The notes under the pieces: generated by a model
What the model was told of the DNA's origin: nothing
What the model saw: only the letters and a program-made list of their open reading frames with translations
Databases searched by the model: none
Assembly: GCA_027600665.1 (NCBI GenBank)
Contig: JADGJL010000005.1
Location: forward strand, 154,656-218,655
Length of the DNA stretch: 64,000 bases
Direction of reading: 5' to 3'
Source of the DNA: Irineochytrium annulatum
Taxonomy: Eukaryota; Chytridiomycota; Chytridiomycetes; Chytridiales; Chytridiaceae
Part shown: positions 1 through 64,000 of the stretch, piece by piece
Layout: each line of letters begins with the position of its first letter
How positions within the stretch are numbered: position 1 is the stretch's first letter
Translations under genes and position numbers: made by a program

Positions 1-2
1 TG

Positions 3-332
3 GACCCCCACGCCCGGATTGCTCAGGATGAGATTTTTGGACCCGTGCTTGCATTCATCAAAGCCGAATCTTTCCAGGACGCATTGGATATCGCCAATAA
101 TACCGACTATGGACTGACCGGCGCGGTGATCTCGCGTAATCGTGAACATCTGGAACAGGCAAGACGCGAGTACTTCGCGGGTAATCTGTATTTCAACCGG
201 AAATGTACCGGAGCACTGGTGGGCACGCATCCATTTGGCGGATTTAACATGTCAGGCACGGATTCCAAGGCAGGTGGAAGAGACTATCTGCTGCTGTTTA
301 CACAGGCGAAGCTGGTATCGGAGAAATACTAG
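3..332 (+). CDS. rocA: 1-pyrroline-5-carboxylate dehydrogenase, C-terminal part
   Basis: The gene runs in from the left edge, so only about 109 C-terminal residues are visible. They carry the aldehyde dehydrogenase C-terminal pattern: a DEIFGPV motif near the edge, a [16 protein letters not shown] stretch and a [14 protein letters not shown] tail. The SGTDSKAGG plus FTQAK ending is typical of P5C dehydrogenases of proline and arginine breakdown (RocA/PruA), which oxidise glutamate semialdehyde to glutamate with NAD. The catalytic Cys and NAD-binding domain lie outside the window. The next gene is sigma-54, which in Bacillus subtilis drives the roc operons (known). No clear terminator separates the two, but rpoN has its own promoter-like sequence. 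Family assignment is firm; whether it acts on proline or arginine breakdown is not visible. Confidence 0.85.
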
Positions 333-362
333 ACAGAAACTCATGATCGGACGGAATTCCTA

Positions 363-391
363 TTACAATCGCGTGAATAGTATGCTATTAT
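363..391 (+). promoter_or_regulatory. sigma-A type promoter for rpoN
   Basis: TTACAA at 363-368 and TATTAT at 386-391 are separated by 17 bases. The pair lies about 70 bases before the rpoN start. No other feature explains this AT-rich stretch. Inferred from motif match only. Confidence 0.45.
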
Positions 392-461
392 CCCTGCAAA
401 TCCTTTTGTTCGTATAAAAAACAAATGCTTATTACTCAGCTAGGCATAAGGAGGGAAACGG

Positions 462-1766
462 ATGTTAGGTGTTCAGTTGGTGCAGGAACAACGTATTCGG
501 CTGTCCATCACGCCGGAGATGAAACAATCCTTTCATTTGCTAACCATGTCCGGACAGGATCTGACTCGGTACTTGCTGGATGCGGCAGAGGAAAATCCAG
601 TTCTTGAACTGGAAGAACAAGCTGGGCCCCTTGCCCGAATTCCACGGCGATTGGATCAGCGCAGGTATGATTCCTACGATCCGCTGCTTCAGGTCAGAGG
701 TGCCGAGTCTACATTGGAACAATTGCTGATTGCGCAAATTCGAGTGATGACAATTCCAGAGGAATTGGAAAATACGGCAGTGTATTTGGCAGGATGCGTC
801 AATGATGATGGTTATCTGACCGTTGAACTGGCAGAGGTGCAGGCAGCGCTTGAGCAACCGATGAGCAAAATTGCAGCGGGACTAGAGCTGCTCCAATCGC
901 TGGACCCTGCTGGTGTAGGAGCGCGGAATTTGCAGGAATGTCTGTTGCTCCAGATTAGACGTGATTCATCGGCTGCGCTGTATGCGGAGCGGATGGTGGA
1001 AGCGGGATTGGAAGCACTGGTTCCTTTTCACCCAGGTAGAACAGGGAGTCGATTAGGTATGACTTCACGGGAAGCTCAGGTTGCCTACGACTATATTACA
1101 CGTCTCGACCCCAAGCCCTGCCGATCCATCGGATGTACGGAACGACCACATTACATTATTCCAGATGCCATTGTAGGGTTGCGTAACGGTGAGGCCCATT
1201 TTAGCCTACATGTGTCAGGTAACCCTCGTGTATCGATGAATGAAGCGTGCATCCGCTGGATCAGGGAAGCGGCGCCAGATGAAATCTGGGCTCACCGCGC
1301 CGCAGAAGCGAGGGCGATCATTCGGAGTGTACACCTGCGGCGCAGGACTTTAGTGCGTGTGCTGGCGGCCGTGATGGAAGAGCAAAAGGACTTTTTGGTC
1401 AAAGGCCCATCCGCGTTAAAACCGCTTAATCTGGCTATTATTGCAGAGAAGATTGGCATGCATGAATCAACGGTAAGTCGTGCCGTCAGTGGTAAGTACA
1501 TTCACACGCCATATGGTGTATATGAACTCAGGGCTTTTTTTGCCTCGGGAATCCGTACAGCGTCAGGGAATAAAACATCAGCATCAGTAGTGAAACGAAG
1601 ATTAAAAGAAATCATTCGTACGGAACAGACACAGCGGCCATACTCGGATAGTCACTTGACTACACTGCTTGCCGAAGAGGGGATTGTCATCTCCCGCAGA
1701 ACGGTTGCCAAGTACAGGGAGGAACTTCAGATCTTGCCTTCCCTTGAGCGTAAACGATGGGCTTAA
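462..1766 (+). CDS. rpoN: RNA polymerase sigma-54 factor (SigL/RpoN)
   Basis: The 434-residue protein has all parts of sigma-54. The N-terminal activator-responsive region contains QEQRIRLSITPEMKQSF, followed by an acidic linker and the core-binding region with repeated LDP motifs. The C-terminal DNA-binding part ends in the RpoN box SRRTVAKYR (about residues 411-419), which reads the -24 element. Length matches B. subtilis SigL. The ATG follows a good AAGGAGGG site. It directs core polymerase to -24/-12 promoters that need AAA+ activators. No such activator gene lies in the window. It sits just downstream of a P5C dehydrogenase and upstream of aspartase (convergent), an amino-acid catabolism setting that fits SigL's known role. 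Confidence 0.95.
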   Translation: MLGVQLVQEQRIRLSITPEMKQSFHLLTMSGQDLTRYLLDAAEENPVLELEEQAGPLARIPRRLDQRRYDSYDPLLQVRGAESTLEQLLIAQIRVMTIPEELENTAVYLAGCVNDDGYLTVELAEVQAALEQPMSKIAAGLELLQSLDPAGVGARNLQECLLLQIRRDSSAALYAERMVEAGLEALVPFHPGRTGSRLGMTSREAQVAYDYITRLDPKPCRSIGCTERPHYIIPDAIVGLRNGEAHFSLHVSGNPRVSMNEACIRWIREAAPDEIWAHRAAEARAIIRSVHLRRRTLVRVLAAVMEEQKDFLVKGPSALKPLNLAIIAEKIGMHESTVSRAVSGKYIHTPYGVYELRAFFASGIRTASGNKTSASVVKRRLKEIIRTEQTQRPYSDSHLTTLLAEEGIVISRRTVAKYREELQILPSLERKRWA

Positions 1767-1798
1767 CCAAATAGCTGGTGTCTTACCATGTCTGAACA

Positions 1799-1845
1799 CA
1801 AGAACCCCCGCGAACCGGATGAATGGTCTGCGGGGGTTCTTGTTG
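1799..1845. terminator. bidirectional terminator between rpoN and aspA
   Basis: A 12-bp perfect stem (AAGAACCCCCGC paired with GCGGGGGTTCTT, 1800-1811 and 1830-1841) with a T-rich end lies between two convergent genes and can serve both. Confidence 0.8.
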
Positions 1846-1887
1846 CATGATTGGTGTATCGGTTCCTGCGTTAGATTTTCAGAGTTC

Positions 1888-3321
1888 CTACAAGCGTTCC
1901 ATATTGCGCAGGAAATGTTCTCCGGCAATTCCTGGCGTGGTCATCTGCTCCGGATGAAGAATCTCTTCCAGTTCTTCCGGAGTCAGCAGTCCACGTTCCA
2001 GAATGATCTCTTGCAAGGTAAGTCCGGTTTTGAGCGCTTCCTTCACAATGGAAGCCGCCACATTATAACCTAAGTGTGGGTTCAAAGCCGTAACCACACT
2101 GAAACTTTGTTTCATGATTAATTCGCAGCGCTCACGGTTAGCATCCATCTCTTCAACCGCATAACGTGTGAACACATCAATCCCGTTATTCATGATTTTC
2201 AGTGATTGCAGCAAGTTAAACGCAATGACCGGGCCCATGACATTCAGCTCGAATTGACCAGCTTCACACGCCATGCAGATGGTATGGTCATTCCCCATCA
2301 CCTGGAAGGATACCTGGTTAATCACTTCTGCCATTACCGGATTGACTTTGCCCGGCATAATGGACGATCCTGGCTGACGCGGTGGCAGGAGTAGTTCATT
2401 GAATCCTGCACGCGGACCTGAGGCCATCATGCGAATGTCGTTACAGATCTTGGACAGACTGACTGCACATACCTTCAGTGCCGCTGAAAGTTCCAGATAG
2501 GCATCCGTGTTCTGTGTCGCATCCACGAGATCCTCAGCTGTTTGTAGGGGTAGTCCGGTAACATCAGATAGGTGTTCCGTAACCTTAACGATGTATTCAG
2601 GTTTCGCATTAAGCCCTGTACCTACGGCAGTTGCGCCCATGTTAATCGTAAGCAATCGGCGATTGGCGAATTCCAGACGCTCGATATCCCTGCCGATGAC
2701 ACGGGCATAAGCTCCGAATTCTTGTCCAAGGCGAATAGGCACGGCATCCTGAAGATGGGTACGGCCTACTTTGACAACATCGTTGAACTCTTCTTCTTTT
2801 TTATGGAACGCTTCCTGCAGTCTCTTCATGGTAGCGAGTAACGTCTCGGACAGTTGATATGCCGCAATACGCAGTGCTGTAGGTACCACGTCATTGGTGG
2901 ACTGGGACATGTTAACATGGTTGTTCGGATTGCAGTGGAAGTAGTCTCCCTTGCTTTTGGTTAACAGTTCCAGTCCGCGGTTGGCCAAAATTTCGTTCAT
3001 ATTCATATTCATGGAGGTGCCTGCACCGCCCTGAATGGAGTCTACAATAAAATGATCCAGATGATGGCCTTTCATCATTTCTTCAGCTGCCATGACAATC
3101 ACTTCGCCGATTTTGCTTGGGAGCATTTTCAGTTCCATATTCGTAATTGCCGCTGCTTTTTTCACCGCAGCCAGAGCTGTGATCAGCTCCCGGTGTACCG
3201 GAACGCCGGTAATCGGGAAGTTCTCCACGGCCCGCACCGTCTGAATGCCGTAATAGGCATAAGCCGGAATTTCTTTTTCACCGATAAAATCTTTCTCCGT
3301 CCTTGTGGACATAGTAGACAT
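1888..3321 (-). CDS. aspA: aspartate ammonia-lyase (aspartase)
   Basis: The 477-residue protein belongs to the fumarase/aspartase superfamily. It carries the signature GSSIMPGKVNPVMAEV, with the flexible loop Ser that starts catalysis, and the substrate-site motifs VGRTHLQDA and GGAGTSMNMNMNE. Aspartase converts aspartate to fumarate and ammonia. The choice of aspartase over fumarase rests on overall similarity to AnsB/AspA-type sequences, for example the N-terminal Y-GIQTVRAVENFPI stretch, which is typical of aspartase. The start is set at 3321 because GGAGGC lies eight bases upstream. A Met seven codons earlier has no ribosome site. It is transcribed alone and converges with rpoN. Confidence 0.9.
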   Translation of the reverse strand: MSTMSTRTEKDFIGEKEIPAYAYYGIQTVRAVENFPITGVPVHRELITALAAVKKAAAITNMELKMLPSKIGEVIVMAAEEMMKGHHLDHFIVDSIQGGAGTSMNMNMNEILANRGLELLTKSKGDYFHCNPNNHVNMSQSTNDVVPTALRIAAYQLSETLLATMKRLQEAFHKKEEEFNDVVKVGRTHLQDAVPIRLGQEFGAYARVIGRDIERLEFANRRLLTINMGATAVGTGLNAKPEYIVKVTEHLSDVTGLPLQTAEDLVDATQNTDAYLELSAALKVCAVSLSKICNDIRMMASGPRAGFNELLLPPRQPGSSIMPGKVNPVMAEVINQVSFQVMGNDHTICMACEAGQFELNVMGPVIAFNLLQSLKIMNNGIDVFTRYAVEEMDANRERCELIMKQSFSVVTALNPHLGYNVAASIVKEALKTGLTLQEIILERGLLTPEELEEILHPEQMTTPGIAGEHFLRNMERL

Positions 3322-3414
3322 TTCGTTCGCCTCCAGTGGCATCCAATAAATAGGTCAGCTCCGGCAATGCCGAAGCGCACTCAGTATATCATTTAAGCAA
3401 AATGGATGCCAATC

Positions 3415-3442
3415 TAAATCATTTAGCCTCTTGTGCCGATAA
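3415..3442 (+). promoter_or_regulatory. sigma-D (motility sigma) type promoter
   Basis: TAAA at 3415-3418, a 16-base spacer, then GCCGATAA at 3435-3442 match the sigma-D consensus TAAA-N15-GCCGATAT at all but one base. It lies about 210 bases ahead of a chemoreceptor gene on the same strand, the class of gene sigma-D normally serves. The long leader is the weak point. Confidence 0.5.
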
Positions 3443-3655
3443 TAAATAAAATTAAGGATATTAAATGGAATATTATTCAATTTTATGAGAAAAGGAGGGG
3501 CGGCTAAGCTTGTCTTATATATTATGCGCTTCATGATAGAGAAGTCATGCATGAACGGTAAATATGGGGCGGATAGAACGTTTTCAGTGATGTATATCAC
3601 ATGAAATTTGGTACATGATTGGTAAAATAGGAAAAAAGGACTACGGGGTGTAAAC

Positions 3656-4933
3656 ATGAAATGGACTTTAGGCGCAAAGACAGTCGCAGGTTTGGTACTA
3701 ATCTCAATTATTACGTACGGAACTAGCGGCTTTTTTATATTTTTTGTCAAAGACTGGGTTACGTTAGATATTCCGAATTGGGTATACATATCGATTATCC
3801 TGATCATGGGGGTATGTTGGAACGGAATTCTCGGGTGGTTTGCCTCTCGCTGGCTGACTCGTCCGATTGTTCATCTGTCTCGTGCGGCGCAACAGGTCTC
3901 ATCTGGTGACCTGACAACGGAGATTCCGCAGCGGCGTACACAGGATGAACTTACTGTATTATATGATGCTTTTCGTGTAATGGTCTCTAATCTCAGAAGT
4001 ATTGTGAACGATATTTCGGACAGTACACGAACTACATCACAGAATGCGCAGTCGCTTAGTGAAGCGATTACCCAAGCTGCGGAGCAGATCGAGATGATGT
4101 CAGAAGCGGTGGATCATATTGCGGTAGGTGTAGAAGAGCAGAAGGTTACTTCCCATCAATCCCTGATCACGGCGGATGAGATGCTGAACGATTTCCAGCG
4201 TATGCATAGCCAGTCCATGGACATGACAGAGATGTCCGGTCAGATGGAACGATCGGTGGATCATACGAAACAGACATTCTCATCGCTGATGAAGGGCATG
4301 GACGAGCTGGCTGAGTCGCACAATCGTTCCCGCGACATTATGCTACTATTGGAGAAGGAAGCCTCTGATATCGAGGTAATTACCCAGTCTGTCAAAAATA
4401 TTGCTGAGGAAACAGGATTACTTGCCTTGAATGCTTCCATTGAGGCTGCACGAGCTGGCGAAGAAGGATCTGGTTTTGCAGTCGTGGCGCAGCAGATTCG
4501 TAAGCTGGCAGACGAGAGTAAGGAATCGGTCCATCGGATTAATGAGTTAATTAGTCGTGTGCAGCAGCGAATCAGGGAGACAGCACAACTGTCTCATGAG
4601 CAGCATGGTCTTGTGGTTAATGAATCGGAGCGGACCATCTCTGTGGATCAGACGTTGCATGAACTGACAGGCACGGTGGAAGTATTTATGAAGGGCGCGC
4701 ATGATATCGGTTCCAAGATCGCAGAACAGACTGGCCGCGTGGAGCAAACGCATGGTCATGTGAAGAAGATCCAGGGGAAAGCCGGATCGTTCTCGGATGA
4801 GGCGAGACGAATCATGGATGCCGCACACGAAGAGACAGCCATCATGGAGGAGATTTCTTCCTCGGCTGAAGAACTGAGACAATTAACCGATCGGTTATTG
4901 GACAAAACCAAAGCATTCCGGATGCAGCCTTAA
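3656..4933 (+). CDS. methyl-accepting chemotaxis protein with minimal outside loop
   Basis: The 425-residue protein has two membrane helices (about residues 9-31 and 41-65) joined by a loop of only some ten residues. A HAMP domain ([19 protein letters not shown]) and a full cytoplasmic signalling domain follow, with the conserved hairpin tip ([23 protein letters not shown], residues read in parts). It should couple to CheW/CheA and be methylated by CheR. There is no room for a normal extracellular ligand domain, so it must sense something in or under the membrane, or through a partner. The ribosome site is weak (GGGGTG). A sigma-D-like promoter lies upstream. MCP identity is firm; the signal sensed is unknown. 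Confidence 0.9.
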
Positions 4934-5092
4934 GCTGTGTTCGGGATTTTTTTTTGCTTTTTGAGAACAGTTTTGGCATAATAATTTGCTTATTCTGGTT
5001 AAAGCCGAACGTTCTTTCGTGAAAACAGAAATTTGTAAAGATTATTTTATGAAAGATTAACAAATTCGCAACTTGCGGGCGATAAATGAAGA

Positions 5093-5098
5093 TATAAT
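5093..5098 (+). promoter_or_regulatory. -10 element for the secreted protein gene
   Basis: A perfect TATAAT lies 35 bases before the chosen TTG start. The -35 side is poor. Its position excludes the longer reading that would begin at 5073. Confidence 0.4.
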
Positions 5099-5132
5099 AG
5101 GATTATCACAACAGATAAAGGAGCCCAGTATA

Positions 5133-5978
5133 TTGAAAACTTGGACAGGTATCCTGCTGATGATTATTTTGGCGGTAGCTACGATTAGTACAACTTCGGC
5201 TGCCAGAACCATGAATGAATCGCAAAAACAGCTTAATATAGATGATCAATCCAGCCAGACCGCAGCGGTCGAGGCTTCCAATATAGATAAATTGCATGAC
5301 ACGGCGAAGACAACACAGGAAGCAACCCCCGTGAAAGAGGAATACGTTTCGGTAGCTCCAGAGAATGAGAATGTCAGATTATACCCTATGAAAGTTGAGG
5401 GTTCGGGATATATATATAACGGAATGATTTTGGAAGTGGACGGCAAGACAAGAGAATTTAGTGATTGGCAAGGAGAAGGCGGGTCTTACAAACCCGAAGT
5501 GCACGAGCTGGATCTGAATGGAGACGGACAGAAAGAGATCGTTGTTCTGTACACGGAAGGGCATGGAACAGGTATTTATTTGGGACAAGCACGTATCATT
5601 AATCCGGTAACGCTCGAAGAGATGAAGATGCAATCTCTGGATGAGATTACGAAACAGCATGTGAAGTCAAAAGTTACGGTTCGATCAGACCAAGTGGATG
5701 TGGATGTCGCCGTTGATGGCGTTCAAGCAGAACCTTTACGGATCGAGGAAGATACGAGTGGCGGCGTTTATAACAAAGAGTTGGGATTCGGTGGAGTAAC
5801 CTATTACAGTGTGGAGGATGGCCGACTTGTCGTATCAGCAGCAGGATCTTATGGTGCGGCTTTATATGCGGGTGATCTGACATTCGCTTACGCTTATCAA
5901 GATGGTGAGTGGAAGGCGGTAGATTTGAATTACAGCATGGAAGTGTATGAAGAAGAATATTATGAATCCTTTGATTGA
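5133..5978 (+). CDS. secreted or membrane-anchored hypothetical protein with DxNxDG motif
   Basis: The 281-residue product begins with a signal or anchor sequence (KTWTGILLMIILAVATIS) followed by a Ser/Thr/Glu-rich linker. A globular part contains LDLNGDGQKEIVVLY, an EF-hand-like or FG-GAP-like calcium loop as found in VCBS/FG-GAP repeat proteins. The TTG start is chosen because AAAGGAG stands nine bases ahead of it and a TATAAT stands just before that. Similar small secreted proteins are common in Paenibacillus, but no enzymatic motif can be recognised. It is probably a single-gene unit. Function unknown. Confidence 0.65.
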   Translation: MKTWTGILLMIILAVATISTTSAARTMNESQKQLNIDDQSSQTAAVEASNIDKLHDTAKTTQEATPVKEEYVSVAPENENVRLYPMKVEGSGYIYNGMILEVDGKTREFSDWQGEGGSYKPEVHELDLNGDGQKEIVVLYTEGHGTGIYLGQARIINPVTLEEMKMQSLDEITKQHVKSKVTVRSDQVDVDVAVDGVQAEPLRIEEDTSGGVYNKELGFGGVTYYSVEDGRLVVSAAGSYGAALYAGDLTFAYAYQDGEWKAVDLNYSMEVYEEEYYESFD

Positions 5979-6177
5979 TAACATCGTGTTGATAACGTAG
6001 TGCAGCGGGAATTTGGAAGTTCTCGAATGTGAAATTAGTGAGCGTCTGAACAGAATATCCCTTATCTGCGTTTGCAGACAGTGGGAAACAGGGCGAGGCT
6101 GAAAAAAATTGGGACATACTGCCTCGTTTTTGTGCTGCCTACAGATAGGAACTTTGTACTAAAAATGCAGTAAACAA

Positions 6178-6206
6178 TTGACATTATCACTTTAGTGGTT
6201 TAAATG
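6178..6206 (+). promoter_or_regulatory. sigma-A type promoter for the stalk-domain protein
   Basis: TTGACA at 6178-6183, 17 bases, then TAAATG at 6201-6206. It sits 40 bases before the gene start. Confidence 0.5.
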
Positions 6207-6246
6207 TATAAAGGACAAATCATTTTAACGTTCAGGAGGGATTTTG

Positions 6247-6954
6247 ATGAAGAAGAAGGTTGTACTAGGTTTGATGGTAGGCACATTAACGCTTGGGATC
6301 GGGACGGGTGCGCTCGCAGCAACAGGGTTGGAGCAGATTAAAGCCTATCTAAACAGCAAGATTACGCTAAAAATGGATGGTGCCACGGTGACAGCCAAAG
6401 ATGCCAATGGTAAAACGGTGTTGCCTATCACTTACAACGGAACAACTTATTTGCCTGTGCGTGCTGTGGGATCATTGCTTGGGACAGAGATCACGTATGA
6501 CAGTGCAACTTCATCCGTCCTGATTGGCGGAACAAATGGATCTGCGCCCGTAACGAGCGGAAAAGTAACGCTGAGTGCACTTGGAACATCCGTACTGGGA
6601 TCTACCGCTTGGCACACCAAAGATCCTAAGGATACCACATATAAAGGCAAGGATTACAAGGATGTTTATCTGCATAATGATCCTAAGAAACAGGGGGATG
6701 ATATCCAGATTAATACGGATAAAAAGTATTCTTCTCTACACTTGGAACTTGCCGCGCTAACAGGAAATCAGGAGATTCATATCTATGATCAGGATCTCGC
6801 GACACTCAAAAAGTTCAATATCACTCCAGAAAGCGGTATGATGAGTCTGGATGTGGATGTTAAAGGTACAGACGCTGTCTATGTAGAGATTGTATCTGAA
6901 GATCCGGGTTCGGCTCTGTTTGTACCGCTCACAACATCGTATCTGACGAAGTAA
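6247..6954 (+). CDS. secreted copper amine oxidase N-terminal (stalk) domain protein
   Basis: The 235-residue protein starts with a clear signal peptide (KKKVVLGLMVGTLTLGIGTG, cleaved near ALA-AT). A stalk domain follows with the hallmark ITYNGTTYLPVRAVGSLLG and a preceding ITLKMDGATV strand. This domain is widespread in secreted Paenibacillus proteins, where it probably acts as a structural or wall-associated module, not an enzyme. The C-terminal 120 residues hold a beta-rich NPCBM-like region (HTKDPKDTTYKGKDYKDVY, later SALFVPLT), which suggests carbohydrate or surface contact. The ATG at 6247 follows AGGAGGG; an in-frame TTG three bases earlier is less likely. A MITE-like repeat lies just downstream. 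Confidence 0.8.
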   Translation: MKKKVVLGLMVGTLTLGIGTGALAATGLEQIKAYLNSKITLKMDGATVTAKDANGKTVLPITYNGTTYLPVRAVGSLLGTEITYDSATSSVLIGGTNGSAPVTSGKVTLSALGTSVLGSTAWHTKDPKDTTYKGKDYKDVYLHNDPKKQGDDIQINTDKKYSSLHLELAALTGNQEIHIYDQDLATLKKFNITPESGMMSLDVDVKGTDAVYVEIVSEDPGSALFVPLTTSYLTK

Positions 6955-7026
6955 AACACAATCTGCAAGTTTGCCACCTTACAGAAAGGGCAAGGCAAGC
7001 ATACACATAAAAAAACGATGATTCAC

Positions 7027-7190
7027 TAGGGCGTGTCTGAAAACTCCGAAGGACGCAGATTTTGGCGATTTTTCGTTCCAAGCAAGGAGATTTTCCGCAG
7101 GCGTGCCGGGGCACGTCAAGGGAAAGTGAAGCAGCAGGGGGCGAAAAGGCGGTAAAAGATGCACTTCAGTGAGTTTTGAGACACGTCCTA
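7027..7190. repeat. MITE-like inverted-repeat element A (164 bp)
   Basis: The ends are 20-base inverted repeats matching at 18 positions: TAGGGCGTGTCTGAAAACTC at 7027-7046 and the complement of GAGTTTTGAGACACGTCCTA at 7171-7190. The outermost TA on each side could be a duplicated TA target, as left by IS630/mariner-type enzymes. The interior is an imperfect long hairpin and encodes nothing credible. The element sits between two convergent genes. Copy number in the genome cannot be seen here. Confidence 0.65.
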
Positions 7191-7282
7191 GGCAATCCCT
7201 GAACCGTATCCGGTATTCAGAGTTGCCTGGTGAACATCGTTTTTATTTTCGATTCAAGCCGGATTGTACAGCTTAAGCGCGA

Positions 7283-8257
7283 TTAACGAATGACGGTATC
7301 CAGTGGTTTCAGATTCGCTTCAATCTCAGCGCGGCGTCCTTCGAGGAATGGAGGCAGCGCCAATGATTCTCCCAGATGCTCCATTTCTTCGTCTGTATCA
7401 AATCCCGGACCATCGGTTGCAAGCTCGAACAGAATCCCGTTTGCTTCACGGAAATACAGGGAGCGGAAGTAGAAACGATCTACAAAACCGGAGTTAGGGA
7501 ATTGGAAGTTATGAACCCGTTCCACCCATTGTTTCAGTTCTTCTTCATTGTCCACGCGGAATGCAACATGGTGTACGCTGCCACGTCCTGGACGTTCTTG
7601 GGCAAGGTCATTACGTTCCTCAACATGCACCTCGGAGCCGCTACCACCCTCACCGGATTCAAAAACGAGTACATCAGGCTGACCAGGAGTGAAGGCAGGA
7701 TAACTTCCTTTCGCTCTGAAACCAAGCAGTTCGGTCAGAACCGGAGCGGTAAGGGAAGCATCTTTTACCGTAAGATGGATGGGACCAAGACCTATAATGC
7801 CATATTCAGCATGCACAGGGCTCTGATCCCATGGTTTACCTCCAGCAACACCTGCATTGTTTTCATCCGAGACCAGAATCAGACGTTGTCCTTCAAAGTC
7901 TGTGAACGAGAGCGTGGCACGACCACCGCGTTCCACAATCTCTCCATGCGGAACTTCGAATTCGTCAAAACGTTGCTGCCAGTACGTAAGTGCCGCATCA
8001 TTTGGAACGCGCAGTGATGTTGCCGAGATGCTGTTCACACCTTCACGAGTCTGTCCAGCCATCGGAATCTCGAAGAAGGTAAGTTCTGTACCTGGATTGC
8101 CTTTCTCATCGCCATAGAAGAGATGGTAGACGGACACGTCATCCTGGTTGACTGTTTTTTTGATCAGGCGCAGACCCATGACATTGGTGTAGAAACGATA
8201 GTTCTGATCGGCATGTGCTGTTAGCGCGGATACGTGGTGAAGTCCTTTGATTTGCAT
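7283..8257 (-). CDS. ring-cleaving dioxygenase, glyoxalase/VOC family (MhqO/MhqA type)
   Basis: The 324-residue protein contains two vicinal-oxygen-chelate repeats. The first begins KGLHHVSALTAHADQNYRFY and the second IGLGPIHLTVKDASLTAPVL. Metal-ligand His residues appear in LHHVS and SVHHVAF, with a late Glu in ILFELATDGPGF. It is very like the B. subtilis MhqA/MhqO (YkcA/YdfO) proteins, which are induced by hydroquinones and catechol and open aromatic rings (known). The start has a strong AGGAGGA site, and a palindrome just upstream could be the repressor site. It is probably monocistronic. Substrate is inferred from the family. Confidence 0.85.
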   Translation of the reverse strand: MQIKGLHHVSALTAHADQNYRFYTNVMGLRLIKKTVNQDDVSVYHLFYGDEKGNPGTELTFFEIPMAGQTREGVNSISATSLRVPNDAALTYWQQRFDEFEVPHGEIVERGGRATLSFTDFEGQRLILVSDENNAGVAGGKPWDQSPVHAEYGIIGLGPIHLTVKDASLTAPVLTELLGFRAKGSYPAFTPGQPDVLVFESGEGGSGSEVHVEERNDLAQERPGRGSVHHVAFRVDNEEELKQWVERVHNFQFPNSGFVDRFYFRSLYFREANGILFELATDGPGFDTDEEMEHLGESLALPPFLEGRRAEIEANLKPLDTVIR

Positions 8258-8271
8258 AATTATTCCTCCTA

Positions 8272-8283
8272 GTTCAATTGAAC
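8272..8283. promoter_or_regulatory. palindromic operator candidate for the dioxygenase
   Basis: GTTCAATTGAAC is a perfect 12-bp palindrome directly upstream of the ribosome site of the dioxygenase gene. MarR-type MhqR controls related genes in B. subtilis through palindromes. No regulator gene is adjacent here, so the link is inference. Confidence 0.35.
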
Positions 8284-8498
8284 AAATTTTGAGTTTATTT
8301 AAAATGATTTCCGTTTAAGAAAGTTACTAACTTTTCGTTTGGTTCGGTTCTGGATTTATCTTAACATAAAGATATTTAAATTACAATGCTTATTTAGAAT
8401 TCCAACTGGACAGCTCTTTCATTCAATGGCAAAATGAAAAAGTTAACATTAAAGAGAGATAATGTAGCTAAGATGTTCGCAAAGGAGAGAAGAGATGC

Positions 8499-9260
8499 AT
8501 GGCGTATCCACCATGGCTGGACCCTTATGATGCAGAGCCGTTTATCCTGTTCTCCACTTCACATATCGTAACCATTAGCTTAATTGCATTAATTATTATG
8601 CTATTGTTTTTGCTTCGACACCGTCTTCGATCTTGGTCAGAAGGGGCCCGCCGCAAACTGCGGATTGTTCTGGCCTGTATCATGTTTACCTGTGAAATCG
8701 TGCTGCAAATCTGGTATGTGTACGGCGACGTATGGAGCCTGCAGACATCACTGCCACTCGAATTATGCAGTCTGTCTCTGCTATTATCGGCATTGTTACT
8801 ACTGACACGCAGTCGACTGTTACATTCTGCGCTGCTGTTTGCAGGCATTGCTGGAGCCCTTATGGCGATCCTGACTCCTAATCTGGGTTATGCTTATGCG
8901 CATTTTCGATTCATTCAATTTTTCGTCGCTCATGCCTATATCATTCTGGCTTTACTATACATGACCTGGGTGGAGCAGCTGCGACCTAGCTGGAGATCTG
9001 TAGCAGGTTCCATGATATTTGTGAATGTGGCAGCACTCATTGTATACGTTGTAGATGTTTTGCTTGACGCAAATTACATGTTTTTGAGATACAAACCGAG
9101 TACACCCTCAGTGCTTGATATGTTAGGTCCGTATCCCATGTACATCCTTGGGGAAGAGATGCTTGCGCTAGTCTTGTTTTCGCTGATGTACGTCTTGTTC
9201 TTTGCCATTCCAGACCGAATGAAGGATCGTGTGAAAAAGAATAAAAGCTCCGCGATATAG
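8499..9260 (+). CDS. TIGR02206 (YwaF) family integral membrane protein
   Basis: The 253-residue protein has six to seven membrane segments. Family-typical stretches include FSTSHIVTISLIALII near the start, the polar SLPLELCSLSLLLS segment, YAHFRFIQFFVAHAYII, and a PYPMYILGEEMLAL motif late on. It matches the YwaF/TIGR02206 family of Firmicutes, whose function is not established. AAAGGAGAG stands about ten bases before the ATG. A bidirectional terminator follows. The call is confident at family level only. Confidence 0.85.
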   Translation: MAYPPWLDPYDAEPFILFSTSHIVTISLIALIIMLLFLLRHRLRSWSEGARRKLRIVLACIMFTCEIVLQIWYVYGDVWSLQTSLPLELCSLSLLLSALLLLTRSRLLHSALLFAGIAGALMAILTPNLGYAYAHFRFIQFFVAHAYIILALLYMTWVEQLRPSWRSVAGSMIFVNVAALIVYVVDVLLDANYMFLRYKPSTPSVLDMLGPYPMYILGEEMLALVLFSLMYVLFFAIPDRMKDRVKKNKSSAI

Positions 9261-9310
9261 GGATAATCCTTGTAGTTGCATCTGCACCGAATTATAAACT
9301 TCCTATACAT

Positions 9311-9360
9311 GAAATATCCCGCAGTAATCTGACCGGATCAGATCGCTTGCGGGATATTTG
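9311..9360. terminator. bidirectional terminator
   Basis: AAATATCCCGC (9312-9322) pairs with GCGGGATATTT (9349-9359), between the TIGR02206 gene and the convergent SDR gene. Confidence 0.75.
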
Positions 9361-9399
9361 GGCGTTGTCCCTGAATTGGGCCAACGTATATGGATATGT

Positions 9400-10194
9400 T
9401 TATCCACGGAGCAGAGATTCCGCACCATCCACGTAGATTCGTGTACCTGTAACATGAGAGGCTTCATCAGAAGCAAGGAACAGAACGAGGTTAGCGACTT
9501 GCTTCGATGTTCCAGGTTCGCCCTTAAGCGGATGTTCATGACCCTCAGGGAATTCAACTGGAATCTGTACTTCTTTCAGATCATCGGACGGGTAGGTGTT
9601 ATCATCAATGTTGGTATCGATGGCACCTGGGCAGACGGCATTAACACGGATCTTATAACGAGCTAGCTCCAATGCAGCCATCTTCGTAAATGCAGTTTGT
9701 CCTGCTTTGCTGGAAGCGTATGCAGAGAATCCGATTCCTGAGAAAACCCGGTTACCGTTGATGGAACTGGTGATTATGATGCTGCCACCATGTTCTTTCA
9801 GATGAGGGATGGCATATTTGACGGTTGCGAAGGTTCCGCGCATGTTGATCTCCATCGTCTGGTCCCAGTCCTCCATTTCCATCGTTTCAATCGGAGCCAT
9901 CGTTCCGTTGATGCCGGCATTCGCAAATATGATATCCAGCTTGCCCGCTTCAGCCGCAGCCTGATTGATCGCCTTCTGCACTTGGTCCGGTTTGGAGATA
10001 TCACATTCGATCACATACGCTTCTCCGCCAGCCTTTTCAATCGTCTGTTTGGTTTCCTCTGCAGTTTCCGGTGTACGATCCAGCATGTATACTTTGGCTC
10101 CATGCTCGGCGAATCGAATGGCGGTAGCTTGCCCAATACCCGACCCACCTCCAGTTACTATTGCAACTTTGCCTTCCAAACGTTGTTCAGTCAT
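9400..10194 (-). CDS. SDR family NAD(P)-dependent oxidoreductase
   Basis: The 264-residue classical short-chain dehydrogenase has the cofactor motif TGGGSGIG near residue 15, NAGINGT, the catalytic Ser in ITSSINGNR, and YASSK with the catalytic Tyr and Lys. An Asp at the end of strand 2 (MLDRTPET) suggests NAD over NADP. The C-terminus ends VTGTRIYVDGAESLLRG, as in many glucose/ribitol-type SDRs. The start at 10194 is preferred because GGAGGG lies eight bases before it; a Met five codons upstream lies inside that ribosome site. Substrate cannot be told from sequence. Confidence 0.9.
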   Translation of the reverse strand: MTEQRLEGKVAIVTGGGSGIGQATAIRFAEHGAKVYMLDRTPETAEETKQTIEKAGGEAYVIECDISKPDQVQKAINQAAAEAGKLDIIFANAGINGTMAPIETMEMEDWDQTMEINMRGTFATVKYAIPHLKEHGGSIIITSSINGNRVFSGIGFSAYASSKAGQTAFTKMAALELARYKIRVNAVCPGAIDTNIDDNTYPSDDLKEVQIPVEFPEGHEHPLKGEPGTSKQVANLVLFLASDEASHVTGTRIYVDGAESLLRG

Positions 10195-10283
10195 CTCTGA
10201 TCCCTCCATGAGTTAGAATATCGTTGTACCTTCTACTTCTACATACCCGGCTCAAGACTGGTGAATCAATATGTGTCCATATC

Positions 10284-10316
10284 AAAAAAACAGGACCGCA
10301 AGGCGGCCCTGTCCTG
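10284..10316 (-). terminator. rho-independent terminator of the DUF3886-like gene
   Basis: Read on the minus strand, CAGGAC and GTCCTG pair around a GC-rich interior and run into seven T. It lies downstream of the small minus-strand gene at 10403. Confidence 0.75.
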
Positions 10317-10402
10317 TGAGCAGATCGGCTTTATGATCTGTCGGCTTGCAATATTATTTTGGCATGTGGGAGGTAGTAGACACCCTCAGATCATGCCCTG
10401 GC

Positions 10403-10666
10403 TTACTTATGTTTCTTCCAGTCCATCGCGCTGTTATTCAGCAGATATTCGAAGTCGTTATCCCGGCGCTTCTGTTCCGCTTGGCGAGCTTCTTCTGCTT
10501 GCTGGCGTTCCTTCTCTTTAAGTGCCGCCTGGGCAGCCTTCGCCTCATCTGCCTGAGCTTTCAGCTTCTCCAGCACATCACTGCTAAGCAGATCTTTCAG
10601 TGTTGTGGGTTTATCCTGTGCTACTGCCGCTTTGGGAGCAGGAGTGCGTTTCTTGGATTTTGCCAT
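10403..10666 (-). CDS. small charged protein, YqkE/DUF3886-like
   Basis: The 87-residue protein begins MAKSKKRTPAPK, continues through a lysine, alanine and glutamate-rich predicted long helix (about residues 30-75), and ends DFEYLLNNSAMDWKKHK. The ending and charge pattern resemble the YqkE (DUF3886) family of spore-forming Bacilli, whose role is unknown. The start is set by AAAGGAG upstream. The helix could form a coiled coil. It is transcribed alone with a good terminator. Confidence 0.7.
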   Translation of the reverse strand: MAKSKKRTPAPKAAVAQDKPTTLKDLLSSDVLEKLKAQADEAKAAQAALKEKERQQAEEARQAEQKRRDNDFEYLLNNSAMDWKKHK

Positions 10667-10866
10667 AGGAAAATCTCCTTTCAAAACATGAATCAGGTTC
10701 CATTTATCGTACAGTAGTCATAGTATATCAGGTTCCCGTAAAGCATTCCATGAATCTGCGGAACAAAAGCAGGAAAATGAGGGTTGCATGGCGAATGAAT
10801 TCGGGTATAAAATCATATACTATTACCGATACTGCGACTATTCCCTGGAGAAAGGAGTCGTTGTTC

Positions 10867-10977
10867 GTGGAAGTAAACCGTGGTTTACTGAAAGGGCTTG
10901 CATGGGGTGTTGCCTTTAGCTGCCCGTTATGGATTGCGATTATCGGCTGGTTACGTTTGATGGGATGGATGTATTGA
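10867..10977 (+). CDS. 36-residue single-span membrane peptide
   Basis: The GTG start at 10867 lies nine bases after a perfect AAAGGAG (10851-10857). The product is EVNRGLLKGLAWGVAFSCPL and on to WIAIIGWLRLMGWMY, one hydrophobic span of about 22 residues. A strong terminator follows. A longer in-frame reading back to 10750 has no ribosome site and a non-hydrophobic N-terminus, so it is not favoured. Function unknown; similar tiny membrane proteins are often overlooked in annotation. Confidence 0.55.
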   Translation: MEVNRGLLKGLAWGVAFSCPLWIAIIGWLRLMGWMY

Positions 10978-11046
10978 GGATGATGCCGGAAGAGGTCATT
11001 TTATATAAAGTCAGATATGTAACCGCTATCATTAATATTATTAAAT

Positions 11047-11090
11047 AAAGCTCTGCCTTGTGACATTCGCACAGGACAGAGCTTTTGTTT
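11047..11090. terminator. bidirectional terminator
   Basis: AAAGCTCTGCCTTGTG pairs with the complementary CACAGGACAGAGCTTT, followed by T-rich sequence. It lies between the 36-aa gene and the convergent cyclophilin gene. Confidence 0.8.
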
Positions 11091-11150
11091 GTTCAGACTT
11101 CATTAACAAGTCATAACCATGGATTATCATCCGTTTGGCAAGGATGTTAA

Positions 11151-11801
11151 TTAAGGCATTTTTACCGGTTCTGGATATTCCAGACCGTGGGTATCTACCG
11201 TAACTTTTTTCATAACTTGATCCTTAACGGGTTTGTCACCTTCACCTATTTCCTGAGCTGCAATTCCATCAACAACTTCCATGCCTTCAGTAACCTTGCC
11301 AAAGGTGGCATATGAATTATCCAGGTAATCCGCATCTGCTAACATGATGAAAAATTGGGAGCCTGCAGAATCCAGATTATCCGATTTACGTGCCATCGAA
11401 ATGATTCCCCGAGTATGATTCAGGTGATTTTTGTGACCATTGGAAGTGAACTCCCCTTTGATTGTATAACCTGGGCCGCCCGAACCGTTGCCCTCTGGAT
11501 CTCCACCCTGAATCATGAAGCCCGGAATGACCCGGTGAAAGATCAGGCCGTCATAGAACCCTTTATTGGCAAGGGAGATGAAGTTATACACTGTGTTGGG
11601 CGCAATCTCCGGATAGAGCTCAATAACGATCTTTTGACCATCCTGCATCTCAATAGTTGCCACAGGGTTTGGACCTTCAGGTGCGGCTGGCACCGGCGTT
11701 TGCTCGGCACTGGACGCAGGGCGCCCGCAACCACTAATGACGATAAGCAGCATCGCAAGAACGAGCGATACTGCGGTTGTTTTTTTCCACCGTAAAGACA
11801 T
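11151..11801 (-). CDS. cyclophilin-type peptidyl-prolyl isomerase lipoprotein
   Basis: The 216-residue protein has a lipoprotein signal (about residues 9-27, lipobox VISGC) and then a full cyclophilin fold. Motifs include YNFISLANKGFYDGLIFHRVIPGFMIQGGDP (read in parts), with the catalytic Arg in FHRV, and AGSQFFIMLADADYLDNSYATFGKV. It should speed prolyl isomerisation of exported proteins on the outer face of the membrane. The ATG follows AAGGAGG. A far upstream in-frame extension is rejected because it overlaps the divergent MFS gene region and lacks a signal sequence at its front. Confidence 0.9.
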   Translation of the reverse strand: MSLRWKKTTAVSLVLAMLLIVISGCGRPASSAEQTPVPAAPEGPNPVATIEMQDGQKIVIELYPEIAPNTVYNFISLANKGFYDGLIFHRVIPGFMIQGGDPEGNGSGGPGYTIKGEFTSNGHKNHLNHTRGIISMARKSDNLDSAGSQFFIMLADADYLDNSYATFGKVTEGMEVVDGIAAQEIGEGDKPVKDQVMKKVTVDTHGLEYPEPVKMP

Positions 11802-12057
11802 GAAAACGTTCCTCCTTGCATCTCTGCATGATATATTTTCTCCAAATCGTATTTGGATATTTACCCAACTATCATACCGTTTTTGTGGACAGAATGGCAA
11901 TGTAATACGTGTAGTTGTGGTGAACAAGGGATGGCCTTCATGGAATGATGGGTGTAAAATAAGGAAAATGCTTCCGCATCGGGGACGTACGGGTCTGTTC
12001 CGTCCGCTCCAATATACGGCAGTCCCGGCGTCAGTAACGGAAAGGACGTGCGGGTAT

Positions 12058-13272
12058 ATGAACTTCTCGTGGAAGCGAAATCTCATCATATTATGGATTG
12101 GTGTATTTTTTTGCAGCACGGCGTATTCGATCTCAATTCCATTTCTACCCCTGTTTCTAAGTGCTGACTTGGGGGTTCGTGATCACCTGGAGTTATGGTC
12201 GGGACTTGCCTTCGGCATTACGTTTCTCGCGAGTGCGCTCGTGTCTCCGTTCTGGGGTTCGCTGGCTGATAAATACGGGCGCAAACCTATGCTCATCCGG
12301 TCAGGATACAGCCTTGCCGTCTTGTATCTTATCAATTATTTCGTGCAGGACCCCTATTCGCTAATTGTTGTTCGATTGTTTCAGGGTCTGCTTGCAGGGT
12401 TTGTTCCAGCAGCAATTGCCCTGGTAGGCACCAATACACCTGAGGAGAAGACCGGTTATGCACTGGGTATTATGTCTACTGCTGGAGCCACTGGCGGTAT
12501 TATTGGACCGTTAATTGGTGGCGTGGTGAGTCACTATTACGGCAACCGGAATGCATTTTTGTTTTCGGCAATTGTTGTATTGGTATCAGCTATTATTGCA
12601 ACCTTTTGGGTAAAAGAAGAGAACTTCAACCGAAATAAAGCTCGTTCCCATGTCATGGATGACATTCGTGAAGCGAGAGCGAATCGTGTGTTTATGACGG
12701 TGCTTGGCATGATGGGCATATGTACGTTCTCCGTTATGATTCTGGAGCCACTTTTGACGGTCTATGTGATGGAAATGGGTGTTCAGCCTGATCGTGCCTC
12801 ACTTAGCTCAGGTATTATTTTCTCGGCGGTGGGGGTAGCAACAGTTATTATGGCACCGCGTTGGGGCAAGATTGGTACAAGGATCGGATACGGTAAAGTG
12901 CTGATCATTGGACTGGTTGGCGGGGCTGTAGGCAATCTTCTACAGTTCTTTACAACAGGTTATATCGCATTTGGCATTTTGCGATTCGTGTATGGTCTAT
13001 TCTTTGCAGCTGTATTTCCGGCCATTAACGCCATGATTGTGCAGGCTACCGCATCAAGTTTCAGGGGAAGGGCTTTTAGTCTGAACCAGTCCGCTGCCCA
13101 GATCGGGACGATGGCGGGACCAATTATTGGTGGCGTTCTCGGTGGCTGGTTGCCAATACGCTGGATATTTATCATTAATGGACTTGCGCTGATCATCACT
13201 GCGATTGTAGCAAAGTGGTCGGGATTGGATCACAAACTGCCTGGAACAGGCAAGATTTCCGCTAAGCGGTGA
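12058..13272 (+). CDS. MFS drug/multidrug efflux transporter
   Basis: The 404-residue protein has about twelve membrane helices. The first intracellular loop carries GSLADKYGRKPML, the MFS motif A, and helix 5 has the antiporter-type motif GATGGIIGPLIGG. A second GPIIGGVLGG repeat occurs in the C-half. This pattern fits DHA1-type proton-driven drug exporters such as YitG/Bmr relatives. The ATG at 12058 is chosen because it starts just before the first helix and AAAGGA precedes it by eleven bases. The in-frame extension upstream overlaps the divergent cyclophilin gene. Substrate unknown. A strong terminator follows. Confidence 0.9.
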   Translation: MNFSWKRNLIILWIGVFFCSTAYSISIPFLPLFLSADLGVRDHLELWSGLAFGITFLASALVSPFWGSLADKYGRKPMLIRSGYSLAVLYLINYFVQDPYSLIVVRLFQGLLAGFVPAAIALVGTNTPEEKTGYALGIMSTAGATGGIIGPLIGGVVSHYYGNRNAFLFSAIVVLVSAIIATFWVKEENFNRNKARSHVMDDIREARANRVFMTVLGMMGICTFSVMILEPLLTVYVMEMGVQPDRASLSSGIIFSAVGVATVIMAPRWGKIGTRIGYGKVLIIGLVGGAVGNLLQFFTTGYIAFGILRFVYGLFFAAVFPAINAMIVQATASSFRGRAFSLNQSAAQIGTMAGPIIGGVLGGWLPIRWIFIINGLALIITAIVAKWSGLDHKLPGTGKISAKR

Positions 13273-13315
13273 TACTGAATTGCAAAGAGAAATTGAACTT
13301 ACAGGTAACGAAACG

Positions 13316-13357
13316 AAAAAAGATGACGCTGTGGAATTACAGACGTCATCTTTTTTA
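13316..13357 (+). terminator. rho-independent terminator of the MFS gene
   Basis: AAAAAAGATGACG pairs with CGTCATCTTTTTT, enclosing a smaller CTGT/ACAG stem. Confidence 0.85.
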
Positions 13358-13374
13358 AGTCTACTATGGATCTA

Positions 13375-13562
13375 TATAAGTTGAACTAATTTTTACACGA
13401 GAACGTAGAGGGCAGAAATAATCTGAAGAAACGGAGTGCTCGCCTTTATACCCGGATTATTACCTTTGAAAAGAGAATCAAAAAATCTGGGGATAACAGC
13501 GATCAGAAGGTTATTCTGTCATCGGAGTGGCAAGTGTAATACTTTATAGTTCAATTTTTATA
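13375..13562. repeat. MITE-like inverted-repeat element B (about 188 bp)
   Basis: TATAAGTTGAACTA at 13375-13388 faces TAGTTCAATTTTTATA at 13547-13562, an imperfect terminal inverted repeat with a shared TTGAACTA core. No coding sense was found inside. The stretch accounts for nearly the whole gap between the MFS terminator and the next gene. The unit boundaries are approximate. Confidence 0.45.
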
Positions 13563-13570
13563 GGAAGGCT

Positions 13571-13765
13571 TTATTGACCATCCGAAGAGGGCTTGCGAGA
13601 AGCCTTCTCTTTAGGAATGGCATGCTCCACCGCATCACGTTGATCCTCATCCTCAAGTGCTTCGGGGAAGGAATCCTCAGTGAACAGTCCGAAGTCCGGG
13701 TCAATATCCCTTTCGGTCACAAGATTATCCGGTTCATGCGTATGTTTGTCGCGGTCTTCTTTCAT
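13571..13765 (-). CDS. hypothetical acidic protein, 64 aa
   Basis: The 64-residue product is rich in Asp, Glu and Lys (DRDKHTHEPDNLVTERDIDP, then EALEDEDQRDAVEHAIPKEK) and has no membrane segment. The ATG is preceded by GAGGAGGTG at a good distance, which supports translation. It precedes no gene closely but lies downstream of a second acidic, Pro-rich gene on the same strand, 40 bases away, so the two may form one operon. No family recognised. Confidence 0.6.
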   Translation of the reverse strand: MKEDRDKHTHEPDNLVTERDIDPDFGLFTEDSFPEALEDEDQRDAVEHAIPKEKASRKPSSDGQ

Positions 13766-13804
13766 CGTGTATGCACCTCCTCATTCAGGATGTCATAACT
13801 GCCG

Positions 13805-14176
13805 TTAACGTCGTGGTGGAACATCGTTCTCGGGTTTGGCATCTGCACCAGCACCATTGAGCAGATCAGTACCATGCAGTGCGTCCGGATCGGGGGCAGC
13901 AGGATCAACTGGACTGTTTGGTTGCAGCAGGTCTGCATCCGGTACAGATTCTAGCGGTGTCTCAGCCAAACGTGAATCCAGTTCCGGCTCGTCCACAGCC
14001 GTTGCGGCTACGGGTGCAAGATCCGCATCTTCCGTTACAATCCGTCTGCCGGAAACTTCATCAAAGGTATCCATATCGCCTTCCGGGACTTCCGTCTCTG
14101 GCGGAATATCGCGGAACCTCTGATAACGGTCATAATAGCGGTCGCTCTCTTCGTTACTAATTGGTTTGTCAGACAT
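13805..14176 (-). CDS. hypothetical acidic Pro/Ala-rich protein, 123 aa
   Basis: The 123-residue product begins MSDKPISNEESDRYYDRYQR and then becomes low in complexity, with many Pro, Ala, Asp and Glu, and it ends DVPPRR. It is probably largely unstructured. GAAAGGAAG stands about ten bases before the ATG at 14176. A GTG three codons earlier overlaps that site. It may be co-transcribed with the 64-aa gene downstream and the 53-aa membrane protein gene upstream. No family recognised. Confidence 0.6.
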   Translation of the reverse strand: MSDKPISNEESDRYYDRYQRFRDIPPETEVPEGDMDTFDEVSGRRIVTEDADLAPVAATAVDEPELDSRLAETPLESVPDADLLQPNSPVDPAAPDPDALHGTDLLNGAGADAKPENDVPPRR

Positions 14177-14295
14177 GAATAACACTTCCTTTCATTGTTG
14201 GTTGCCCAAGCTTCTTACCCCGTAGTTACCCAAAGCGCTATTGTTGTAATCTTGCACATTTTATTATCCCCGGGGTTTGCTACGATATGAATGCC

Positions 14296-14457
14296 TTAGA
14301 ATTTAGGGAATACATATTTAACCAGGAAGTATAAGAATCCGAAAAAGATTATCACATAAGCAGCATATTTAATAAATGTGGAAGCGACCATACTTGAATC
14401 CGATTTATGCTGAACATCCTTATGTTCCACCTCAACTGTACGATGCGGCTCATTCAT
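14296..14457 (-). CDS. 53-residue single-span membrane protein
   Basis: An ATG at 14457, eight bases after AAGGAG, opens a 53-codon frame. The polar N-half reads NEPHRTVEVEHKDVQHKSDS and the hydrophobic C-half reads YAAYVIIFFGFLYFLVKYVF, then a TAA stop. This is a convincing one-span membrane protein with an inside or outside tail of about 25 residues. Its role is unknown. It is on the same strand as the two acidic small genes that follow. Confidence 0.6.
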   Translation of the reverse strand: MNEPHRTVEVEHKDVQHKSDSSMVASTFIKYAAYVIIFFGFLYFLVKYVFPKF

Positions 14458-14602
14458 TGCAATCATCTCCTTAGCGTGTTTGTTTGCTTTGAGAAACCAT
14501 TACACCTGAAGCAAAGGATTGAATCTCGGTCACCGTTTTTACAGCTTTTCCTGTTTTGCCTATGTTATGATTAAGCTTGAATATGTAAGGGAGGGGTCTC
14601 AA

Positions 14603-14884
14603 GTGGACTGGTTCACACTGGGCAATATGATTACACGCATCCGTATCGGGCAAAAGGCGTCTACACCCGGTTTCTCCCGTACCGTCATCCGTCGTCCGGA
14701 CGGTTTATTTTGGGTAGGCGGAATATGGTCCGGACAAGTTGTACAGTTGCGGGATTTCCTTTTTTCCGATATATGGACCATCTATGATGATGAGGAAACA
14801 GAGCAGTGGCTTGAATTCCGTAGTCAAGTTGAACAGAAAGAGCGGGAAATGATAGAGAACCAGTTCGAAGACTTGCGTGATTAA
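14603..14884 (+). CDS. hypothetical protein, 93 aa
   Basis: The 93-residue protein starts with GTG at 14603, behind a strong GGGAGGGG. It reads DWFTLGNMITRIRIGQKAST, then VIRRPDGLFWVGGIWSGQVV and an acidic helical C-terminus (EQKEREMIENQFEDLRD). No membrane segment or signal is visible. An in-frame ATG 28 codons upstream has no ribosome site. No family recognised. It lies 150 bases before the sensor kinase on the same strand, but no functional link is visible. Confidence 0.6.
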   Translation: MDWFTLGNMITRIRIGQKASTPGFSRTVIRRPDGLFWVGGIWSGQVVQLRDFLFSDIWTIYDDEETEQWLEFRSQVEQKEREMIENQFEDLRD

Positions 14885-15036
14885 TCATATATGCATAACA
14901 ATAAAATGGAAATAAAACTATAAATCGACTTAAATGTGAAAATTCATTTTATCTAAGAAGGTGACGTGACAAATGGTGGCGAATGATAAATGAGAGAATC
15001 TAAGATAGGGAAAATTGGAACTTTGAGGTGCTGTGA

Positions 15037-16935
15037 ATGAAAAATGTGCCCAAAGCTATCGTCATCTTATGGATGAGTGTATTGATTATTCTAGGTATGC
15101 CACATGGAATGGTCTTTGCAACTACAGGAGCGATTCAGCAACCTGCATCCATTACAGGATGGGAAGTAAAATGGGGGAACGTTGACGATCAAGGGTTCAT
15201 AAGTGAGGTTAAGGGAACAGATGAGATATGGGAAAAGCAGGGCATCGATAAGTTAGAGTATAGCAATACGGATCGATCGAGTTCCTTATGGACTCGCCTG
15301 ACCATCCCTGAATTGAGTGAAGAAAGCTCAGCCATTCGATTTGAGAACATTAAAGGCAATCATATTGTTATCTATCTGGAGGACCGCAAGGTCTACGAGA
15401 ACTACCATTACAATTATGATAATAATGCGGTGTTACTACCCTTATCCAGCGAAAATTCGGGTGACACGCTCTATGTATGGTCGCAAAATGAGAAAGGTCG
15501 TCTGGGCATACAAGGTACTGTTCAAGTTGGACCTTATGCTGCGTTACAGGAGAGATATATTCATAACGGGCTTATTGATGTCATTTTGGGTGCGACCTTT
15601 GTTTTCACAGCGATTACGATGCTGAGTTGTACGTTCTTCCTTGGCAAATTCCATAAGGGATTGTGGATCTCACTATGCATGGTGATGGGTTCCATCGGCA
15701 CAATGATCATCACGTATTCGCAATTTTTGTATACGTTCTATCAGGTATATGGTGACCTGTATTCGGTAGTCTTTGATCTGGCTATGCTGCTGGGAATGCC
15801 AGCGCTATGTTATTTTTTTGAGCAGATTATCGGGCCGGGACTGCATGGTATCTTCACCAAACTGCGAAAAATAACATTCATATATTCAGTTATCGCTGTG
15901 TTCTCTCTATTTATCTACGTTACTTCAGGTGGGCAATGGGAGTTTCTCTACAATCTGCTCGTACAGCGTGTGGTCGGTATGGTGCTGGTCATCCTGCTGA
16001 CAATTCTGTTGGTTGGAACCATCGCCAAAGCACTGCAACGAAATCGGGAAGCCATCCTGCTTGCGACAGGATTCGGTACATTTGCCTTGATCAGTGTGGC
16101 TGAACTGTTGTGGTATTATCAGCGGAGTGGGACGTATCATCTGTTATGGTGGAAATGGTCCATGGTTGCATTTGTGATCTCGCTGATTGCCATTCTCGGA
16201 AGTCGGTTTGCCGAAAAACACACCAAAGTGCTGGAGTATTCCAAGGAACTGGAGTTATTCAACAATGAGTTGCAGCGATCCGAGAAGATGGAGATTATTA
16301 GCGAATTGGCAGCTTCCGTTGCCCATGAAGTACGTAATCCGCTTCAGGTGACAAGAGGGTTCCTGCAACTTATGACAGAACAGGAAGACAACAAAAATAA
16401 GGGATATGTGCGTATTGCACTGGAGGAACTTGACCGTGCTTCGGGCATTATCACGGACTTTCTTACCTTTGCCAAACCTGAATTCGACCATATTATCTCG
16501 CTTAATATCTCGGATGAGTTCAATCATATTGAAGGTATCCTTGTACCGATGGCTAATCTGGAAGGTGGCAAAATCACCACTGATATTCCGCCAGATTTAT
16601 ATATTCGGGGCAATTCCTCGAAGTTTAAGCAGGCTTTTATCAACATTATCAAGAACAGTATTGAAGCTCTGCAGGGACAAGGCCAGATTGATATCTGGGC
16701 TTACAAGCAGGATGGGGTTATTAAGGTGCATGTCAGGGATAATGGAGAGGGAATGGATGAGGAAGCACTCTCCCGGTTGGGCGAGCCTTATTTCTCCAAT
16801 AAAATCAAAGGCACTGGTCTCGGCATGATGGTGACATTCCGAATTGTTGAAGCGATGCAAGGACAGATCAGCTTTACAAGTACCAAAGGGGTAGGAACAG
16901 AAGCGGTTGTATCTTTTGCTGAGTTCGTCGAATGA
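15037..16935 (+). CDS. multi-pass membrane sensor histidine kinase
   Basis: The 632-residue protein has a signal sequence (about 7-29) and an extracellular beta-rich domain of roughly 145 residues resembling 7TMR-DISM sensor domains. A run of about seven membrane helices (about 180-395) and a short coiled linker follow. The cytoplasmic kinase has the H-box AHEVRNPLQVTRGFL with phospho-acceptor His430, N-box IIKNSIEAL, and G-boxes DNGEGMDEE and KGTGLGMMV. This HisKA/HATPase arrangement is that of sporulation-type kinases (KinB/KinA group), which usually feed Spo0F. No response regulator is adjacent. The gene faces, tail to tail, the NHLP peptide and isoprenoid-enzyme genes, so it may be their receptor, by analogy with ComP. 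Start follows GAGGTG. Confidence 0.85.
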   Translation: MKNVPKAIVILWMSVLIILGMPHGMVFATTGAIQQPASITGWEVKWGNVDDQGFISEVKGTDEIWEKQGIDKLEYSNTDRSSSLWTRLTIPELSEESSAIRFENIKGNHIVIYLEDRKVYENYHYNYDNNAVLLPLSSENSGDTLYVWSQNEKGRLGIQGTVQVGPYAALQERYIHNGLIDVILGATFVFTAITMLSCTFFLGKFHKGLWISLCMVMGSIGTMIITYSQFLYTFYQVYGDLYSVVFDLAMLLGMPALCYFFEQIIGPGLHGIFTKLRKITFIYSVIAVFSLFIYVTSGGQWEFLYNLLVQRVVGMVLVILLTILLVGTIAKALQRNREAILLATGFGTFALISVAELLWYYQRSGTYHLLWWKWSMVAFVISLIAILGSRFAEKHTKVLEYSKELELFNNELQRSEKMEIISELAASVAHEVRNPLQVTRGFLQLMTEQEDNKNKGYVRIALEELDRASGIITDFLTFAKPEFDHIISLNISDEFNHIEGILVPMANLEGGKITTDIPPDLYIRGNSSKFKQAFINIIKNSIEALQGQGQIDIWAYKQDGVIKVHVRDNGEGMDEEALSRLGEPYFSNKIKGTGLGMMVTFRIVEAMQGQISFTSTKGVGTEAVVSFAEFVE

Positions 16936-17012
16936 CGAACTCACAGAAGCATACAGCGGCTTTTTTTGTCCCTACCCCTAATCACTTACGTTACCAATTT
17001 AACTCACCCGAT

Positions 17013-17255
17013 TTAACTTCTCCAAGGTCCGCAATTCACATCATAATTTACTTTGGAAGGATTGGGAGGTATGACAAGAACATAATCATTCTGCTGCTCC
17101 TCAACGGTACGTACCTGAATGTGCTCCGGGATTATGATTCCGAAAGCTTCACGAAGCGCTTGCTTCGGATTGGAGTGCAATTGTTGTCTGAAATGCTCGT
17201 CAGTCCAAGCCTTTTCAATAATATCCTCATGCAACGTTTTCTCTGATACCATCAT
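17013..17255 (-). CDS. NHLP-leader peptide precursor with C-terminal Trp (ComX-like)
   Basis: The 80-residue product has a leader very like nitrile hydratase alpha-type (NHLP) RiPP leaders: IIEKAWTDEHFRQQLHSNP, then KQALREAFGIIIPEHIQV and a closing YVLVIPPNP. After this comes a short tail of about 13 residues ending N-C-G-P-W-R-S, with Trp78 third from the end. The start is set at 17255 since AAGGGA lies nine bases ahead; two or six codons either way are possible. It sits 54 bases after the isoprenoid-type enzyme gene and is surely co-transcribed. I infer that it is a modified peptide precursor, perhaps prenylated on Trp as in ComX. It could also be a small nitrile-hydratase-like domain of other use. 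Confidence 0.6.
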   Translation of the reverse strand: MMVSEKTLHEDIIEKAWTDEHFRQQLHSNPKQALREAFGIIIPEHIQVRTVEEQQNDYVLVIPPNPSKVNYDVNCGPWRS

Positions 17256-17309
17256 CGTCAACATTCCCTTCATATTTGAAATTAAACTGAATCAGCTTAG
17301 TCCTTATGC

Positions 17310-18257
17310 TCATAATTCCAACTGTTGATCGCTGAGCCAGTGATGAAACCCACCTTGGAGGAGCCGTTTCTTCCGTTGTGTAATGTCCTGAACGGCTTGT
17401 ACTAAAGTGCTGCATAAATAAGAATCAAACACCTCGAGATGCGATATCCCTAAGTTAGACGATGTTAATGTACGATTATAGTGAAATGCAATGTCTACAT
17501 AAGAGTTCATGAGTTGAGTGTTGTATACATTGTCATGTATACGTTCGCTAAGAGGATGAGCGGGATAGTTGTGATTCAGTGCTGCGGATATGTGGGAGAG
17601 GTAGCTGTTGTAGTTTCCATGCACAGCATCTTGATGCGTATCTGTGAAGTCATCGGTCATCTGGAGTGTCATGAGTGTAATGTTGATGGCAGAACATACC
17701 GGGATGATCCGCTCGGATTGATTCAACAGAAGGAGTGCACCCGTAGCTCCGATGAGTAGAGGGGCAGCCTTTTGCGCAATCAACAAGGGATTCTGTTGAA
17801 AATAATCAATGAAATGCTCACCCGTAACACTCACGGCCCAATCCACTACATATTGTCTGAAATAGATCCAGAACGTGGAGGAAAGATCGAATAATGCCGA
17901 GTAAGATTGAAGTGCATCCATGTAATATAAATTGCCCAGGGACAACTTCAGAGCGGCATTCTCCGGTTGTTCATCCATCACGTCGTCCTGATTCAGAAAA
18001 TATAACATGTGAATCAGACAGGCTGTACTTAATTGGTGTGCTTTCTCCTGAGGCAGTTGATCCGAGTACTGCATCCAAAGTGGGATGATATACCCGATAT
18101 AACTGTGCCCCGAATCTCGTAACAGGGGATTAACCGAATGAAGTTGCTCCAATGCATGTCCTGACAAGGGTTCGGGATATTCCCGTACGAGTTGTTCCGC
18201 TGAAGCAAAAACGACCTCCAGATCGGAGCTAAACGGATCTAACCAATCTTTCCGCAT
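17310..18257 (-). CDS. class 1 isoprenoid biosynthesis-fold enzyme (ComQ-like)
   Basis: The 315-residue, mostly helical protein carries two Asp-rich motifs at the spacing of all-trans prenyl transferases. The first is QDDVMDE (Asp91, Asp92, Asp95). The second is TDDFTDTHQDAVHGNYNSYL (Asp202, Asp203, Asp206), like the DDxxD of polyprenyl synthases and ComQ. These bind magnesium and a prenyl diphosphate. Length is close to ComQ (about 300). The ATG at 18257 follows AGGAAGGAC, and a TATACT -10 lies 70 bases upstream, so the open frame reaching back to 18548 is not the start. The NHLP peptide gene follows directly. I infer peptide prenylation. A small-molecule terpene synthase is the alternative. 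Confidence 0.6.
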   Translation of the reverse strand: MRKDWLDPFSSDLEVVFASAEQLVREYPEPLSGHALEQLHSVNPLLRDSGHSYIGYIIPLWMQYSDQLPQEKAHQLSTACLIHMLYFLNQDDVMDEQPENAALKLSLGNLYYMDALQSYSALFDLSSTFWIYFRQYVVDWAVSVTGEHFIDYFQQNPLLIAQKAAPLLIGATGALLLLNQSERIIPVCSAINITLMTLQMTDDFTDTHQDAVHGNYNSYLSHISAALNHNYPAHPLSERIHDNVYNTQLMNSYVDIAFHYNRTLTSSNLGISHLEVFDSYLCSTLVQAVQDITQRKKRLLQGGFHHWLSDQQLEL

Positions 18258-18324
18258 CGTTACGTCTCGTCCTTCCTGCGATAAGGTGGTCCAGGACTGT
18301 TCGACTGAATCATGAAGTACATTC

Positions 18325-18330
18325 AGTATA
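18325..18330 (-). promoter_or_regulatory. -10 element of the isoprenoid enzyme/peptide operon
   Basis: TATACT on the minus strand lies about 70 bases before the ATG at 18257. The -35 position (18348-18353) reads TATTTT, a poor match, so an activator may be needed. Confidence 0.4.
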
Positions 18331-18360
18331 GCTGAAATAAACTGAAAAAAATAGGATTTT

Positions 18361-18376
18361 TTGTGATCAATTGTGA
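18361..18376. promoter_or_regulatory. TTGTGA direct repeat, possible activator site
   Basis: TTGTGA occurs at 18361-18366 and again at 18371-18376, one helical turn apart. It lies immediately upstream of the weak -35 of the minus-strand operon and within the shared upstream region of the plus-strand secreted protein gene. Functional role is inference. Confidence 0.3.
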
Positions 18377-18476
18377 GAAAAATGATGACTTTTTGTATTT
18401 TATGGCATAAAAAAGTGGATTTTAGGCTCAAACTAGGAAGGTACAGAGATTTCGACATCGGAAAGGCGGCAGAAAA

Positions 18477-19214
18477 ATGAACTTGAAATGGAAAACATGG
18501 ATGGCAGCCGGATTGGCAGCCGTAGTTATAACAGTAGCAACAGGACATGTAGCATTCGCTGATTCAACGGCTCGGGCTGAGGAATATGGTGGTGCATCAA
18601 AAACTTCTTCCTCCGGCAAACCAGCGAAGCCATGCATGCAGGCAGGACACGGTCTGTTCATGATTGGTGAAACGGCAGACTTGCTTGGCATTGGACTTCG
18701 GGATCTGAAAGAACAGATGGAACTTGGCAAGACGTTGTCCCAGATTGCGAAAGAGCGTAAGGGACTTAGTGAGGAGCAGTTATTGCAGAAGTTGAAGCCT
18801 ACACTTGCACAGCGTCTGGATCAAGCAGTAGAAGAGGGGTGTCTCACCAAGGATCAGGCTGCAGCCACGAAGGCGGACATGGATACCAAGTTAAAAAAGG
18901 TCATCAATACCCCGCTGCGTGATTTGCGGCGTGAATTTGCCCACCATGGCAAACGTCCCATGGTGGATAAAGGCGAAATTGCCCGGTTTATTGGAGTCAC
19001 CCCTGCTCAACTTCATGAACAGCTTCAGGGAGGGAAATCCTTGGCTGAGATTGCTCAGGCAAAAGGCATTAGCGAAACACAGCTGGTTAACAAGCTGAAA
19101 GAACAATTAACAGGTGATCTGAAGAGATTTGTGAATCAGAAGGGCAACGTACATCCAGCCCCAGGTCCCCAGGAACCTGTTCCGGGACGATCAACGTCGA
19201 GCGAAGCAAAATAA
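18477..19214 (+). CDS. secreted protein with two internal helical repeats
   Basis: The 245-residue protein has a signal peptide (about residues 1-28, cleaved near AFA-DS). Two related helical repeats follow: DLLGIGLRDLKEQMELGKTL with SQIAKERKGL (about 66-125), and RFIGVTPAQLHEQLQGGKSL with AEIAQAKGIS (about 165-220). Both follow the pattern xLGI-xxLxxQLxxGKxLxxIAxxxG, seen in many secreted Bacillales proteins of unknown function. The C-terminus is Pro-rich. Ribosome site GGAAAGGCGG. It is divergent from the isoprenoid enzyme gene and shares its 220-base upstream region. It ends in a strong terminator. Function unknown. Confidence 0.65.
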   Translation: MNLKWKTWMAAGLAAVVITVATGHVAFADSTARAEEYGGASKTSSSGKPAKPCMQAGHGLFMIGETADLLGIGLRDLKEQMELGKTLSQIAKERKGLSEEQLLQKLKPTLAQRLDQAVEEGCLTKDQAAATKADMDTKLKKVINTPLRDLRREFAHHGKRPMVDKGEIARFIGVTPAQLHEQLQGGKSLAEIAQAKGISETQLVNKLKEQLTGDLKRFVNQKGNVHPAPGPQEPVPGRSTSSEAK

Positions 19215-19254
19215 AGAAGCGTGTCTCCATCAGGGGACGCGCTTCTTTATTTTA
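19208..19254. terminator. bidirectional terminator
   Basis: AAATAAAGAAGCGTGTCTCC pairs with GGGGACGCGCTTCTTTATTT between two convergent genes. Confidence 0.85.
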
Positions 19255-20505
19255 AAACGGCTCACTTGTTCCCGGACTGCGAGTTGCACCGGGTGAGGGG
19301 GTTCGCTCAGGTAAATTTCTTTTGTCCACAGCGCCAGCTGAATCCGGGGTTGAACGTGGTTTGCGCATTAACCCTACGGTGAAACGTGAGCCAGGAAGTT
19401 TGGAGAGTGCCCAGCTGATTGCAAGAGCAATACTAACCGTAACAAGGAACGATAGCAGTGTTACAGGCAGATGCCATCCACTGAGTTGGAGCGGTCTGGT
19501 TACGTAAGCGATCGCGTAGATCACCAGCGCATGAACCAGATATCCACCAAACGAATAACGGCCAATCCAGGCTAATAGGCGCTGAAACCATGTGTCTTTG
19601 CTCCGCATCAGTACAAGGAAACCATACATCATAAGCATCTGGGCCATAATGATCAGAAATGTGGTTGGTTTCAAATAGGTGGAGATATTCAGATTAACAA
19701 CATCCCCGGACCCGCGAAGCACATCGTAACCCAGCCATATATACATCACTATAAACAGACAGATGGTCCATGGCAGTAACTTGGTGGTCCAACTTCTCCA
19801 GCTATCGACTGACCAGGCACATACGGCACCCAGTAAAAAGTAGAACCAGTACATCACCCATGAATAGGAGCGATACTGCAGCAACGTTGACCATGGCTCA
19901 GACATGGATTCTGTCCAGCCCCCCATATTGTAGTAGGACCATTTCATAAGCAGGGCGTAGAGTGCAGATGCAAAGAGAATTAGTGTCACAATAACTTGCA
20001 TTGGCGTGAAACGTATGACGTTTTGGATACGCTTCTGAATGGCTTTTGCTCCTGTCCAAAACAGGGGGAACAGAATATAGAACTGAAACACCATAATGAC
20101 AAACCAGAGATGATATCCGGTCTGTGGTAGAAACAGTTCACGAACCAGACTGCGCATATCTGGTATGCCACTGGCCCAGAACGCAGGGGTAAAAATTCGG
20201 ACAGCAAGCCAATAGATGAGTGTCCATACCACAAACGGCATATAGATATCGCCAAATCGCTTTCGAATGAAGCGAGGGTATTCCGGTTTGGTGTTATGGT
20301 GATGGTAAAACAACATGACTCCCGACAGAAATACAAATGTTGGCGTACCAAAACGGGTCAGATGATAAATCATAGTCAGCATAATGGAATCGGGTTGTTC
20401 AATATCGGCGCGATAGATATACTCGGCGATATTATGCTGCATGACGATCGCCAGAAAGGCAATGCCACGCAGTTCGGTCCATTCCGCTATTCGCGGTTTT
20501 TTCAC
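19252..20505 (-). CDS. acyltransferase 3 family membrane protein
   Basis: The 417-residue protein has about ten membrane helices. The family start pattern is present: EWTELRGIAFLAIVMQHN, where the His is the conserved catalytic residue, and RFGTPTFVFLSGVMLFYHHH with RKRFGDIYMPFVVW. Such proteins O-acetylate or otherwise acylate surface polysaccharides and lipids. The start is a GTG after GGGAGGA. The last 40 residues are a Pro/Ser/Thr-rich cytoplasmic tail. It is not clustered with polysaccharide synthesis genes, so the target is unknown. Confidence 0.9.
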   Translation of the reverse strand: MKKPRIAEWTELRGIAFLAIVMQHNIAEYIYRADIEQPDSIMLTMIYHLTRFGTPTFVFLSGVMLFYHHHNTKPEYPRFIRKRFGDIYMPFVVWTLIYWLAVRIFTPAFWASGIPDMRSLVRELFLPQTGYHLWFVIMVFQFYILFPLFWTGAKAIQKRIQNVIRFTPMQVIVTLILFASALYALLMKWSYYNMGGWTESMSEPWSTLLQYRSYSWVMYWFYFLLGAVCAWSVDSWRSWTTKLLPWTICLFIVMYIWLGYDVLRGSGDVVNLNISTYLKPTTFLIIMAQMLMMYGFLVLMRSKDTWFQRLLAWIGRYSFGGYLVHALVIYAIAYVTRPLQLSGWHLPVTLLSFLVTVSIALAISWALSKLPGSRFTVGLMRKPRSTPDSAGAVDKRNLPERTPSPGATRSPGTSEPF

Positions 20506-20591
20506 ATGTAATCCTCCCTCCAGGAACCGGAGTTCATCATATAAGGGTACCTGTTAAACATTAAGGCTGCATTAAATGGGGAAAATAGGTA

Positions 20592-20625
20592 CAAAAGAAG
20601 ACGGCCGAAGCCGTCTTCTTTTGTG
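20592..20625 (-). terminator. terminator of the LCP gene
   Basis: CAAAAGAAGACGGC and GCCGTCTTCTTTTG form a 14-bp stem with a four-base loop, downstream of the minus-strand LCP gene. Confidence 0.85.
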
Positions 20626-20689
20626 GGTATTAAACTGAAATATACGTTGTTTAATAATCGCTTCATTTTCAACTCTGACTCTGTTATTC

Positions 20690-21685
20690 TCAGTTCTGTT
20701 CATCTGATGATGGAGACTCCGAGGGCGCAGCATCTTCTTCAAACAGTTTCTGAATATAGGACTGGAGTTTGCTTACATCGACACCCAGCACCTGAGCGGA
20801 ACCGACCAGTTCATTGGTGAGCAGCTTGTTCGGTGGAATCTGCTGCTGGTCTATTTCGTTCGCATGGATATCGAAGCCAAGGGACGCCAGTTTCAACATC
20901 TGGGTCGGACTAAGATCCGTCTCTATGTAAGGTGCGATCGCTTCCAGGATATCCGGGATTTTGAAGAGCGAAGTGGTACTCTGCATCTTTTTGGCCAGTT
21001 CGGTCATGAAGATTCGCTGCCGTTCGGTACGGGTGAAATCCGAGGTAGCATCATGGCGGAAACGAACATATTGAAGGGCTGTTTTGCCATCCATATGCTG
21101 CAATCCCTTTTTTAAATCGATGTCATACATATGTTTATCCGCTTTACTGGTGTAATACATATCTTTCTCAACATCAATCTCAATACCACCTACCGCATCA
21201 ACGAGTGCCATGAAGCCTGTAAAGTCCGTGTACACATAATGCTGAATGGGAATACCGAGCAGATCACTGACGGTTTGTTTGGTCAGCTCTGCACCTCCGT
21301 AGGAAAAGGCTGCATTGAGCCTGCTCTTTCCATGACCGGGGATTGCGACATAGGTATCTCGCAGTACGGAGAATAGATGGGCTTTCTTCGTGACGGGATC
21401 AATAGAAGCGACCATGACCGAGTCCGAGCGTCCCGCATCGTCACCCCTTGAATCTCCGCCAAGCAGCAGAATGTTCACCCGTTCCTGGCCCTCCCATCTG
21501 GGAATCGTTGTCGTTTGGGTATCTGAGTCGCTGTCTGTGCCAGATGAGGAAGCGTCGGATGAAGTCCCGGAAGTGGTTGAGATGCTATTGGCAAAATGAA
21601 CAATCGAATATCCGTAATATACAACGACCCCTGTGACAGCAAGCATCAGGGTCAGGGCTGTACCCCATAACCATTTTTTAAGCAT
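20690..21685 (-). CDS. LytR-CpsA-Psr (LCP) family wall polymer ligase
   Basis: The 331-residue protein has one N-terminal membrane anchor (about 4-26), a Ser/Thr/Asp-rich spacer, then the LCP catalytic domain. Motifs are ILLLGGDSRGDDAGRSDSVM, FSVLRDTYVAIPGHGKSRLN, a GGIEIDV strand and QYVRFRHDATSDFTRTERQR, with the conserved Asp and Arg residues that hold the polyprenyl phosphate head. LCP enzymes move teichoic-acid-type polymers from undecaprenyl carrier to peptidoglycan outside the cell. The start at 21685 follows AAAGGTGA and precedes the membrane anchor. An in-frame extension of 32 codons is not supported. Divergent from the PAP2 gene. Confidence 0.92.
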   Translation of the reverse strand: MLKKWLWGTALTLMLAVTGVVVYYGYSIVHFANSISTTSGTSSDASSSGTDSDSDTQTTTIPRWEGQERVNILLLGGDSRGDDAGRSDSVMVASIDPVTKKAHLFSVLRDTYVAIPGHGKSRLNAAFSYGGAELTKQTVSDLLGIPIQHYVYTDFTGFMALVDAVGGIEIDVEKDMYYTSKADKHMYDIDLKKGLQHMDGKTALQYVRFRHDATSDFTRTERQRIFMTELAKKMQSTTSLFKIPDILEAIAPYIETDLSPTQMLKLASLGFDIHANEIDQQQIPPNKLLTNELVGSAQVLGVDVSKLQSYIQKLFEEDAAPSESPSSDEQN

Positions 21686-21793
21686 AATCTTCACCTTTCT
21701 ATGTTTGAACTGATATGTAACCCAAACTAGTTTAACAAAAAGAAAGTAAAATGTCCTCTTTGATTTCGTAACTTCGGTCAATGTGAGGATTGT

Positions 21794-21822
21794 TTGACAA
21801 ATAGTTAGTGACTATTTAATAT
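21794..21822 (+). promoter_or_regulatory. sigma-A promoter of the PAP2 phosphatase gene
   Basis: TTGACA at 21794-21799, 17 bases, TAATAT at 21817-21822: a near-consensus promoter 48 bases before the start. Confidence 0.65.
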
Positions 21823-21869
21823 GTAAAAAATAATCTTGTTGTGTGTAATGGAGGTATTAAAAGCCAGTT

Positions 21870-22421
21870 ATGAATCAATCCGTATTTCATTGGATTAATC
21901 AGTTTGCAGACCAAATTCCATTTCTGGACTGGTTTATGATTACATCATCGGAGTATGCGGTCTGGGTTATGATTGCACTACTCGTTATTGTATGGTTTCT
22001 TGGCGATCCATCCAAACAGCGTATCGTTTTCTATGCTTGCGTGGCATCCATTGCAGCGTTAGTTCTGGCGAAATGGGGCATATCACCTGCGGTCGGCCAT
22101 CCAAGACCTTTTGTGGAGGGAAACGTACATCAACTGGTTGCCCATGTACCTGACCCATCTTTTCCAAGTAAGCATGCCTCCTTTGTATTTGCTCTCGCGG
22201 CTGCTTCATTCTTTATTGGGCGTCGCTTGGGGTTATGGATGCTATTGCTTGCTGTGTTGACAGGGGTGTCTCGTATATACGTTGGTGTGCATTATCCAGG
22301 AGATATTCTGGGAGGATTCCTTCTCGGTAGTCTGCTTAGTGTGGTTCTGATTACAACCCGCAATTATACCAAGTCGATACCTGACTTCTTTATTAACATA
22401 CACCGGCGTGTTTTTGGTTAG
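21870..22421 (+). CDS. PAP2 family undecaprenyl-diphosphatase (BcrC type)
   Basis: The 183-residue membrane protein has the three-part PAP2 signature: KWGISPAVGHPRP (K-x6-RP), PSKH in place of the usual PSGH, and SRIYVGVHYPGD (SR-x5-H-x3-D), with the two catalytic His residues. The N-terminus HWINQFADQIPFLDWFM is typical of BcrC/YwoA. It dephosphorylates undecaprenyl diphosphate outside the membrane, recycling the lipid carrier for wall synthesis, and gives bacitracin tolerance in relatives. It is divergent from the LCP gene, which uses the same carrier. GGAGGT lies 14 bases before the ATG, a little far. Confidence 0.9.
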   Translation: MNQSVFHWINQFADQIPFLDWFMITSSEYAVWVMIALLVIVWFLGDPSKQRIVFYACVASIAALVLAKWGISPAVGHPRPFVEGNVHQLVAHVPDPSFPSKHASFVFALAAASFFIGRRLGLWMLLLAVLTGVSRIYVGVHYPGDILGGFLLGSLLSVVLITTRNYTKSIPDFFINIHRRVFG

Positions 22422-22467
22422 CGATTGAAAGAAATGTCTAGTGAATAGATGGTAGTTATTATTATTG

Positions 22468-22517
22468 AAAGAAGTCTCGTATCTCTGGTTTTTCCAAAGA
22501 TGGGAGGCTTCTTTTGC
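22468..22517 (+). terminator. terminator after the PAP2 gene
   Basis: AAAGAAGTCTCGTATCT pairs, with a few G-U pairs, with AGATGGGAGGCTTCTTT, then T-rich sequence. Confidence 0.65.
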
Positions 22518-22640
22518 TTTATTTTCGAAGTTACATGAAATTTGTAGAAATTGAATTCTGACATCTACAATTCATGACTAGAGGTGACGATATATTATTC
22601 ATATGCATTAGTTTATGCGCTAAGTTGAGGAGTGGGGAAT

Positions 22641-24377
22641 GTGGAAGACACGCGGGGGAATATGTTGGGGAAATTGAGGTTAACGATTCGAGGCAAGTTA
22701 TTGACTGGTTTTCTGGCAGTCGTAATTCTGCTGGTTTTTGTAAGTGGCTACGCATTAGTCCAGATTCATAGTATGTCTGGCAAGGCGAATGAAGTGGATC
22801 AGACCTGGATGCCGAGTGTGAGCTTACTGGGAAAGATGAATGGTGATATTTCCGATGTAGAGCGTTTGGCTCTGGGAATCATCGTTGAACAGAACGAAGA
22901 TGAGTCGGCTAAGATGAACGAAGCGCTACAGTTGCTGCTTACCAAGATTGAAGATGAGCGTAAACAGTTACAAACGTTGATTGCAAACAACGATGCAGCG
23001 CTTAAGCTCTATAATGATTTTAGTACGAATTATGATGCTTATGTAGCGAAAATGCCGGCATTTATCGAATTTGGTTTGAACAACAATTATGATGAGTCTA
23101 GTCGTTTACACACAGAGGCTTATCCGATGTGGTACACAGCAAATGACTCTATCACCAAGTTAATTAATTTGGGCAATGAAGGATCGGATGCTGCAACAAA
23201 TGAGTCTGTTTTGCTTGCGGAAAATACATTTAATGTAATTTTGGCTGTTACAATTTTTGCCTTCCTGGTTGCGATGTTCATTGCCTTCTTCATTGCAAGC
23301 ATCATCTCACGTCCAATCAAAAAGATGAATGAAGCTGCCATGGCAATAGCAAGTGGTGATCTGACAGGCGAGAAAATTGTACTGAAGAATAAGGATGAAT
23401 TAGGCACGTTGGCTAATTCCTTTAATACCATGTCGGGTAATCTGCGCGAGATGATTGAATCGGTATCAATGACTTCCGAGCAGGTAGCTGCTTCATCGGA
23501 AGAGCTTCTTGCAAGTGCGGAGCAGAATACCCAAGCTTCGGAACAGATCTCCCAAACGGTAGAGGAATTGGCTGTGGGTACGTCCGATCAGGTCGATATT
23601 GTGAAGCGTTCTTCACAGGCGATGAATGAGATGGCTCTCGGGTCGGAGCAGATTGCTGAGCTTGCCCAGAGTGTATCTGTATCTGCTGTGGATGCGGCGA
23701 ATCAATCTTCCGAAGGGAACATGATCATTCAGCAAGCGGTTGAACAGATGGGTTCTGTTCGAAATTCCATTGCTTCACTTACAGAGTTGGTAACAGGGCT
23801 GGGGGAACGTTCAGCAGAGATTGGAACCATTACCGAGGTAATCAACAACATTGCCCGGCAGACCAATCTGCTTGCACTGAATGCAGCCATTGAAGCCGCA
23901 CGAGCAGGAGAGCATGGACGTGGTTTTGCTGTAGTTGCAGGAGAAGTGCGTAAGCTTGCTGAGGAATCTTCCACATCAGCCCAACGGATTACGGATCTCG
24001 TTCAGTTGATTCAGAAAGATACCGATCATGCTGTTCAGGCAGTCAAAGTGAACAGCAGTGAGACGGAAGCAGGAATCGAGATGGTTACTGCGGCAGGGCA
24101 AGCGTTCGAGCAGATCTCGGATGCGGTTAACAAAGTAGCGGGTGAAATTCAAGAAGTATCCGCTGGTTCAGAAGAAATGTCAGCGAGTACGACTGAAGTC
24201 GTAGGCTATGTAAGTCAGATCTCCAACATCGCCGGAGAGGCAGCAGGCGGGGTTCATAATGTGTCTGCCGCAACTCAACAGCAGTTGGCTTCCATGGAAG
24301 AGATCGCTTCATCCGCAGGTTCATTATCCAAAATGGCTGAAGAACTGCAGGAGCAGATTAACAAGTTCAAAGTATAA
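22641..24377 (+). CDS. methyl-accepting chemotaxis protein with four-helix sensor domain
   Basis: The 578-residue protein has a first membrane helix (about 18-38) and a helical outside domain of about 150 residues of the 4HB_MCP type. A second helix follows (about 195-217), then HAMP ([19 protein letters not shown]) and a signalling domain with the hairpin tip [20 protein letters not shown] and a Glu/Gln-rich methylation region. The GTG at 22641 follows TTGAGGAG by eight bases; an ATG at 22662 is possible. A weak sigma-D-like sequence (ACAA, 15 bases, GACGATAT at 22586-22593) precedes it. A strong terminator follows. Ligand unknown. Confidence 0.9.
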
Positions 24378-24473
24378 TCATTAAGATGTTTGGATACCTA
24401 AGGGTAGAAGAATATACAGACGGAATGGTCAGAATGCCATTTAATTTGTGGTATTGATTATAGCAAGGGCGAG

Positions 24474-24519
24474 AAGCTGTTTCTCTAACGCGTATATGGG
24501 TTAGAGAAACAGCTTTTTT
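24474..24519 (+). terminator. strong terminator after the chemoreceptor gene
   Basis: AAGCTGTTTCTCTAAC pairs with GTTAGAGAAACAGCTT, followed by T run. Confidence 0.9.
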
Positions 24520-24710
24520 GTCGTTTGACGCAGACTAGGTCACAACAATGTTATTTCAGAAGTCACCAACGCTTATATAGCTAGTAAAACAAACGGCTAT
24601 AATGGTAATTAATGGTGGAACTTACACTCAAATACACCATGGAGAGGAGCGATATAAACTTGCAGTCCAGAGTAATGCATAAGGAATATTCATGAAGAGG
24701 AGATGAATAG

Positions 24711-27710
24711 TTGAACATGAAGGGGAGCTGGTGGAGACGAGTCGCCATGATCGCGTTATCGGCAGGATTATTGGCAGGGAGTTTCTCGATGAACACAGGA
24801 CTTCGTAAGGCGGATGCGGCCGCCGGAGATCAGAACTATGCTGAAGCACTGCAAAAAGCCATTTACTTCTATGAAGCCCAGCGTTCGGGGCCATTACCAG
24901 CAAATAATCGGGTCGAATGGCGTGGTAATTCAGGCATGCAGGATGGGTCTGATGTAGGCGTCGATCTGACCGGAGGGTGGTATGATGCCGGGGATCATGT
25001 GAAATTCGGCTTTCCGATGGCTGCTTCCGCTACGATGCTCGCTTGGTCTGTCGTGGAATACGGCGACGGATATGAACAGGCAGGACAACTGGAGGAGATC
25101 AAGGATAATATCCGATGGGCGACCGACTATTTTATGAAAGCGCATACCAAACCAAATGAATTATGGGGACAAGTCGGAGCAGGTAATACGGATCATGCCT
25201 GGTGGGGACCGGCAGAGGTCATGCAGATGAACCGTCCTTCGTTCAAGATTGATACTACCTGCCCAGGCAGTGATCTGGCGGCAGAAACAGCGGCAGCACT
25301 GGCAGCGTCGTCGATTGTATTTGCAGATGATGACCCGGCATACTCGGCCAGATTGCTCCAACATGCCAAAGAGCTGTACAACTTTGCAGATACGTATCGT
25401 GGGGAATACACCGATTGTATCACGGATGCCGCAGCGTTCTATAACTCGTGGACAGGATACGAAGACGAGCTGGCATGGGGTGGAGCATGGTTATATTTAG
25501 CCACTAATGATAGCGCTTACTTGTCCAAAGCCATTGCAGCTACGGACCGTTGGTCTTCTAGCGGAGGCTCAGCCAATTGGCCGTATACCTGGACACAAGG
25601 TTGGGACAGTAAACATTATGGTGCCCAGATCCTGCTTGCCCGGATTACGTCCAACTTGAACATGCCGGAGGCGACGAGATTTATTCAGTCGACAGAACGC
25701 AACCTGGATTACTGGACAGTTGGAGTTAATGGGACACGAGTCAAGTATACGCCAGGAGGTCTTGCGTGGCTGGATCAATGGGGCTCGCTCCGTTATGCAG
25801 CGAATGCAGCCTTTATTTCTTTCGTATACTCCGACTGGGTCAGTGATCCTGTGAAAAAATCAAGATATCAGGATTTCGCCGTCTCGCAGATGAATTATAT
25901 TCTGGGTGATAACCCGCGTCAGAGCAGTTATGTGGTCGGATACGGGCAAAATGCACCCCAACATCCGCATCATCGAACCGCTCACAGTTCGTGGCTGAAT
26001 AACGAGGATATCCCGGCTAACCATCGCCACATTCTGTATGGTGCCATGGTCGGCGGACCGGATGCATCAGATGGATATACCGATGATATCGGAGATTATG
26101 TGAGCAATGAGGTGGCAACTGATTACAATGCCGGTTTTACTGGTGCACTGGCAAAGATGAATCTATTGTTTGGTCAGAATCATCAACCTCTTGCGAATTT
26201 CCCTGCACCTGAGGTCAAGGGTGAGGAGTTCTTTGTGGAAGCTGCCATCAAATCATCCGGTTCCAATTATACGGAAATCCAGGCACAGCTTAATAATCGT
26301 TCCGCTTGGCCTGCCCGAATGGGAGATCAACTTTCTTTTAAATATTTCCTGGATTTGAGTGAAGTGTATGCTGCTGGACGTACTGTATCGGACGTTCATG
26401 TGACCACCTCCTATACGGAGGGAGCGACGGTATCCCAACCGGTTGTGGTGAATGCAGCCCAGCATATCTATGCGATTACGGCGAACTTTGGTAATACGAA
26501 GATCTATCCCGGTGGGGAAGGGAATTATCGCAAAGAAGTACAGTTCCGCATTACAGGCCCACAGGGCGCATGGAATGCAAACAATGACCATTCGTTCCAG
26601 TCGCTGACCACAGGCAATCCTGTGAAGAGCATCTACCTTCCAGTCTATGATGCCGGAGTGAAGGTGTACGGACAGGAGCCTGGTGTGGCACCAGTTACGG
26701 TTCCAAGCGCACCTGCTAGCGTGCAGGCTGTGGCGGGAAGCAGTCAGGTTAACCTGACCTGGACAGCTGGTTCCGGGGCTGAATCGTATACGGTGAAGCG
26801 TTCCGAGGTAAGTGGAGGGCCATATACCACTGTCGCGACGGGTGTGAATGGATTGACCTATACGAACACGGGGCTGACGAATGGAACCACTTATTATTAT
26901 GTAGTGACTGCCGTGAATTCAGCAGGGGAATCATCGGGTTCTATGCAGGTGTCGGCTACGCCGCAAGCAGCTTCAACAGTGCCGGGAGCACTGACTTTAA
27001 GTGGGACGGCTGGCAATGCACAGTCGGTCCTGACCTGGACAGCAGCTTCGGGCGCTACCAGCTATAAGGTACAACGTTCGATGGCAGGAGGAACATACGC
27101 GGATGTGGCAACCGGATTGTCCATATTGACTTACACGGATACGACTGCGCTGAATGGCACCACGTACAATTACCGGATTGCAGCCATGAATGCGAACGGG
27201 CAGACGCTGTCCAATGTCCTGGCACTGACGCCTTCTGCACCTCCGGTGACGACGGATACACTCGAAGTGCAGTACCGCAGTGGAGGGTCCGGGAATTCAA
27301 GCAATGCGGTGACCCCGCAGTTCAATGTGAAAAATACCGGCACACAGGCAATCGATCTTAGTACAGTGAAGATCCGATATTATTTTACCAAGGATGGTAC
27401 CGATGATATGACGTTCTGGTGTGATTATGCCCAGATGGGTACGGCCAATGTTGAAGGAACATTTGTCGCGGTGAATCCGGCGAAGGGTACAGCTGATACG
27501 TATCTGGAGATCAGCTTCAAGTCCGGAGCAGGCAGTTTGGCCGCTGGAGCAGAGACCGGCGTGATCCAGACACGCTTTTCCAAAAATAACTGGAGCAATT
27601 TCGATCAAAGTAATGACTATTCCTATGATGCCTCCAAGACGGCTTTTGCCGCATGGAACAAGGTAACCGCGTATCAGGGAACCAACAAAGTATGGGGCTT
27701 GGAGCCGTAA
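24711..27710 (+). CDS. secreted GH9 cellulase with CBM3c, two Fn3 and CBM3
   Basis: The 999-residue enzyme is modular: signal peptide (1-37), GH9 catalytic domain (about 42-490), a CBM3c module (about 500-655), two fibronectin type III domains (about 668-845) and a C-terminal cellulose-binding CBM3 (about 850-999). Catalytic residues are visible: the DAGDH motif (Asp92, Asp95) and the general acid Glu467 in VSNEVATDYN. GH9-CBM3c enzymes are processive endoglucanases that work with GH48. The TTG at 24711 stands eight bases after GAGGAG; an ATG two codons later is possible. A GH48 gene follows 300 bases on. The Fn3-Fn3-CBM3 tail is nearly the same in that gene. Confidence 0.95.
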   Translation: MNMKGSWWRRVAMIALSAGLLAGSFSMNTGLRKADAAAGDQNYAEALQKAIYFYEAQRSGPLPANNRVEWRGNSGMQDGSDVGVDLTGGWYDAGDHVKFGFPMAASATMLAWSVVEYGDGYEQAGQLEEIKDNIRWATDYFMKAHTKPNELWGQVGAGNTDHAWWGPAEVMQMNRPSFKIDTTCPGSDLAAETAAALAASSIVFADDDPAYSARLLQHAKELYNFADTYRGEYTDCITDAAAFYNSWTGYEDELAWGGAWLYLATNDSAYLSKAIAATDRWSSSGGSANWPYTWTQGWDSKHYGAQILLARITSNLNMPEATRFIQSTERNLDYWTVGVNGTRVKYTPGGLAWLDQWGSLRYAANAAFISFVYSDWVSDPVKKSRYQDFAVSQMNYILGDNPRQSSYVVGYGQNAPQHPHHRTAHSSWLNNEDIPANHRHILYGAMVGGPDASDGYTDDIGDYVSNEVATDYNAGFTGALAKMNLLFGQNHQPLANFPAPEVKGEEFFVEAAIKSSGSNYTEIQAQLNNRSAWPARMGDQLSFKYFLDLSEVYAAGRTVSDVHVTTSYTEGATVSQPVVVNAAQHIYAITANFGNTKIYPGGEGNYRKEVQFRITGPQGAWNANNDHSFQSLTTGNPVKSIYLPVYDAGVKVYGQEPGVAPVTVPSAPASVQAVAGSSQVNLTWTAGSGAESYTVKRSEVSGGPYTTVATGVNGLTYTNTGLTNGTTYYYVVTAVNSAGESSGSMQVSATPQAASTVPGALTLSGTAGNAQSVLTWTAASGATSYKVQRSMAGGTYADVATGLSILTYTDTTALNGTTYNYRIAAMNANGQTLSNVLALTPSAPPVTTDTLEVQYRSGGSGNSSNAVTPQFNVKNTGTQAIDLSTVKIRYYFTKDGTDDMTFWCDYAQMGTANVEGTFVAVNPAKGTADTYLEISFKSGAGSLAAGAETGVIQTRFSKNNWSNFDQSNDYSYDASKTAFAAWNKVTAYQGTNKVWGLEP

Positions 27711-27762
27711 CTGGCTGAATGTCATAAGTCGAAGAGCAGCATGGGCAGACCAACAGCACTTA

Positions 27763-27985
27763 TAGAGGATGTTCAAAAAGTTCGCTTTTGATTACGAAGG
27801 ATGCCTGGTGGCATCATCAGCATCGAATATGGAATTCAGCCGAAATAAGTGGGAGGCTTACGAAGAATGTTTCCTTGGGAAACATTGTGGTCGCTCACGT
27901 AGTTTTCCCTACGCTGCGCTACGCCATTTCTAGCTTCATCCCATCTTCTCGGTACTGAAAACCACTCTTTTTGAACACGCATTTA
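27763..27985. repeat. MITE-like inverted-repeat element C between the cellulase genes
   Basis: GTTCAAAAAG at 27771-27780 and its exact complement CTTTTTGAAC at 27967-27976 bound a noncoding block of about 220 bases, with TATA-rich flanks on both sides. Inside is a perfect small hairpin (GATGCC-TGGT-GGCATC, 27800-27815) and another around TTTCC-TTG-GGAAA. Outer limits are approximate. It fills the gap between the GH9 and GH48 genes. Confidence 0.6.
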
Positions 27986-28015
27986 TATTCCACTATTCCA
28001 GGGAGGTATATATCA

Positions 28016-31000
28016 ATGTTGAAATCAGCTGCGAAAAAAAGTTTAACAGCCATGCTGGCGGGTACTGTCATGTTGACCGGATACACCGGACTGTGGGCAG
28101 GGCCGCAAACGGCACACGCCGCAGATCAGGCCATCGAGATTCAGTCCGACAGCATCAATGAAGCCCGGTTTTTGCAATTGTATGAACAGTTGAAAGATCC
28201 GGCAAACGGATATTTCTCGCCAGAGGGTCTACCTTATCATTCCATTGAGACCCTGCTGAGTGAGGCCCCGGATTATGGTCATATGACGACGTCCGAGGCA
28301 TACAGTTACTGGCTATGGCTAGAGACCATGTATGGTCACTATACGGGAGACTGGTCCCAACTGGAAGCAGCATGGGACAGTATGGAAAAATTTATTATCC
28401 CGGTCAACGAAGGTGACGGCAAGGAAGAGCAGCCTACGATGAGCTCATACAACCCGAACAGCCCTGCTACGTATGCAGGGGAAAAACCATTCCCGGATCA
28501 ATATCCATCGCAACTTAATGGGCAGTATGCAGCGGGTAAAGACCCGATTGATGCTGAACTGAAGGCGACCTATGGTGACAATCAGACTTATCTCATGCAC
28601 TGGCTGGTGGATGTGGATAACTGGTATGGATACGGTAACCTGTTGAATCCATCCCATACGGCTACCTATGTGAACACATTCCAGCGTGGGGAGCAGGAAT
28701 CTGTGTGGGAAGCGATTCCGCATCCATCCCAGGATGATAAATCCTTTGGTAAGGCAAACGAAGGCTTCATGAGCTTGTTCACAAAGGAAAATCAGACGCC
28801 GTCAGCGCAATGGCGTTACACCAACGCAACGGATGCCGATGCACGTGCTGTTCAGGTTCTGTATTGGGCGAAGGAGATGGGATACAACAACCCGGAATAT
28901 CTGGATAAAGCGAAGAAGATGGGCGACTACCTGCGCTATGGCATGTATGATAAATACTTCCAGAAAATTGGAAGTGCTAAGAACGGTACACCGACGCCGG
29001 GTACAGGTAAAGATTCCAACATGTATCTCATGGCTTGGTATACGTCATGGGGCGGTGGTTTGGGTCAAGGTGGGGATTGGGCTTGGCGCATTGGAGCGAG
29101 TCACACCCATCAGGCTTATCAAAACCCGGTTGCAGCCTATGCCTTGTCTGACCCGGCTGGCGGCCTGATTCCTGAATCAGCAACAGCGAAGGCAGATTGG
29201 AATGCCACGCTCAAACGTCAGCTGGAATTCTACACATGGCTGCAATCCCATGAAGGAGCCATTGGCGGGGGAGCAACCAACAGTATCGGTGGTTCCTATG
29301 CGGCCTATCCGGCAGGAATTAGTACCTTCTATGACATGGCCTATCAAGAAGCACCCGTGTATCGTGACCCGGATTCCAACACATGGTTTGGATTCCAGGC
29401 ATGGCCGCTGGAGCGTGTAGCCGAGATGTATTATATTCTTGCCGAGAGCGGTGATCTGTCCTCTGAGAACTTCCAAATGGCCAAGAAAGTGATCACGAAG
29501 TGGATTGACTGGTCCAAGGACTATGTATTTGTAGGTGAGCGTCCGGTGACGGATGCGCAAGGCTACTATCTGAATGCGGCAGGACAGCGCATTTTGGGTG
29601 GAACCAATGTTCAGGTAGCGACAACACCGGCTCCGGGAGAGTTCTGGATTCCGGGTGGTCAGGAATGGCAGGGTCAACCGGACAAATGGAACGGCTTCAG
29701 TTCGTTTACGGAAAATCCGAACTTCCGTGTAACGACCAAAGATCCCGTGCAGGACACAGGAGTTCTGGGAAGTTACGTTAAAGCACTGACCTTCTTCGCG
29801 GCAGGGACACAGGCGGAGAACGGCACACTTAGTGTGAAAGGTCAAGAAGCCAAGGATCTGGCGGAAGCTCTGTTGGATACTGCTTGGGATTACAATGATG
29901 GTGTGGGTATCGTTACCGAAGAAGAGCGTAAAGACTACTTCCGCTTCTTTGCCAAAGAGATCTATATCCCGGCCAACTGGTCCGGAACCTTTGGTCAAGG
30001 CAATACGATTCCAGGTACAGCAGGTGTACCTTCCGATCCAGCGAAAGGCGGCAATGGCGTATATATTGGATACTCCGACCTGCGCCCGGCCATCAAGCAA
30101 GATCCGGCATGGGCTTACCTGGATAACCTGTACAAAACGTCGTATAACCCGACCACGAAGCAGTGGGAGAACGGAGCACCTACCTTTACGTATCACCGCT
30201 TCTGGTCACAGGTGGATATGGCCACAGCTTATGGAGAGTATGATCGACTCCTTGGAGATTCCGATAGTCCGGGAGTGGAAGTGCCCGGTGCCCCTGCTGG
30301 CGTAACAGCAACCGGAGGAAGCGAGCAGGTGGTTCTGAATTGGAACGCAGCCGCTGGTGCAGCCTCGTATACTGTGAAACGTGCAGAAGTGAACGGTGGT
30401 CCTTATACGTCTGTAGCAACAGGGGTCACAGGATCAACATTCACGGATACGGGCTTGACCAACGGTACAACGTATTATTATGTCATCACTGCGGTGAATG
30501 CCGCAGGTGAGTCTGCACCGTCGACACAGGCATCTGCAACACCACTCGCAGGTGTCGTTGTGCCAGGCGCATTCAACCTTACTGGAACGGCTGGGAATGC
30601 CCAGGCGGTACTGACATGGACAGCATCGACTGGAGCAACAAGTTATAAGGTACAGCGTTCGGTAGGCAACGGGGCGTATGCTGATCTGGCAACGGGATTG
30701 ACTGCACTGACGTATACCGATGCTACAGCGGTGAATGGTACGGCATATAATTACCGAATCGTAGCCGTGAATACGAGTGGTCAGACGAATTCGAATGTCT
30801 TGGTATTGACCCCATTAGCCCCTCCGGTCACAACGGGAGCACTTGAAGTACAATATCGCAATGGTGGTTCAGGAACTTCAGGCAATGCGATCACTCCACA
30901 GTTCAATGTGAAGAATACAGGTACAACTGCTGTGGACTTGAGCAAAGTGAAGCTCCGGTATTATTTCACGAAGGATAGTGCGGCTGATCTGAGTTTCTGG

Positions 31001-31291
31001 TGTGATTATGCCCAGATTGGAAGCAGTAACGTGGAAGGACATTTTGTTTCGATCGATCCGGCCAAGGGCACGGCAGATACCTATCTGGAGATTGGATTCA
31101 AATCGGGTGCGGGCAGTTTGGCAGCGGGTGCCGAGACCGGAATTATCCAGGTGCGCTTCTCGAAAAACAACTGGACGAATTTTGATCTAACGAATGATTA
31201 TTCCTTTGATTCCACCCAAACGGCCTTCAGTGCTTGGACGAAAGTGACAGCTTATCAGGACGGCGCGAAGGTATGGGGAATTGAACCTTAA
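28016..31291 (+). CDS. secreted GH48 cellobiohydrolase with two Fn3 and CBM3
   Basis: The 1091-residue protein has a signal peptide (about 1-37, ending AHA-AD), a GH48 domain (about 40-740), Fn3 (about 756-845), Fn3 (about 848-935) and CBM3 (about 940-1091). The GH48 hallmark SEAPDYGHMTTSEAYSYWLW is present, where Glu94 of TTSEA is the expected catalytic acid. GH48 enzymes attack cellulose chains processively from the reducing end and are the key partner of GH9 endoglucanases. The ATG at 28016 follows GGGAGGT by eight bases. A TTG 15 codons earlier lies inside repeat C and is rejected. It may be read through from GH9, as no clear terminator separates them apart from hairpins in the repeat. 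Confidence 0.95.
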   Translation: MLKSAAKKSLTAMLAGTVMLTGYTGLWAGPQTAHAADQAIEIQSDSINEARFLQLYEQLKDPANGYFSPEGLPYHSIETLLSEAPDYGHMTTSEAYSYWLWLETMYGHYTGDWSQLEAAWDSMEKFIIPVNEGDGKEEQPTMSSYNPNSPATYAGEKPFPDQYPSQLNGQYAAGKDPIDAELKATYGDNQTYLMHWLVDVDNWYGYGNLLNPSHTATYVNTFQRGEQESVWEAIPHPSQDDKSFGKANEGFMSLFTKENQTPSAQWRYTNATDADARAVQVLYWAKEMGYNNPEYLDKAKKMGDYLRYGMYDKYFQKIGSAKNGTPTPGTGKDSNMYLMAWYTSWGGGLGQGGDWAWRIGASHTHQAYQNPVAAYALSDPAGGLIPESATAKADWNATLKRQLEFYTWLQSHEGAIGGGATNSIGGSYAAYPAGISTFYDMAYQEAPVYRDPDSNTWFGFQAWPLERVAEMYYILAESGDLSSENFQMAKKVITKWIDWSKDYVFVGERPVTDAQGYYLNAAGQRILGGTNVQVATTPAPGEFWIPGGQEWQGQPDKWNGFSSFTENPNFRVTTKDPVQDTGVLGSYVKALTFFAAGTQAENGTLSVKGQEAKDLAEALLDTAWDYNDGVGIVTEEERKDYFRFFAKEIYIPANWSGTFGQGNTIPGTAGVPSDPAKGGNGVYIGYSDLRPAIKQDPAWAYLDNLYKTSYNPTTKQWENGAPTFTYHRFWSQVDMATAYGEYDRLLGDSDSPGVEVPGAPAGVTATGGSEQVVLNWNAAAGAASYTVKRAEVNGGPYTSVATGVTGSTFTDTGLTNGTTYYYVITAVNAAGESAPSTQASATPLAGVVVPGAFNLTGTAGNAQAVLTWTASTGATSYKVQRSVGNGAYADLATGLTALTYTDATAVNGTAYNYRIVAVNTSGQTNSNVLVLTPLAPPVTTGALEVQYRNGGSGTSGNAITPQFNVKNTGTTAVDLSKVKLRYYFTKDSAADLSFWCDYAQIGSSNVEGHFVSIDPAKGTADTYLEIGFKSGAGSLAAGAETGIIQVRFSKNNWTNFDLTNDYSFDSTQTAFSAWTKVTAYQDGAKVWGIEP

Positions 31292-31349
31292 TCAATAAAC
31301 AGCTACTTAACCAGTAGTAGGATCATTAAGGACACGAGAAATACAGATT

Positions 31350-31386
31350 AAGCTGGGGAGAAATCCCTGGCTTTTTCTTTTTTTAT
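31350..31386 (+). terminator. terminator after GH48
   Basis: AGCTGGGGA and TCCCTGGCT pair across a GAAA loop and are followed by CTTTTTCTTTTTTT-like T-rich sequence. Confidence 0.75.
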
Positions 31387-31569
31387 AATAAACCTTCAAA
31401 TGGGTAACGGTAATTAGAAATTGAACCATAGTAATGTTTACCATATTTGCGATTTTAAACATTAAAATATAGTTCATATGACCCATGTACTGGATGAGGA
31501 TTGACCTAACTCTTTTATCGGTGAAAAATGAAGCATATCAAATAGTTACAATAATTTAACCTTTGTAAA

Positions 31570-31745
31570 AGAAGGAATCAGCAGTGCTTTTTGCCAATAG
31601 AGGATGGACAGACCCTGTTACTTAGTGCTCAAGTGCGCCTGCATCAATACAGGACTTTTGGCTGATGAACGTTATGGATAGCCCGTTTACAATGGGGCAA
31701 GCCGGGGAGAAGCAACCCAGGTTAAAATTCTGTAACATCAGGGGG
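31570..31745 (+). promoter_or_regulatory. possible structured leader of the NlpC/P60 gene
   Basis: The 170 bases before the gene hold several nested complementary pairs: ATCAGC with GCTGAT (31579, 31662), CCTGT with ACAGG (31615, 31650), and small GCCC/GGGC and GGG/CCC hairpins. Wall hydrolase genes of this kind often have a cyclic-di-AMP (ydaO) riboswitch, but I do not see its consensus. It may be an unknown regulatory leader or chance folding. The 31387-31570 stretch before it is AT-rich with nothing recognised. Confidence 0.25.
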
Positions 31746-31756
31746 AACTCGACATC

Positions 31757-32551
31757 ATGAATTGGAAGAAAACAATTATTACAGCAAGTGTCACAGCATC
31801 GATGCTGATGGGAAGTCTGACGACAGGAGCACTAACGGCACAGGTATCGGCAGCTGCTGTTGAGAATTCACAAGTAAAAGTAATTTGGGGCGTAAACCTA
31901 CGCACAACACCTTCTTCTTCTGCGAAAGTTGTTCGCTTGATCGCTAAAGGGGAGACGGTAACAGTGCTTCAGCAATCCGGTTCGGATTGGTATAAGATTA
32001 AGGATTCTGCGAATCGGACAGGCTACATATCTTCTTCATCCAAATACACACAAGCTGTAAGTGGCGGTACAAGCGGGTCAGGTTCAAATAGTGCCACATC
32101 GGAAACCGGCAATGCGTCTGTGGAGAAAGTTATTGCGGCGGGAATGAAATATTGGGGTACACCGTATGAATTCGGAGCGAGTCGTAACAGCACAGCTACG
32201 TTTGACTGTTCCAGCTTTATACGTCAGGCTTTTATCGATGCACTTGGCATCAAGCTTCCAGCTGATTCTCGTAAACAGGGAGCATATGTGAAAGCTAAGG
32301 GTGCTGTTCAGACCAACTGGAAAAACCTGAAGCGCGGGGATCTGATGTATTTCATGTCGTATAAAGGCAGTTCTGCATCATCGTATTCGGGCGTGAATAA
32401 ATCCAGCGCAACCATTACGCACACAGGGATCTACCTGGGCGACGGCAAGGTATTACATACGTATTCCAACGCCGGCGGTGGTGTAACGATTAGTGATATC
32501 TCTGGCAAACATTGGGAGTACCGCTTCCTGTTTGGTGGCAGTGCGCTGTAG
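31757..32551 (+). CDS. secreted NlpC/P60 (C40) peptidoglycan hydrolase with SH3 domain
   Basis: The 264-residue protein has a signal peptide (about 1-33), one bacterial SH3 domain (about 38-95: VNLRTTPSSSAKVVRLIAKG with WYKIKDSANRTGYIS), a Ser/Gly-rich linker, and the NlpC/P60 domain (about 120-264). Catalytic Cys151 in FDCSSFI, the His in ITHTGIYLG and the third polar residue in SGKHWEYRF are all present. It should cut D-Glu-diaminopimelate bonds in cell-wall stem peptides. Ribosome site AGGGGG. It stands alone, with a possible structured leader and a bidirectional terminator after it. Confidence 0.9.
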   Translation: MNWKKTIITASVTASMLMGSLTTGALTAQVSAAAVENSQVKVIWGVNLRTTPSSSAKVVRLIAKGETVTVLQQSGSDWYKIKDSANRTGYISSSSKYTQAVSGGTSGSGSNSATSETGNASVEKVIAAGMKYWGTPYEFGASRNSTATFDCSSFIRQAFIDALGIKLPADSRKQGAYVKAKGAVQTNWKNLKRGDLMYFMSYKGSSASSYSGVNKSSATITHTGIYLGDGKVLHTYSNAGGGVTISDISGKHWEYRFLFGGSAL

Positions 32552-32609
32552 GTTAGAACAAGACTTTCTTAGAACCTCTATGATATTCTGCGGATGTTTA
32601 TAGGTATAC

Positions 32610-32656
32610 AAAACACCTTCCATTTTGCCTTTGACGGGCGAGTGGGAGGTGTTTTT
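32610..32656. terminator. bidirectional terminator
   Basis: AAAACACCT and AGGTGTTTTT arms around an inner loop, between the convergent NlpC/P60 and ArsR-type genes. Confidence 0.65.
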
Positions 32657-32680
32657 GTGTTATCTATTGAACGGAACAAT

Positions 32681-33589
32681 TCAATCCTGATAGTACAGGC
32701 GGAACAGGATGTCCTGATTGTAGTTGCCAAATCCCTCACCATACAATGTGAGTCCGCCTACATGCTGGGCATCTTCCTCTACAGATAGACGAAGGGTCCA
32801 CTGGTTGCGTTCAACAGGGATATCTGAAAGTGTAATTGCGGATAGGTGTTGTCCATCAATAAATGTGCCCTCATTGGTGATTCGCAGTACCTTGAGCATG
32901 CCATATTGATTGACACTGTCGCTCCACCATTCCGGGGTGAACATGCCGCGTCCGTTGCCTGAATCTCCAGGGCTTGTCCATTCACCCAATCGGATGCCAT
33001 TGAGCATAAAAGTAATATCCGAGGGCCAATTGGGATTAACGGATGGGGCTTCTGATCCGATCTCCAGGGACAGTTCAATGGCGTTGATCTGCTGTCCGGA
33101 TAAAATATAGTTTGGAATTTTGTATTCCACAAATCCACGGCCAAACCACAGAATATGGGCATGCATTCGCTCGGGGTCGAGGAAATAGCGAGGGTCATCG
33201 TACTGGCCAATCACCTGAGTGGACGTTGCCAGCCCGCATGTCGGATAGACGTCAAAGTGGGTGTAGTGTCCCACAGGTACAGAAACCTCGTGCAGCTTGC
33301 GGGCTGTGCCGCTTTCCTGCGGCATGGAGATGCCAATCCAGTCTACAGCAAGGCTGTTCATTTTATGCGTGCCACCGTCTTTGCGTATCATTTTGGACTG
33401 AATAATGCCCACATCCTGAAGTTTGCGGACATGCATGGTCACGATGGCACTACTCAGACCCAATGAAGCAGCGAGGTCTTTCACATTCATGGGTGTCTCG
33501 GCAACAAGGCGGATAATCTGTAAACGTACTTCACTGGCAAGTGCTTCATATAGGGGTAGCCATTCGGCATCGGTATTTGCTCGGATCAC
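32681..33589 (-). CDS. ArsR-type transcriptional regulator with large C-terminal domain
   Basis: The 302-residue protein has an N-terminal winged helix of the ArsR/SmtB kind (about 12-80): LYEALASEVRLQIIRLVAET, then NVKDLAASLGLSSAIVTMHV as the recognition helix. There is no metal-binding Cys box. The remaining 200 residues form a beta-rich domain, with WPSDITFMLNGIRLGEWTSP and TLRLSVEEDAQHVGGLTLYG, that looks like a jelly-roll sugar-binding fold. It is divergent from the GH51 arabinofuranosidase gene, so it probably represses that gene and reads a sugar with its C-terminal domain. Function inferred from layout. Confidence 0.75.
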   Translation of the reverse strand: MIRANTDAEWLPLYEALASEVRLQIIRLVAETPMNVKDLAASLGLSSAIVTMHVRKLQDVGIIQSKMIRKDGGTHKMNSLAVDWIGISMPQESGTARKLHEVSVPVGHYTHFDVYPTCGLATSTQVIGQYDDPRYFLDPERMHAHILWFGRGFVEYKIPNYILSGQQINAIELSLEIGSEAPSVNPNWPSDITFMLNGIRLGEWTSPGDSGNGRGMFTPEWWSDSVNQYGMLKVLRITNEGTFIDGQHLSAITLSDIPVERNQWTLRLSVEEDAQHVGGLTLYGEGFGNYNQDILFRLYYQD

Positions 33590-33708
33590 AGTTGTTCCTC
33601 CAATATGTCTTTATAGAATTAAGTTAAACATAAATTCAGTAAAAAGAATAACATTTTGCAAAATTCAGGTTGAAATTGAGGCTATAATCGATTTTAATAT
33701 AAATATGA

Positions 33709-35274
<1,566 letters not shown>

Positions 35275-35349
35275 GGGATTAGGAAAAATGGATAGGATGA
35301 CACGGCCTGAGATAGCAGAAGTATCGGCCGTTGAGTTGTCCCTTTAATA

Positions 35350-35386
35350 AAAGGCTGGATGCGATGAATTCGTATCCAGTTTTTTG
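35350..35386 (+). terminator. terminator of abfA
   Basis: CTGGAT (35355-35360) pairs with ATCCAG (35374-35379), with further pairs inside, then six T. Confidence 0.75.
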
Positions 35387-35437
35387 CGTAGTACGCATGA
35401 TATGAGTAATCACTCGACGAGAAAATTCCGTTAAATT

Positions 35438-35467
35438 TTGATATCAATGCAGATCGAAATATATAAA
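35438..35467 (+). promoter_or_regulatory. promoter candidate for the repeat/SLH protein
   Basis: TTGATA at 35438-35443, 18 bases, TATAAA at 35462-35467. It lies 160 bases before the gene. The rest of the gap between abfA and this gene shows nothing else. Confidence 0.4.
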
Positions 35468-35626
35468 AAAATGACGAAAAAAGTCGATAAATATATTATG
35501 CGGTCAATCTATCTGTGATAATACAACACCATGTACAGATGTGCACCGTCTAAACCCTGATATTACGATCTGGGATGCAATGAGTTCGGAAGAGGTTGAA
35601 CATACGCCAAAAGGGAGAGCGATGCT

Positions 35627-38600
35627 ATGGATCGAAGGTTGGTTTCTAGGTTTACTGCAATCATGATGATTGTAATTCTGGTCATGACACTATGGGGGAG
35701 AGCCCCAGTCGTGTTGGCAGCTCCTGCTGCACCTACAGTCGTTTCTAAGGTGGAAAGTATTGAGGTATCAGACTTTGAGGCTGGTGCGGTTTTGAAGCTG
35801 TATACTACAAAAGGTGTTCTGAAGGACACGTCCGACGTACAGACAATAGCAGGGGTATATTTGTTTGAAAATGTAGTCCCTGACACACAAGAGTATTATG
35901 TGACTCAGACCGTAAACAGTGAAGAAAGTCAGAATTCTATCTTCACCAATGCCAGTCTCCGGACACCTCAAGTGACCGGCGGAATCGAGCAAGTATCTGT
36001 GAGTAATGTGTATCCGGGCGCAACAGTAACCCTGCACAACCTGAATGGAACTATTTTTAATAGCACGCCAGAATCTCAACCGGATAACACCGTTCTTTTC
36101 AAAAATGTGACAAGTCGAGCGACGTATTACGTCGAGCAAACGATCAATGGAGTGGTCAGTGTGTCTAGCTGGGTAGATGTATCTCCCAATATTCCAGTCA
36201 AGCCCGACGTTGAGGGGAAGCTCGAAAGTATTGAAGTGAGGGGGTTCACTTCTGGTGCGAACTTGAAGCTATATCGGGTGGATGGCACGCTGGAAGCCAC
36301 CGCTAATTCTGTAACGGAGAGTACGTATCTATTTGAATCCGTTGTGCCCAGATCGGAACTATATTACGTGAAGCAGACGGTAAATGGGGAAGAAAGCACT
36401 AACTCGGACTTTGTCAATTCGATTCTTCGGAAACCAGAGGTAAGTGCCGATTCTACGTCGGTAACTGTGAGTAATGTTTATCCGGGAGCGACGGTTACGC
36501 TGTACAAGCTGAACGGGGATTTTGTATCAGATACGCCAAACGTTCAGTCGAATGGAACAGTTATCTTTGAAAGCCTTACCAATCGGACTACCTACTACGC
36601 TCAACAAACGATCCATGGAGTAACAAGCGCCGTCTCCAAAACGGTCGATGTATCTCCCGTTTATCCTGCACGGCCTGTGGCTGTAGCAGGTATGGAAAGT
36701 ATCGAAGTCAGCGGCTTCACACCTGGTGCGATCTTGAAACTGTATCTGGTGGATGGTACCCTGAAAACTACTTCTGACCCTGTAATGGGCAGTACGTACA
36801 GATTTGAGAACGTTGTGCCAGATTCCAGAGAGTATTATGTTACCCAGACCGTGGATGGTGAGCAAAGTGAGAACTCTGACTTCGTTGGGGTTAACTTGCG
36901 CAAACCCGAGGGGAGTGTTGGCGTTGGCTATTTGGATGTTGGGCAAGTCTATGAGGGAGCAACAGTAACCTTATACTTGACGGACGGAACGGCTGTATCT
37001 AATACTCCGCTGCTCCAACCGAATGGCACGCTACGTTTTGCTGATCTACCAGCAGGGGGCGAATATTATGTGGTGCAAAGCATAAATGGTGTTATTAGTG
37101 AAGCTACGCCTTGGTTAATGATTCCTTCCGTACCCAAAGCCCCAACAAATGTAAAAGCAATGGCCGGCAATGGCCAGGCAACGATTACATTTAATGTTCC
37201 CGCGAAAGATGGGGGAAGTGTGATAACAGGTTATGAAGTAACTTCAACACCAGGTAATATCAAGGTAACTGGTACTTCCAGTCCAATCACTGTGACCGGA
37301 TTAACCAACGGGACGAGTTACACATTTACGCTCAAAGCAATCAATGCAGTGGGCAGCAGTGTGTTCTCTGATCCTTCCAATGCTGTGACTCCTTCTGTAC
37401 CCTCCAGTGGCGAGAGTTCTGGGAATTCGGGCTCTTCTGTCGGTTCTTCCTCACCACAATCTGTTTCTGCCGAGGGCATCAATGTACTTATTAATGGTAT
37501 TTCGGAACAGATCGGTAGTTTGATTAAAACGACTAGAAATGGACAATTGGTGAGTACGGTAGGCATTGATTCGGAAAAGTTAAAACAGAAACTGGCTGCC
37601 GAGGGAACAGGAGCAGTTGTATCCATTCGTGTGCCATCCGGCGCTGATGTTCTGATTGGTGAACTGGATGGCCAAATGGTACAAGAAATGCAGACAGCTC
37701 AAGCAGTGTTGAAGCTGGAAACCGGGCAGGCAACATATACGCTGCCTTTGAATCAGATTCAGTTGTCCTCACTTGCCACGGATCTTGGAGATGTTTCTGA
37801 CCTGCAGGATATGAAAGTCCAGGTAGAGATTGCCAAGCTGACCCAGGTAGCGACCCAGGCAGTGAGACGGGCAACGCAACAGAATAATTTTATTGTTCAG
37901 GGTACACCGGTTGATTTTACGGTGAGAGGTCTTTATGAAGACAATTCCGTGGAAATTACTCAATTCACTGATTATGTTGAGCGGACAATGATTCTTGAAG
38001 AAGGTGTAGGCAATTCCGGTATTACCACGGGTGTTGTTGTGAATGCAGACGGGACGGTTCGTCACGTTCCTACCCGGGTTGTGCTTAGGGAAGGTCGTTA
38101 TGAAGCCGTGATCAATAGCCTTAGTAACAGCACATATGCGCTCATTCTACATCCACTTAAATTCGGAGATGTAGTTGGCCACTGGGCGCAGGATGCGGTG
38201 GATGATATGGGTTCCCGCATGATTATTGAAGGAACGGGCAATGGCAGTTTCAGTCCAGATCAGAACATTACCCGTGCTGAGTTTGCTGCCATCGTAACCA
38301 GGGCATTAGGCGTCGCACCGAGAGCTTCGAATAGTGGATTTACCGATGTGTCATCAGATATGTGGTATTCTGCTGCAATAGGAACTGCTCGTGATTATAA
38401 CCTGATTAATGGTTATGCGAACGGAACATTCCAACCGAACGAAGAGATTACACGAGAAGAAGCTATGTTAATGATTGCAAGAGCAATGGATCTCACATCT
38501 TTATCTAGCCCGATATCCGATCAGAGAGCGGAGGAGATCCTTCGGTCATATGGTTCAGGGGCGAGTGTATCGTCCTGGGCGATAAAGGGGGTTGCCCAGG

Positions 38601-38722
38601 CGATTCAAGCAGGGATTGTATCCGGTCGAACGAGTAGAGATCTGGCATCTGGAGAGTTCATCACCCGTGCTGAAGTGACCCAGATGATATCGCGGCTGCT
38701 CAAGAAGTCTGGTCTGATCTGA
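35627..38722 (+). CDS. S-layer homology surface protein with three 157-residue repeats
   Basis: The 1031-residue protein has a signal peptide (about 1-32). Three copies of a two-part repeat follow. The first part starts ESIEV at residues 43, 200 and 357; the second part carries VYPGATVTLY-type motifs about 78 residues later. The period is 157. Next come one fibronectin type III domain (about 505-595), a Ser/Gly linker, a central domain of unknown type, and three SLH motifs at the C-terminus (GHWAQDAVDDMGSRMIIEGT; DMWYSAAIGTARDYNLINGY; SWAIKGVAQAIQAGIVSGRT), which bind wall polysaccharide. Good AAAAGGGAGAG site. A surface adhesin or scaffold role is likely but inferred. The protein follows the arabinofuranosidase but has its own promoter. 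Confidence 0.85.
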   Translation: MDRRLVSRFTAIMMIVILVMTLWGRAPVVLAAPAAPTVVSKVESIEVSDFEAGAVLKLYTTKGVLKDTSDVQTIAGVYLFENVVPDTQEYYVTQTVNSEESQNSIFTNASLRTPQVTGGIEQVSVSNVYPGATVTLHNLNGTIFNSTPESQPDNTVLFKNVTSRATYYVEQTINGVVSVSSWVDVSPNIPVKPDVEGKLESIEVRGFTSGANLKLYRVDGTLEATANSVTESTYLFESVVPRSELYYVKQTVNGEESTNSDFVNSILRKPEVSADSTSVTVSNVYPGATVTLYKLNGDFVSDTPNVQSNGTVIFESLTNRTTYYAQQTIHGVTSAVSKTVDVSPVYPARPVAVAGMESIEVSGFTPGAILKLYLVDGTLKTTSDPVMGSTYRFENVVPDSREYYVTQTVDGEQSENSDFVGVNLRKPEGSVGVGYLDVGQVYEGATVTLYLTDGTAVSNTPLLQPNGTLRFADLPAGGEYYVVQSINGVISEATPWLMIPSVPKAPTNVKAMAGNGQATITFNVPAKDGGSVITGYEVTSTPGNIKVTGTSSPITVTGLTNGTSYTFTLKAINAVGSSVFSDPSNAVTPSVPSSGESSGNSGSSVGSSSPQSVSAEGINVLINGISEQIGSLIKTTRNGQLVSTVGIDSEKLKQKLAAEGTGAVVSIRVPSGADVLIGELDGQMVQEMQTAQAVLKLETGQATYTLPLNQIQLSSLATDLGDVSDLQDMKVQVEIAKLTQVATQAVRRATQQNNFIVQGTPVDFTVRGLYEDNSVEITQFTDYVERTMILEEGVGNSGITTGVVVNADGTVRHVPTRVVLREGRYEAVINSLSNSTYALILHPLKFGDVVGHWAQDAVDDMGSRMIIEGTGNGSFSPDQNITRAEFAAIVTRALGVAPRASNSGFTDVSSDMWYSAAIGTARDYNLINGYANGTFQPNEEITREEAMLMIARAMDLTSLSSPISDQRAEEILRSYGSGASVSSWAIKGVAQAIQAGIVSGRTSRDLASGEFITRAEVTQMISRLLKKSGLI

Positions 38723-38768
38723 TCATCACTCTTCAGGAGATCAGGCAATTACAAATGCAATGAAAATT

Positions 38769-38820
38769 AGACCAAACAGACCGAAATCTCCTCGATGAGA
38801 TACGCGGTCTGTTTGGTCTA
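38769..38820. terminator. bidirectional terminator
   Basis: AGACCAAACAGACCG and CGGTCTGTTTGGTCT form a 15-bp perfect stem between convergent genes. Confidence 0.9.
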
Positions 38821-38861
38821 TGTTGGATTTTTTCTCATCAGCTTGGCTTCCGCTTCAAAAC

Positions 38862-39614
38862 TTAAAACTCAAAACTTTCGCCATCACTCGGAATGAGTAC
38901 CTGACCGTCCAACTGCTCAGATGCCAGATAAGTGGCAAGATCCGTACGAGACATCATACAATGATTAATCGCATCCATGTGCACGGCGATGACATGAGCA
39001 GACGGCGCATGGCGCTTCACGGCTACAACGTCAGGCCCGTCCATTGTAATGGGATCACCCTCCAGGAAGCGTGCGCCTCCGGCATTCACGATAATGACTT
39101 CAGGTGTGTATTGACGAATGGCTTCAGCAGGTTCTTCGCACCAGATGGTATCCCCAGCGATATAGGTGACGGGTTCTCCATCTGCTTCAAGTACGAAACC
39201 GGACACGTTGCCCATACGTTCTCCGATTTCACCTGTGCCATGATGCCCGGATGTGCGGGCGAATCGGACAGAGTGATGCTCATGTTTTTCTTCGACAACT
39301 GTTACATTTGTGAATCCGGCACTCAGAAATACATGCTCATCCCCAGGCTGGCAGATTAGAGGAATGTCTTTACCAAGTTGTTTCGCCGCTGCTTCATCCC
39401 AATGATCGGGATGGGTATGTGTCACAATCAACAGATCTGGATGCAGATAATCCGTTTCGGTTTCAGGCAGAGCTACTCTTGGATTACGTAACTCATTGGG
39501 TGTATTGGGGAATGCGGGCATGACTTCGGCGTCCATCAGCATGGGATCAACGAGAATGTTCAGCCCTCCGTATTCCAGCCACAGTGTTGCATTGCGAATC
39601 AATTGAATTTTCAT
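38862..39614 (-). CDS. MBL-fold metal-dependent hydrolase
   Basis: The 250-residue protein shows the metallo-beta-lactamase core: VDPMLMDAE near the start, the zinc motif THTHPDHWD, a later SGHHGTGE, and AGDTIWCEE with the bridging Asp. The order matches UlaG-like or YtkL-like MBL hydrolases of unknown substrate. It ends with a further His in AVHMDAINH. AAGGAGTG precedes the ATG. It is divergent from an Lrp-type regulator and the two probably share control through the inverted repeat between them. Confidence 0.85.
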   Translation of the reverse strand: MKIQLIRNATLWLEYGGLNILVDPMLMDAEVMPAFPNTPNELRNPRVALPETETDYLHPDLLIVTHTHPDHWDEAAAKQLGKDIPLICQPGDEHVFLSAGFTNVTVVEEKHEHHSVRFARTSGHHGTGEIGERMGNVSGFVLEADGEPVTYIAGDTIWCEEPAEAIRQYTPEVIIVNAGGARFLEGDPITMDGPDVVAVKRHAPSAHVIAVHMDAINHCMMSRTDLATYLASEQLDGQVLIPSDGESFEF

Positions 39615-39630
39615 GATATTTGCACTCCTT

Positions 39631-39671
39631 CGGGTTGTTGAATAGTATTACCCTATATGGTATACAACCCG
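39631..39671. promoter_or_regulatory. inverted-repeat operator candidate between MBL and Lrp genes
   Basis: CGGGTTGT (39631-39638) and ACAACCCG (39664-39671) are exact 8-bp complements. Inside lies a second near-palindrome, TATTACC-ctata-TGGTATA. The site is in the 130-base divergent region and suits an autoregulated Lrp-type protein. Confidence 0.4.
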
Positions 39672-39745
39672 TTTAACGGCGTACATAACATGATGAATGG
39701 AATTAGGCTAAGCTAATTTCACCGTGAAAGGATTGCTGAAGCAAG

Positions 39746-40177
39746 ATGAATGAAATGATAGATGACACAGATATCCGTATTTTGCAGATCCTGATTCAGG
39801 ATGCCAAACGTTCTCACAAAGAGATCGGTGAAGAGGTTCATCTCACGGGACAGGCCGTCGGTGCAAGAGTGCGCAAGCTGCAAGACCTGGGGGTAATCGA
39901 AGGGTACACGGTAAAATGGAACCCGGAACGCCTTGGCCTCGGCCTACAGGCCTTTGTCACGGTTTTCTTGAACTCCGGTGACAGACATGCTGCCTTTCGT
40001 ACATTCATTGCTGATCGTAAGGACATCGTTGAAGTCCATCGCGTCAGCGGAGAGGGCTGTTATCTGATGCGGGTGCAGACCAGCACCACAGAGCAACTTG
40101 GACAACTGTTGGAAGCATTGCTGCCTTACGGCAATTACAGAGTCAGCCTGTCCATAGGTGTGGAGAAATCACAGTGA
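39746..40177 (+). CDS. Lrp/AsnC family transcriptional regulator
   Basis: The 143-residue protein is a standard Lrp/AsnC regulator. The N-terminal helix-turn-helix is DDTDIRILQILIQDAKRSHK with EIGEEVHLTGQAVGARVRKL, and the C-terminal RAM effector domain is seen in GLQAFVTVFLNSG and VHRVSGEGCYLMRV. These proteins form octamer-like assemblies and usually respond to amino acids. It is divergent from the MBL hydrolase, its likely target. The ribosome site is poor; the second Met (39755) is another possible start. Confidence 0.9.
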   Translation: MNEMIDDTDIRILQILIQDAKRSHKEIGEEVHLTGQAVGARVRKLQDLGVIEGYTVKWNPERLGLGLQAFVTVFLNSGDRHAAFRTFIADRKDIVEVHRVSGEGCYLMRVQTSTTEQLGQLLEALLPYGNYRVSLSIGVEKSQ

Positions 40178-40206
40178 TGTGTGGTGTGGGAGGCTTGTCT
40201 CATCCC

Positions 40207-40716
40207 TCACGATAGTCCATGATCTTGCTGCTGATCATGCAAAGTCTCCTGAAGCAAAGTCACCGCTTGGTTCAGCTCTTTTTTGCTGAGTAGATGATCG
40301 GTCTGAATATGAGACCGGGTGCCGTCCTTCAGGAACAGAACGATCATGGGAGAAGCAGACAGGAGCCACTTGTTGCGGGCAGGTGAGGCAAGTTCGACTT
40401 TGCGAATCCGGCTCCATGGAATCTTCCGCTTGCCCGTGTTCAACGCATCATCATCCCAGGATAACAACACGGCAGGGCTTCTGGTTAGTCGTGACACGAA
40501 CATGAAGAATAGCGGTCCGATCAACCACATGCCCAGCACGGCAGCGATGGAATAGTATATCGTCTCCAGTCTTTCGGCTTGTCCGTCCACGATGATCCAT
40601 AATAGGCTCACACACAAGAGAAGGAAAAGGAAGCATAGACTTGCTTTCCATAGAGCGGTGCTGCGTCGGTAATATATCTGCTGATGATCATGCTTGGGTA
40701 TTCCAGATTGCTGCAT
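40207..40716 (-). CDS. hypothetical membrane protein with PH-like domain
   Basis: The 169-residue protein has two membrane helices (about 25-45 and 54-75). A small soluble domain follows with LSWDDDALNTGKRKIPWSRI and KVELASPARNKWLLSASPMI-type strands, as in bacterial PH-like or DUF5381/STM3941-type proteins. GAGGAGGA precedes the ATG. It converges with the Lrp gene. No function known. Confidence 0.6.
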   Translation of the reverse strand: MQQSGIPKHDHQQIYYRRSTALWKASLCFLFLLLCVSLLWIIVDGQAERLETIYYSIAAVLGMWLIGPLFFMFVSRLTRSPAVLLSWDDDALNTGKRKIPWSRIRKVELASPARNKWLLSASPMIVLFLKDGTRSHIQTDHLLSKKELNQAVTLLQETLHDQQQDHGLS

Positions 40717-40867
40717 AGATGTTCCTCCTCATAACAATGCTGATCGATATGCCAAACGTGCCGCCTGCATGAGCAGAGCGGCATGTTCAACGTTATTGGC
40801 TATAACACAGGCTCAGATGAATTCATTAGCCCGATCTATAGTTTAACACGAACTTAATTCAGGTCCA

Positions 40868-42679
40868 TTACCCTGATATCGCTGAATTTTTACCTGCATC
40901 ACGCGCATGTGTGTACAGATCGGCATACACGCCTTGAGCTTCAATCAGCTCCTGATGCGAGCCTTCCTCCACAATCTCGCCATTCTCCATCACCAGAATT
41001 CGGTCCGCATGCATCACTGTGGACAGACGATGGGCAATGACAATGGTGGTGCGTCCTTGGGATACCGATTCCAGAGCCTGCTGCACGAGCTGTTCCGTGT
41101 GTGAATCCAGATTGGCCGTTGCCTCATCCAGGATGAGCACTCGGGGCTGGAACACAACGATCCGGGCAAACGATATCAACTGCCGCTCCCCGGCGGAAAG
41201 CCCGCTTCCGCGTTCGGACAGATGTGTATCATATCCTTGTGACAAACGTGAAATCATGGCATGTGCTCCGACAAAACGGCAGGCTTCAATCGCTTGCTCT
41301 CGCGTAATATCCTCACGAAACATTCTCACATTATCAATGATGGAACCGGAGAAGAGGAATGGTTCCTGTTGAATCAGACCCACGATCCGATGAAGTTTGG
41401 CCTGCGGCAACTGCCGAATATCGGTACCATCAATTTCGATACTGCCCTTGTCTACATCATAAAAGCGATTGAGCAGGGAGATCAGGGTGCTTTTTCCAGC
41501 GCCTGTTGTGCCCACGATCCCTACCATTTCACCTGGATAGAGGTGCAGGTTCATATGCTGGATCAGGGGCCGATCTGCCTGATAACCAAACGACACATCA
41601 TTAAAATCAATCTGGCCCATCACGTTCCGAGGTTCCAGCGAAGAGGCCTGCTTAGGCTCAGGATCGGCAACTTCAGGCCGCGTATTCAGAATGTTCCAGA
41701 TGCGATCCATGGATACGGTGGTGGACTGGAATGTATTCCACTGCATCGTAATCTGGTTGATTGGTTGGAAGAACTGCCGAATATAACTGATAAACGCATA
41801 TAATACCCCGACTTGCAGGGACTCACCCAGAACGGCGCGACCTCCAAGCCAGACCATCATGACCAGTGCCGCATTGCCAAGGATATCAAAGGTCCGGTTG
41901 AATATGACATTGGAGCGGGCTTGAGCAATGTTGGCTTTCAGATGGAGCGCATTTTGTTCCGAGAAACGTTTCTTCTGTTCTTCTTCCTGGTGAAAAGCCT
42001 GAATCAGGAACATGCCGGACAGGTTCTCCGCTGTAAATGCGATTAAACGGGAAAGACGCGTACGGGCATTCTGATAAGCCTTCCGCAGTCGACTACGGAA
42101 TAATACCGCAACCACTGCAATGACAGGCAGGACGATCAGGGAGTAACCCGCGAGCACAGGATCAAGTTGGAACATAAAGACGATAATGAGCACCAGCATC
42201 ATACCATCCCGAATCAGACTGAGCAGTACTTGGGTGAAAAAGCTGCTGATAGTCTCCGTATCACTGGATACGTTCGTGACTAGACTGCCGATATGAAAAC
42301 GGTCAAAGAAAGACATGGACATCTTGGAGATATGTTTGAACAGGTCCTTTCGAATCCGGGATACAATGTTCTGTCCCACATGCTGCAACAGATTATTCTG
42401 CACATAGGTAAAAATAAAACTAATAACTGCCAGCCCGAGAAAGATGGCTGCGAGCTGAACGAGAAAGCCCACACTGGTCTGGCCGATGGCCAGATGATCA
42501 TCGATGGCGATCTTCACCAGATAGGGTTGCAGTAGATCTGCCGATATGCCCAGCAGTGAGCAGAAGAAGATGCCGGCAAATGCCCATTTATGCGGTTTGG
42601 CGTATGCCATCATCGCTTTGAACGAAGTTCGTTTACTCTGATCGTCTTCTGCATCTGGTCGAAGTTCAGCGTTAGACAT
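40868..42679 (-). CDS. heterodimeric ABC exporter, catalytic-Glu subunit (BmrD-like)
   Basis: The 603-residue protein has six membrane helices (about 30-330) fused to an ATPase domain. Walker A is GTTGAGKST, Walker B LILDEATANLD has the catalytic Glu519, and the H-loop is IVIAHRLST. The signature motif is altered to LSAGE. Its partner gene has the opposite pattern, so the two form one active and one degenerate ATP site, as in BmrC/BmrD, LmrC/LmrD and TM287/288. Its ATG overlaps the stop of the partner by eight bases (42672-42679), a sign of coupled translation, and GGAGGAGGG precedes it. Multidrug or peptide export is likely; substrate unknown. Confidence 0.9.
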   Translation of the reverse strand: MSNAELRPDAEDDQSKRTSFKAMMAYAKPHKWAFAGIFFCSLLGISADLLQPYLVKIAIDDHLAIGQTSVGFLVQLAAIFLGLAVISFIFTYVQNNLLQHVGQNIVSRIRKDLFKHISKMSMSFFDRFHIGSLVTNVSSDTETISSFFTQVLLSLIRDGMMLVLIIVFMFQLDPVLAGYSLIVLPVIAVVAVLFRSRLRKAYQNARTRLSRLIAFTAENLSGMFLIQAFHQEEEQKKRFSEQNALHLKANIAQARSNVIFNRTFDILGNAALVMMVWLGGRAVLGESLQVGVLYAFISYIRQFFQPINQITMQWNTFQSTTVSMDRIWNILNTRPEVADPEPKQASSLEPRNVMGQIDFNDVSFGYQADRPLIQHMNLHLYPGEMVGIVGTTGAGKSTLISLLNRFYDVDKGSIEIDGTDIRQLPQAKLHRIVGLIQQEPFLFSGSIIDNVRMFREDITREQAIEACRFVGAHAMISRLSQGYDTHLSERGSGLSAGERQLISFARIVVFQPRVLILDEATANLDSHTEQLVQQALESVSQGRTTIVIAHRLSTVMHADRILVMENGEIVEEGSHQELIEAQGVYADLYTHARDAGKNSAISG

Positions 42680-44414
42680 GATGTAATCCCTCCTCCTGCA
42701 AACGGTAGGTGGCCGCATATAACCCCTTGGCAGCCATCAACTGCGCATGTGTTCCCTGCTCAGCGACGCGCCCTTCATCCAGAACGATGATATCGTCTGC
42801 GTGACGGACCGCGCTGATGCGATGAGAGATGATCAATGTGGTCTTGCCCTTGCCGATCTCGCGCAAACTGCGCAGAATACCGCTCTCTGTAACGGCATCA
42901 ACCGCGCTCATGCTGTCATCCAGAATAAGTAACTGTGCTTGCTTGATCAATCCTCTTGCAAGGCTGGTTCGCTGACGTTGTCCACCAGACAGGGTAAGTC
43001 CACGTTCGCCAAGACGTGTATCGAAGCGATCCGGAAAACGGACAATATTGTCATAGATCATGGCTTGCCGTGCACTATGTTCCACTGTATCCAGCGATAC
43101 TTCCCGGTCGCTGAATGCGATGTTATCCCGGATGGTGGTGCTAAACAGGAAGCCATCCTGAGGGACATAGGCGATGCGCGATCTCAGACTTTCCAGCGAT
43201 AGCTGCCGAATATCGGTACCATTGATGCGAATCGTTCCTTCAGGTGGTTCATATGTACGCAGCAACAGCTTAACGAGGGTGCTTTTACCTGAGCCGGTCT
43301 TGCCTACAATACCCACCGTTCGCCCGGCACGAATATGGAGTTGAATATGTTTGAGAGCAGGGGATGAACTGCCAGGATAGGAGAAGGTTAGATTCTCCAT
43401 GGTGATATCTTGTACGGTATGGAGCGCTGTGGCTTCGGGAAGTTCACGCACATCCGCTACTTCGCTGAGCAGGTCATTCACCCGCTCCAGGGATGCGCCT
43501 GAGCGCTGAACGGTATTAATGACATTACCGATCTGTTGAAGCGGTCCCATAATAATGCGCAGATATAAGGTTAGGGCGACAAAACTCCCGAGTGTAATGG
43601 AATTCTGCATGGTCATCATACCTCCGACAAGCAGAGAAACAACCAATGAGATGGCTCCCAGCAGCGGGAGCAAGGCTTGAAACAAGGAAGACAGACGAAC
43701 AAGACGAAGCTGTTTGCTCTTAATTGCATCGACGGTAGTTCCAAAACGTGCACGAGCACTGTCTTCGATGGCAAACGTCTTGGTTACGCGAATGCCGCCC
43801 AGCTGTTCTTCTGCAGATTCCGTCATGGTTGCAAGGGCTTCCTGTACTTCACGAGAGCGCTTGCGAATCCGCGGACCGAAAAATACGACCAAAAATGGAA
43901 TCGCCAGCAAAGGTACAACGCTGATTAGAATGAGTGTCAACGGAATCCCGCTAAGCAGCATCATCACAATGCAGGACAACAGCAGGAAGGTGGCATTGGT
44001 CATGAGTGTCACGCCATTGGATATTGCTTCACGTACGGAAGTAACATCGTTCATGACATAACTGAGCAGTTTTCCGTTCCCTTGTTTGGAGAAATAATGT
44101 TCGCTAAGTTCGGAAAACTTACTGAATATACGCTCACGCGTCATGAATTCGAAGCGTCGACCAAGCTTCATAATCATGAACTGTCCGGTACCGAACAGTA
44201 GATTATAGCCGATGGCAATAGCTAGAAGGGACAGGCTGTACCTTACGATTGTCTGCATCTGGAGTGTGTTCTGCATCAATTGATCCGTGAAACTGCCGAG
44301 TATGCGGGGCAGGGATGCTTGCCCGACATTGGAGGCAATAATCAGAAGAACAGCAAACAGATAGATAGGCCAGTTCGATACGACATAACCGCGAAGTAAT
44401 CCTTTCTTGGACAT
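42672..44414 (-). CDS. heterodimeric ABC exporter, degenerate-site subunit (BmrC-like)
   Basis: The 580-residue protein has six membrane helices and an ATPase domain with Walker A GKTGSGKST, intact signature LSGGQRQR and Walker B LILDDSMSAVD. In the last, the usual catalytic Glu is Asp500. Together with its partner it completes a functional site (this signature with the partner's Glu) and a degenerate one. AAAGGAG precedes the Met at 44414 by ten bases; a Met two codons earlier sits too near. It is first in the operon. A terminator-like hairpin and a short leader frame lie just upstream, suggesting induced read-through. Confidence 0.9.
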   Translation of the reverse strand: MSKKGLLRGYVVSNWPIYLFAVLLIIASNVGQASLPRILGSFTDQLMQNTLQMQTIVRYSLSLLAIAIGYNLLFGTGQFMIMKLGRRFEFMTRERIFSKFSELSEHYFSKQGNGKLLSYVMNDVTSVREAISNGVTLMTNATFLLLSCIVMMLLSGIPLTLILISVVPLLAIPFLVVFFGPRIRKRSREVQEALATMTESAEEQLGGIRVTKTFAIEDSARARFGTTVDAIKSKQLRLVRLSSLFQALLPLLGAISLVVSLLVGGMMTMQNSITLGSFVALTLYLRIIMGPLQQIGNVINTVQRSGASLERVNDLLSEVADVRELPEATALHTVQDITMENLTFSYPGSSSPALKHIQLHIRAGRTVGIVGKTGSGKSTLVKLLLRTYEPPEGTIRINGTDIRQLSLESLRSRIAYVPQDGFLFSTTIRDNIAFSDREVSLDTVEHSARQAMIYDNIVRFPDRFDTRLGERGLTLSGGQRQRTSLARGLIKQAQLLILDDSMSAVDAVTESGILRSLREIGKGKTTLIISHRISAVRHADDIIVLDEGRVAEQGTHAQLMAAKGLYAATYRLQEEGLHHV

Positions 44415-44450
44415 AAGCATTGTTCTCCTTTTGTTATAGGTGAAGTCAGT

Positions 44451-44543
44451 TCAGCGGGTGGAGTCAAGAAAAGGGCCGACACCTGTTATTAGCGCGTCGT
44501 GCCCTCTTACTGTATGCGATCCGGTTCGCTGTTTATCCGTCAT
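44451..44543 (-). CDS. possible 30-codon leader peptide of the ABC exporter operon
   Basis: A 30-codon frame (MTDKQRTGSHTVRGHDALIT and on to LDSTR) begins at an ATG at 44543, runs through the whole attenuator-like hairpin and stops 36 bases before the first exporter gene. The position matches the bmrB leader of B. subtilis bmrCD, where ribosome stalling by antibiotics opens the terminator (known). The ribosome site is poor, so translation is uncertain. Confidence 0.3.
   Translation of the reverse strand: MTDKQRTGSHTVRGHDALITGVGPFLDSTR
44466..44505 (-). terminator. attenuator-like terminator in the exporter leader
   Basis: On the minus strand AGGGCACGAC pairs with GTCGGCCCT, with one bulge, and runs into TTTTCTT. 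It lies about 50 bases before the first exporter gene, where a terminator would block its expression unless bypassed. Confidence 0.5.
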
Positions 44544-44775
44544 CCGATGGATTTCTCTATTCTTATTTTTGCGCTAATCCGATGGGATGTCAACGAAGTC
44601 AGTTAGCAGCAGGCAGGTGGATCGGATTAGTGACTGCGGAGAAAAGTTCTATGCAGTGTTCCCGTGTTGTATTCACCAGATGTCGAAATTACTGAAACAT
44701 TTTCTAGAGGTACCCCGTCTGTAGGAATGAAGAGGTAAAAAATAGGCTTTACTAATCATATGGAGGTGCCAGGAA

Positions 44776-45699
44776 ATGAAACATAAAAAAGGATTGGCTG
44801 CAACGCTTGCACTCTGCGTTTCTTTGACAGCAGGAGGTGCATCCGTATTTGCTTTCTCAGATGTGAAAGATGAGGGTCAGAAGTCGATTGTGGATTCATT
44901 GAAAACAAAAGGTGTTATTAACGGAGTAACAGCGGATCTGTTCCGTCCAGATCTTGCATTGTCCGAGCCACAGGGTGTTCAACTGATTGTGAATGCATTT
45001 GGTCTGAAAAATGCATACGCGGCGTCTGCCGCTCAGAATAAAATTAGTCCGGACACATGGTATGCGGATGCTGTACAGGCCGCTACCCAAAATGGATTGT
45101 CTATTCCGGTAGAAGTAAACCCGCAGGGCAAAATGACACGCGAGCAATTTGTTATTTTGCTTCATGAAGGTATTAACACAACCGGGAATTATCCGGTCAT
45201 CATGAAGTATAATCTTGTTAAGGACGAAAATAAAATCGGTAAGGACGCCATATCTGCGGTCCAGAACTTGCTGAACATGAACATCATTGAACTGGATAAG
45301 GACGGTAATTTCCGTCCAGATCAGTCGCTTACCCGTATGGAGGCTGCAAGCATGATCTTCAATGCACTCGAATTCGTGGATAAACACGGCAATGGCGGCT
45401 CAGCAGAGCCGGCTCCAACCAATCCAGGTGAAGGCCAACAAGCGATCGTACCTGAAGTGACTACAACGAAGGTTGATGACAAAACAACCAAAGTTAAACT
45501 CAGTGCTGAAATGCCACACCCAGGTTATGGATTGAAGATTGATGATGTGAAACTGGAGAAGAATGGACGCGCGATCGTGCTCTATTCCATTATTCAACCT
45601 GACCCGGACATGATGTATCCGATGGTTATCACGAATGTGACTGCAGAAACGGATATCCCAACAGGATATACGGCAGAAGCTCAACCTTCAGGCAAGTAA
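44776..45699 (+). CDS. SLH-domain surface protein
   Basis: The 307-residue protein has a signal peptide (about 1-27) and three SLH-type motifs (about 28-205): FSDVKDEGQKSIVDSLKTKG; DTWYADAVQAATQNGLSI with MTREQFVILLHEG; and AVQNLLNMNIIELDKDGNFR with LTRMEAASMI. An acidic linker and a beta-rich C-terminal domain of about 80 residues follow, unlike any family I recognise. SLH motifs bind pyruvylated wall polymer, so the protein is cell-surface attached. GGAGGTG site. It is divergent from the ABC exporter operon and ends at a strong terminator. Confidence 0.85.
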   Translation: MKHKKGLAATLALCVSLTAGGASVFAFSDVKDEGQKSIVDSLKTKGVINGVTADLFRPDLALSEPQGVQLIVNAFGLKNAYAASAAQNKISPDTWYADAVQAATQNGLSIPVEVNPQGKMTREQFVILLHEGINTTGNYPVIMKYNLVKDENKIGKDAISAVQNLLNMNIIELDKDGNFRPDQSLTRMEAASMIFNALEFVDKHGNGGSAEPAPTNPGEGQQAIVPEVTTTKVDDKTTKVKLSAEMPHPGYGLKIDDVKLEKNGRAIVLYSIIQPDPDMMYPMVITNVTAETDIPTGYTAEAQPSGK

Positions 45700-45748
45700 A
45701 TTCACTGCAAACCCTATAAACTATCCTGGATAAACGAATTGTATCCTG

Positions 45749-45788
45749 GAAACCACTCTCCATACGTATATGGAGAGTGGTTTTTTTA
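45749..45788 (+). terminator. terminator of the SLH gene
   Basis: AACCACTCTCCATA and TATGGAGAGTGGTT pair around a very short loop, followed by seven T. Confidence 0.9.
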
Positions 45789-45827
45789 TTTGACTGAAAA
45801 CGTAAAAAAGTTCTTATATGTTCACTT

Positions 45828-45863
45828 ATATTACATTTAAAGAAAAATAATATTACATTTAAA
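45828..45863. repeat. short direct repeat ATATTACATTTAAA, twice
   Basis: The 14-mer ATATTACATTTAAA occurs at 45828-45841 and 45850-45863, 22 bases apart, about two helical turns. The 45,790-46,390 stretch is otherwise AT-rich noncoding DNA in which I see nothing else. Confidence 0.35.
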
Positions 45864-46396
45864 TCAATTGAATGGATAACTGCTTGGGTTATAAGGCCAA
45901 TTCATGTTATGAAATCGGTGATTTTTAAATAGTATTTTCCCAAATATCTATGGGTCTAAGCGTGCAAACCTTGTGCAAAATCTACACATATGACTTCGAA
46001 AACTCAATGTTTATAAGCATTTTTATATCCTGCACGCAAAGATAAAAACAACATATATACGAAAGAGACAGGAGAAATATAGAATAAAAGCAAGCAATGA
46101 CGGGCTTGTAAAATGCGATAGATGTATGATAGGTAATATTACATAATTTCGCATCGGTAACATCTGTAAACCTCCACATTCTGCATGATGCTTGTAAACA
46201 TGAACACGGTATCTGATCGTATATGTGGGTTTTGACTTTAATGCCTGTTTTCTAACCTCATTTAAGATCTGACATCTTTCCAGGTTCATGTGACGGAATC
46301 CTAAATGACACTTAAGGAGGGAAACCGGTCAAATTCTACATGTTTTACTTCCCCAAAATGACAATGACAAGCTGGCAACATAAGTGTAAACCCCTG

Positions 46397-46425
46397 TTGT
46401 AACAGTATATTCGGTGATTTTATAT
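46397..46425 (+). promoter_or_regulatory. promoter of the fucoside transport and use operon
   Basis: TTGTAA at 46397-46402, 17 bases, TTATAT at 46420-46425. The -35 lies within a small inverted repeat, CTGTT-GT-AACAG (46394-46405). Confidence 0.45.
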
Positions 46426-46479
46426 GGAAAGGTTGAAATGGCATATTTACGGATGGGGAAATGAACCATAAACTCGGTA

Positions 46480-46493
46480 TGTAAGCGTTACCA
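46480..46493 (+). promoter_or_regulatory. catabolite responsive element (cre)
   Basis: TGTAAGCGTTACCA fits the CcpA consensus TGWAANCGNTNWCA at all but one position. It lies between the promoter and the first permease gene, a place where CcpA blocks transcription when glucose is present. Confidence 0.55.
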
Positions 46494-46512
46494 AAAAAGG
46501 AGGAAACAACTG

Positions 46513-47484
46513 ATGCAACCAGATGGGAAGTCCACCTTGTCGCAAAACCTATCGGTATACACCAATCCGAGCAGTAAGAAAAATAAATTAGGGAGAAGGA
46601 TGATTCGAAACTGGGAGTTGTATCTGTTTATCGCGCCAGCCTTTCTATACTTTCTGATATTCCATTATGGTCCGATGTACGGCATACAAATTGCATTCAA
46701 AAATTTTATTCCAACGCTTGGTGTCACGGGAAGCCCATGGGTCGGATTCGATCATTTCATCCGTTTCTTCAATTCTTATTATTTCTGGGATTTGCTATGG
46801 AATACACTTAGCATCAGCTTATATGAGTTGGCTATAGGTTTTCCACTGCCGATCATTCTGGCGTTAGCGTTCAATGAAGTGAAGGATTCCTTCTTCAAGC
46901 GTACTGTGCAGACCGTCACGTATGCACCGCATTTTATTTCGGTCGTTGTGATGTCGGGCATGATCATTACCTTTTTGTCTCCCTCATCAGGCATGATTGT
47001 CAATTTGGTGGAAGCCCTTGGATTTCAGGCACCTCAATTCCTGACGGACCCTGCGTGGTTTAAAACAGTGTACGTACTGTCCGGAGTCTGGCAAAGCGCA
47101 GGCTGGGGCACGATCATTTACCTTGCTGCCCTATCTGGCGTAGACCCGCAACTGCATGAAGCGGCTGTGGTGGATGGTGCGAGCCGGTTTAAACGGATTT
47201 TACATATTAACATACCAGCCATCATTCCTACGATCACCATCTTGTTAATTCTAAATATGGGTAGTATTTTGGGCGTCGGATTTGAGAAAATCCTGCTGTT
47301 GCAAAATCCGCTGAACATGGGCTCGTCCGATGTCATCTCAACCTTCGTCTATCGATCGGGTCTGGTGGATGCACAGTACAGTTTCTCCACGGCGGTGGGA
47401 TTGTTCAACTCCGTAGTTAATGCGATTCTGCTCATTACCGTGAATCAGATCGCACGTCGTACCAGTGAAAACAGCCTGTGGTAA
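46513..47484 (+). CDS. sugar ABC transporter permease (LplB type)
   Basis: The 323-residue protein has six membrane helices and the permease EAA loop LHEAAVVDGASRFKRILHIN, where the ATPase docks. The N-terminus (NWELYLFIAPAFLYFLIFHY, GPMYGIQIAFKNF) is typical of LplB-type permeases of Paenibacillus oligosaccharide importers. AAAAGGAGG precedes the ATG. It is first in an operon with a second permease, a binding lipoprotein and hydrolase genes. The ATPase is not encoded here and is probably a shared MsmX-like protein. Confidence 0.93.
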   Translation: MQPDGKSTLSQNLSVYTNPSSKKNKLGRRMIRNWELYLFIAPAFLYFLIFHYGPMYGIQIAFKNFIPTLGVTGSPWVGFDHFIRFFNSYYFWDLLWNTLSISLYELAIGFPLPIILALAFNEVKDSFFKRTVQTVTYAPHFISVVVMSGMIITFLSPSSGMIVNLVEALGFQAPQFLTDPAWFKTVYVLSGVWQSAGWGTIIYLAALSGVDPQLHEAAVVDGASRFKRILHINIPAIIPTITILLILNMGSILGVGFEKILLLQNPLNMGSSDVISTFVYRSGLVDAQYSFSTAVGLFNSVVNAILLITVNQIARRTSENSLW

Positions 47485-47499
47485 AAGGAGGGAATACAC

Positions 47500-48408
47500 A
47501 TGTCATCCGCAGTGAAAGAAAGCAGAAGCGATAAGGTGTTCTTAGTGTGCAATTACATCTATCTGACAGTGGCGCTCGTGATTGTGTTGTATCCGCTACT
47601 ATACATTATCAGTGCCTCAATTAGTGATCCCAAATACGTAAGCTCCGGGGAGATGTGGTTACTTCCGAAAGGAATTACATTTGAGGGCTATGCCCGAGTG
47701 TTTGAGAACACCAACATCTGGATCGGGTACAAAAATACAATCATCTACACTGTCGTAGGTACCATCGTCAACCTGATTGTCACGTTACCAGCAGCCTATG
47801 CGCTCAGCCGCTCGGATTTTGTGGGGCGCGGATTCTTCATGGCGATGTTTATGGTAACGATGTTCTTCGGCGGAGGGCTTGTCCCAAGTTACCTGCTGGT
47901 CAAGGATCTTGGTATGGTGAACAGCATGTGGGCACTTATTCTGCCTGGAGCTGCATCCATCTGGAATATTATCGTATGCCGTACGTTCTTCCAATCGACG
48001 ATTCCCAAGGAGTTGCAGGAAGCGGCGCATATTGATGGGTGTACCAACACCCGGTTGTTCATCAAGATTGTGCTTCCGCTCTCCATGCCAATCATTGCAG
48101 TGATGGCACTCTTTTATGGAGTCGGACACTGGAACAGCTATTTCAGCGCCATGATCTATCTGAATGATTCTTCCAAGTATCCGTTGCAGCTCTTTCTACG
48201 GCAGATTCTCGTGCTTCAGGAAATGGCAGCTCAAGGGGGAGGAGCCATTGATACCTCTTCAGCAACGGCGATGAATACCAAAGCGGAGATTGCTGCACTG
48301 GTTAAATATGCTGTCATTATTGTTGCGACCCTTCCTGTCATTGCAGTGTATCCATTCCTTCAGCGTTACTTTGTCCAGGGTGTTATGATCGGTTCCGTTA
48401 AGGGCTGA
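47500..48408 (+). CDS. carbohydrate ABC transporter permease (YtcP/LplC type)
   Basis: The 302-residue protein has six membrane helices and the EAA loop LQEAAHIDGCTNTRLFIKIV. The N-terminus reads LVIVLYPLLYIISASISDPK and the C-terminus ends FLQRYFVQGVMIGSVKG, the standard ending of this family. It pairs with the LplB-type permease 15 bases upstream. AAAGGAGGG site. Confidence 0.93.
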   Translation: MSSAVKESRSDKVFLVCNYIYLTVALVIVLYPLLYIISASISDPKYVSSGEMWLLPKGITFEGYARVFENTNIWIGYKNTIIYTVVGTIVNLIVTLPAAYALSRSDFVGRGFFMAMFMVTMFFGGGLVPSYLLVKDLGMVNSMWALILPGAASIWNIIVCRTFFQSTIPKELQEAAHIDGCTNTRLFIKIVLPLSMPIIAVMALFYGVGHWNSYFSAMIYLNDSSKYPLQLFLRQILVLQEMAAQGGGAIDTSSATAMNTKAEIAALVKYAVIIVATLPVIAVYPFLQRYFVQGVMIGSVKG

Positions 48409-48449
48409 TCTTAATCCATATACCACATTAAACAAGGGGAGTTGTTGTC

Positions 48450-50045
48450 ATGAAAAAGCTTCGCAAGGCTTCATCCATTACACTCTGTCTCACCTTATTC
48501 GCAACATTGCTTGCAGCCTGTGGTTCAACCAATGAAGAAGGAAGTGCGACCTCCACAATTGAGGGGGTCAAAAAAGAAGGTTTCCCCATTGTAGACAAAA
48601 CACTAACGCTGAAGGTCATGTCCCAGGATGCGGGTGTAGCCGACTGGAGCACAATGCCTGTGCTGCAAGAGATGGAGAAATTGTCGGGCATCAAGCTGGA
48701 ATACCAGCTGTCACCGATCGACAGCTTTGAAACGAAAAAAAATCTGGTATTTGCCAGCGGGGACTTGCCGGATATGTTCTATGCTGCGGACCTCAAGCCA
48801 GCCGAGCAGGTGACATATGGCAGTCAGGGCATTCTGATCCCGTTGGAGAAATACATTGACGAAGGTTACGCCCCGAATATCAAAAAGATTCTCGATGAGA
48901 ACCCGGATGTCCGCAAATCATTTACAACACCTGATGGGCATATGTATGCACTCCCATTCATTGATAAAGCCGCTGTGTGGTATAGAGGCCCAATGTGGTA
49001 CAACGGGGAGTTCCTAAAGGCACTTAACGTAGAAGAGCCTAAGACCACGGAAGAATTGTATACGTATCTCAAGCGTGTCAAAGAAGAAGACCCGAATGGC
49101 AATGGCCAGCAAGATGAGATTCCGCTAACTTCTGTAAAACTGGATGATCTTCGCATGTTTTTCTTCGGCTTCTGGGGGATGTACAACGAAGGTATCTATT
49201 CCGATAAGGACGGAAAAGTTCACTACCCTTATCAAGAAGAAGGCTATAAAGGGTATCTGACATTCATGAATCGCTTGTGGAAAGAAGATTTGCTGGATCA
49301 TGAGACCTTCTCTCAAACAGGCGATCAGAAAAAAGCAAAAGGTGTGAGCAACAAACTTGCGCTGTTCAACGATTACCATCCATACTTCACGCTCGGTGGT
49401 GAGCCAAGCACGGATCATCCGCTGATGACACCCGTGAAGAGCGAAGTGGCAGACTCTCCGGTATACGGCAAGCACCCAGGTATGTCGGCTCGCGGTACCT
49501 TTGCGATTACGAGTAGCAACCCGTCCCCTGAGGCGACGATGAGATGGATTGATTACTTGTACAGCTATGAAGGTGCGACTCTGTTCAATCAAGGTCCGGA
49601 AGGTGTGTTATGGCAATTCAAAGACAAGGAAAATCACGTAAAAGAGTGGCTCCCCGTTCCTGGGGGTGGAGATCGTGAAGAATATCGGGGTAAGATCACG
49701 CCGAACTTTGGTATCTTGACACCGGGCATTAATGATCCCGAAGTAGCGAAGGGTCTTCGCACCGAATTTGATGAGTGGATTGACCAGCAGAATCAAGAGA
49801 AGTTGGTACCTATTGGTAAAGCACCATTTCCTAACGTTTATCTGACAAATGAGGAGCAAAGCGAAGCCACCGCTCTATTGTCTGACCTGGATACGTACGT
49901 CAAGCAGATGGAAGCAAAGTTTGTGACGGGTCAGGAACCCCTTGAGAACTGGGATAAGTACATTGCACAGATGAAGAAAATGGGCAGTGACCGTATCATT
50001 GAACTGTATCAGGGAGCATACGACCGCTGGAATTCCGGACAATAA
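48450..50045 (+). CDS. extracellular solute-binding lipoprotein (LipO type)
   Basis: The 531-residue protein has a lipoprotein signal with lipobox LLAAC (Cys about 24), then a two-lobed family 1 binding protein of the long LipO/YtcQ type. Examples are the LPDMFYAADLKPAEQ and DEIPLTSVKLDDLRMFFFGF stretches, and a C-terminus with EQSEATALLSDLDTYVKQME. It captures the oligosaccharide for the two permeases upstream. AAGGGGAG site. The ligand is not readable from sequence; the fucosidase and GH18 genes behind it suggest a fucosylated or GlcNAc-containing glycan. Confidence 0.92.
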   Translation: MKKLRKASSITLCLTLFATLLAACGSTNEEGSATSTIEGVKKEGFPIVDKTLTLKVMSQDAGVADWSTMPVLQEMEKLSGIKLEYQLSPIDSFETKKNLVFASGDLPDMFYAADLKPAEQVTYGSQGILIPLEKYIDEGYAPNIKKILDENPDVRKSFTTPDGHMYALPFIDKAAVWYRGPMWYNGEFLKALNVEEPKTTEELYTYLKRVKEEDPNGNGQQDEIPLTSVKLDDLRMFFFGFWGMYNEGIYSDKDGKVHYPYQEEGYKGYLTFMNRLWKEDLLDHETFSQTGDQKKAKGVSNKLALFNDYHPYFTLGGEPSTDHPLMTPVKSEVADSPVYGKHPGMSARGTFAITSSNPSPEATMRWIDYLYSYEGATLFNQGPEGVLWQFKDKENHVKEWLPVPGGGDREEYRGKITPNFGILTPGINDPEVAKGLRTEFDEWIDQQNQEKLVPIGKAPFPNVYLTNEEQSEATALLSDLDTYVKQMEAKFVTGQEPLENWDKYIAQMKKMGSDRIIELYQGAYDRWNSGQ

Positions 50046-50157
50046 AAAAAGTCTGTCGATCCAACATATTTCCCAGGGAGGAAGAAAGATAACCGCAAGC
50101 TTCAGTGATTTTCATATTTTTCGTATATCACAATGCTCGGGGGAGGTGTGAACAGAT

Positions 50158-51444
50158 ATGCAAAAATGGTTTGAAGAAGCCAAGCTGGGGATATTCATCC
50201 ACTACGGCATCTATGCGGTAGACGGGGTTGCGGAGTCTTGGTCCTTCTATAACGGCAGGATGTCCTACGATGAATATATGAAGCAACTGAATGGGTTTAC
50301 GGCTTCGGCATTCAACGCAGAGAAGTGGGCGGACCTGATTGAGAAGTCTGGAGCCCGGTATGCGGTACTGACAACGAAGCATCATGATGGCGTTGCATTA
50401 TGGGATACGCAATATAGTGACCTGAATGTCGTCAAACAGACACCGGCGAATAGGGACATCGTGAAGGAGTATGCGGAAGCGATCCGTGAGAAAGGGATTC
50501 ATCTGGGGATGTATTACTCGCTCATTGATTGGTCACACCCGGATTATCCTAGCGTGTATGAAGGTGAAAAGGTGCCGGACGATCTCAGCGATGTCAACCC
50601 GTATTCAAGTCCGGTGGACGGCGTTCAGGATCAGGAAAAGTGGCAGAAGTTCCTGCAATTCAATAACCATCAACTAGGGGAGATATTAACGAATTACGGA
50701 AAGGTGGATCTGCTATGGTTTGATGGGGATTGGGAACGGAGTGCACAGCAGTGGAATCTGCCGGAGTTCAAGCATTACCTGCACTCCTTCAACCCGGATA
50801 TCATCATCAACTCCCGCCTTCAAGGGTATGGGGATTACAAAACGCCTGAGCAGGGCATTCCGATTACAAGACCGGAGGGACCTTGGGAATTCTGCACCAC
50901 GATCAACACATCCTGGGGATATGTACCAACTGATTATAAATATAAATCCCTGAATCAGATCATTCGGATGTTCTGTGATTGCATTTCGATGGGCGGTAAT
51001 ATGTTGCTGGATATTGGTCCGCATGAAGATGGTACCATCGATCAGAGGCAGGAAGATATTCTGCTTGGGCTGGGAGCTTGGATCCGAACCCATGAGGAGG
51101 CTGTCTTCGGAACGGGTGAAGGCATTATGTCCCGCTATTATTTGGGAGGCAGCACGGTATCCGGGGATCGAAAGACGTTGTATCTGTTTGTGTATGATGA
51201 TCCAAAAGAGAATGTGTGCATCAAAGGTCTCTGCAATCCGATCCAAAAGATTACCGTGCTGCATTCGGGCAAAGAGCTTCATCATGAGATTCATGGAGGC
51301 GTGCCATGGTTCAATATCCCGGGAACAACGTGGATTAAAATGACCCCGGAGGACACACATGAACAGGTGACCGTTCTTAAGCTTGAATTCGATGAGGAGC
51401 TGGAAATGTACGGCGGCGCTGGAGCCGTTGTCACCCATAACTAA
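50158..51444 (+). CDS. alpha-L-fucosidase, GH29
   Basis: The 428-residue enzyme starts with the GH29 pattern WFEEAKLGIFIHYGIYAV and has YAVLTTKHHDGVALWDTQYS and the nucleophile motif DLLWFDGDWE (Asp189). There is no signal peptide, so it acts on imported substrate. GH29 enzymes remove alpha-linked fucose with retention of configuration. The C-terminal beta domain is present but short. GGGAGG lies about 12 bases before the ATG. It is the first hydrolase of the operon. The subfamily, strict or broad for linkage, cannot be told by eye. Confidence 0.9.
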   Translation: MQKWFEEAKLGIFIHYGIYAVDGVAESWSFYNGRMSYDEYMKQLNGFTASAFNAEKWADLIEKSGARYAVLTTKHHDGVALWDTQYSDLNVVKQTPANRDIVKEYAEAIREKGIHLGMYYSLIDWSHPDYPSVYEGEKVPDDLSDVNPYSSPVDGVQDQEKWQKFLQFNNHQLGEILTNYGKVDLLWFDGDWERSAQQWNLPEFKHYLHSFNPDIIINSRLQGYGDYKTPEQGIPITRPEGPWEFCTTINTSWGYVPTDYKYKSLNQIIRMFCDCISMGGNMLLDIGPHEDGTIDQRQEDILLGLGAWIRTHEEAVFGTGEGIMSRYYLGGSTVSGDRKTLYLFVYDDPKENVCIKGLCNPIQKITVLHSGKELHHEIHGGVPWFNIPGTTWIKMTPEDTHEQVTVLKLEFDEELEMYGGAGAVVTHN

Positions 51445-51507
51445 CCATTACGGGGAGGGCGTGTGCCGATAGATGCATGCCCTCCCTTACGAATTGGAGA
51501 GAGTGAC

Positions 51508-52530
51508 ATGAACAGAAGTGGAGTGCCAGAGCCCAGGATTGAGTATGCTCCCAAACATTATATATGCAAGCGTGCGCAAGAACCGTTGGTGTTAGACGGC
51601 CGTGTGGATAAGGCATTTTGGGAGGCGGCCCCTTGGACGGATGATTTCGTTGATATCGAAGGTGATCTTCGTCCGAAGCCAGAGAAACAGACTCGGGTAA
51701 AGATGCTGTGGGATGACGACTATTTCTACTTTGCTGCCGAGCTGATGGAAGATCAGATATGGGCTACCTTGACTGAGCGTGATTCCGTTATTTTCTATGA
51801 TAATGACTTCGAGATTTTTATCGATCCTGACGGGGATTCCCATCAATATTATGAGTTCGAGATCAATGCGCTCAATACGGTATGGGATCTGTTATTGGTG
51901 AAGCCTTATCGGGATGGTGGGCCACCGGTTAACGGTTGGGATATCAGCGGTCTCAAGACGGCCGTATATATCGATGGAGAACTGAACAATCCTGGGGCGG
52001 ATAACCGGAAATGGAGTGTGGAAGTCGCGATTCCCTGGACCAGTCTAAAGGAATGTGCCGAAGGAAACCGTCCACCTGCACCAGGTGAGTTCTGGCGTGT
52101 CAACTTCTCACGTGTGGAGTGGCAGACCGAGGTACAGGGCGGTGAGTACCGTAAGGTGCTGAATCCGGAGACAGGCAGACCTTTTCCGGAGGACAACTGG
52201 GTGTGGTCAACTATGGGCATTATTAACATGCACTACCCGGAGTTATGGGGGTATGTTGTATTCTCGAATGACGGAACGGATGAGTCGTTTGCGTTGCCGG
52301 AAGAGGAACGAATCAAATGGGAGCTTCGCAAGCTCTATTACCGTGAACGCAATTATTATGAAACCCATGGCGAATTTACCCAAGATATGAAGTTGCTTAT
52401 GGGTGAGGATTCGTGGAGTTGTGAGCCTGTAATTGAAACGACGCGCAGCCTGTTTCAGATTGCTGCGCCTTCTTCGGACGGCACGGCCTTAATCTGTATT
52501 CGGGAAGACGGAAAGCTGTGGAAGGAGTGA
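51508..52530 (+). CDS. CBM9-like carbohydrate-binding domain protein
   Basis: The 340-residue protein carries the CBM9-type fold: EPLVLDGRVDKAFWEAAPWT at the front, then VKMLWDDDYFYFAAELME, IFIDPDGDSHQYYEFEINAL and WSVEVAIPWTSL. Such domains occur alone beside glycosidases in Bacteroidetes and Firmicutes. No catalytic motif or signal peptide is seen. The ATG at 51508 follows GGAGAG; a GTG 15 codons earlier has no site. The seven-base gap to the next gene shows tight coupling. Its role in the cytosol is unclear; perhaps it binds the glycan or its aglycone for the next enzyme. Confidence 0.75.
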   Translation: MNRSGVPEPRIEYAPKHYICKRAQEPLVLDGRVDKAFWEAAPWTDDFVDIEGDLRPKPEKQTRVKMLWDDDYFYFAAELMEDQIWATLTERDSVIFYDNDFEIFIDPDGDSHQYYEFEINALNTVWDLLLVKPYRDGGPPVNGWDISGLKTAVYIDGELNNPGADNRKWSVEVAIPWTSLKECAEGNRPPAPGEFWRVNFSRVEWQTEVQGGEYRKVLNPETGRPFPEDNWVWSTMGIINMHYPELWGYVVFSNDGTDESFALPEEERIKWELRKLYYRERNYYETHGEFTQDMKLLMGEDSWSCEPVIETTRSLFQIAAPSSDGTALICIREDGKLWKE

Positions 52531-52537
52531 GGACATA

Positions 52538-55171
52538 ATGACCAGTCAAACCTTGATATTTTCCCTTGATGCACAGTCTTTGGCGAGGATCGAGCAGAAG
52601 TTCCAAGAGAAGGTGCAGTTTGCAGAGGCCCGCAAATCGGAGTTGTTTGATATTTTTCAGCAGGAGCTAACGGAAGAAGAGACATGGGCGTTGAAATATG
52701 TCTATGCCTATATGCCGGTAAACGACATGGCTGATTATAACGGGGACTTGTTCTTGAGTCATGTGCGCCGGGCTTTGGACACCCGCATACGTGTGCCTTG
52801 GGGAGATCGCGTTCCGGATCATCTGTTCCTTCATTTTGTGCTGCCTTATCGGATAAATACGGAGAATATTGAAGATTTTCGCGGTTTGATCTATGACGAA
52901 TTAGCTGAGCGGACAGCGAAGTTATCCATGGCAGATGCGATTCTGGAGACCAATTACTGGTGTCATGAGAAAGCGACTTATATTGGCAGTGATTTGCGTA
53001 CGATATCACCGCTGACGATGATCCAAAATGCTCGGGGTCGATGCGGCGAAGAATCCACGCTGGCGGTGGCTGCTCTTCGTAGCATCGGCATTCCTGCCCG
53101 TCAGGTTTATACACCTCGCTGGGCTCACTGTGACAGTAATCATGCTTGGGTAGAAGCTTGGGCAGATGGTCAATGGTATTACATTGGGGCATGCGAGCCG
53201 GAAGCCCGTCTGAATCAAGGATGGTTCAGTCCGCCAGCCCGCAGGGCCATGCTCATTAATACGAGAATATATGCCAACTATCCCGGACCGGAGGATATAA
53301 CGCTCTCCGAAAAGGGATTTACGGAAATTAATCTGCTTGAGAATTATGCACCTACACGCACCATTCGTGTGAAGGTGAACAATGAGCAGGGAGAGCCCGT
53401 ACCCGATGCCAGCGTCCGTTTTGAGCTGTATAATGCGGCGGAATTCTATCCGATTGCCGAAGTGAGGACGGACGCACAAGGGGAAGTGGCCTTAAAGACA
53501 GGCTATGGCGACCTGTTAATTCGTGCGGTCAGTGAGGGTAAGTGGAGGGAGATCCTATTCAAGGCTCAGGGGAACGACCATGTAGAGCTTGTGCTGGATT
53601 CGTCAGAGCAGCCGGCAGGGAGCGTGGACTTTGATATGGTTCCTCCTTCAGAAGGGGATGGAGAGAACACGGTTGCGTTATCGGAAGAGCAGATTCAGAT
53701 TCATAATCGTCGTCTGGAGGAAGGAGCACAGACCCGAAGCGAGTATGAGGATACTTTCTTGAGGCAAGAGGAGGCCGTCTCACTGGCTCATTCGGTTGGA
53801 CTACCCCAGGTGCGGGTGTGGGATATTCTCCAGAAGGCACGAGGCAACAGTCGTGAAATTGCAGCTTTCATAGAGGAATGCTCCAATGTATACGGTGAGT
53901 GGCCGCTTCGTCTGCTGGAGTCGATGAATGAAAAAGATTTAATTGATACCTCTCGCCAGACGCTGCACGATCATCTGATTGGTGCGCTCTCGCAGCAAGG
54001 ATCATGGGCGGAAGATACGTTTGTGAGATACATCCTCTGTCCGCGGATCTCCTATGAGATGCTGGTCCCTTATCGAAGTGTATTCCAGAATGCATTTTCG
54101 GCAGATGAGACAGCAGCGTTCAGGGAGAATCCCTCGACACTTGTCCGAATGCTGGAACAGCAATATGAATACTATGACGATCTTCCTAATCTAAAAGGCA
54201 AAGGGAATCCGATTGGAACGTTTAGTCTAATGAAGGGAGACGCTCAGTCGCTGGATATACTGTTTGTGGCGGTATGTCGCAGTTTGGGTATTCCGGCCCG
54301 ATTACATCCGAGCGCTCAGAAACCACAGTATCTATGCGATAGAGGATGGGAGGACGTGGTGTTTAGTCTCACCTTACCTCCAACTCAGGGAAGTACAACC
54401 TGGGGAAAGCTCCAACTTTGTAGAGATCCAAAATCTACGCAGGATACCCCTGCAGCATCTTATTTTGAGAACTTCTCGTTTGCCCGTCTGGAAGATGGTA
54501 TCTATAAGACACTGATATATCCTTATGGCAGTACGGATGTCTATAGCGAGCCATATGAGGTTGAACCGGGCGCTTATCGCTTAACGACAGGCATTCGTCT
54601 AAAAGATGGAACGGTAAACGTACGCTTCGTGTACTTTACCGTGAATGCCGGAGATACAACTGAGGTTGTGTTAACTTATCGCGAGATTGAGGTTGATATT
54701 CCTGTACTGGGTAAACTTGCACCAGGAAGTATACTGACCCATCTGAATGGTTCAGAGGTGGAGCTGGAAGAACTTCTGGGATCGGAGGGCGCCATAGCTG
54801 CCTGGATTGAACCTGAGCGTGAACCAACGAAACATCTGATTCGTGAACTGTGCGAGCTGGCAGAGCAGCTGGATAAGTTGGGCATCCCCATCGTGCTCAT
54901 AATTGGAGACACGGAATGGAACGCTTCCTTTGACCCTGTTGGTTATCCTAAGCTGCCAATATGCACGGTTTTTGTACGGGATTCCAATTATGCTTCCTTG
55001 TCCGGTTTCATTTCGAAACCTGCAGCTCACGAAGCAGGCTACCCACATCTGTTTGTGCTGGATAACCAGCTTCAGATTCGTTACTCGGCTTCCGGGTACA
55101 AGATCGGTACTGGGAAGGAAGCCTTGCAGATAGCTGCTGCGATAACACAATCATCGAATGGATTGGAGTGA
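52538..55171 (+). CDS. cytosolic transglutaminase-fold protein with thioredoxin-like C-terminus
   Basis: The 877-residue protein has a helical front, then a transglutaminase-like core with Cys169 (GRCGEEST), His202 (SNHAWVEAWADG) and the WYYIGACEPE strand that closes the triad. A carboxypeptidase-regulatory-like beta domain follows (about 270-345). A second, weaker transglutaminase-like region (about 555-620: GTFSLMKGDAQSLDILFVAV) lacks the Cys and so looks inactive. The last 150 residues look like a thioredoxin/AhpC fold without a CXXC. No signal peptide. The fold includes peptide N-glycanases and proteases. Between a fucosidase and GH18 it may release glycans from peptides; that is inference. 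Good GGAG site. Confidence 0.75.
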   Translation: MTSQTLIFSLDAQSLARIEQKFQEKVQFAEARKSELFDIFQQELTEEETWALKYVYAYMPVNDMADYNGDLFLSHVRRALDTRIRVPWGDRVPDHLFLHFVLPYRINTENIEDFRGLIYDELAERTAKLSMADAILETNYWCHEKATYIGSDLRTISPLTMIQNARGRCGEESTLAVAALRSIGIPARQVYTPRWAHCDSNHAWVEAWADGQWYYIGACEPEARLNQGWFSPPARRAMLINTRIYANYPGPEDITLSEKGFTEINLLENYAPTRTIRVKVNNEQGEPVPDASVRFELYNAAEFYPIAEVRTDAQGEVALKTGYGDLLIRAVSEGKWREILFKAQGNDHVELVLDSSEQPAGSVDFDMVPPSEGDGENTVALSEEQIQIHNRRLEEGAQTRSEYEDTFLRQEEAVSLAHSVGLPQVRVWDILQKARGNSREIAAFIEECSNVYGEWPLRLLESMNEKDLIDTSRQTLHDHLIGALSQQGSWAEDTFVRYILCPRISYEMLVPYRSVFQNAFSADETAAFRENPSTLVRMLEQQYEYYDDLPNLKGKGNPIGTFSLMKGDAQSLDILFVAVCRSLGIPARLHPSAQKPQYLCDRGWEDVVFSLTLPPTQGSTTWGKLQLCRDPKSTQDTPAASYFENFSFARLEDGIYKTLIYPYGSTDVYSEPYEVEPGAYRLTTGIRLKDGTVNVRFVYFTVNAGDTTEVVLTYREIEVDIPVLGKLAPGSILTHLNGSEVELEELLGSEGAIAAWIEPEREPTKHLIRELCELAEQLDKLGIPIVLIIGDTEWNASFDPVGYPKLPICTVFVRDSNYASLSGFISKPAAHEAGYPHLFVLDNQLQIRYSASGYKIGTGKEALQIAAAITQSSNGLE

Positions 55172-56223
55172 AGCGGGTGACGAAATATATTGTTGCAGGT
55201 TATGCCGTGGATTCTGCTCTTCCTGACATGACACATGAGGATCTGTTGAAGTTAACACATCTGAACGTAGCCTTCGGACATGTTAAGAATGATACGATCA
55301 CTACCGAGCATTTAAAAAATGGCCATGTGATCGCGAACATGAAGCGAAATCATCCGAATCTTACGGTGCTGTTGTCTGTAGGGGGATGGAGTGCGGGCGG
55401 TTTTTCCGAAGCCGCCTCAACCCAGTCTGGAAGGGAGAGCATGGCTGCATCGGCGGTTAGGGTGCTGGAGGAATATCCTTTTGACGGGATCGATCTGGAT
55501 TGGGAATATCCTTGTTACGGTGAAGCCGGTATTGCATCCAGCCCTGATGATAAACGGAATTTCACCTTGCTTCTCAAGACGATGCGGGAGGCACTGAGTG
55601 CCAAGGGAGAAGCGGATGGCCGTCATTATCTGCTCACCATTGCGGCAGGGGCTGATCAATACTACGTTGATGGCACAGAGATGGCCGAGGTGCAGCAGTA
55701 CCTGGATTACGTGCAGTTGATGACCTATGATATGCGCGGCGGTTTTCAGGTTCTGACCGGACACCATACGAATCTGTACACGCCAACAGGAGATCTGTTT
55801 CGAATTAGTACGGATGCTTCCGTGGCCCTGTTTGTTCGCGCTGGTGTCCCGAAGGAGAAGATTGTGATCGGAGCTGCGTTCTATTCCCGGATCTGGAATG
55901 AGGTTCCTGATCGAAACCACGGGCTTCATCAAATGGCTGGCAGCACAGGCGGCTACGGCCCATCCTTTGCCGAACTGGAAGCGAAGTACATCAACAAGAA
56001 TGGTTATACCCGTTATTGGGATGAGGAAGCCTGTGCACCGTTTCTGTTCAATGGGTCCAGTCTCATATCGTATGATGATGAAGAATCGATCCAATGCAAA
56101 TGTGATTACGTAAAGGATCAAGGTCTGGCCGGCATCATGTTCTGGGAGTACGGCTGTGATCCGACCCACCGTTTGCTTGGTGCACTGCATCAAGGACTTC
56201 ATTATTTTCCGGCTGGAAAATAG
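55168..56223 (+). CDS. GH18 glycosidase (chitinase-like), intracellular
   Basis: The 351-residue protein has the GH18 strand motifs: LTVLLSVGGWSAGGFSEAAS, the catalytic DGIDLDWEYP (acid Glu113), the substrate-side YVQLMTYDMRGGF, and IMFWEYGCD near the end. It has the small chitinase insertion and no signal peptide. The start GTG at 55168 overlaps the previous stop (GTGA); a GTG three codons on is also possible. GH18 enzymes cut beta-1,4 GlcNAc linkages in chitin or in the chitobiose core of N-glycans. As last gene of the operon it likely works on imported, defucosylated oligosaccharide. Confidence 0.9.
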   Translation: MKRVTKYIVAGYAVDSALPDMTHEDLLKLTHLNVAFGHVKNDTITTEHLKNGHVIANMKRNHPNLTVLLSVGGWSAGGFSEAASTQSGRESMAASAVRVLEEYPFDGIDLDWEYPCYGEAGIASSPDDKRNFTLLLKTMREALSAKGEADGRHYLLTIAAGADQYYVDGTEMAEVQQYLDYVQLMTYDMRGGFQVLTGHHTNLYTPTGDLFRISTDASVALFVRAGVPKEKIVIGAAFYSRIWNEVPDRNHGLHQMAGSTGGYGPSFAELEAKYINKNGYTRYWDEEACAPFLFNGSSLISYDDEESIQCKCDYVKDQGLAGIMFWEYGCDPTHRLLGALHQGLHYFPAGK

Positions 56224-56277
56224 GATAAGTAAATCGGATCAGGCGGATCAGATTATGTATATGGACTAAAAACATAC

Positions 56278-56331
56278 GAAGGGGCCGTTCCATAAGTCAA
56301 AAGCATGACTTATGGAACGGCCCCTTGTTTG
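56278..56331. terminator. strong bidirectional terminator
   Basis: AGGGGCCGTTCCATAAGTC and GACTTATGGAACGGCCCCT form a 19-bp perfect stem between the GH18 gene and the convergent regulator. Confidence 0.92.
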
Positions 56332-56384
56332 CATTATTTTGGTCTAATGAATCATGCACTGCGTCACAGAGGTGATATCTCCAT

Positions 56385-58685
56385 TTATCCAATACACTCC
56401 TCGTCATCATCATCCGGGGAATCGGCAGAGCCGTTGGGACGGTGCATTTTACGGTATTGCCCAGGGGTATAACCTGTTTCTTTCTTGAATTTGCGGATGA
56501 AGTTTGGTGTGTCCAGGTAACCGACGCGGGTGATGATATCCTTTAACGGATCGGTTGTATGCAGCAGTAGCCGAATGACCTCATCCACCCGTTTTTGCCA
56601 GATATATTGGGTGAAATTCATGCCGATCTTTTCTTTGAAAGAACGACTGAAATAGGATGAAGAGATTGTAAATTTTGATGAGATCGTACCCAGACTGAGG
56701 TCATAATCCGAGTAATTGGCATCAATATAAGCAACGATTTCATCCATCAGGGAGCTTTCTTCCGTCTCACTCTTCGCCTCGACATGAGCGCAGATTTCAG
56801 CGGCAAGGCCTGTCAGCTTCTTCTCCAGATCCTCCAATGAGTCATAGGACGTGATCCTTGGAAGTTGATCAACCACATGATGGATTCCAAGCTCCGAGGC
56901 GGTTTTGAGCATGGTATTCAGGATATCAAAGCAGATGCAACGCAGTAGCGGTACAGATGGCATTTCAGTTTTCAAATTGTTCAACGCGGTCGAAACCATC
57001 TGAACCGCCACATCATAGCTGCCCTGTTTTAAGCTCTGGACCAGCTTCAATAACACATCCTTAGGGACCCAGAAGGAAGAATCCTGCACAGCGGAACCGG
57101 AAAGGTTGTTAAAGTATGTACTGCTTCCCTGTCCGTGCAGCATCGATGCTTCCAGAGCGGTCGACGCCTCGATGTAGGACTGATTCAGTTGTTTCGGATA
57201 AGTGTATCGATTGCCTATCCCGATTGCGGGCGCGACCCCGGTGTGTTCTACTACCATCCATTGCAGTTTCTCAACAATAGGCTCCATACGGGCATTGAGA
57301 CTACCTTCATGCCCAATTTCGGCATCGAATCCCACGATAAGGGCCAATTGGTCTGCCTGTGGCAACTCCACACCGTAAGCATATGCAGACAACTCCGGCA
57401 GCTCCACATCGTTCATCAGCTGCATGACCGTAGGCTGCTCGGGGGTATCTCCAATACGTAAAGCATGCATCTCCCAGCCCATGGTCATGACAAAATAATG
57501 GGATCGGTTGAAGTGTATGCCAAGCTTATCCGTAAATTCAGCAGGGAAATCTCCAGTGTGACCGTGCTTCAGCAACATGAGTAAAATATGATTGCGCGCA
57601 TAGGGCTCTTGAAGATCTACGCGCTGACTATAATCATGCAGTGTTTTCTTGATCCATTCCAGTTCGTTGGTGGTTGCAGAAGTATCAGGATCATTTTTCA
57701 ACCGAATGAACTCCATTAAGTCTGAAATGGGATGGTATTGTCTTCGGGCCAACATGATGGCAAGGATCGTGCCCATCGTCACCACAAACGAGAATACAAG
57801 GATAATAAAGGTGCGAATATGGACAATTCGGCTGAAAAACTGGTTGCTTGGCATTGCGGTGACATAGGTCCAACCCGCATCCGATTTCACGGATACAACC
57901 GAATGGGGTTCTTGATTTAAGGAGATGCTGTGCGTACCGGGTTCAAGTGAAAACAGAGCGCTGACTTCTTGTTCGGATATGATTTCTCCTTTGTAATTGG
58001 CTGCCAGTACTTGCCCGTAATTATCGAAAATATAAGTCATCCCGTGATAATCACTCAGGATGGAATCAATTAAGCCTGTCAGATTGGACTCGTGAATCAG
58101 GTACATGACGGTTCCATGGGCGGGTGTATTGTTAGGTGCAATCGGTACAAGGTAGGCCAGCATGGAATTGGGGATTCGGGTTCCTTGGACGACCTGCTCG
58201 GCTGGTCGTATCGTGGGGAACGGGACGTTATTCAAATCCCGGATCATGTCCGTTTGGTTCCAGGTATTAAATTTGTAGCGGGCCGTGAATACATCCAGAT
58301 TCTCCGAGCCTTGAGAAGAGTAGATGTTATCATCTCCGCGGAAGAACAGGAATAACTCATCAATAATGGAACTGGTGGCTTTGTATTTGACTAATGCGTT
58401 AATGGATTCCCGACTATAGTACGGATGGTGGGTCCAATACCGCGTTAACTGCTCATCATAGGCGATGCGAAACGCGATGTCCTGTAATTCCTTCATGCGA
58501 TCATCAATGACCGTTTTGGCTTGAGTGAGCTGATTAACATTGGTCTGTTCAATCTCTGAACGGAGCGTGTCCACAGCATTGTGATAAATAATGATGGTTA
58601 GGATAACAAGAGGGATAAGGAAGATGGAGATATAGGATAGTGTGTACTTAAGCAGAAGCTTGGACTTGAAGTGATTCCATTTCAT
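56385..58685 (-). CDS. membrane-anchored AraC family transcriptional regulator
   Basis: The 766-residue protein has one membrane helix near the start (about 15-37), an outside sensor region of about 250 residues of the Cache type, and a second helix (about 290-312). A long cytoplasmic part ends in an AraC double helix-turn-helix (about 655-757: LGTISSKFTISSSYFSRSFK and IITRVGYLDTPNFIRKFKKE). Such fused sensor-regulators commonly control carbohydrate operons in Paenibacillus. GGGAGGT precedes the ATG at 58685. It faces the fucosidase operon tail to tail and lies downstream of GH43, so either could be its target. Confidence 0.9.
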   Translation of the reverse strand: MKWNHFKSKLLLKYTLSYISIFLIPLVILTIIIYHNAVDTLRSEIEQTNVNQLTQAKTVIDDRMKELQDIAFRIAYDEQLTRYWTHHPYYSRESINALVKYKATSSIIDELFLFFRGDDNIYSSQGSENLDVFTARYKFNTWNQTDMIRDLNNVPFPTIRPAEQVVQGTRIPNSMLAYLVPIAPNNTPAHGTVMYLIHESNLTGLIDSILSDYHGMTYIFDNYGQVLAANYKGEIISEQEVSALFSLEPGTHSISLNQEPHSVVSVKSDAGWTYVTAMPSNQFFSRIVHIRTFIILVFSFVVTMGTILAIMLARRQYHPISDLMEFIRLKNDPDTSATTNELEWIKKTLHDYSQRVDLQEPYARNHILLMLLKHGHTGDFPAEFTDKLGIHFNRSHYFVMTMGWEMHALRIGDTPEQPTVMQLMNDVELPELSAYAYGVELPQADQLALIVGFDAEIGHEGSLNARMEPIVEKLQWMVVEHTGVAPAIGIGNRYTYPKQLNQSYIEASTALEASMLHGQGSSTYFNNLSGSAVQDSSFWVPKDVLLKLVQSLKQGSYDVAVQMVSTALNNLKTEMPSVPLLRCICFDILNTMLKTASELGIHHVVDQLPRITSYDSLEDLEKKLTGLAAEICAHVEAKSETEESSLMDEIVAYIDANYSDYDLSLGTISSKFTISSSYFSRSFKEKIGMNFTQYIWQKRVDEVIRLLLHTTDPLKDIITRVGYLDTPNFIRKFKKETGYTPGQYRKMHRPNGSADSPDDDDEECIG

Positions 58686-58870
58686 ATCTGCAACCTCCCG
58701 TTTTCTTTCGTGCTGCAGCGATAGCGCTCTCATATGGGCAGTGAAGGTATTGCCAAAATGGGAGCTGCTGGGGTGTTCCTTCTAAAAATACTAGGAGAAC
58801 TTCTCTAATAAAGCAATGGTTCTTTTATATATTTCAGAGCAATCCTCGAGAAAAATATACAGATAGCAAA

Positions 58871-58943
58871 ATCCCCTCAAAGTTTACTCATTTCCTTATG
58901 CTACCACATAAGGCTTTGGTAAGAGTATCTACTTTAAGGGGAT
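58871..58943 (-). terminator. nested hairpin downstream of GH43
   Basis: ATCCCCTCAAAG (58871-58882) faces CTTTAAGGGGAT (58932-58943), enclosing a perfect CCTTATG-CTACCA-CATAAGG hairpin. On the minus strand it is followed by TTTTGC. It probably ends GH43 transcription. The rest of the 58,734-58,999 gap shows nothing else. Confidence 0.45.
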
Positions 58944-58999
58944 AACTTTAGCTGATCATATATTATATTTTCTATTACTGAATATAGGAGTTAAAACGA

Positions 59000-60517
59000 T
59001 TATTCATCCAGCGGTTCATAGTCAAACCAATCGAAACTTGCAGGTGTACACTCCTCTGATGGAGCATAAGCGTACATGGCTATCATTACGCCTGTGAAAC
59101 CACTCGCCACTTCGGTAGATAACAGATGTGTTTCTCCTAAACCCACTTCAATGGCATCGGATGAACCCTGCTGATAGAGAAACGTAAAGTGATTACGGTC
59201 AGCCTTGATTTGTAATACAACTGGCCCTTTGTCACAATCAAGCACCTGTTCGGTTTGCATAGAGCCGACGTTTCGCCGCAATACGATTTTCTTCAGACCG
59301 TCAATCCGAGTTACAGCCAAATCATAATGGTATTTATGATTCATAAATACAGTTAATCCGGCTTCCTCACCGTTCATACGCGGCTCATAATATAGCTCGG
59401 TCGACATATTACATAAGAAATGGCTCAATCGACGCCCAATAAAGGCTGGATTTCTACCCTCATCAAGTGAAACCGAATGACCACGCAAGATGAGCCGTCC
59501 TGGATTTTCTGTGAGTGTCCAACTACCCGGAGCCGGGTTACGCAAGAAGATCCAGTTCAAGCCTAATGATGCTTCGTCAAAATCATCCCGGATAGGCTCA
59601 GGCGACCAAAGGTGCTCAGTTAGCAAAGGCCCCGTCATCTCCTGCTCGATATGTCCGTCAACACCGATCATCGGCCAACCGTTATCCGTCCAAGTGACGG
59701 GTGCCAGGAACGTTTCGCGTCCCAGATGGTGCCGCATGGGGTAACCCGCTGGACGAATGCCAAGAAATACAGCCCACCAGCTTCCATCCTGGATCTGGAC
59801 AAGGTCTGCATGACCGGTTGCGTGGATGCTGGATTTCATGCTCCGATTGGAGAGAATCGGATTATGAGGACATGGATCATATGGTCCGTATGGCTCTGTG
59901 CTTCGAGCAATGGTCTCCATATGGCCATACTCGGTTCCGCCTTCAGCGATCATCAGATAGTAGAGGCCGTTTATTTTATACATGTGGGGAGCTTCGGGGG
60001 CTGCTCCTCCGGTTCCGGTCCAGATTAGTCGGCTATCTGACAGTCTCGTTCCGGTCTTAAGGTCTATTTCGCACTGATAGATGCCCTCGCCTTCATCACC
60101 GTTGCAAGCAGTTTGAAAATACACTCGTCCATCTTCATCGAAGAGAAAAGAGGGATCAATGCCCCCCTGATCAACAAAAATCGGAGCAGACCATGGTCCT
60201 TCGGGTTGGGTACTACGTACATAAAAATTTCCGCCGCCGCTGACGTTGGTTGTTGTCATATAGAACCAGCCATCATGGTACCGCAGTGTTGGGGCAAAAA
60301 TGCCGCCAGAGCTGCCTGCGTTTGCTAAAGGGAGCTGCTCCGTTGTTGTGAGGACATGGCCGATCTGTCGCCAGTTCACAAGGTCTTTGCTATGGAAGAT
60401 GGGCACGCCAGGGAAATATTCAAAGGTGCTGGTTACCAGATAATAGTCTTCATCTACACGGCAGATACTTGGATCCGGATAAAACCCCGGAATTACCGGA
60501 TTGGTATATTTCATCAT
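59000..60517 (-). CDS. GH43 beta-xylosidase/alpha-L-arabinofuranosidase
   Basis: The 505-residue enzyme has the five-blade propeller of GH43 with the catalytic trio visible: base Asp15 (FYPDPSI), pKa-setting Asp121 (GGIDPSFLF) and acid Glu175 (APEAPHMY). The C-terminal 190 residues form the beta-sandwich of the beta-xylosidase type (SWTLTENPGRLILRG and later GFTGVMIAMYAYAPS). No signal peptide: it acts on imported xylo- or arabino-oligosaccharides. AGGAG lies six bases before the first of two ATGs, so 60514 is also possible. It is divergent from an AraC-type gene, its likely activator. Confidence 0.92.
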   Translation of the reverse strand: MMKYTNPVIPGFYPDPSICRVDEDYYLVTSTFEYFPGVPIFHSKDLVNWRQIGHVLTTTEQLPLANAGSSGGIFAPTLRYHDGWFYMTTTNVSGGGNFYVRSTQPEGPWSAPIFVDQGGIDPSFLFDEDGRVYFQTACNGDEGEGIYQCEIDLKTGTRLSDSRLIWTGTGGAAPEAPHMYKINGLYYLMIAEGGTEYGHMETIARSTEPYGPYDPCPHNPILSNRSMKSSIHATGHADLVQIQDGSWWAVFLGIRPAGYPMRHHLGRETFLAPVTWTDNGWPMIGVDGHIEQEMTGPLLTEHLWSPEPIRDDFDEASLGLNWIFLRNPAPGSWTLTENPGRLILRGHSVSLDEGRNPAFIGRRLSHFLCNMSTELYYEPRMNGEEAGLTVFMNHKYHYDLAVTRIDGLKKIVLRRNVGSMQTEQVLDCDKGPVVLQIKADRNHFTFLYQQGSSDAIEVGLGETHLLSTEVASGFTGVMIAMYAYAPSEECTPASFDWFDYEPLDE

Positions 60518-60573
60518 GTTATGCTCCTATTCATGTCGAAAGTGTAATATGGACCTTAGTGTTTGAGCTGTAT

Positions 60574-60586
60574 CCTTGCTACAAGG
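60574..60586. promoter_or_regulatory. inverted repeat in the GH43/AraC divergent region
   Basis: CCTTG-CTA-CAAGG lies just downstream of a minus-strand TATAAT (60590-60595) for GH43 that lacks a well-placed -35. It may be a regulator site over the transcription start. Confidence 0.3.
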
Positions 60587-60687
60587 GGAATTATATCGTC
60601 TTCAATCATTTCCAACCTTGATTTTTCGGTCCTCGAATAGCATGATATAGACATTCAACCCAACATGGCTTTCGGAGGGGAATGCTT

Positions 60688-61551
60688 TTGAGTAATGCAT
60701 ATTTGAGATGGTTTACTTCGGATCAGCAGTTTCCATTTTTCATTCAGTATGGTGGACACGACCAAGACATGGAGCTTCATAATCATGTGGATTTTACGGA
60801 ACTTGTCATTGTTCTGAGTGGTCATGCAACCCATGTGGTGAACACCGAGGAGTTTTTTATCAAAAAGGGGAACGTATTTGTAATTAATGGCGACACCCAT
60901 CACGCTTATAAAGACCCTTATGATTTTAGGATCTGTAATATTATGTTCAGTCCCGAGATGCTGGCTTCGGCCGGGCCCGATCTGAGAAAATCAAACGGCT
61001 TCCAGGCGCTATTTGTTTTGGAACCGTTTTATCGTAATATTCATTCATTTCCGAGTAAACTTTCGTTATCCATTTCCAGTCTGGAGTATGTGGAATCACT
61101 GATATCGTTCATGATTGAGGAGTATCAGAGTAAACAGCAAGGGTATCAAACCATGTTGATCTCACGTCTTACGGAGATGGTCGTTTATTTGTCTAGACAA
61201 TATGATACGCAGGAGAAAGGGATCGAAGGTAATAATCTCATGCATCTGGCCAATGCCATTTCATTTATTGAAGATCATTATCTTGAGCCGCTGTCGTTGG
61301 AGGATATTGCGGGGAAGTCGAATATCTCCATAAGGCATCTGAATCGGATTTTCCGATCCTATTATCAGATGACCCCGATCTCTTATCTGCAGAAGTTGCG
61401 TCTGGAGAAGGCATGCCATTTGTTGAAAAACGGGAATATGTCCATTACGGAAATTTCGTATGAATGTGGATTTAACGACAGTAATTATTTCACCCGCCAG
61501 TTCAAGAAGACCTTTGGTAAGTCTCCCAAAACATACAGGCAGAATCATTAA
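60688..61551 (+). CDS. AraC family transcriptional regulator
   Basis: The 287-residue protein has an N-terminal cupin-like sugar-sensing domain (ELHNHVDFTELVIVLSGHAT, then GNVFVINGDTHHAY) and a C-terminal pair of helix-turn-helices (about 188-285: LSLEDIAGKSNISIRHLNRI and ITEISYECGFNDSNYFTRQF). It resembles RhaS/AraC activators. The TTG at 60688 stands nine bases after GGAGGGG; the ATG two codons earlier is too close to that site. It is divergent from GH43 and probably switches that gene on in response to a pentose or its oligomers. Confidence 0.88.
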   Translation: MSNAYLRWFTSDQQFPFFIQYGGHDQDMELHNHVDFTELVIVLSGHATHVVNTEEFFIKKGNVFVINGDTHHAYKDPYDFRICNIMFSPEMLASAGPDLRKSNGFQALFVLEPFYRNIHSFPSKLSLSISSLEYVESLISFMIEEYQSKQQGYQTMLISRLTEMVVYLSRQYDTQEKGIEGNNLMHLANAISFIEDHYLEPLSLEDIAGKSNISIRHLNRIFRSYYQMTPISYLQKLRLEKACHLLKNGNMSITEISYECGFNDSNYFTRQFKKTFGKSPKTYRQNH

Positions 61552-61628
61552 CACCCGAATGAATATGATGTGTGAGCGGGGAGAGGTGAACAGAGAGTCT
61601 GGGCCGAGATTCGCCAACGTATAAATGC

Positions 61629-61670
61629 AAAAAAACAAGCAGGATCATCCTACGAGGAGGTCCTGCTTTC
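61629..61670 (-). terminator. terminator of the YdeI-like gene
   Basis: AAGCAGGA (61637-61644) pairs with TCCTGCTT (61661-61668). On the minus strand it runs into a T tract. It lies between convergent genes. Confidence 0.7.
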
Positions 61671-61685
61671 GTATTTTCTTGCCTT

Positions 61686-62255
61686 TTAATAGTCCAATAG
61701 CCGTCCATTGTCATGCCATTGACCGTACATTTTATTTTCCTTCGTGTTGGTTATGAATTTATCCAATCTGCTCTGGAATAAGGCGGGCTGCTGTTTAACA
61801 CTTTGAATCGTATCGATTCGAACGTTTCGATACAGGGCAGGGAATGCCGCGAAATTCGCATAAACCTGCGGGTTCTCTTTCAACCTTTGTTCGATCACAC
61901 CATCCATAATGAAAGCATTTGGGTCCATAATAGGTAGTACCTGTCTACCCTCGTCATGCATGAGGCCTAACTTTTCAAGACGGCGGACACGTTCCTTGTT
62001 CAATTCAGTCCATGAGCTGCGTTTGCTTCTAGGCGACAATCTCTGTACTAATTGAGTCTCGGATAGTTTCTTTTTGACCCCATCGATCCAGCCAAAGCAC
62101 AACGCTTCCTCAACCACGTCCAAATACAGCAGAGTATCCGGAGTGGGTTTCAAGCTAACCATGACCCAGCAAGATTTCTGGACTTTTCCATGCTCCTGCA
62201 ACCAACTTCTCAATTCTTCCCTCGATGTCACGGGGATACAATGTACATTTTCCAT
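61686..62255 (-). CDS. YdeI/OmpD-associated family protein
   Basis: The 189-residue protein has the family's marks: SREELRSWLQEHG at the front, VVEEALCFGWIDGVKKKL, RLSPRSKRSSWTELNKER and a long helical end. The family is widespread and sometimes called bacteriocin-protection (YdeI). Its function is not settled. The ATG lies eleven bases after the stop of the DinB gene and has no ribosome site, so it is probably translated by coupling. Confidence 0.85.
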   Translation of the reverse strand: MENVHCIPVTSREELRSWLQEHGKVQKSCWVMVSLKPTPDTLLYLDVVEEALCFGWIDGVKKKLSETQLVQRLSPRSKRSSWTELNKERVRRLEKLGLMHDEGRQVLPIMDPNAFIMDGVIEQRLKENPQVYANFAAFPALYRNVRIDTIQSVKQQPALFQSRLDKFITNTKENKMYGQWHDNGRLLDY

Positions 62256-62266
62256 CGCATCGTTGT

Positions 62267-62776
62267 CTATACTTGAGCCGGTTCTTGATACCAGAAGAGA
62301 GAATAGTCGTTCATGACGGAAGCATGCCCCAATTGACGGAGCATGGTAGACACATTACCTCGGTGGTAGGTCCCGTGATTTACCAGATGAAATACCATTT
62401 CCGATAAGCGGGTTTCGCGGAAGCCGGCAAATGGATTATCGAGCAGTACGGTGTGTTCCAGATTGGTTTGGCCTTGGAGCCATTCGCTATATTGTGCCGA
62501 CAGATCGGCAAACATTTGCATGTACTCATCTATTGAACCATGAATTTCACCATTGAGAGGCATGCATGCCTGGAGTGCCTCGGGCATACCGGTGCCCGTT
62601 AACACCAGATACCACATCTTATCCACTGCATAGATATGGCTGAGAGCATGGGCGATGGTTGGAAATGAACTGTTCACTTCCTGACTTAGTACAGAAGAGG
62701 GGAGTTCTTTAATTCTGTTCAGGATGGTTTGATTAGCCCATGCGTTGTAGTTATACATTTGTTCCGGATGATTCAT
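62267..62776 (-). CDS. DinB family protein
   Basis: The 169-residue four-helix protein begins MYNYNAWANQTILNRIKELP and contains the three metal-ligand His positions of the DinB/YfiT fold: HALSHIYAVDKMW and VNHGTYHRGNVSTML. DinB-like proteins include thiol transferases and damage-induced proteins of unknown activity. AAAGGAG precedes the ATG. It is first of a two-gene unit with the YdeI-like gene. Confidence 0.88.
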   Translation of the reverse strand: MNHPEQMYNYNAWANQTILNRIKELPSSVLSQEVNSSFPTIAHALSHIYAVDKMWYLVLTGTGMPEALQACMPLNGEIHGSIDEYMQMFADLSAQYSEWLQGQTNLEHTVLLDNPFAGFRETRLSEMVFHLVNHGTYHRGNVSTMLRQLGHASVMNDYSLFWYQEPAQV

Positions 62777-62858
62777 GAATGATCGTCTCCTTTAATTTGG
62801 CGAGGAATGTGGTTACTTACTAAAATGATTATAAAAAAAGAAGTATGACAACAGCGTG

Positions 62859-63776
62859 TCATACTTCTTCATAGAGTTTAAGTGCATCTCGAAGCTGTTC
62901 TTTCAGAATACCTCGTAATTCAATCGGTTCAAGCACCTCAGCGCCACTTCCCAAACTAAGCAGAAACGACCATAACCACTTGGCTTGTAACGGTTGATGA
63001 ACCGAGATGTGCATCGTCATACTGCCATCCTCGTGCAATTGCTTATCTGCCTGTTGAAAATGATCCATGGCCTCCGCTAGCGCTTCCGGGTTCACCCGAA
63101 ATACAACATCACTTACCTGATCTTGCCACGACAGATCGGATACAACCGTCTCTTGGGGAGGCTCAAGGTGGGGTTGAAAGTGTTCTGATGTCAGGGTCAC
63201 ATTCATCATCCGGGACAGTCGGAACTCCCGATAATCCTGCCGTGTCTGACAAAATCCATACACATACCAATTTCGATATTTAAAATGCAGTCTTACCGGC
63301 TCCAGATGACGAGGGGTATGTTCATTTTTCGTATTGATGTAGTCAAAACGCACAACCCGATGCTTCGTAATCCCTGTACGCAGATGAGGAAGTGCGTCTG
63401 GCTCCGTTCGGCGAGTCTCCAGATCCACAGATAGACTTGAGGTCTGATGCTCCGGTCCAATCGTTTGCAGACGTTCAATTGTGCCCTGTGCACGTGCATC
63501 CTCAAAGACTGTGGAGAGACTGCTAAGAACCGTAATCAGAGAATCGACATCATATGAACCAAGCAAGCTTTTATCCATTTTATATCCGTCCATCATGCCG
63601 TAGCCGCCCTTGAGTCCCTGATGGGAAATGACGGGGAAGCCGGCTGCACAGATTACATCAATATCCCGATAGATCGTTCTCGGGGACACCTGAAACTCTT
63701 CTGCCAAGGTGGAAGCAGACAACACTTCGTGGTTCAGCAGTTTGTATATGATTGAGATTAATCGCTCCAATTTCAA
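62859..63776 (-). CDS. YafY-type helix-turn-helix regulator with WYL domain
   Basis: The 305-residue protein has an N-terminal HTH_11 domain (STLAEEFQVSPRTIYRDIDV), then a WYL ligand-sensing domain (HLEPVRLHFKYRNWYVYGFC with the REFRLSRM strand) and a WCX-like C-terminus. The TTG at 63776 is chosen: the family usually begins right there with KLERLISIIYKLL, and GGGCGGGG lies just ahead. The Met at 63809 would lie about 12 bases after the -10 TATAAT (63821-63826 on this strand), leaving almost no leader. It probably controls the DinB-YdeI pair 80 bases downstream or itself. Confidence 0.85.
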   Translation of the reverse strand: MKLERLISIIYKLLNHEVLSASTLAEEFQVSPRTIYRDIDVICAAGFPVISHQGLKGGYGMMDGYKMDKSLLGSYDVDSLITVLSSLSTVFEDARAQGTIERLQTIGPEHQTSSLSVDLETRRTEPDALPHLRTGITKHRVVRFDYINTKNEHTPRHLEPVRLHFKYRNWYVYGFCQTRQDYREFRLSRMMNVTLTSEHFQPHLEPPQETVVSDLSWQDQVSDVVFRVNPEALAEAMDHFQQADKQLHEDGSMTMHISVHQPLQAKWLWSFLLSLGSGAEVLEPIELRGILKEQLRDALKLYEEV

Positions 63777-63930
63777 GAAATATCCCCGCCCGTTATTCCA
63801 TTTTGTCATTACAGGCCTATATTATATCACGACATGATGAACACAATGGATGAATACTAAGGGTTCGTAAAAGTCATATCATCCAGTGGGTTTATTCCAG
63901 TTTGGTTGAATAAGTTCTTAGCCGAGATGA

Positions 63931-63958
63931 AAAAAAGAGTGCTGGATAGCACCCTTTT
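63931..63958 (-). terminator. terminator of an unseen gene to the right
   Basis: AAAAGAGTGCT and AGCACCCTTTT pair with one mismatch. On the minus strand seven T follow. No minus-strand gene ends inside the window here, so it probably serves a gene beyond the edge. Confidence 0.55.
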
Positions 63959-63967
63959 CGAAGACAG

Positions 63968-63968
<1 letters not shown>

Positions 63969-64000
<32 letters not shown>
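63969..64000. repeat. GTT trinucleotide microsatellite, cut by the window edge
   Basis: At least ten uninterrupted TTG/GTT units run to the last base of the window. No frame through it has a stop before the nearby terminator, so it is more likely intergenic than the end of a gene. Confidence 0.8.

Follow-up and report, generated by a model that had tools for sequence, protein, structure and literature searches.

Does the three-gene locus at positions 15,037 to 18,257 of the window (the whole stretch of 64,000 nucleotides analysed) make and sense a prenylated peptide, and where would such a signal lead? The existence of the three genes, as earlier described, is confirmed. A sensor histidine kinase of 632 aa (PalP type) is encoded on the forward strand (15037..16935). 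The reverse strand encodes an 80-aa precursor peptide with an NHLP leader and a short C-terminal core (PalX type; 17013..17255) and a putative tryptophan prenyltransferase of 315 aa (PalQ type; 17310..18257). The preliminary description read the locus as an analogue of ComQ-ComX-ComP. Conservation of the Trp and the rarity of the enzyme without its peptide favor this reading, but the type of system is not new: judged by sequence, the locus is homologous to PalP-PalX-PalQ of P. alvei (Miyata, Ito, Fujinami, 2023; PMC10853753), and the enzyme type and its reaction have been known since that publication. We put the probability that these genes form a PalP-PalX-PalQ cassette that produces a prenylated peptide and detects it, with output to Spo0F, at roughly 60%.

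Locus Organization

The kinase and peptide genes lie tail to tail with their stop codons 77 bp apart, and HisKA and HATPase_c domains are found in the kinase, with His430, in agreement with the preliminary description. The reported lack of an adjacent response regulator also holds, as neither flanking gene (14519-14884 and 18477-19214) matches a response regulator family. In a regular-expression search of 121 loci of about 10 kb, a REC motif is present in seven and absent from 114, the window stretch included. A scan for promoter-like sites (6 vs. 8.0 expected) and terminator-like sites (3 vs. 2.3) is uninformative.

The PalQ-Type Enzyme

The enzyme carries the two Asp-rich motifs at the coordinates and residues given earlier (D91/D92/D95 and D202/D203/D206), and its predicted structure is a trans-prenyl-diphosphate-synthase fold, as the assignment to isoprenoid-fold enzymes had anticipated. 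All marks of the PalQ family (FARM, SARM and the Gln before SARM) are present. Residue numbering was tied to the published PalQ through the P. alvei-type enzymes L062 and L065, in which the reported residues occur under their reported numbers; identity to the window enzyme is 35% for L062 and 33% for L065. Window D91xxxD95, Q199 and D202xxxD206 thereby equal D89/D93/Q197/D200/D204 of P. alvei PalQ. D91, D95, Q199, D202, D203, D206 and D210 are invariant in all 152 distinct PalQ rows, and position 92 holds D in 125 of them and E in 24. A Pfam scan of the window enzyme at E up to 1 lists no polyprenyl_synt, P0036 alone among ten homologues matches that model (15.4 bits vs. a cut-off of 27), and PHROGs returns no match for the window enzyme or peptide. 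Our analysis makes a prenyl transfer step by the window PalQ very likely.

In the PalQ tree, from which L157 and L192 were excluded for their short length and 17 of 169 sequences for being identical to others, the stem leading to the clade of the window locus (window clade) is long, at 1.26 changes per site. When PalQ and PalX were folded as one in-frame reading, the enzyme part was modeled well, and the PalX tail (residues 385-414) was undocked with pLDDT <50.

The PalX-Type Peptide and Its Tryptophan

The nitrile-hydratase-like leader proposed for the peptide is recovered by TIGR03793, which matches window PalX with 64.4 bits against a cut-off of 50.9 (E 6.5e-18) and all 39 PalX of a set chosen for diversity at E up to 0.01; no ComX family is listed for the window peptide in a Pfam scan at E up to 1. 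The core ends in NYDVNCGPWRS, and its tail, NCGPWRS, places the Trp third from the end as described. This Trp78 is the predicted prenylation site of window PalX. It is invariant in the same 39 PalX and is the sole invariant residue of the core, which without the Trp has an entropy of 2.69 bits vs. 1.33 in the leader. Within the window clade, selection on the peptide gene is strongly purifying (pooled dN/dS 0.03 for 11 sequences, with synonymous sites near saturation).

The preliminary description had expected either Trp or Cys to be conserved in the tails of homologues. The Trp part of this expectation stands and the Cys part does not: among 183 PalX-like ORFs (counting a second ORF of L096 that is a chance ORF, and L062 with a shifted tail), Cys occurs in the last 14 residues in only 5 of the 128 outside the window clade. 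Cys75 is thus specific to the window clade, which leaves Trp as the site to watch and disfavors Cys75 as the modified residue.

Across the family, zero to six residues follow the Trp. The window clade ends in W-R-S, and because of these two further residues, which take the Trp away from the extreme C-terminus, window PalX is filed as a variant rather than as strict PalX. In vitro, P. alvei PalQ prenylates the NHLP peptide PalX at its C-terminal Trp, and Ala residues after the Trp abolish its activity (PMC10853753); a review describes low PalQ activity when the Trp is internal and lies between Gly residues. It is quite improbable, in our estimate, that the window-clade enzyme has given up Trp, with W-R-S blocking the reaction and PalQ either prenylating Cys75 or having drifted to another role. 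The effect of the Ala extension and the long stem of the window clade would fit such a change, as would the presence of Cys75 in all 55 PalX of the 56 window-clade loci and the loss, in 38 of 38 window-clade rows, of the basic residue equivalent to K39, an occasional contact of the peptide carboxylate in simulation. Against it, the Trp is likewise kept in all 55 of these PalX, and Q199, the indole contact of the published model, does not vary. Furthermore, other PalQ clades have peptides with tails of one to six residues, and tail and no tail interchange nine times on the PalQ tree (144 of 152 rows). Two genomes with a single PalQ match each encode two peptides with different tails (zero and one residue in G342, three and one in G350). 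The K39-equivalent residue was also considered as a switch for C-terminal Trp and rejected, since the pattern is not significant on the tree and 34 of 46 tail-bearing rows outside the window clade keep the residue.

Distribution and Pairing of Peptide and Kinase Genes

PalQ is found in 326 of 394 genomes of the Paenibacillaceae. The co-occurrence of the three genes in relatives, proposed earlier as a check, is borne out: among 171 PalQ loci, PalX lies in the fetched stretch at 166 and a kinase with the PalP sensor at 168. These loci include 56 of the window clade, and some genomes enter twice via two collections; at the 115 loci outside the window clade the counts are 111 and 112. L001 (the own locus), L024-L026 (duplicates) and the 30 loci L115-L144 were dropped before counting; of the last group, 26 genomes were fetched again and G042, G165, G219 and G009 were not. 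An enzyme without the peptide, named earlier as an observation that would speak against the system, is rare: PalX is not called at five of the 171 loci, two of which are explained by an ORF fusion (L057) and a match in a longer frame (L182). All 20 chosen PalQ-positive genomes have both PalX and PalP; these were author-chosen, and several also supplied rows of the two search profiles. Among 20 PalQ-negative genomes, no PalX-like match is better than E 2e-7 (one weak NHLP match, G110). A terpene synthase or ordinary prenyl-diphosphate synthase that lies beside the peptide by chance was rejected on the basis of this best match and the 166 loci at which the peptide accompanies the enzyme.

PalX and the PalP-type kinase are tail to tail at 164 of the 171 loci, with 3' ends at most 198 bp apart and a median gap of 63 bp; the arrangement is missing at L057, L069, L110, L164, L182, L188 and L190, and at L201 it is kept though PalQ is flipped. 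PalX and PalP duplicate as a unit (L080, L081, L090 and L181), and the peptide class follows the receptor clade: Pro or non-Pro at Trp-2 changes three times on the PalP tree vs. a mean of 8.6 in shuffles, none of 1000 being as low. Linked duplication can co-segregate the two genes without binding of their products. We infer a signaling role for PalX and PalP from these sequence patterns.

The PalP-Type Kinase and Its Likely Output

Window PalP is predicted to have a signal helix, an extracellular beta domain (about 37-166), seven TM helices (about 167-395), HisKA and HATPase_c. The kinase had been called HisKA/KinB-like and not HisKA_3, and the domain scans agree: HisKA (PF00512) is found in 34 of 34 PalP, and HisKA_3 is not among the matches listed for them (25 of 31 families). 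KinB is the best PDB sequence match of the kinase core (3D36, E 5.9e-54; next 4.9e-27). The specificity residues are QVGFQL in 171 of 186 PalP copies and share five of six positions with TVGFQL of the Spo0F kinase KinB; as a control, among further HisKA H-boxes read in two related genomes at their best-scoring loci, 2 of 30 have GFQ at those sites. We class PalP as an orphan kinase whose core resembles that of KinB. The core and the specificity residues strengthen the earlier guess of an output to Spo0 and make Spo0F and the Spo0 phosphorelay the probable target. The sporulation kinases Kin1038 and Kin1377 of P. polymyxa correspond to PPE_01038 and PPE_01377 (PMC7538429, PMC6429003) and are reported to restore sporulation in B. 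subtilis.

Generic kinase models fit the core about equally well: NCBIfam gives AtoS 155.5 bits vs. 136.9 for KinD, both far below the cut-off, and ZraS and KinB tie in the fold comparison. The best 50 Foldseek matches are kinase cores, so that the sensor fold is not identified from structure. The Pfam model 7TMR-DISM_7TM matches 21 of 34 PalP weakly at E up to 1 (best 3.5e-9) with no match in the window kinase; a second scan of ten PalP gives four matches, all below the Pfam cut-off. No receiver domain appears in the PalP scans.

PalP is kept without PalQ and PalX in 12 of 20 PalQ-less genomes, the 20 being a non-random sample of 68 such genomes. Four of these 12 solo kinases (L205-L208) were tested and are under purifying selection, with dN/dS of the sensor still low at 0.11-0.15. 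This raises a reading in which the cue for PalP is an unrelated one and PalQ-PalX forms a neighboring accessory module whose product only modulates PalP. We regard this as unlikely, since PalX and PalP are duplicated together and peptide class tracks receptor clade, and since L205-L208 are nested inside the window clade on the kinase tree and hence look like signal loss by former producers. PalP-only genomes would be either receiver-only lineages or carriers of a PalP with another ligand.

The persistence of the kinase where PalX is gone speaks against a second reading, in which PalX yields a prenylated peptide with antimicrobial or membrane activity whose production is under the control of PalP as a stress- or self-sensing kinase, making the locus a RiPP cluster with its regulator rather than a means of communication. 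NHLP leaders are a feature of RiPP precursors, L174 contains an array of five PalX with one PalP, and prenylation by PalQ raised the activity of antimicrobial peptides according to a 2026 review. This reading is nevertheless improbable, as no exporter is regularly linked (ABC ATPase motif at 5 of 121 loci) and the kinase carries Spo0F-type specificity residues. Furthermore, most bacteriocins are not near-invariant as window-clade PalX is (median pairwise identity 94%).

A Model for the Locus and Its Significance

The best reading is a ComQXP-like prenyl-peptide signal that would feed the sporulation phosphorelay. PalQ would bind the NHLP leader of PalX and prenylate Trp78 at its indole C3 with a C5-C15 group, so that a pyrroloindole ring closes; prenylation at the window locus is extrapolated from the reaction of the P. 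alvei homologue. Leader removal would yield a short lipidated C-terminal peptide, perhaps around (Y)DVNCGP-W*-RS, which would be exported by an unlinked route; recombinant P. alvei PalX is cleaved by cell lysate (PMC10853753). Gene pairing and co-segregation suggest that the seven-TM kinase PalP senses the peptide. With no partner regulator nearby, PalP would pass phosphate to Spo0F, as its KinB-like phosphotransfer residues suggest, and on to Spo0A, tuning sporulation and related behavior.

A broader and more tentative proposal, to which we give slightly less than even odds, is that most Paenibacillaceae share one ancestral prenyl-peptide quorum-sensing system feeding the sporulation phosphorelay, with a short Trp-prenylated peptide as the ligand of a seven-TM receptor kinase. 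Peptide-receptor pairs would multiply by duplication and diverge until each is a private channel, all of them relying on one promiscuous prenyltransferase; an internal Trp would be accepted in some lineages, that of the window among them, and others would be receiver-only, having lost the signal genes and kept the receptor.

We know of no family-wide peptide signal for sporulation and social behavior in Paenibacillus. If PalX is such a signal, it would be a second, widely held prenyl-peptide language and a peptide ligand for a seven-TM bacterial sensor kinase, and the Spo0 decision of important bacteria of soil and plants would depend on population density. The native peptides that continue past the Trp further predict that there are PalQ enzymes to which the strict C-terminal rule does not apply; such enzymes would be useful for peptide lipidation. 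The text of PMC10853753 tests chemistry, not signaling, and no paper among the matches listed in the open PMC literature tests or proposes a signaling role for PalP-PalX. A 2014 comparison of P. polymyxa genomes reports no comQXPA homologues (PMC4209062).

Comparison with Known Systems

Window PalP shares the order of signal peptide, extracellular beta domain, seven TM helices and kinase with 7TMR-DISM sensor kinases, of which RetS and LadS are examples. It differs in the weak model match (none for the window kinase), in that no receiver domain is seen, and in its proposed lipidated-peptide ligand. The sporulation kinases KinA-KinE (KinB structure 3D36) resemble PalP as orphan kinases with similar specificity residues and the best PDB core match; the first of these residues is Gln in PalP and Thr in KinB, and PalP additionally has the N-terminal seven-TM sensor, the extracellular beta domain and a linked peptide gene.

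ComP is a multi-TM kinase of the HisKA_3 type. ComQ-ComX-ComP-ComA of Bacillus subtilis and the window locus have in common a trans-prenyl-synthase-like enzyme, a precursor with an internal Trp and a multi-TM sensor kinase. However, the window locus lacks the marks of ComQXPA, namely ComX-family and ComQ-type sequence models, a HisKA_3 kinase and an adjacent ComA on one strand. The window peptide has an NHLP leader, the kinase core is of the HisKA/KinB type with its gene convergent on the opposite strand, and no ComA is linked. The second Asp-rich motif, missing in ComQ (PMC10853753), is intact in the window enzyme, and the window peptide is nearly invariant within its clade in contrast to the pherotype diversity of ComX (PMC4408185). 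The closest counterpart is PalP-PalX-PalQ of P. alvei. There, PalX ends in Trp and not in Trp-Arg-Ser, and PalQ has the K39 basic residue that window-clade PalQ lacks, whereas both loci share the three gene types, the NHLP precursor, a Trp near the C-terminus and a histidine kinase in the cluster.

The Locus and Its Distribution

The locus is most likely a prenyl-peptide signaling cassette feeding the Spo0 phosphorelay. On the forward strand, a 632-aa PalP-type sensor kinase (15037-16935) contains HisKA and HATPase_c domains. Tail to tail with it, the minus strand encodes a 315-aa PalQ-type Trp prenyltransferase (17310-18257) followed by an 80-aa PalX-type precursor peptide (17013-17255), which scores above cut-off with the NHLP leader model TIGR03793. 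The window enzyme matched no family above cut-off in Pfam, NCBIfam or PHROG. The Asp positions in the enzyme, His430 in the kinase and the Trp third from the peptide end, as reported in the preliminary description, are all correct. The assembly (1082 contigs, 26.9 Mb) is far larger than a Paenibacillus genome and is possibly mixed or contaminated, with a Paenibacillus contig. Positions 24711-31291 hold two neighboring large genes that we take to encode secreted cellulase-like proteins with fibronectin-type and cellulose-binding-like tails.

Enzyme profile searches detected PalQ in 326 of 394 genomes in the family of Paenibacillus sp. OK003, in 123 of 198 genomes of the order and in 26 of 299 genomes of the class, all 26 of which had already been found in the family search. 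Gene neighborhoods were compared at 171 loci (56 from the clade holding the window genes and 115 others, some genomes being represented twice). PalX is present at 166 and the kinase at 168 of these; PalX and a PalP-type kinase converge at 164, with 3' ends -34 to 198 bp apart (median 63), and the order PalQ, PalX, then the opposing PalP is the most frequent (132/171). At one locus (L057) a single 436-aa frame holds PalQ and PalX, probably the result of a frame shift late in PalQ. One in-frame stop each occurs in the PalQ matches of seven genomes (G343, G366, G367, G328, G373, G032 and G496), perhaps marking decaying copies or sequence errors. A partial PalQ match (P0026; 77% identity over 54% of the query) on an 838-base contig filed as Salmonella enterica is most likely a contaminated record.

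Position of the Probable Target Tryptophan

Zero to six residues follow the last Trp in 182 of 183 PalX-like ORFs: the Trp is terminal in 63, and the tail counts one residue in 54 ORFs, two in 56, three in five, four in two and six in two, one of the latter being the shifted L062 tail. Trp is invariant across 39 diverse PalX peptides, while the remaining core positions vary. On the PalQ tree (144 labeled rows), C-terminal and non-terminal Trp interchange only 9 times, compared with a mean of 46.1 and a minimum of 36 in 200 shuffles; hence the tail type is stable and follows the enzyme clades. The window clade, reached by a long PalQ stem, is one among several tail-bearing clades and contributes 51 of the 56 two-residue and four of the five three-residue tails (W-R-S, W-R-D, W-R-S-F and others).

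These tails contradict the strict C-terminal rule derived from one enzyme, P. alvei PalQ, which is inactive when Ala residues are added after Trp (PMC10853753). Either an internal Trp is accepted or the tail is trimmed beforehand. Two genomes with a single PalQ match among five candidates scored per genome carry two peptides with unlike tails (0 and 1 residues in G342, 3 and 1 in G350), which argues for tail tolerance or trimming. By analogy with the P. alvei enzyme, PalQ very probably prenylates Trp78; structure modeling of PalQ with PalX yielded no docking of the peptide. Six PalX proteins (P0037-P0042) carry the precomputed Pfam domain PF27793, which our own Pfam scan did not report.

Pairing of Peptide and Kinase

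Three loci (L080, L081 and L090) have two PalX-PalP pairs behind one enzyme gene, a fourth (L181) has an extra pair upstream, and at L201 the enzyme gene is inverted, yet PalX and PalP still lie tail to tail. Among 25 pairs from 22 loci, Pro and non-Pro two residues before Trp interchange 3 times on the kinase tree versus 8.6 times in shuffles, none of 1000 being as low. At the three two-pair loci both kinases separate on the tree, and the partners of A/S-x-W peptides share one clade. This pairing and co-segregation is the pattern expected of ligand-receptor pairs; linked inheritance alone could contribute. Within the window clade, median pairwise identity is 94% for PalX versus 75% for PalQ (253 pairs, 23 sequences), and pooled PalX dN/dS is 0.03 (11 sequences). 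At L174, L193-L195 and L197, two to five PalX genes with unlike cores accompany one PalQ and one PalP, possibly as multi-peptide signal blends. From the pairing and co-segregation, PalP is probably the receptor.

Kinase Architecture and Likely Target

Judged from hydropathy and a structure model (mean pLDDT 73), HisKA in PalP is preceded by a signal helix, a beta domain outside the cell and seven TM helices. At E up to 1, 21 of 34 PalP proteins match the Pfam domain 7TMR-DISM_7TM (best 3.5e-9), the window kinase not being among them; in a further scan of ten kinases, the four matches were all below cut-off. The sensor is likely DISM-like.

The top PDB sequence match of the catalytic core is Geobacillus KinB (E 5.9e-54; next 4.9e-27); by fold, KinB and ZraS compare equally, and in NCBIfam the window kinase scores slightly higher with AtoS than with KinD. 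In one study, the six specificity residues of Spo0F kinases are TAGFQL (KinA), TVGFQL (KinB) and TGGFQL (KinD), those of Clostridium kinases that phosphorylate Spo0A directly are NVSAQV, NISAQL and SVGLQL, and verified sporulation kinases are described as orphans whose catalytic domains are not markedly alike (PMC6136694). PalP carries QVGFQL in 171 of 186 copies; the motif is missing from three further copies. As a control, other H-boxes were read at the 30 HisKA loci scoring best in two related genomes, and GFQ occupies the matching sites in 2 of these 30. Regular expressions found REC motifs at 7 and ABC ATPase motifs at 5 of 121 loci. Judged by its specificity residues, PalP would, with slightly less confidence than its receptor role, have Spo0F as its target.

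PalP without PalQ and PalX

Twenty PalQ-negative genomes contained no strong PalX; PalP is kept in 12 (E 2e-84 or better), weakly matched in one (9e-8) and absent from seven. The kinases at the 12 PalP-only loci (L205-L216), which have no PalQ or PalX alongside, all carry QVGFQL, as does a second, PalQ-distant copy in G156 (L217). At L205-L208 the kinase retains the window's gene order, with a small gene upstream and, downstream, a 245-aa-type gene and one resembling an acyltransferase. The kinase tree nests L205-L208 in the window clade (15 rows with support 100; 89 at the inner fork), whose sister group is L209-L216 (support 94), suggesting at least one loss, and probably two, of PalQ and PalX. 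The L205-L208 receptor remains constrained, with slightly higher sensor dN/dS (0.11-0.15 versus 0.06-0.12 where the signal genes are present). Solitary PalP counts against the signaling reading; it fits listeners that no longer speak, and also a receptor having other input. The small gene, whose product of approximately 93-137 aa has the motif GQKASTPGxxRTV(I/V)R, precedes PalP in the window (14519-14884) as well as at L205-L216; the window copy matched nothing in Pfam or NCBIfam.

Comparison with Known Systems

Among the open PMC papers listed by our literature search, we found no signaling test and no family-wide account of PalX-PalP. The locus belongs to the PalPXQ type already known, and is a variant of it in having a non-terminal Trp.
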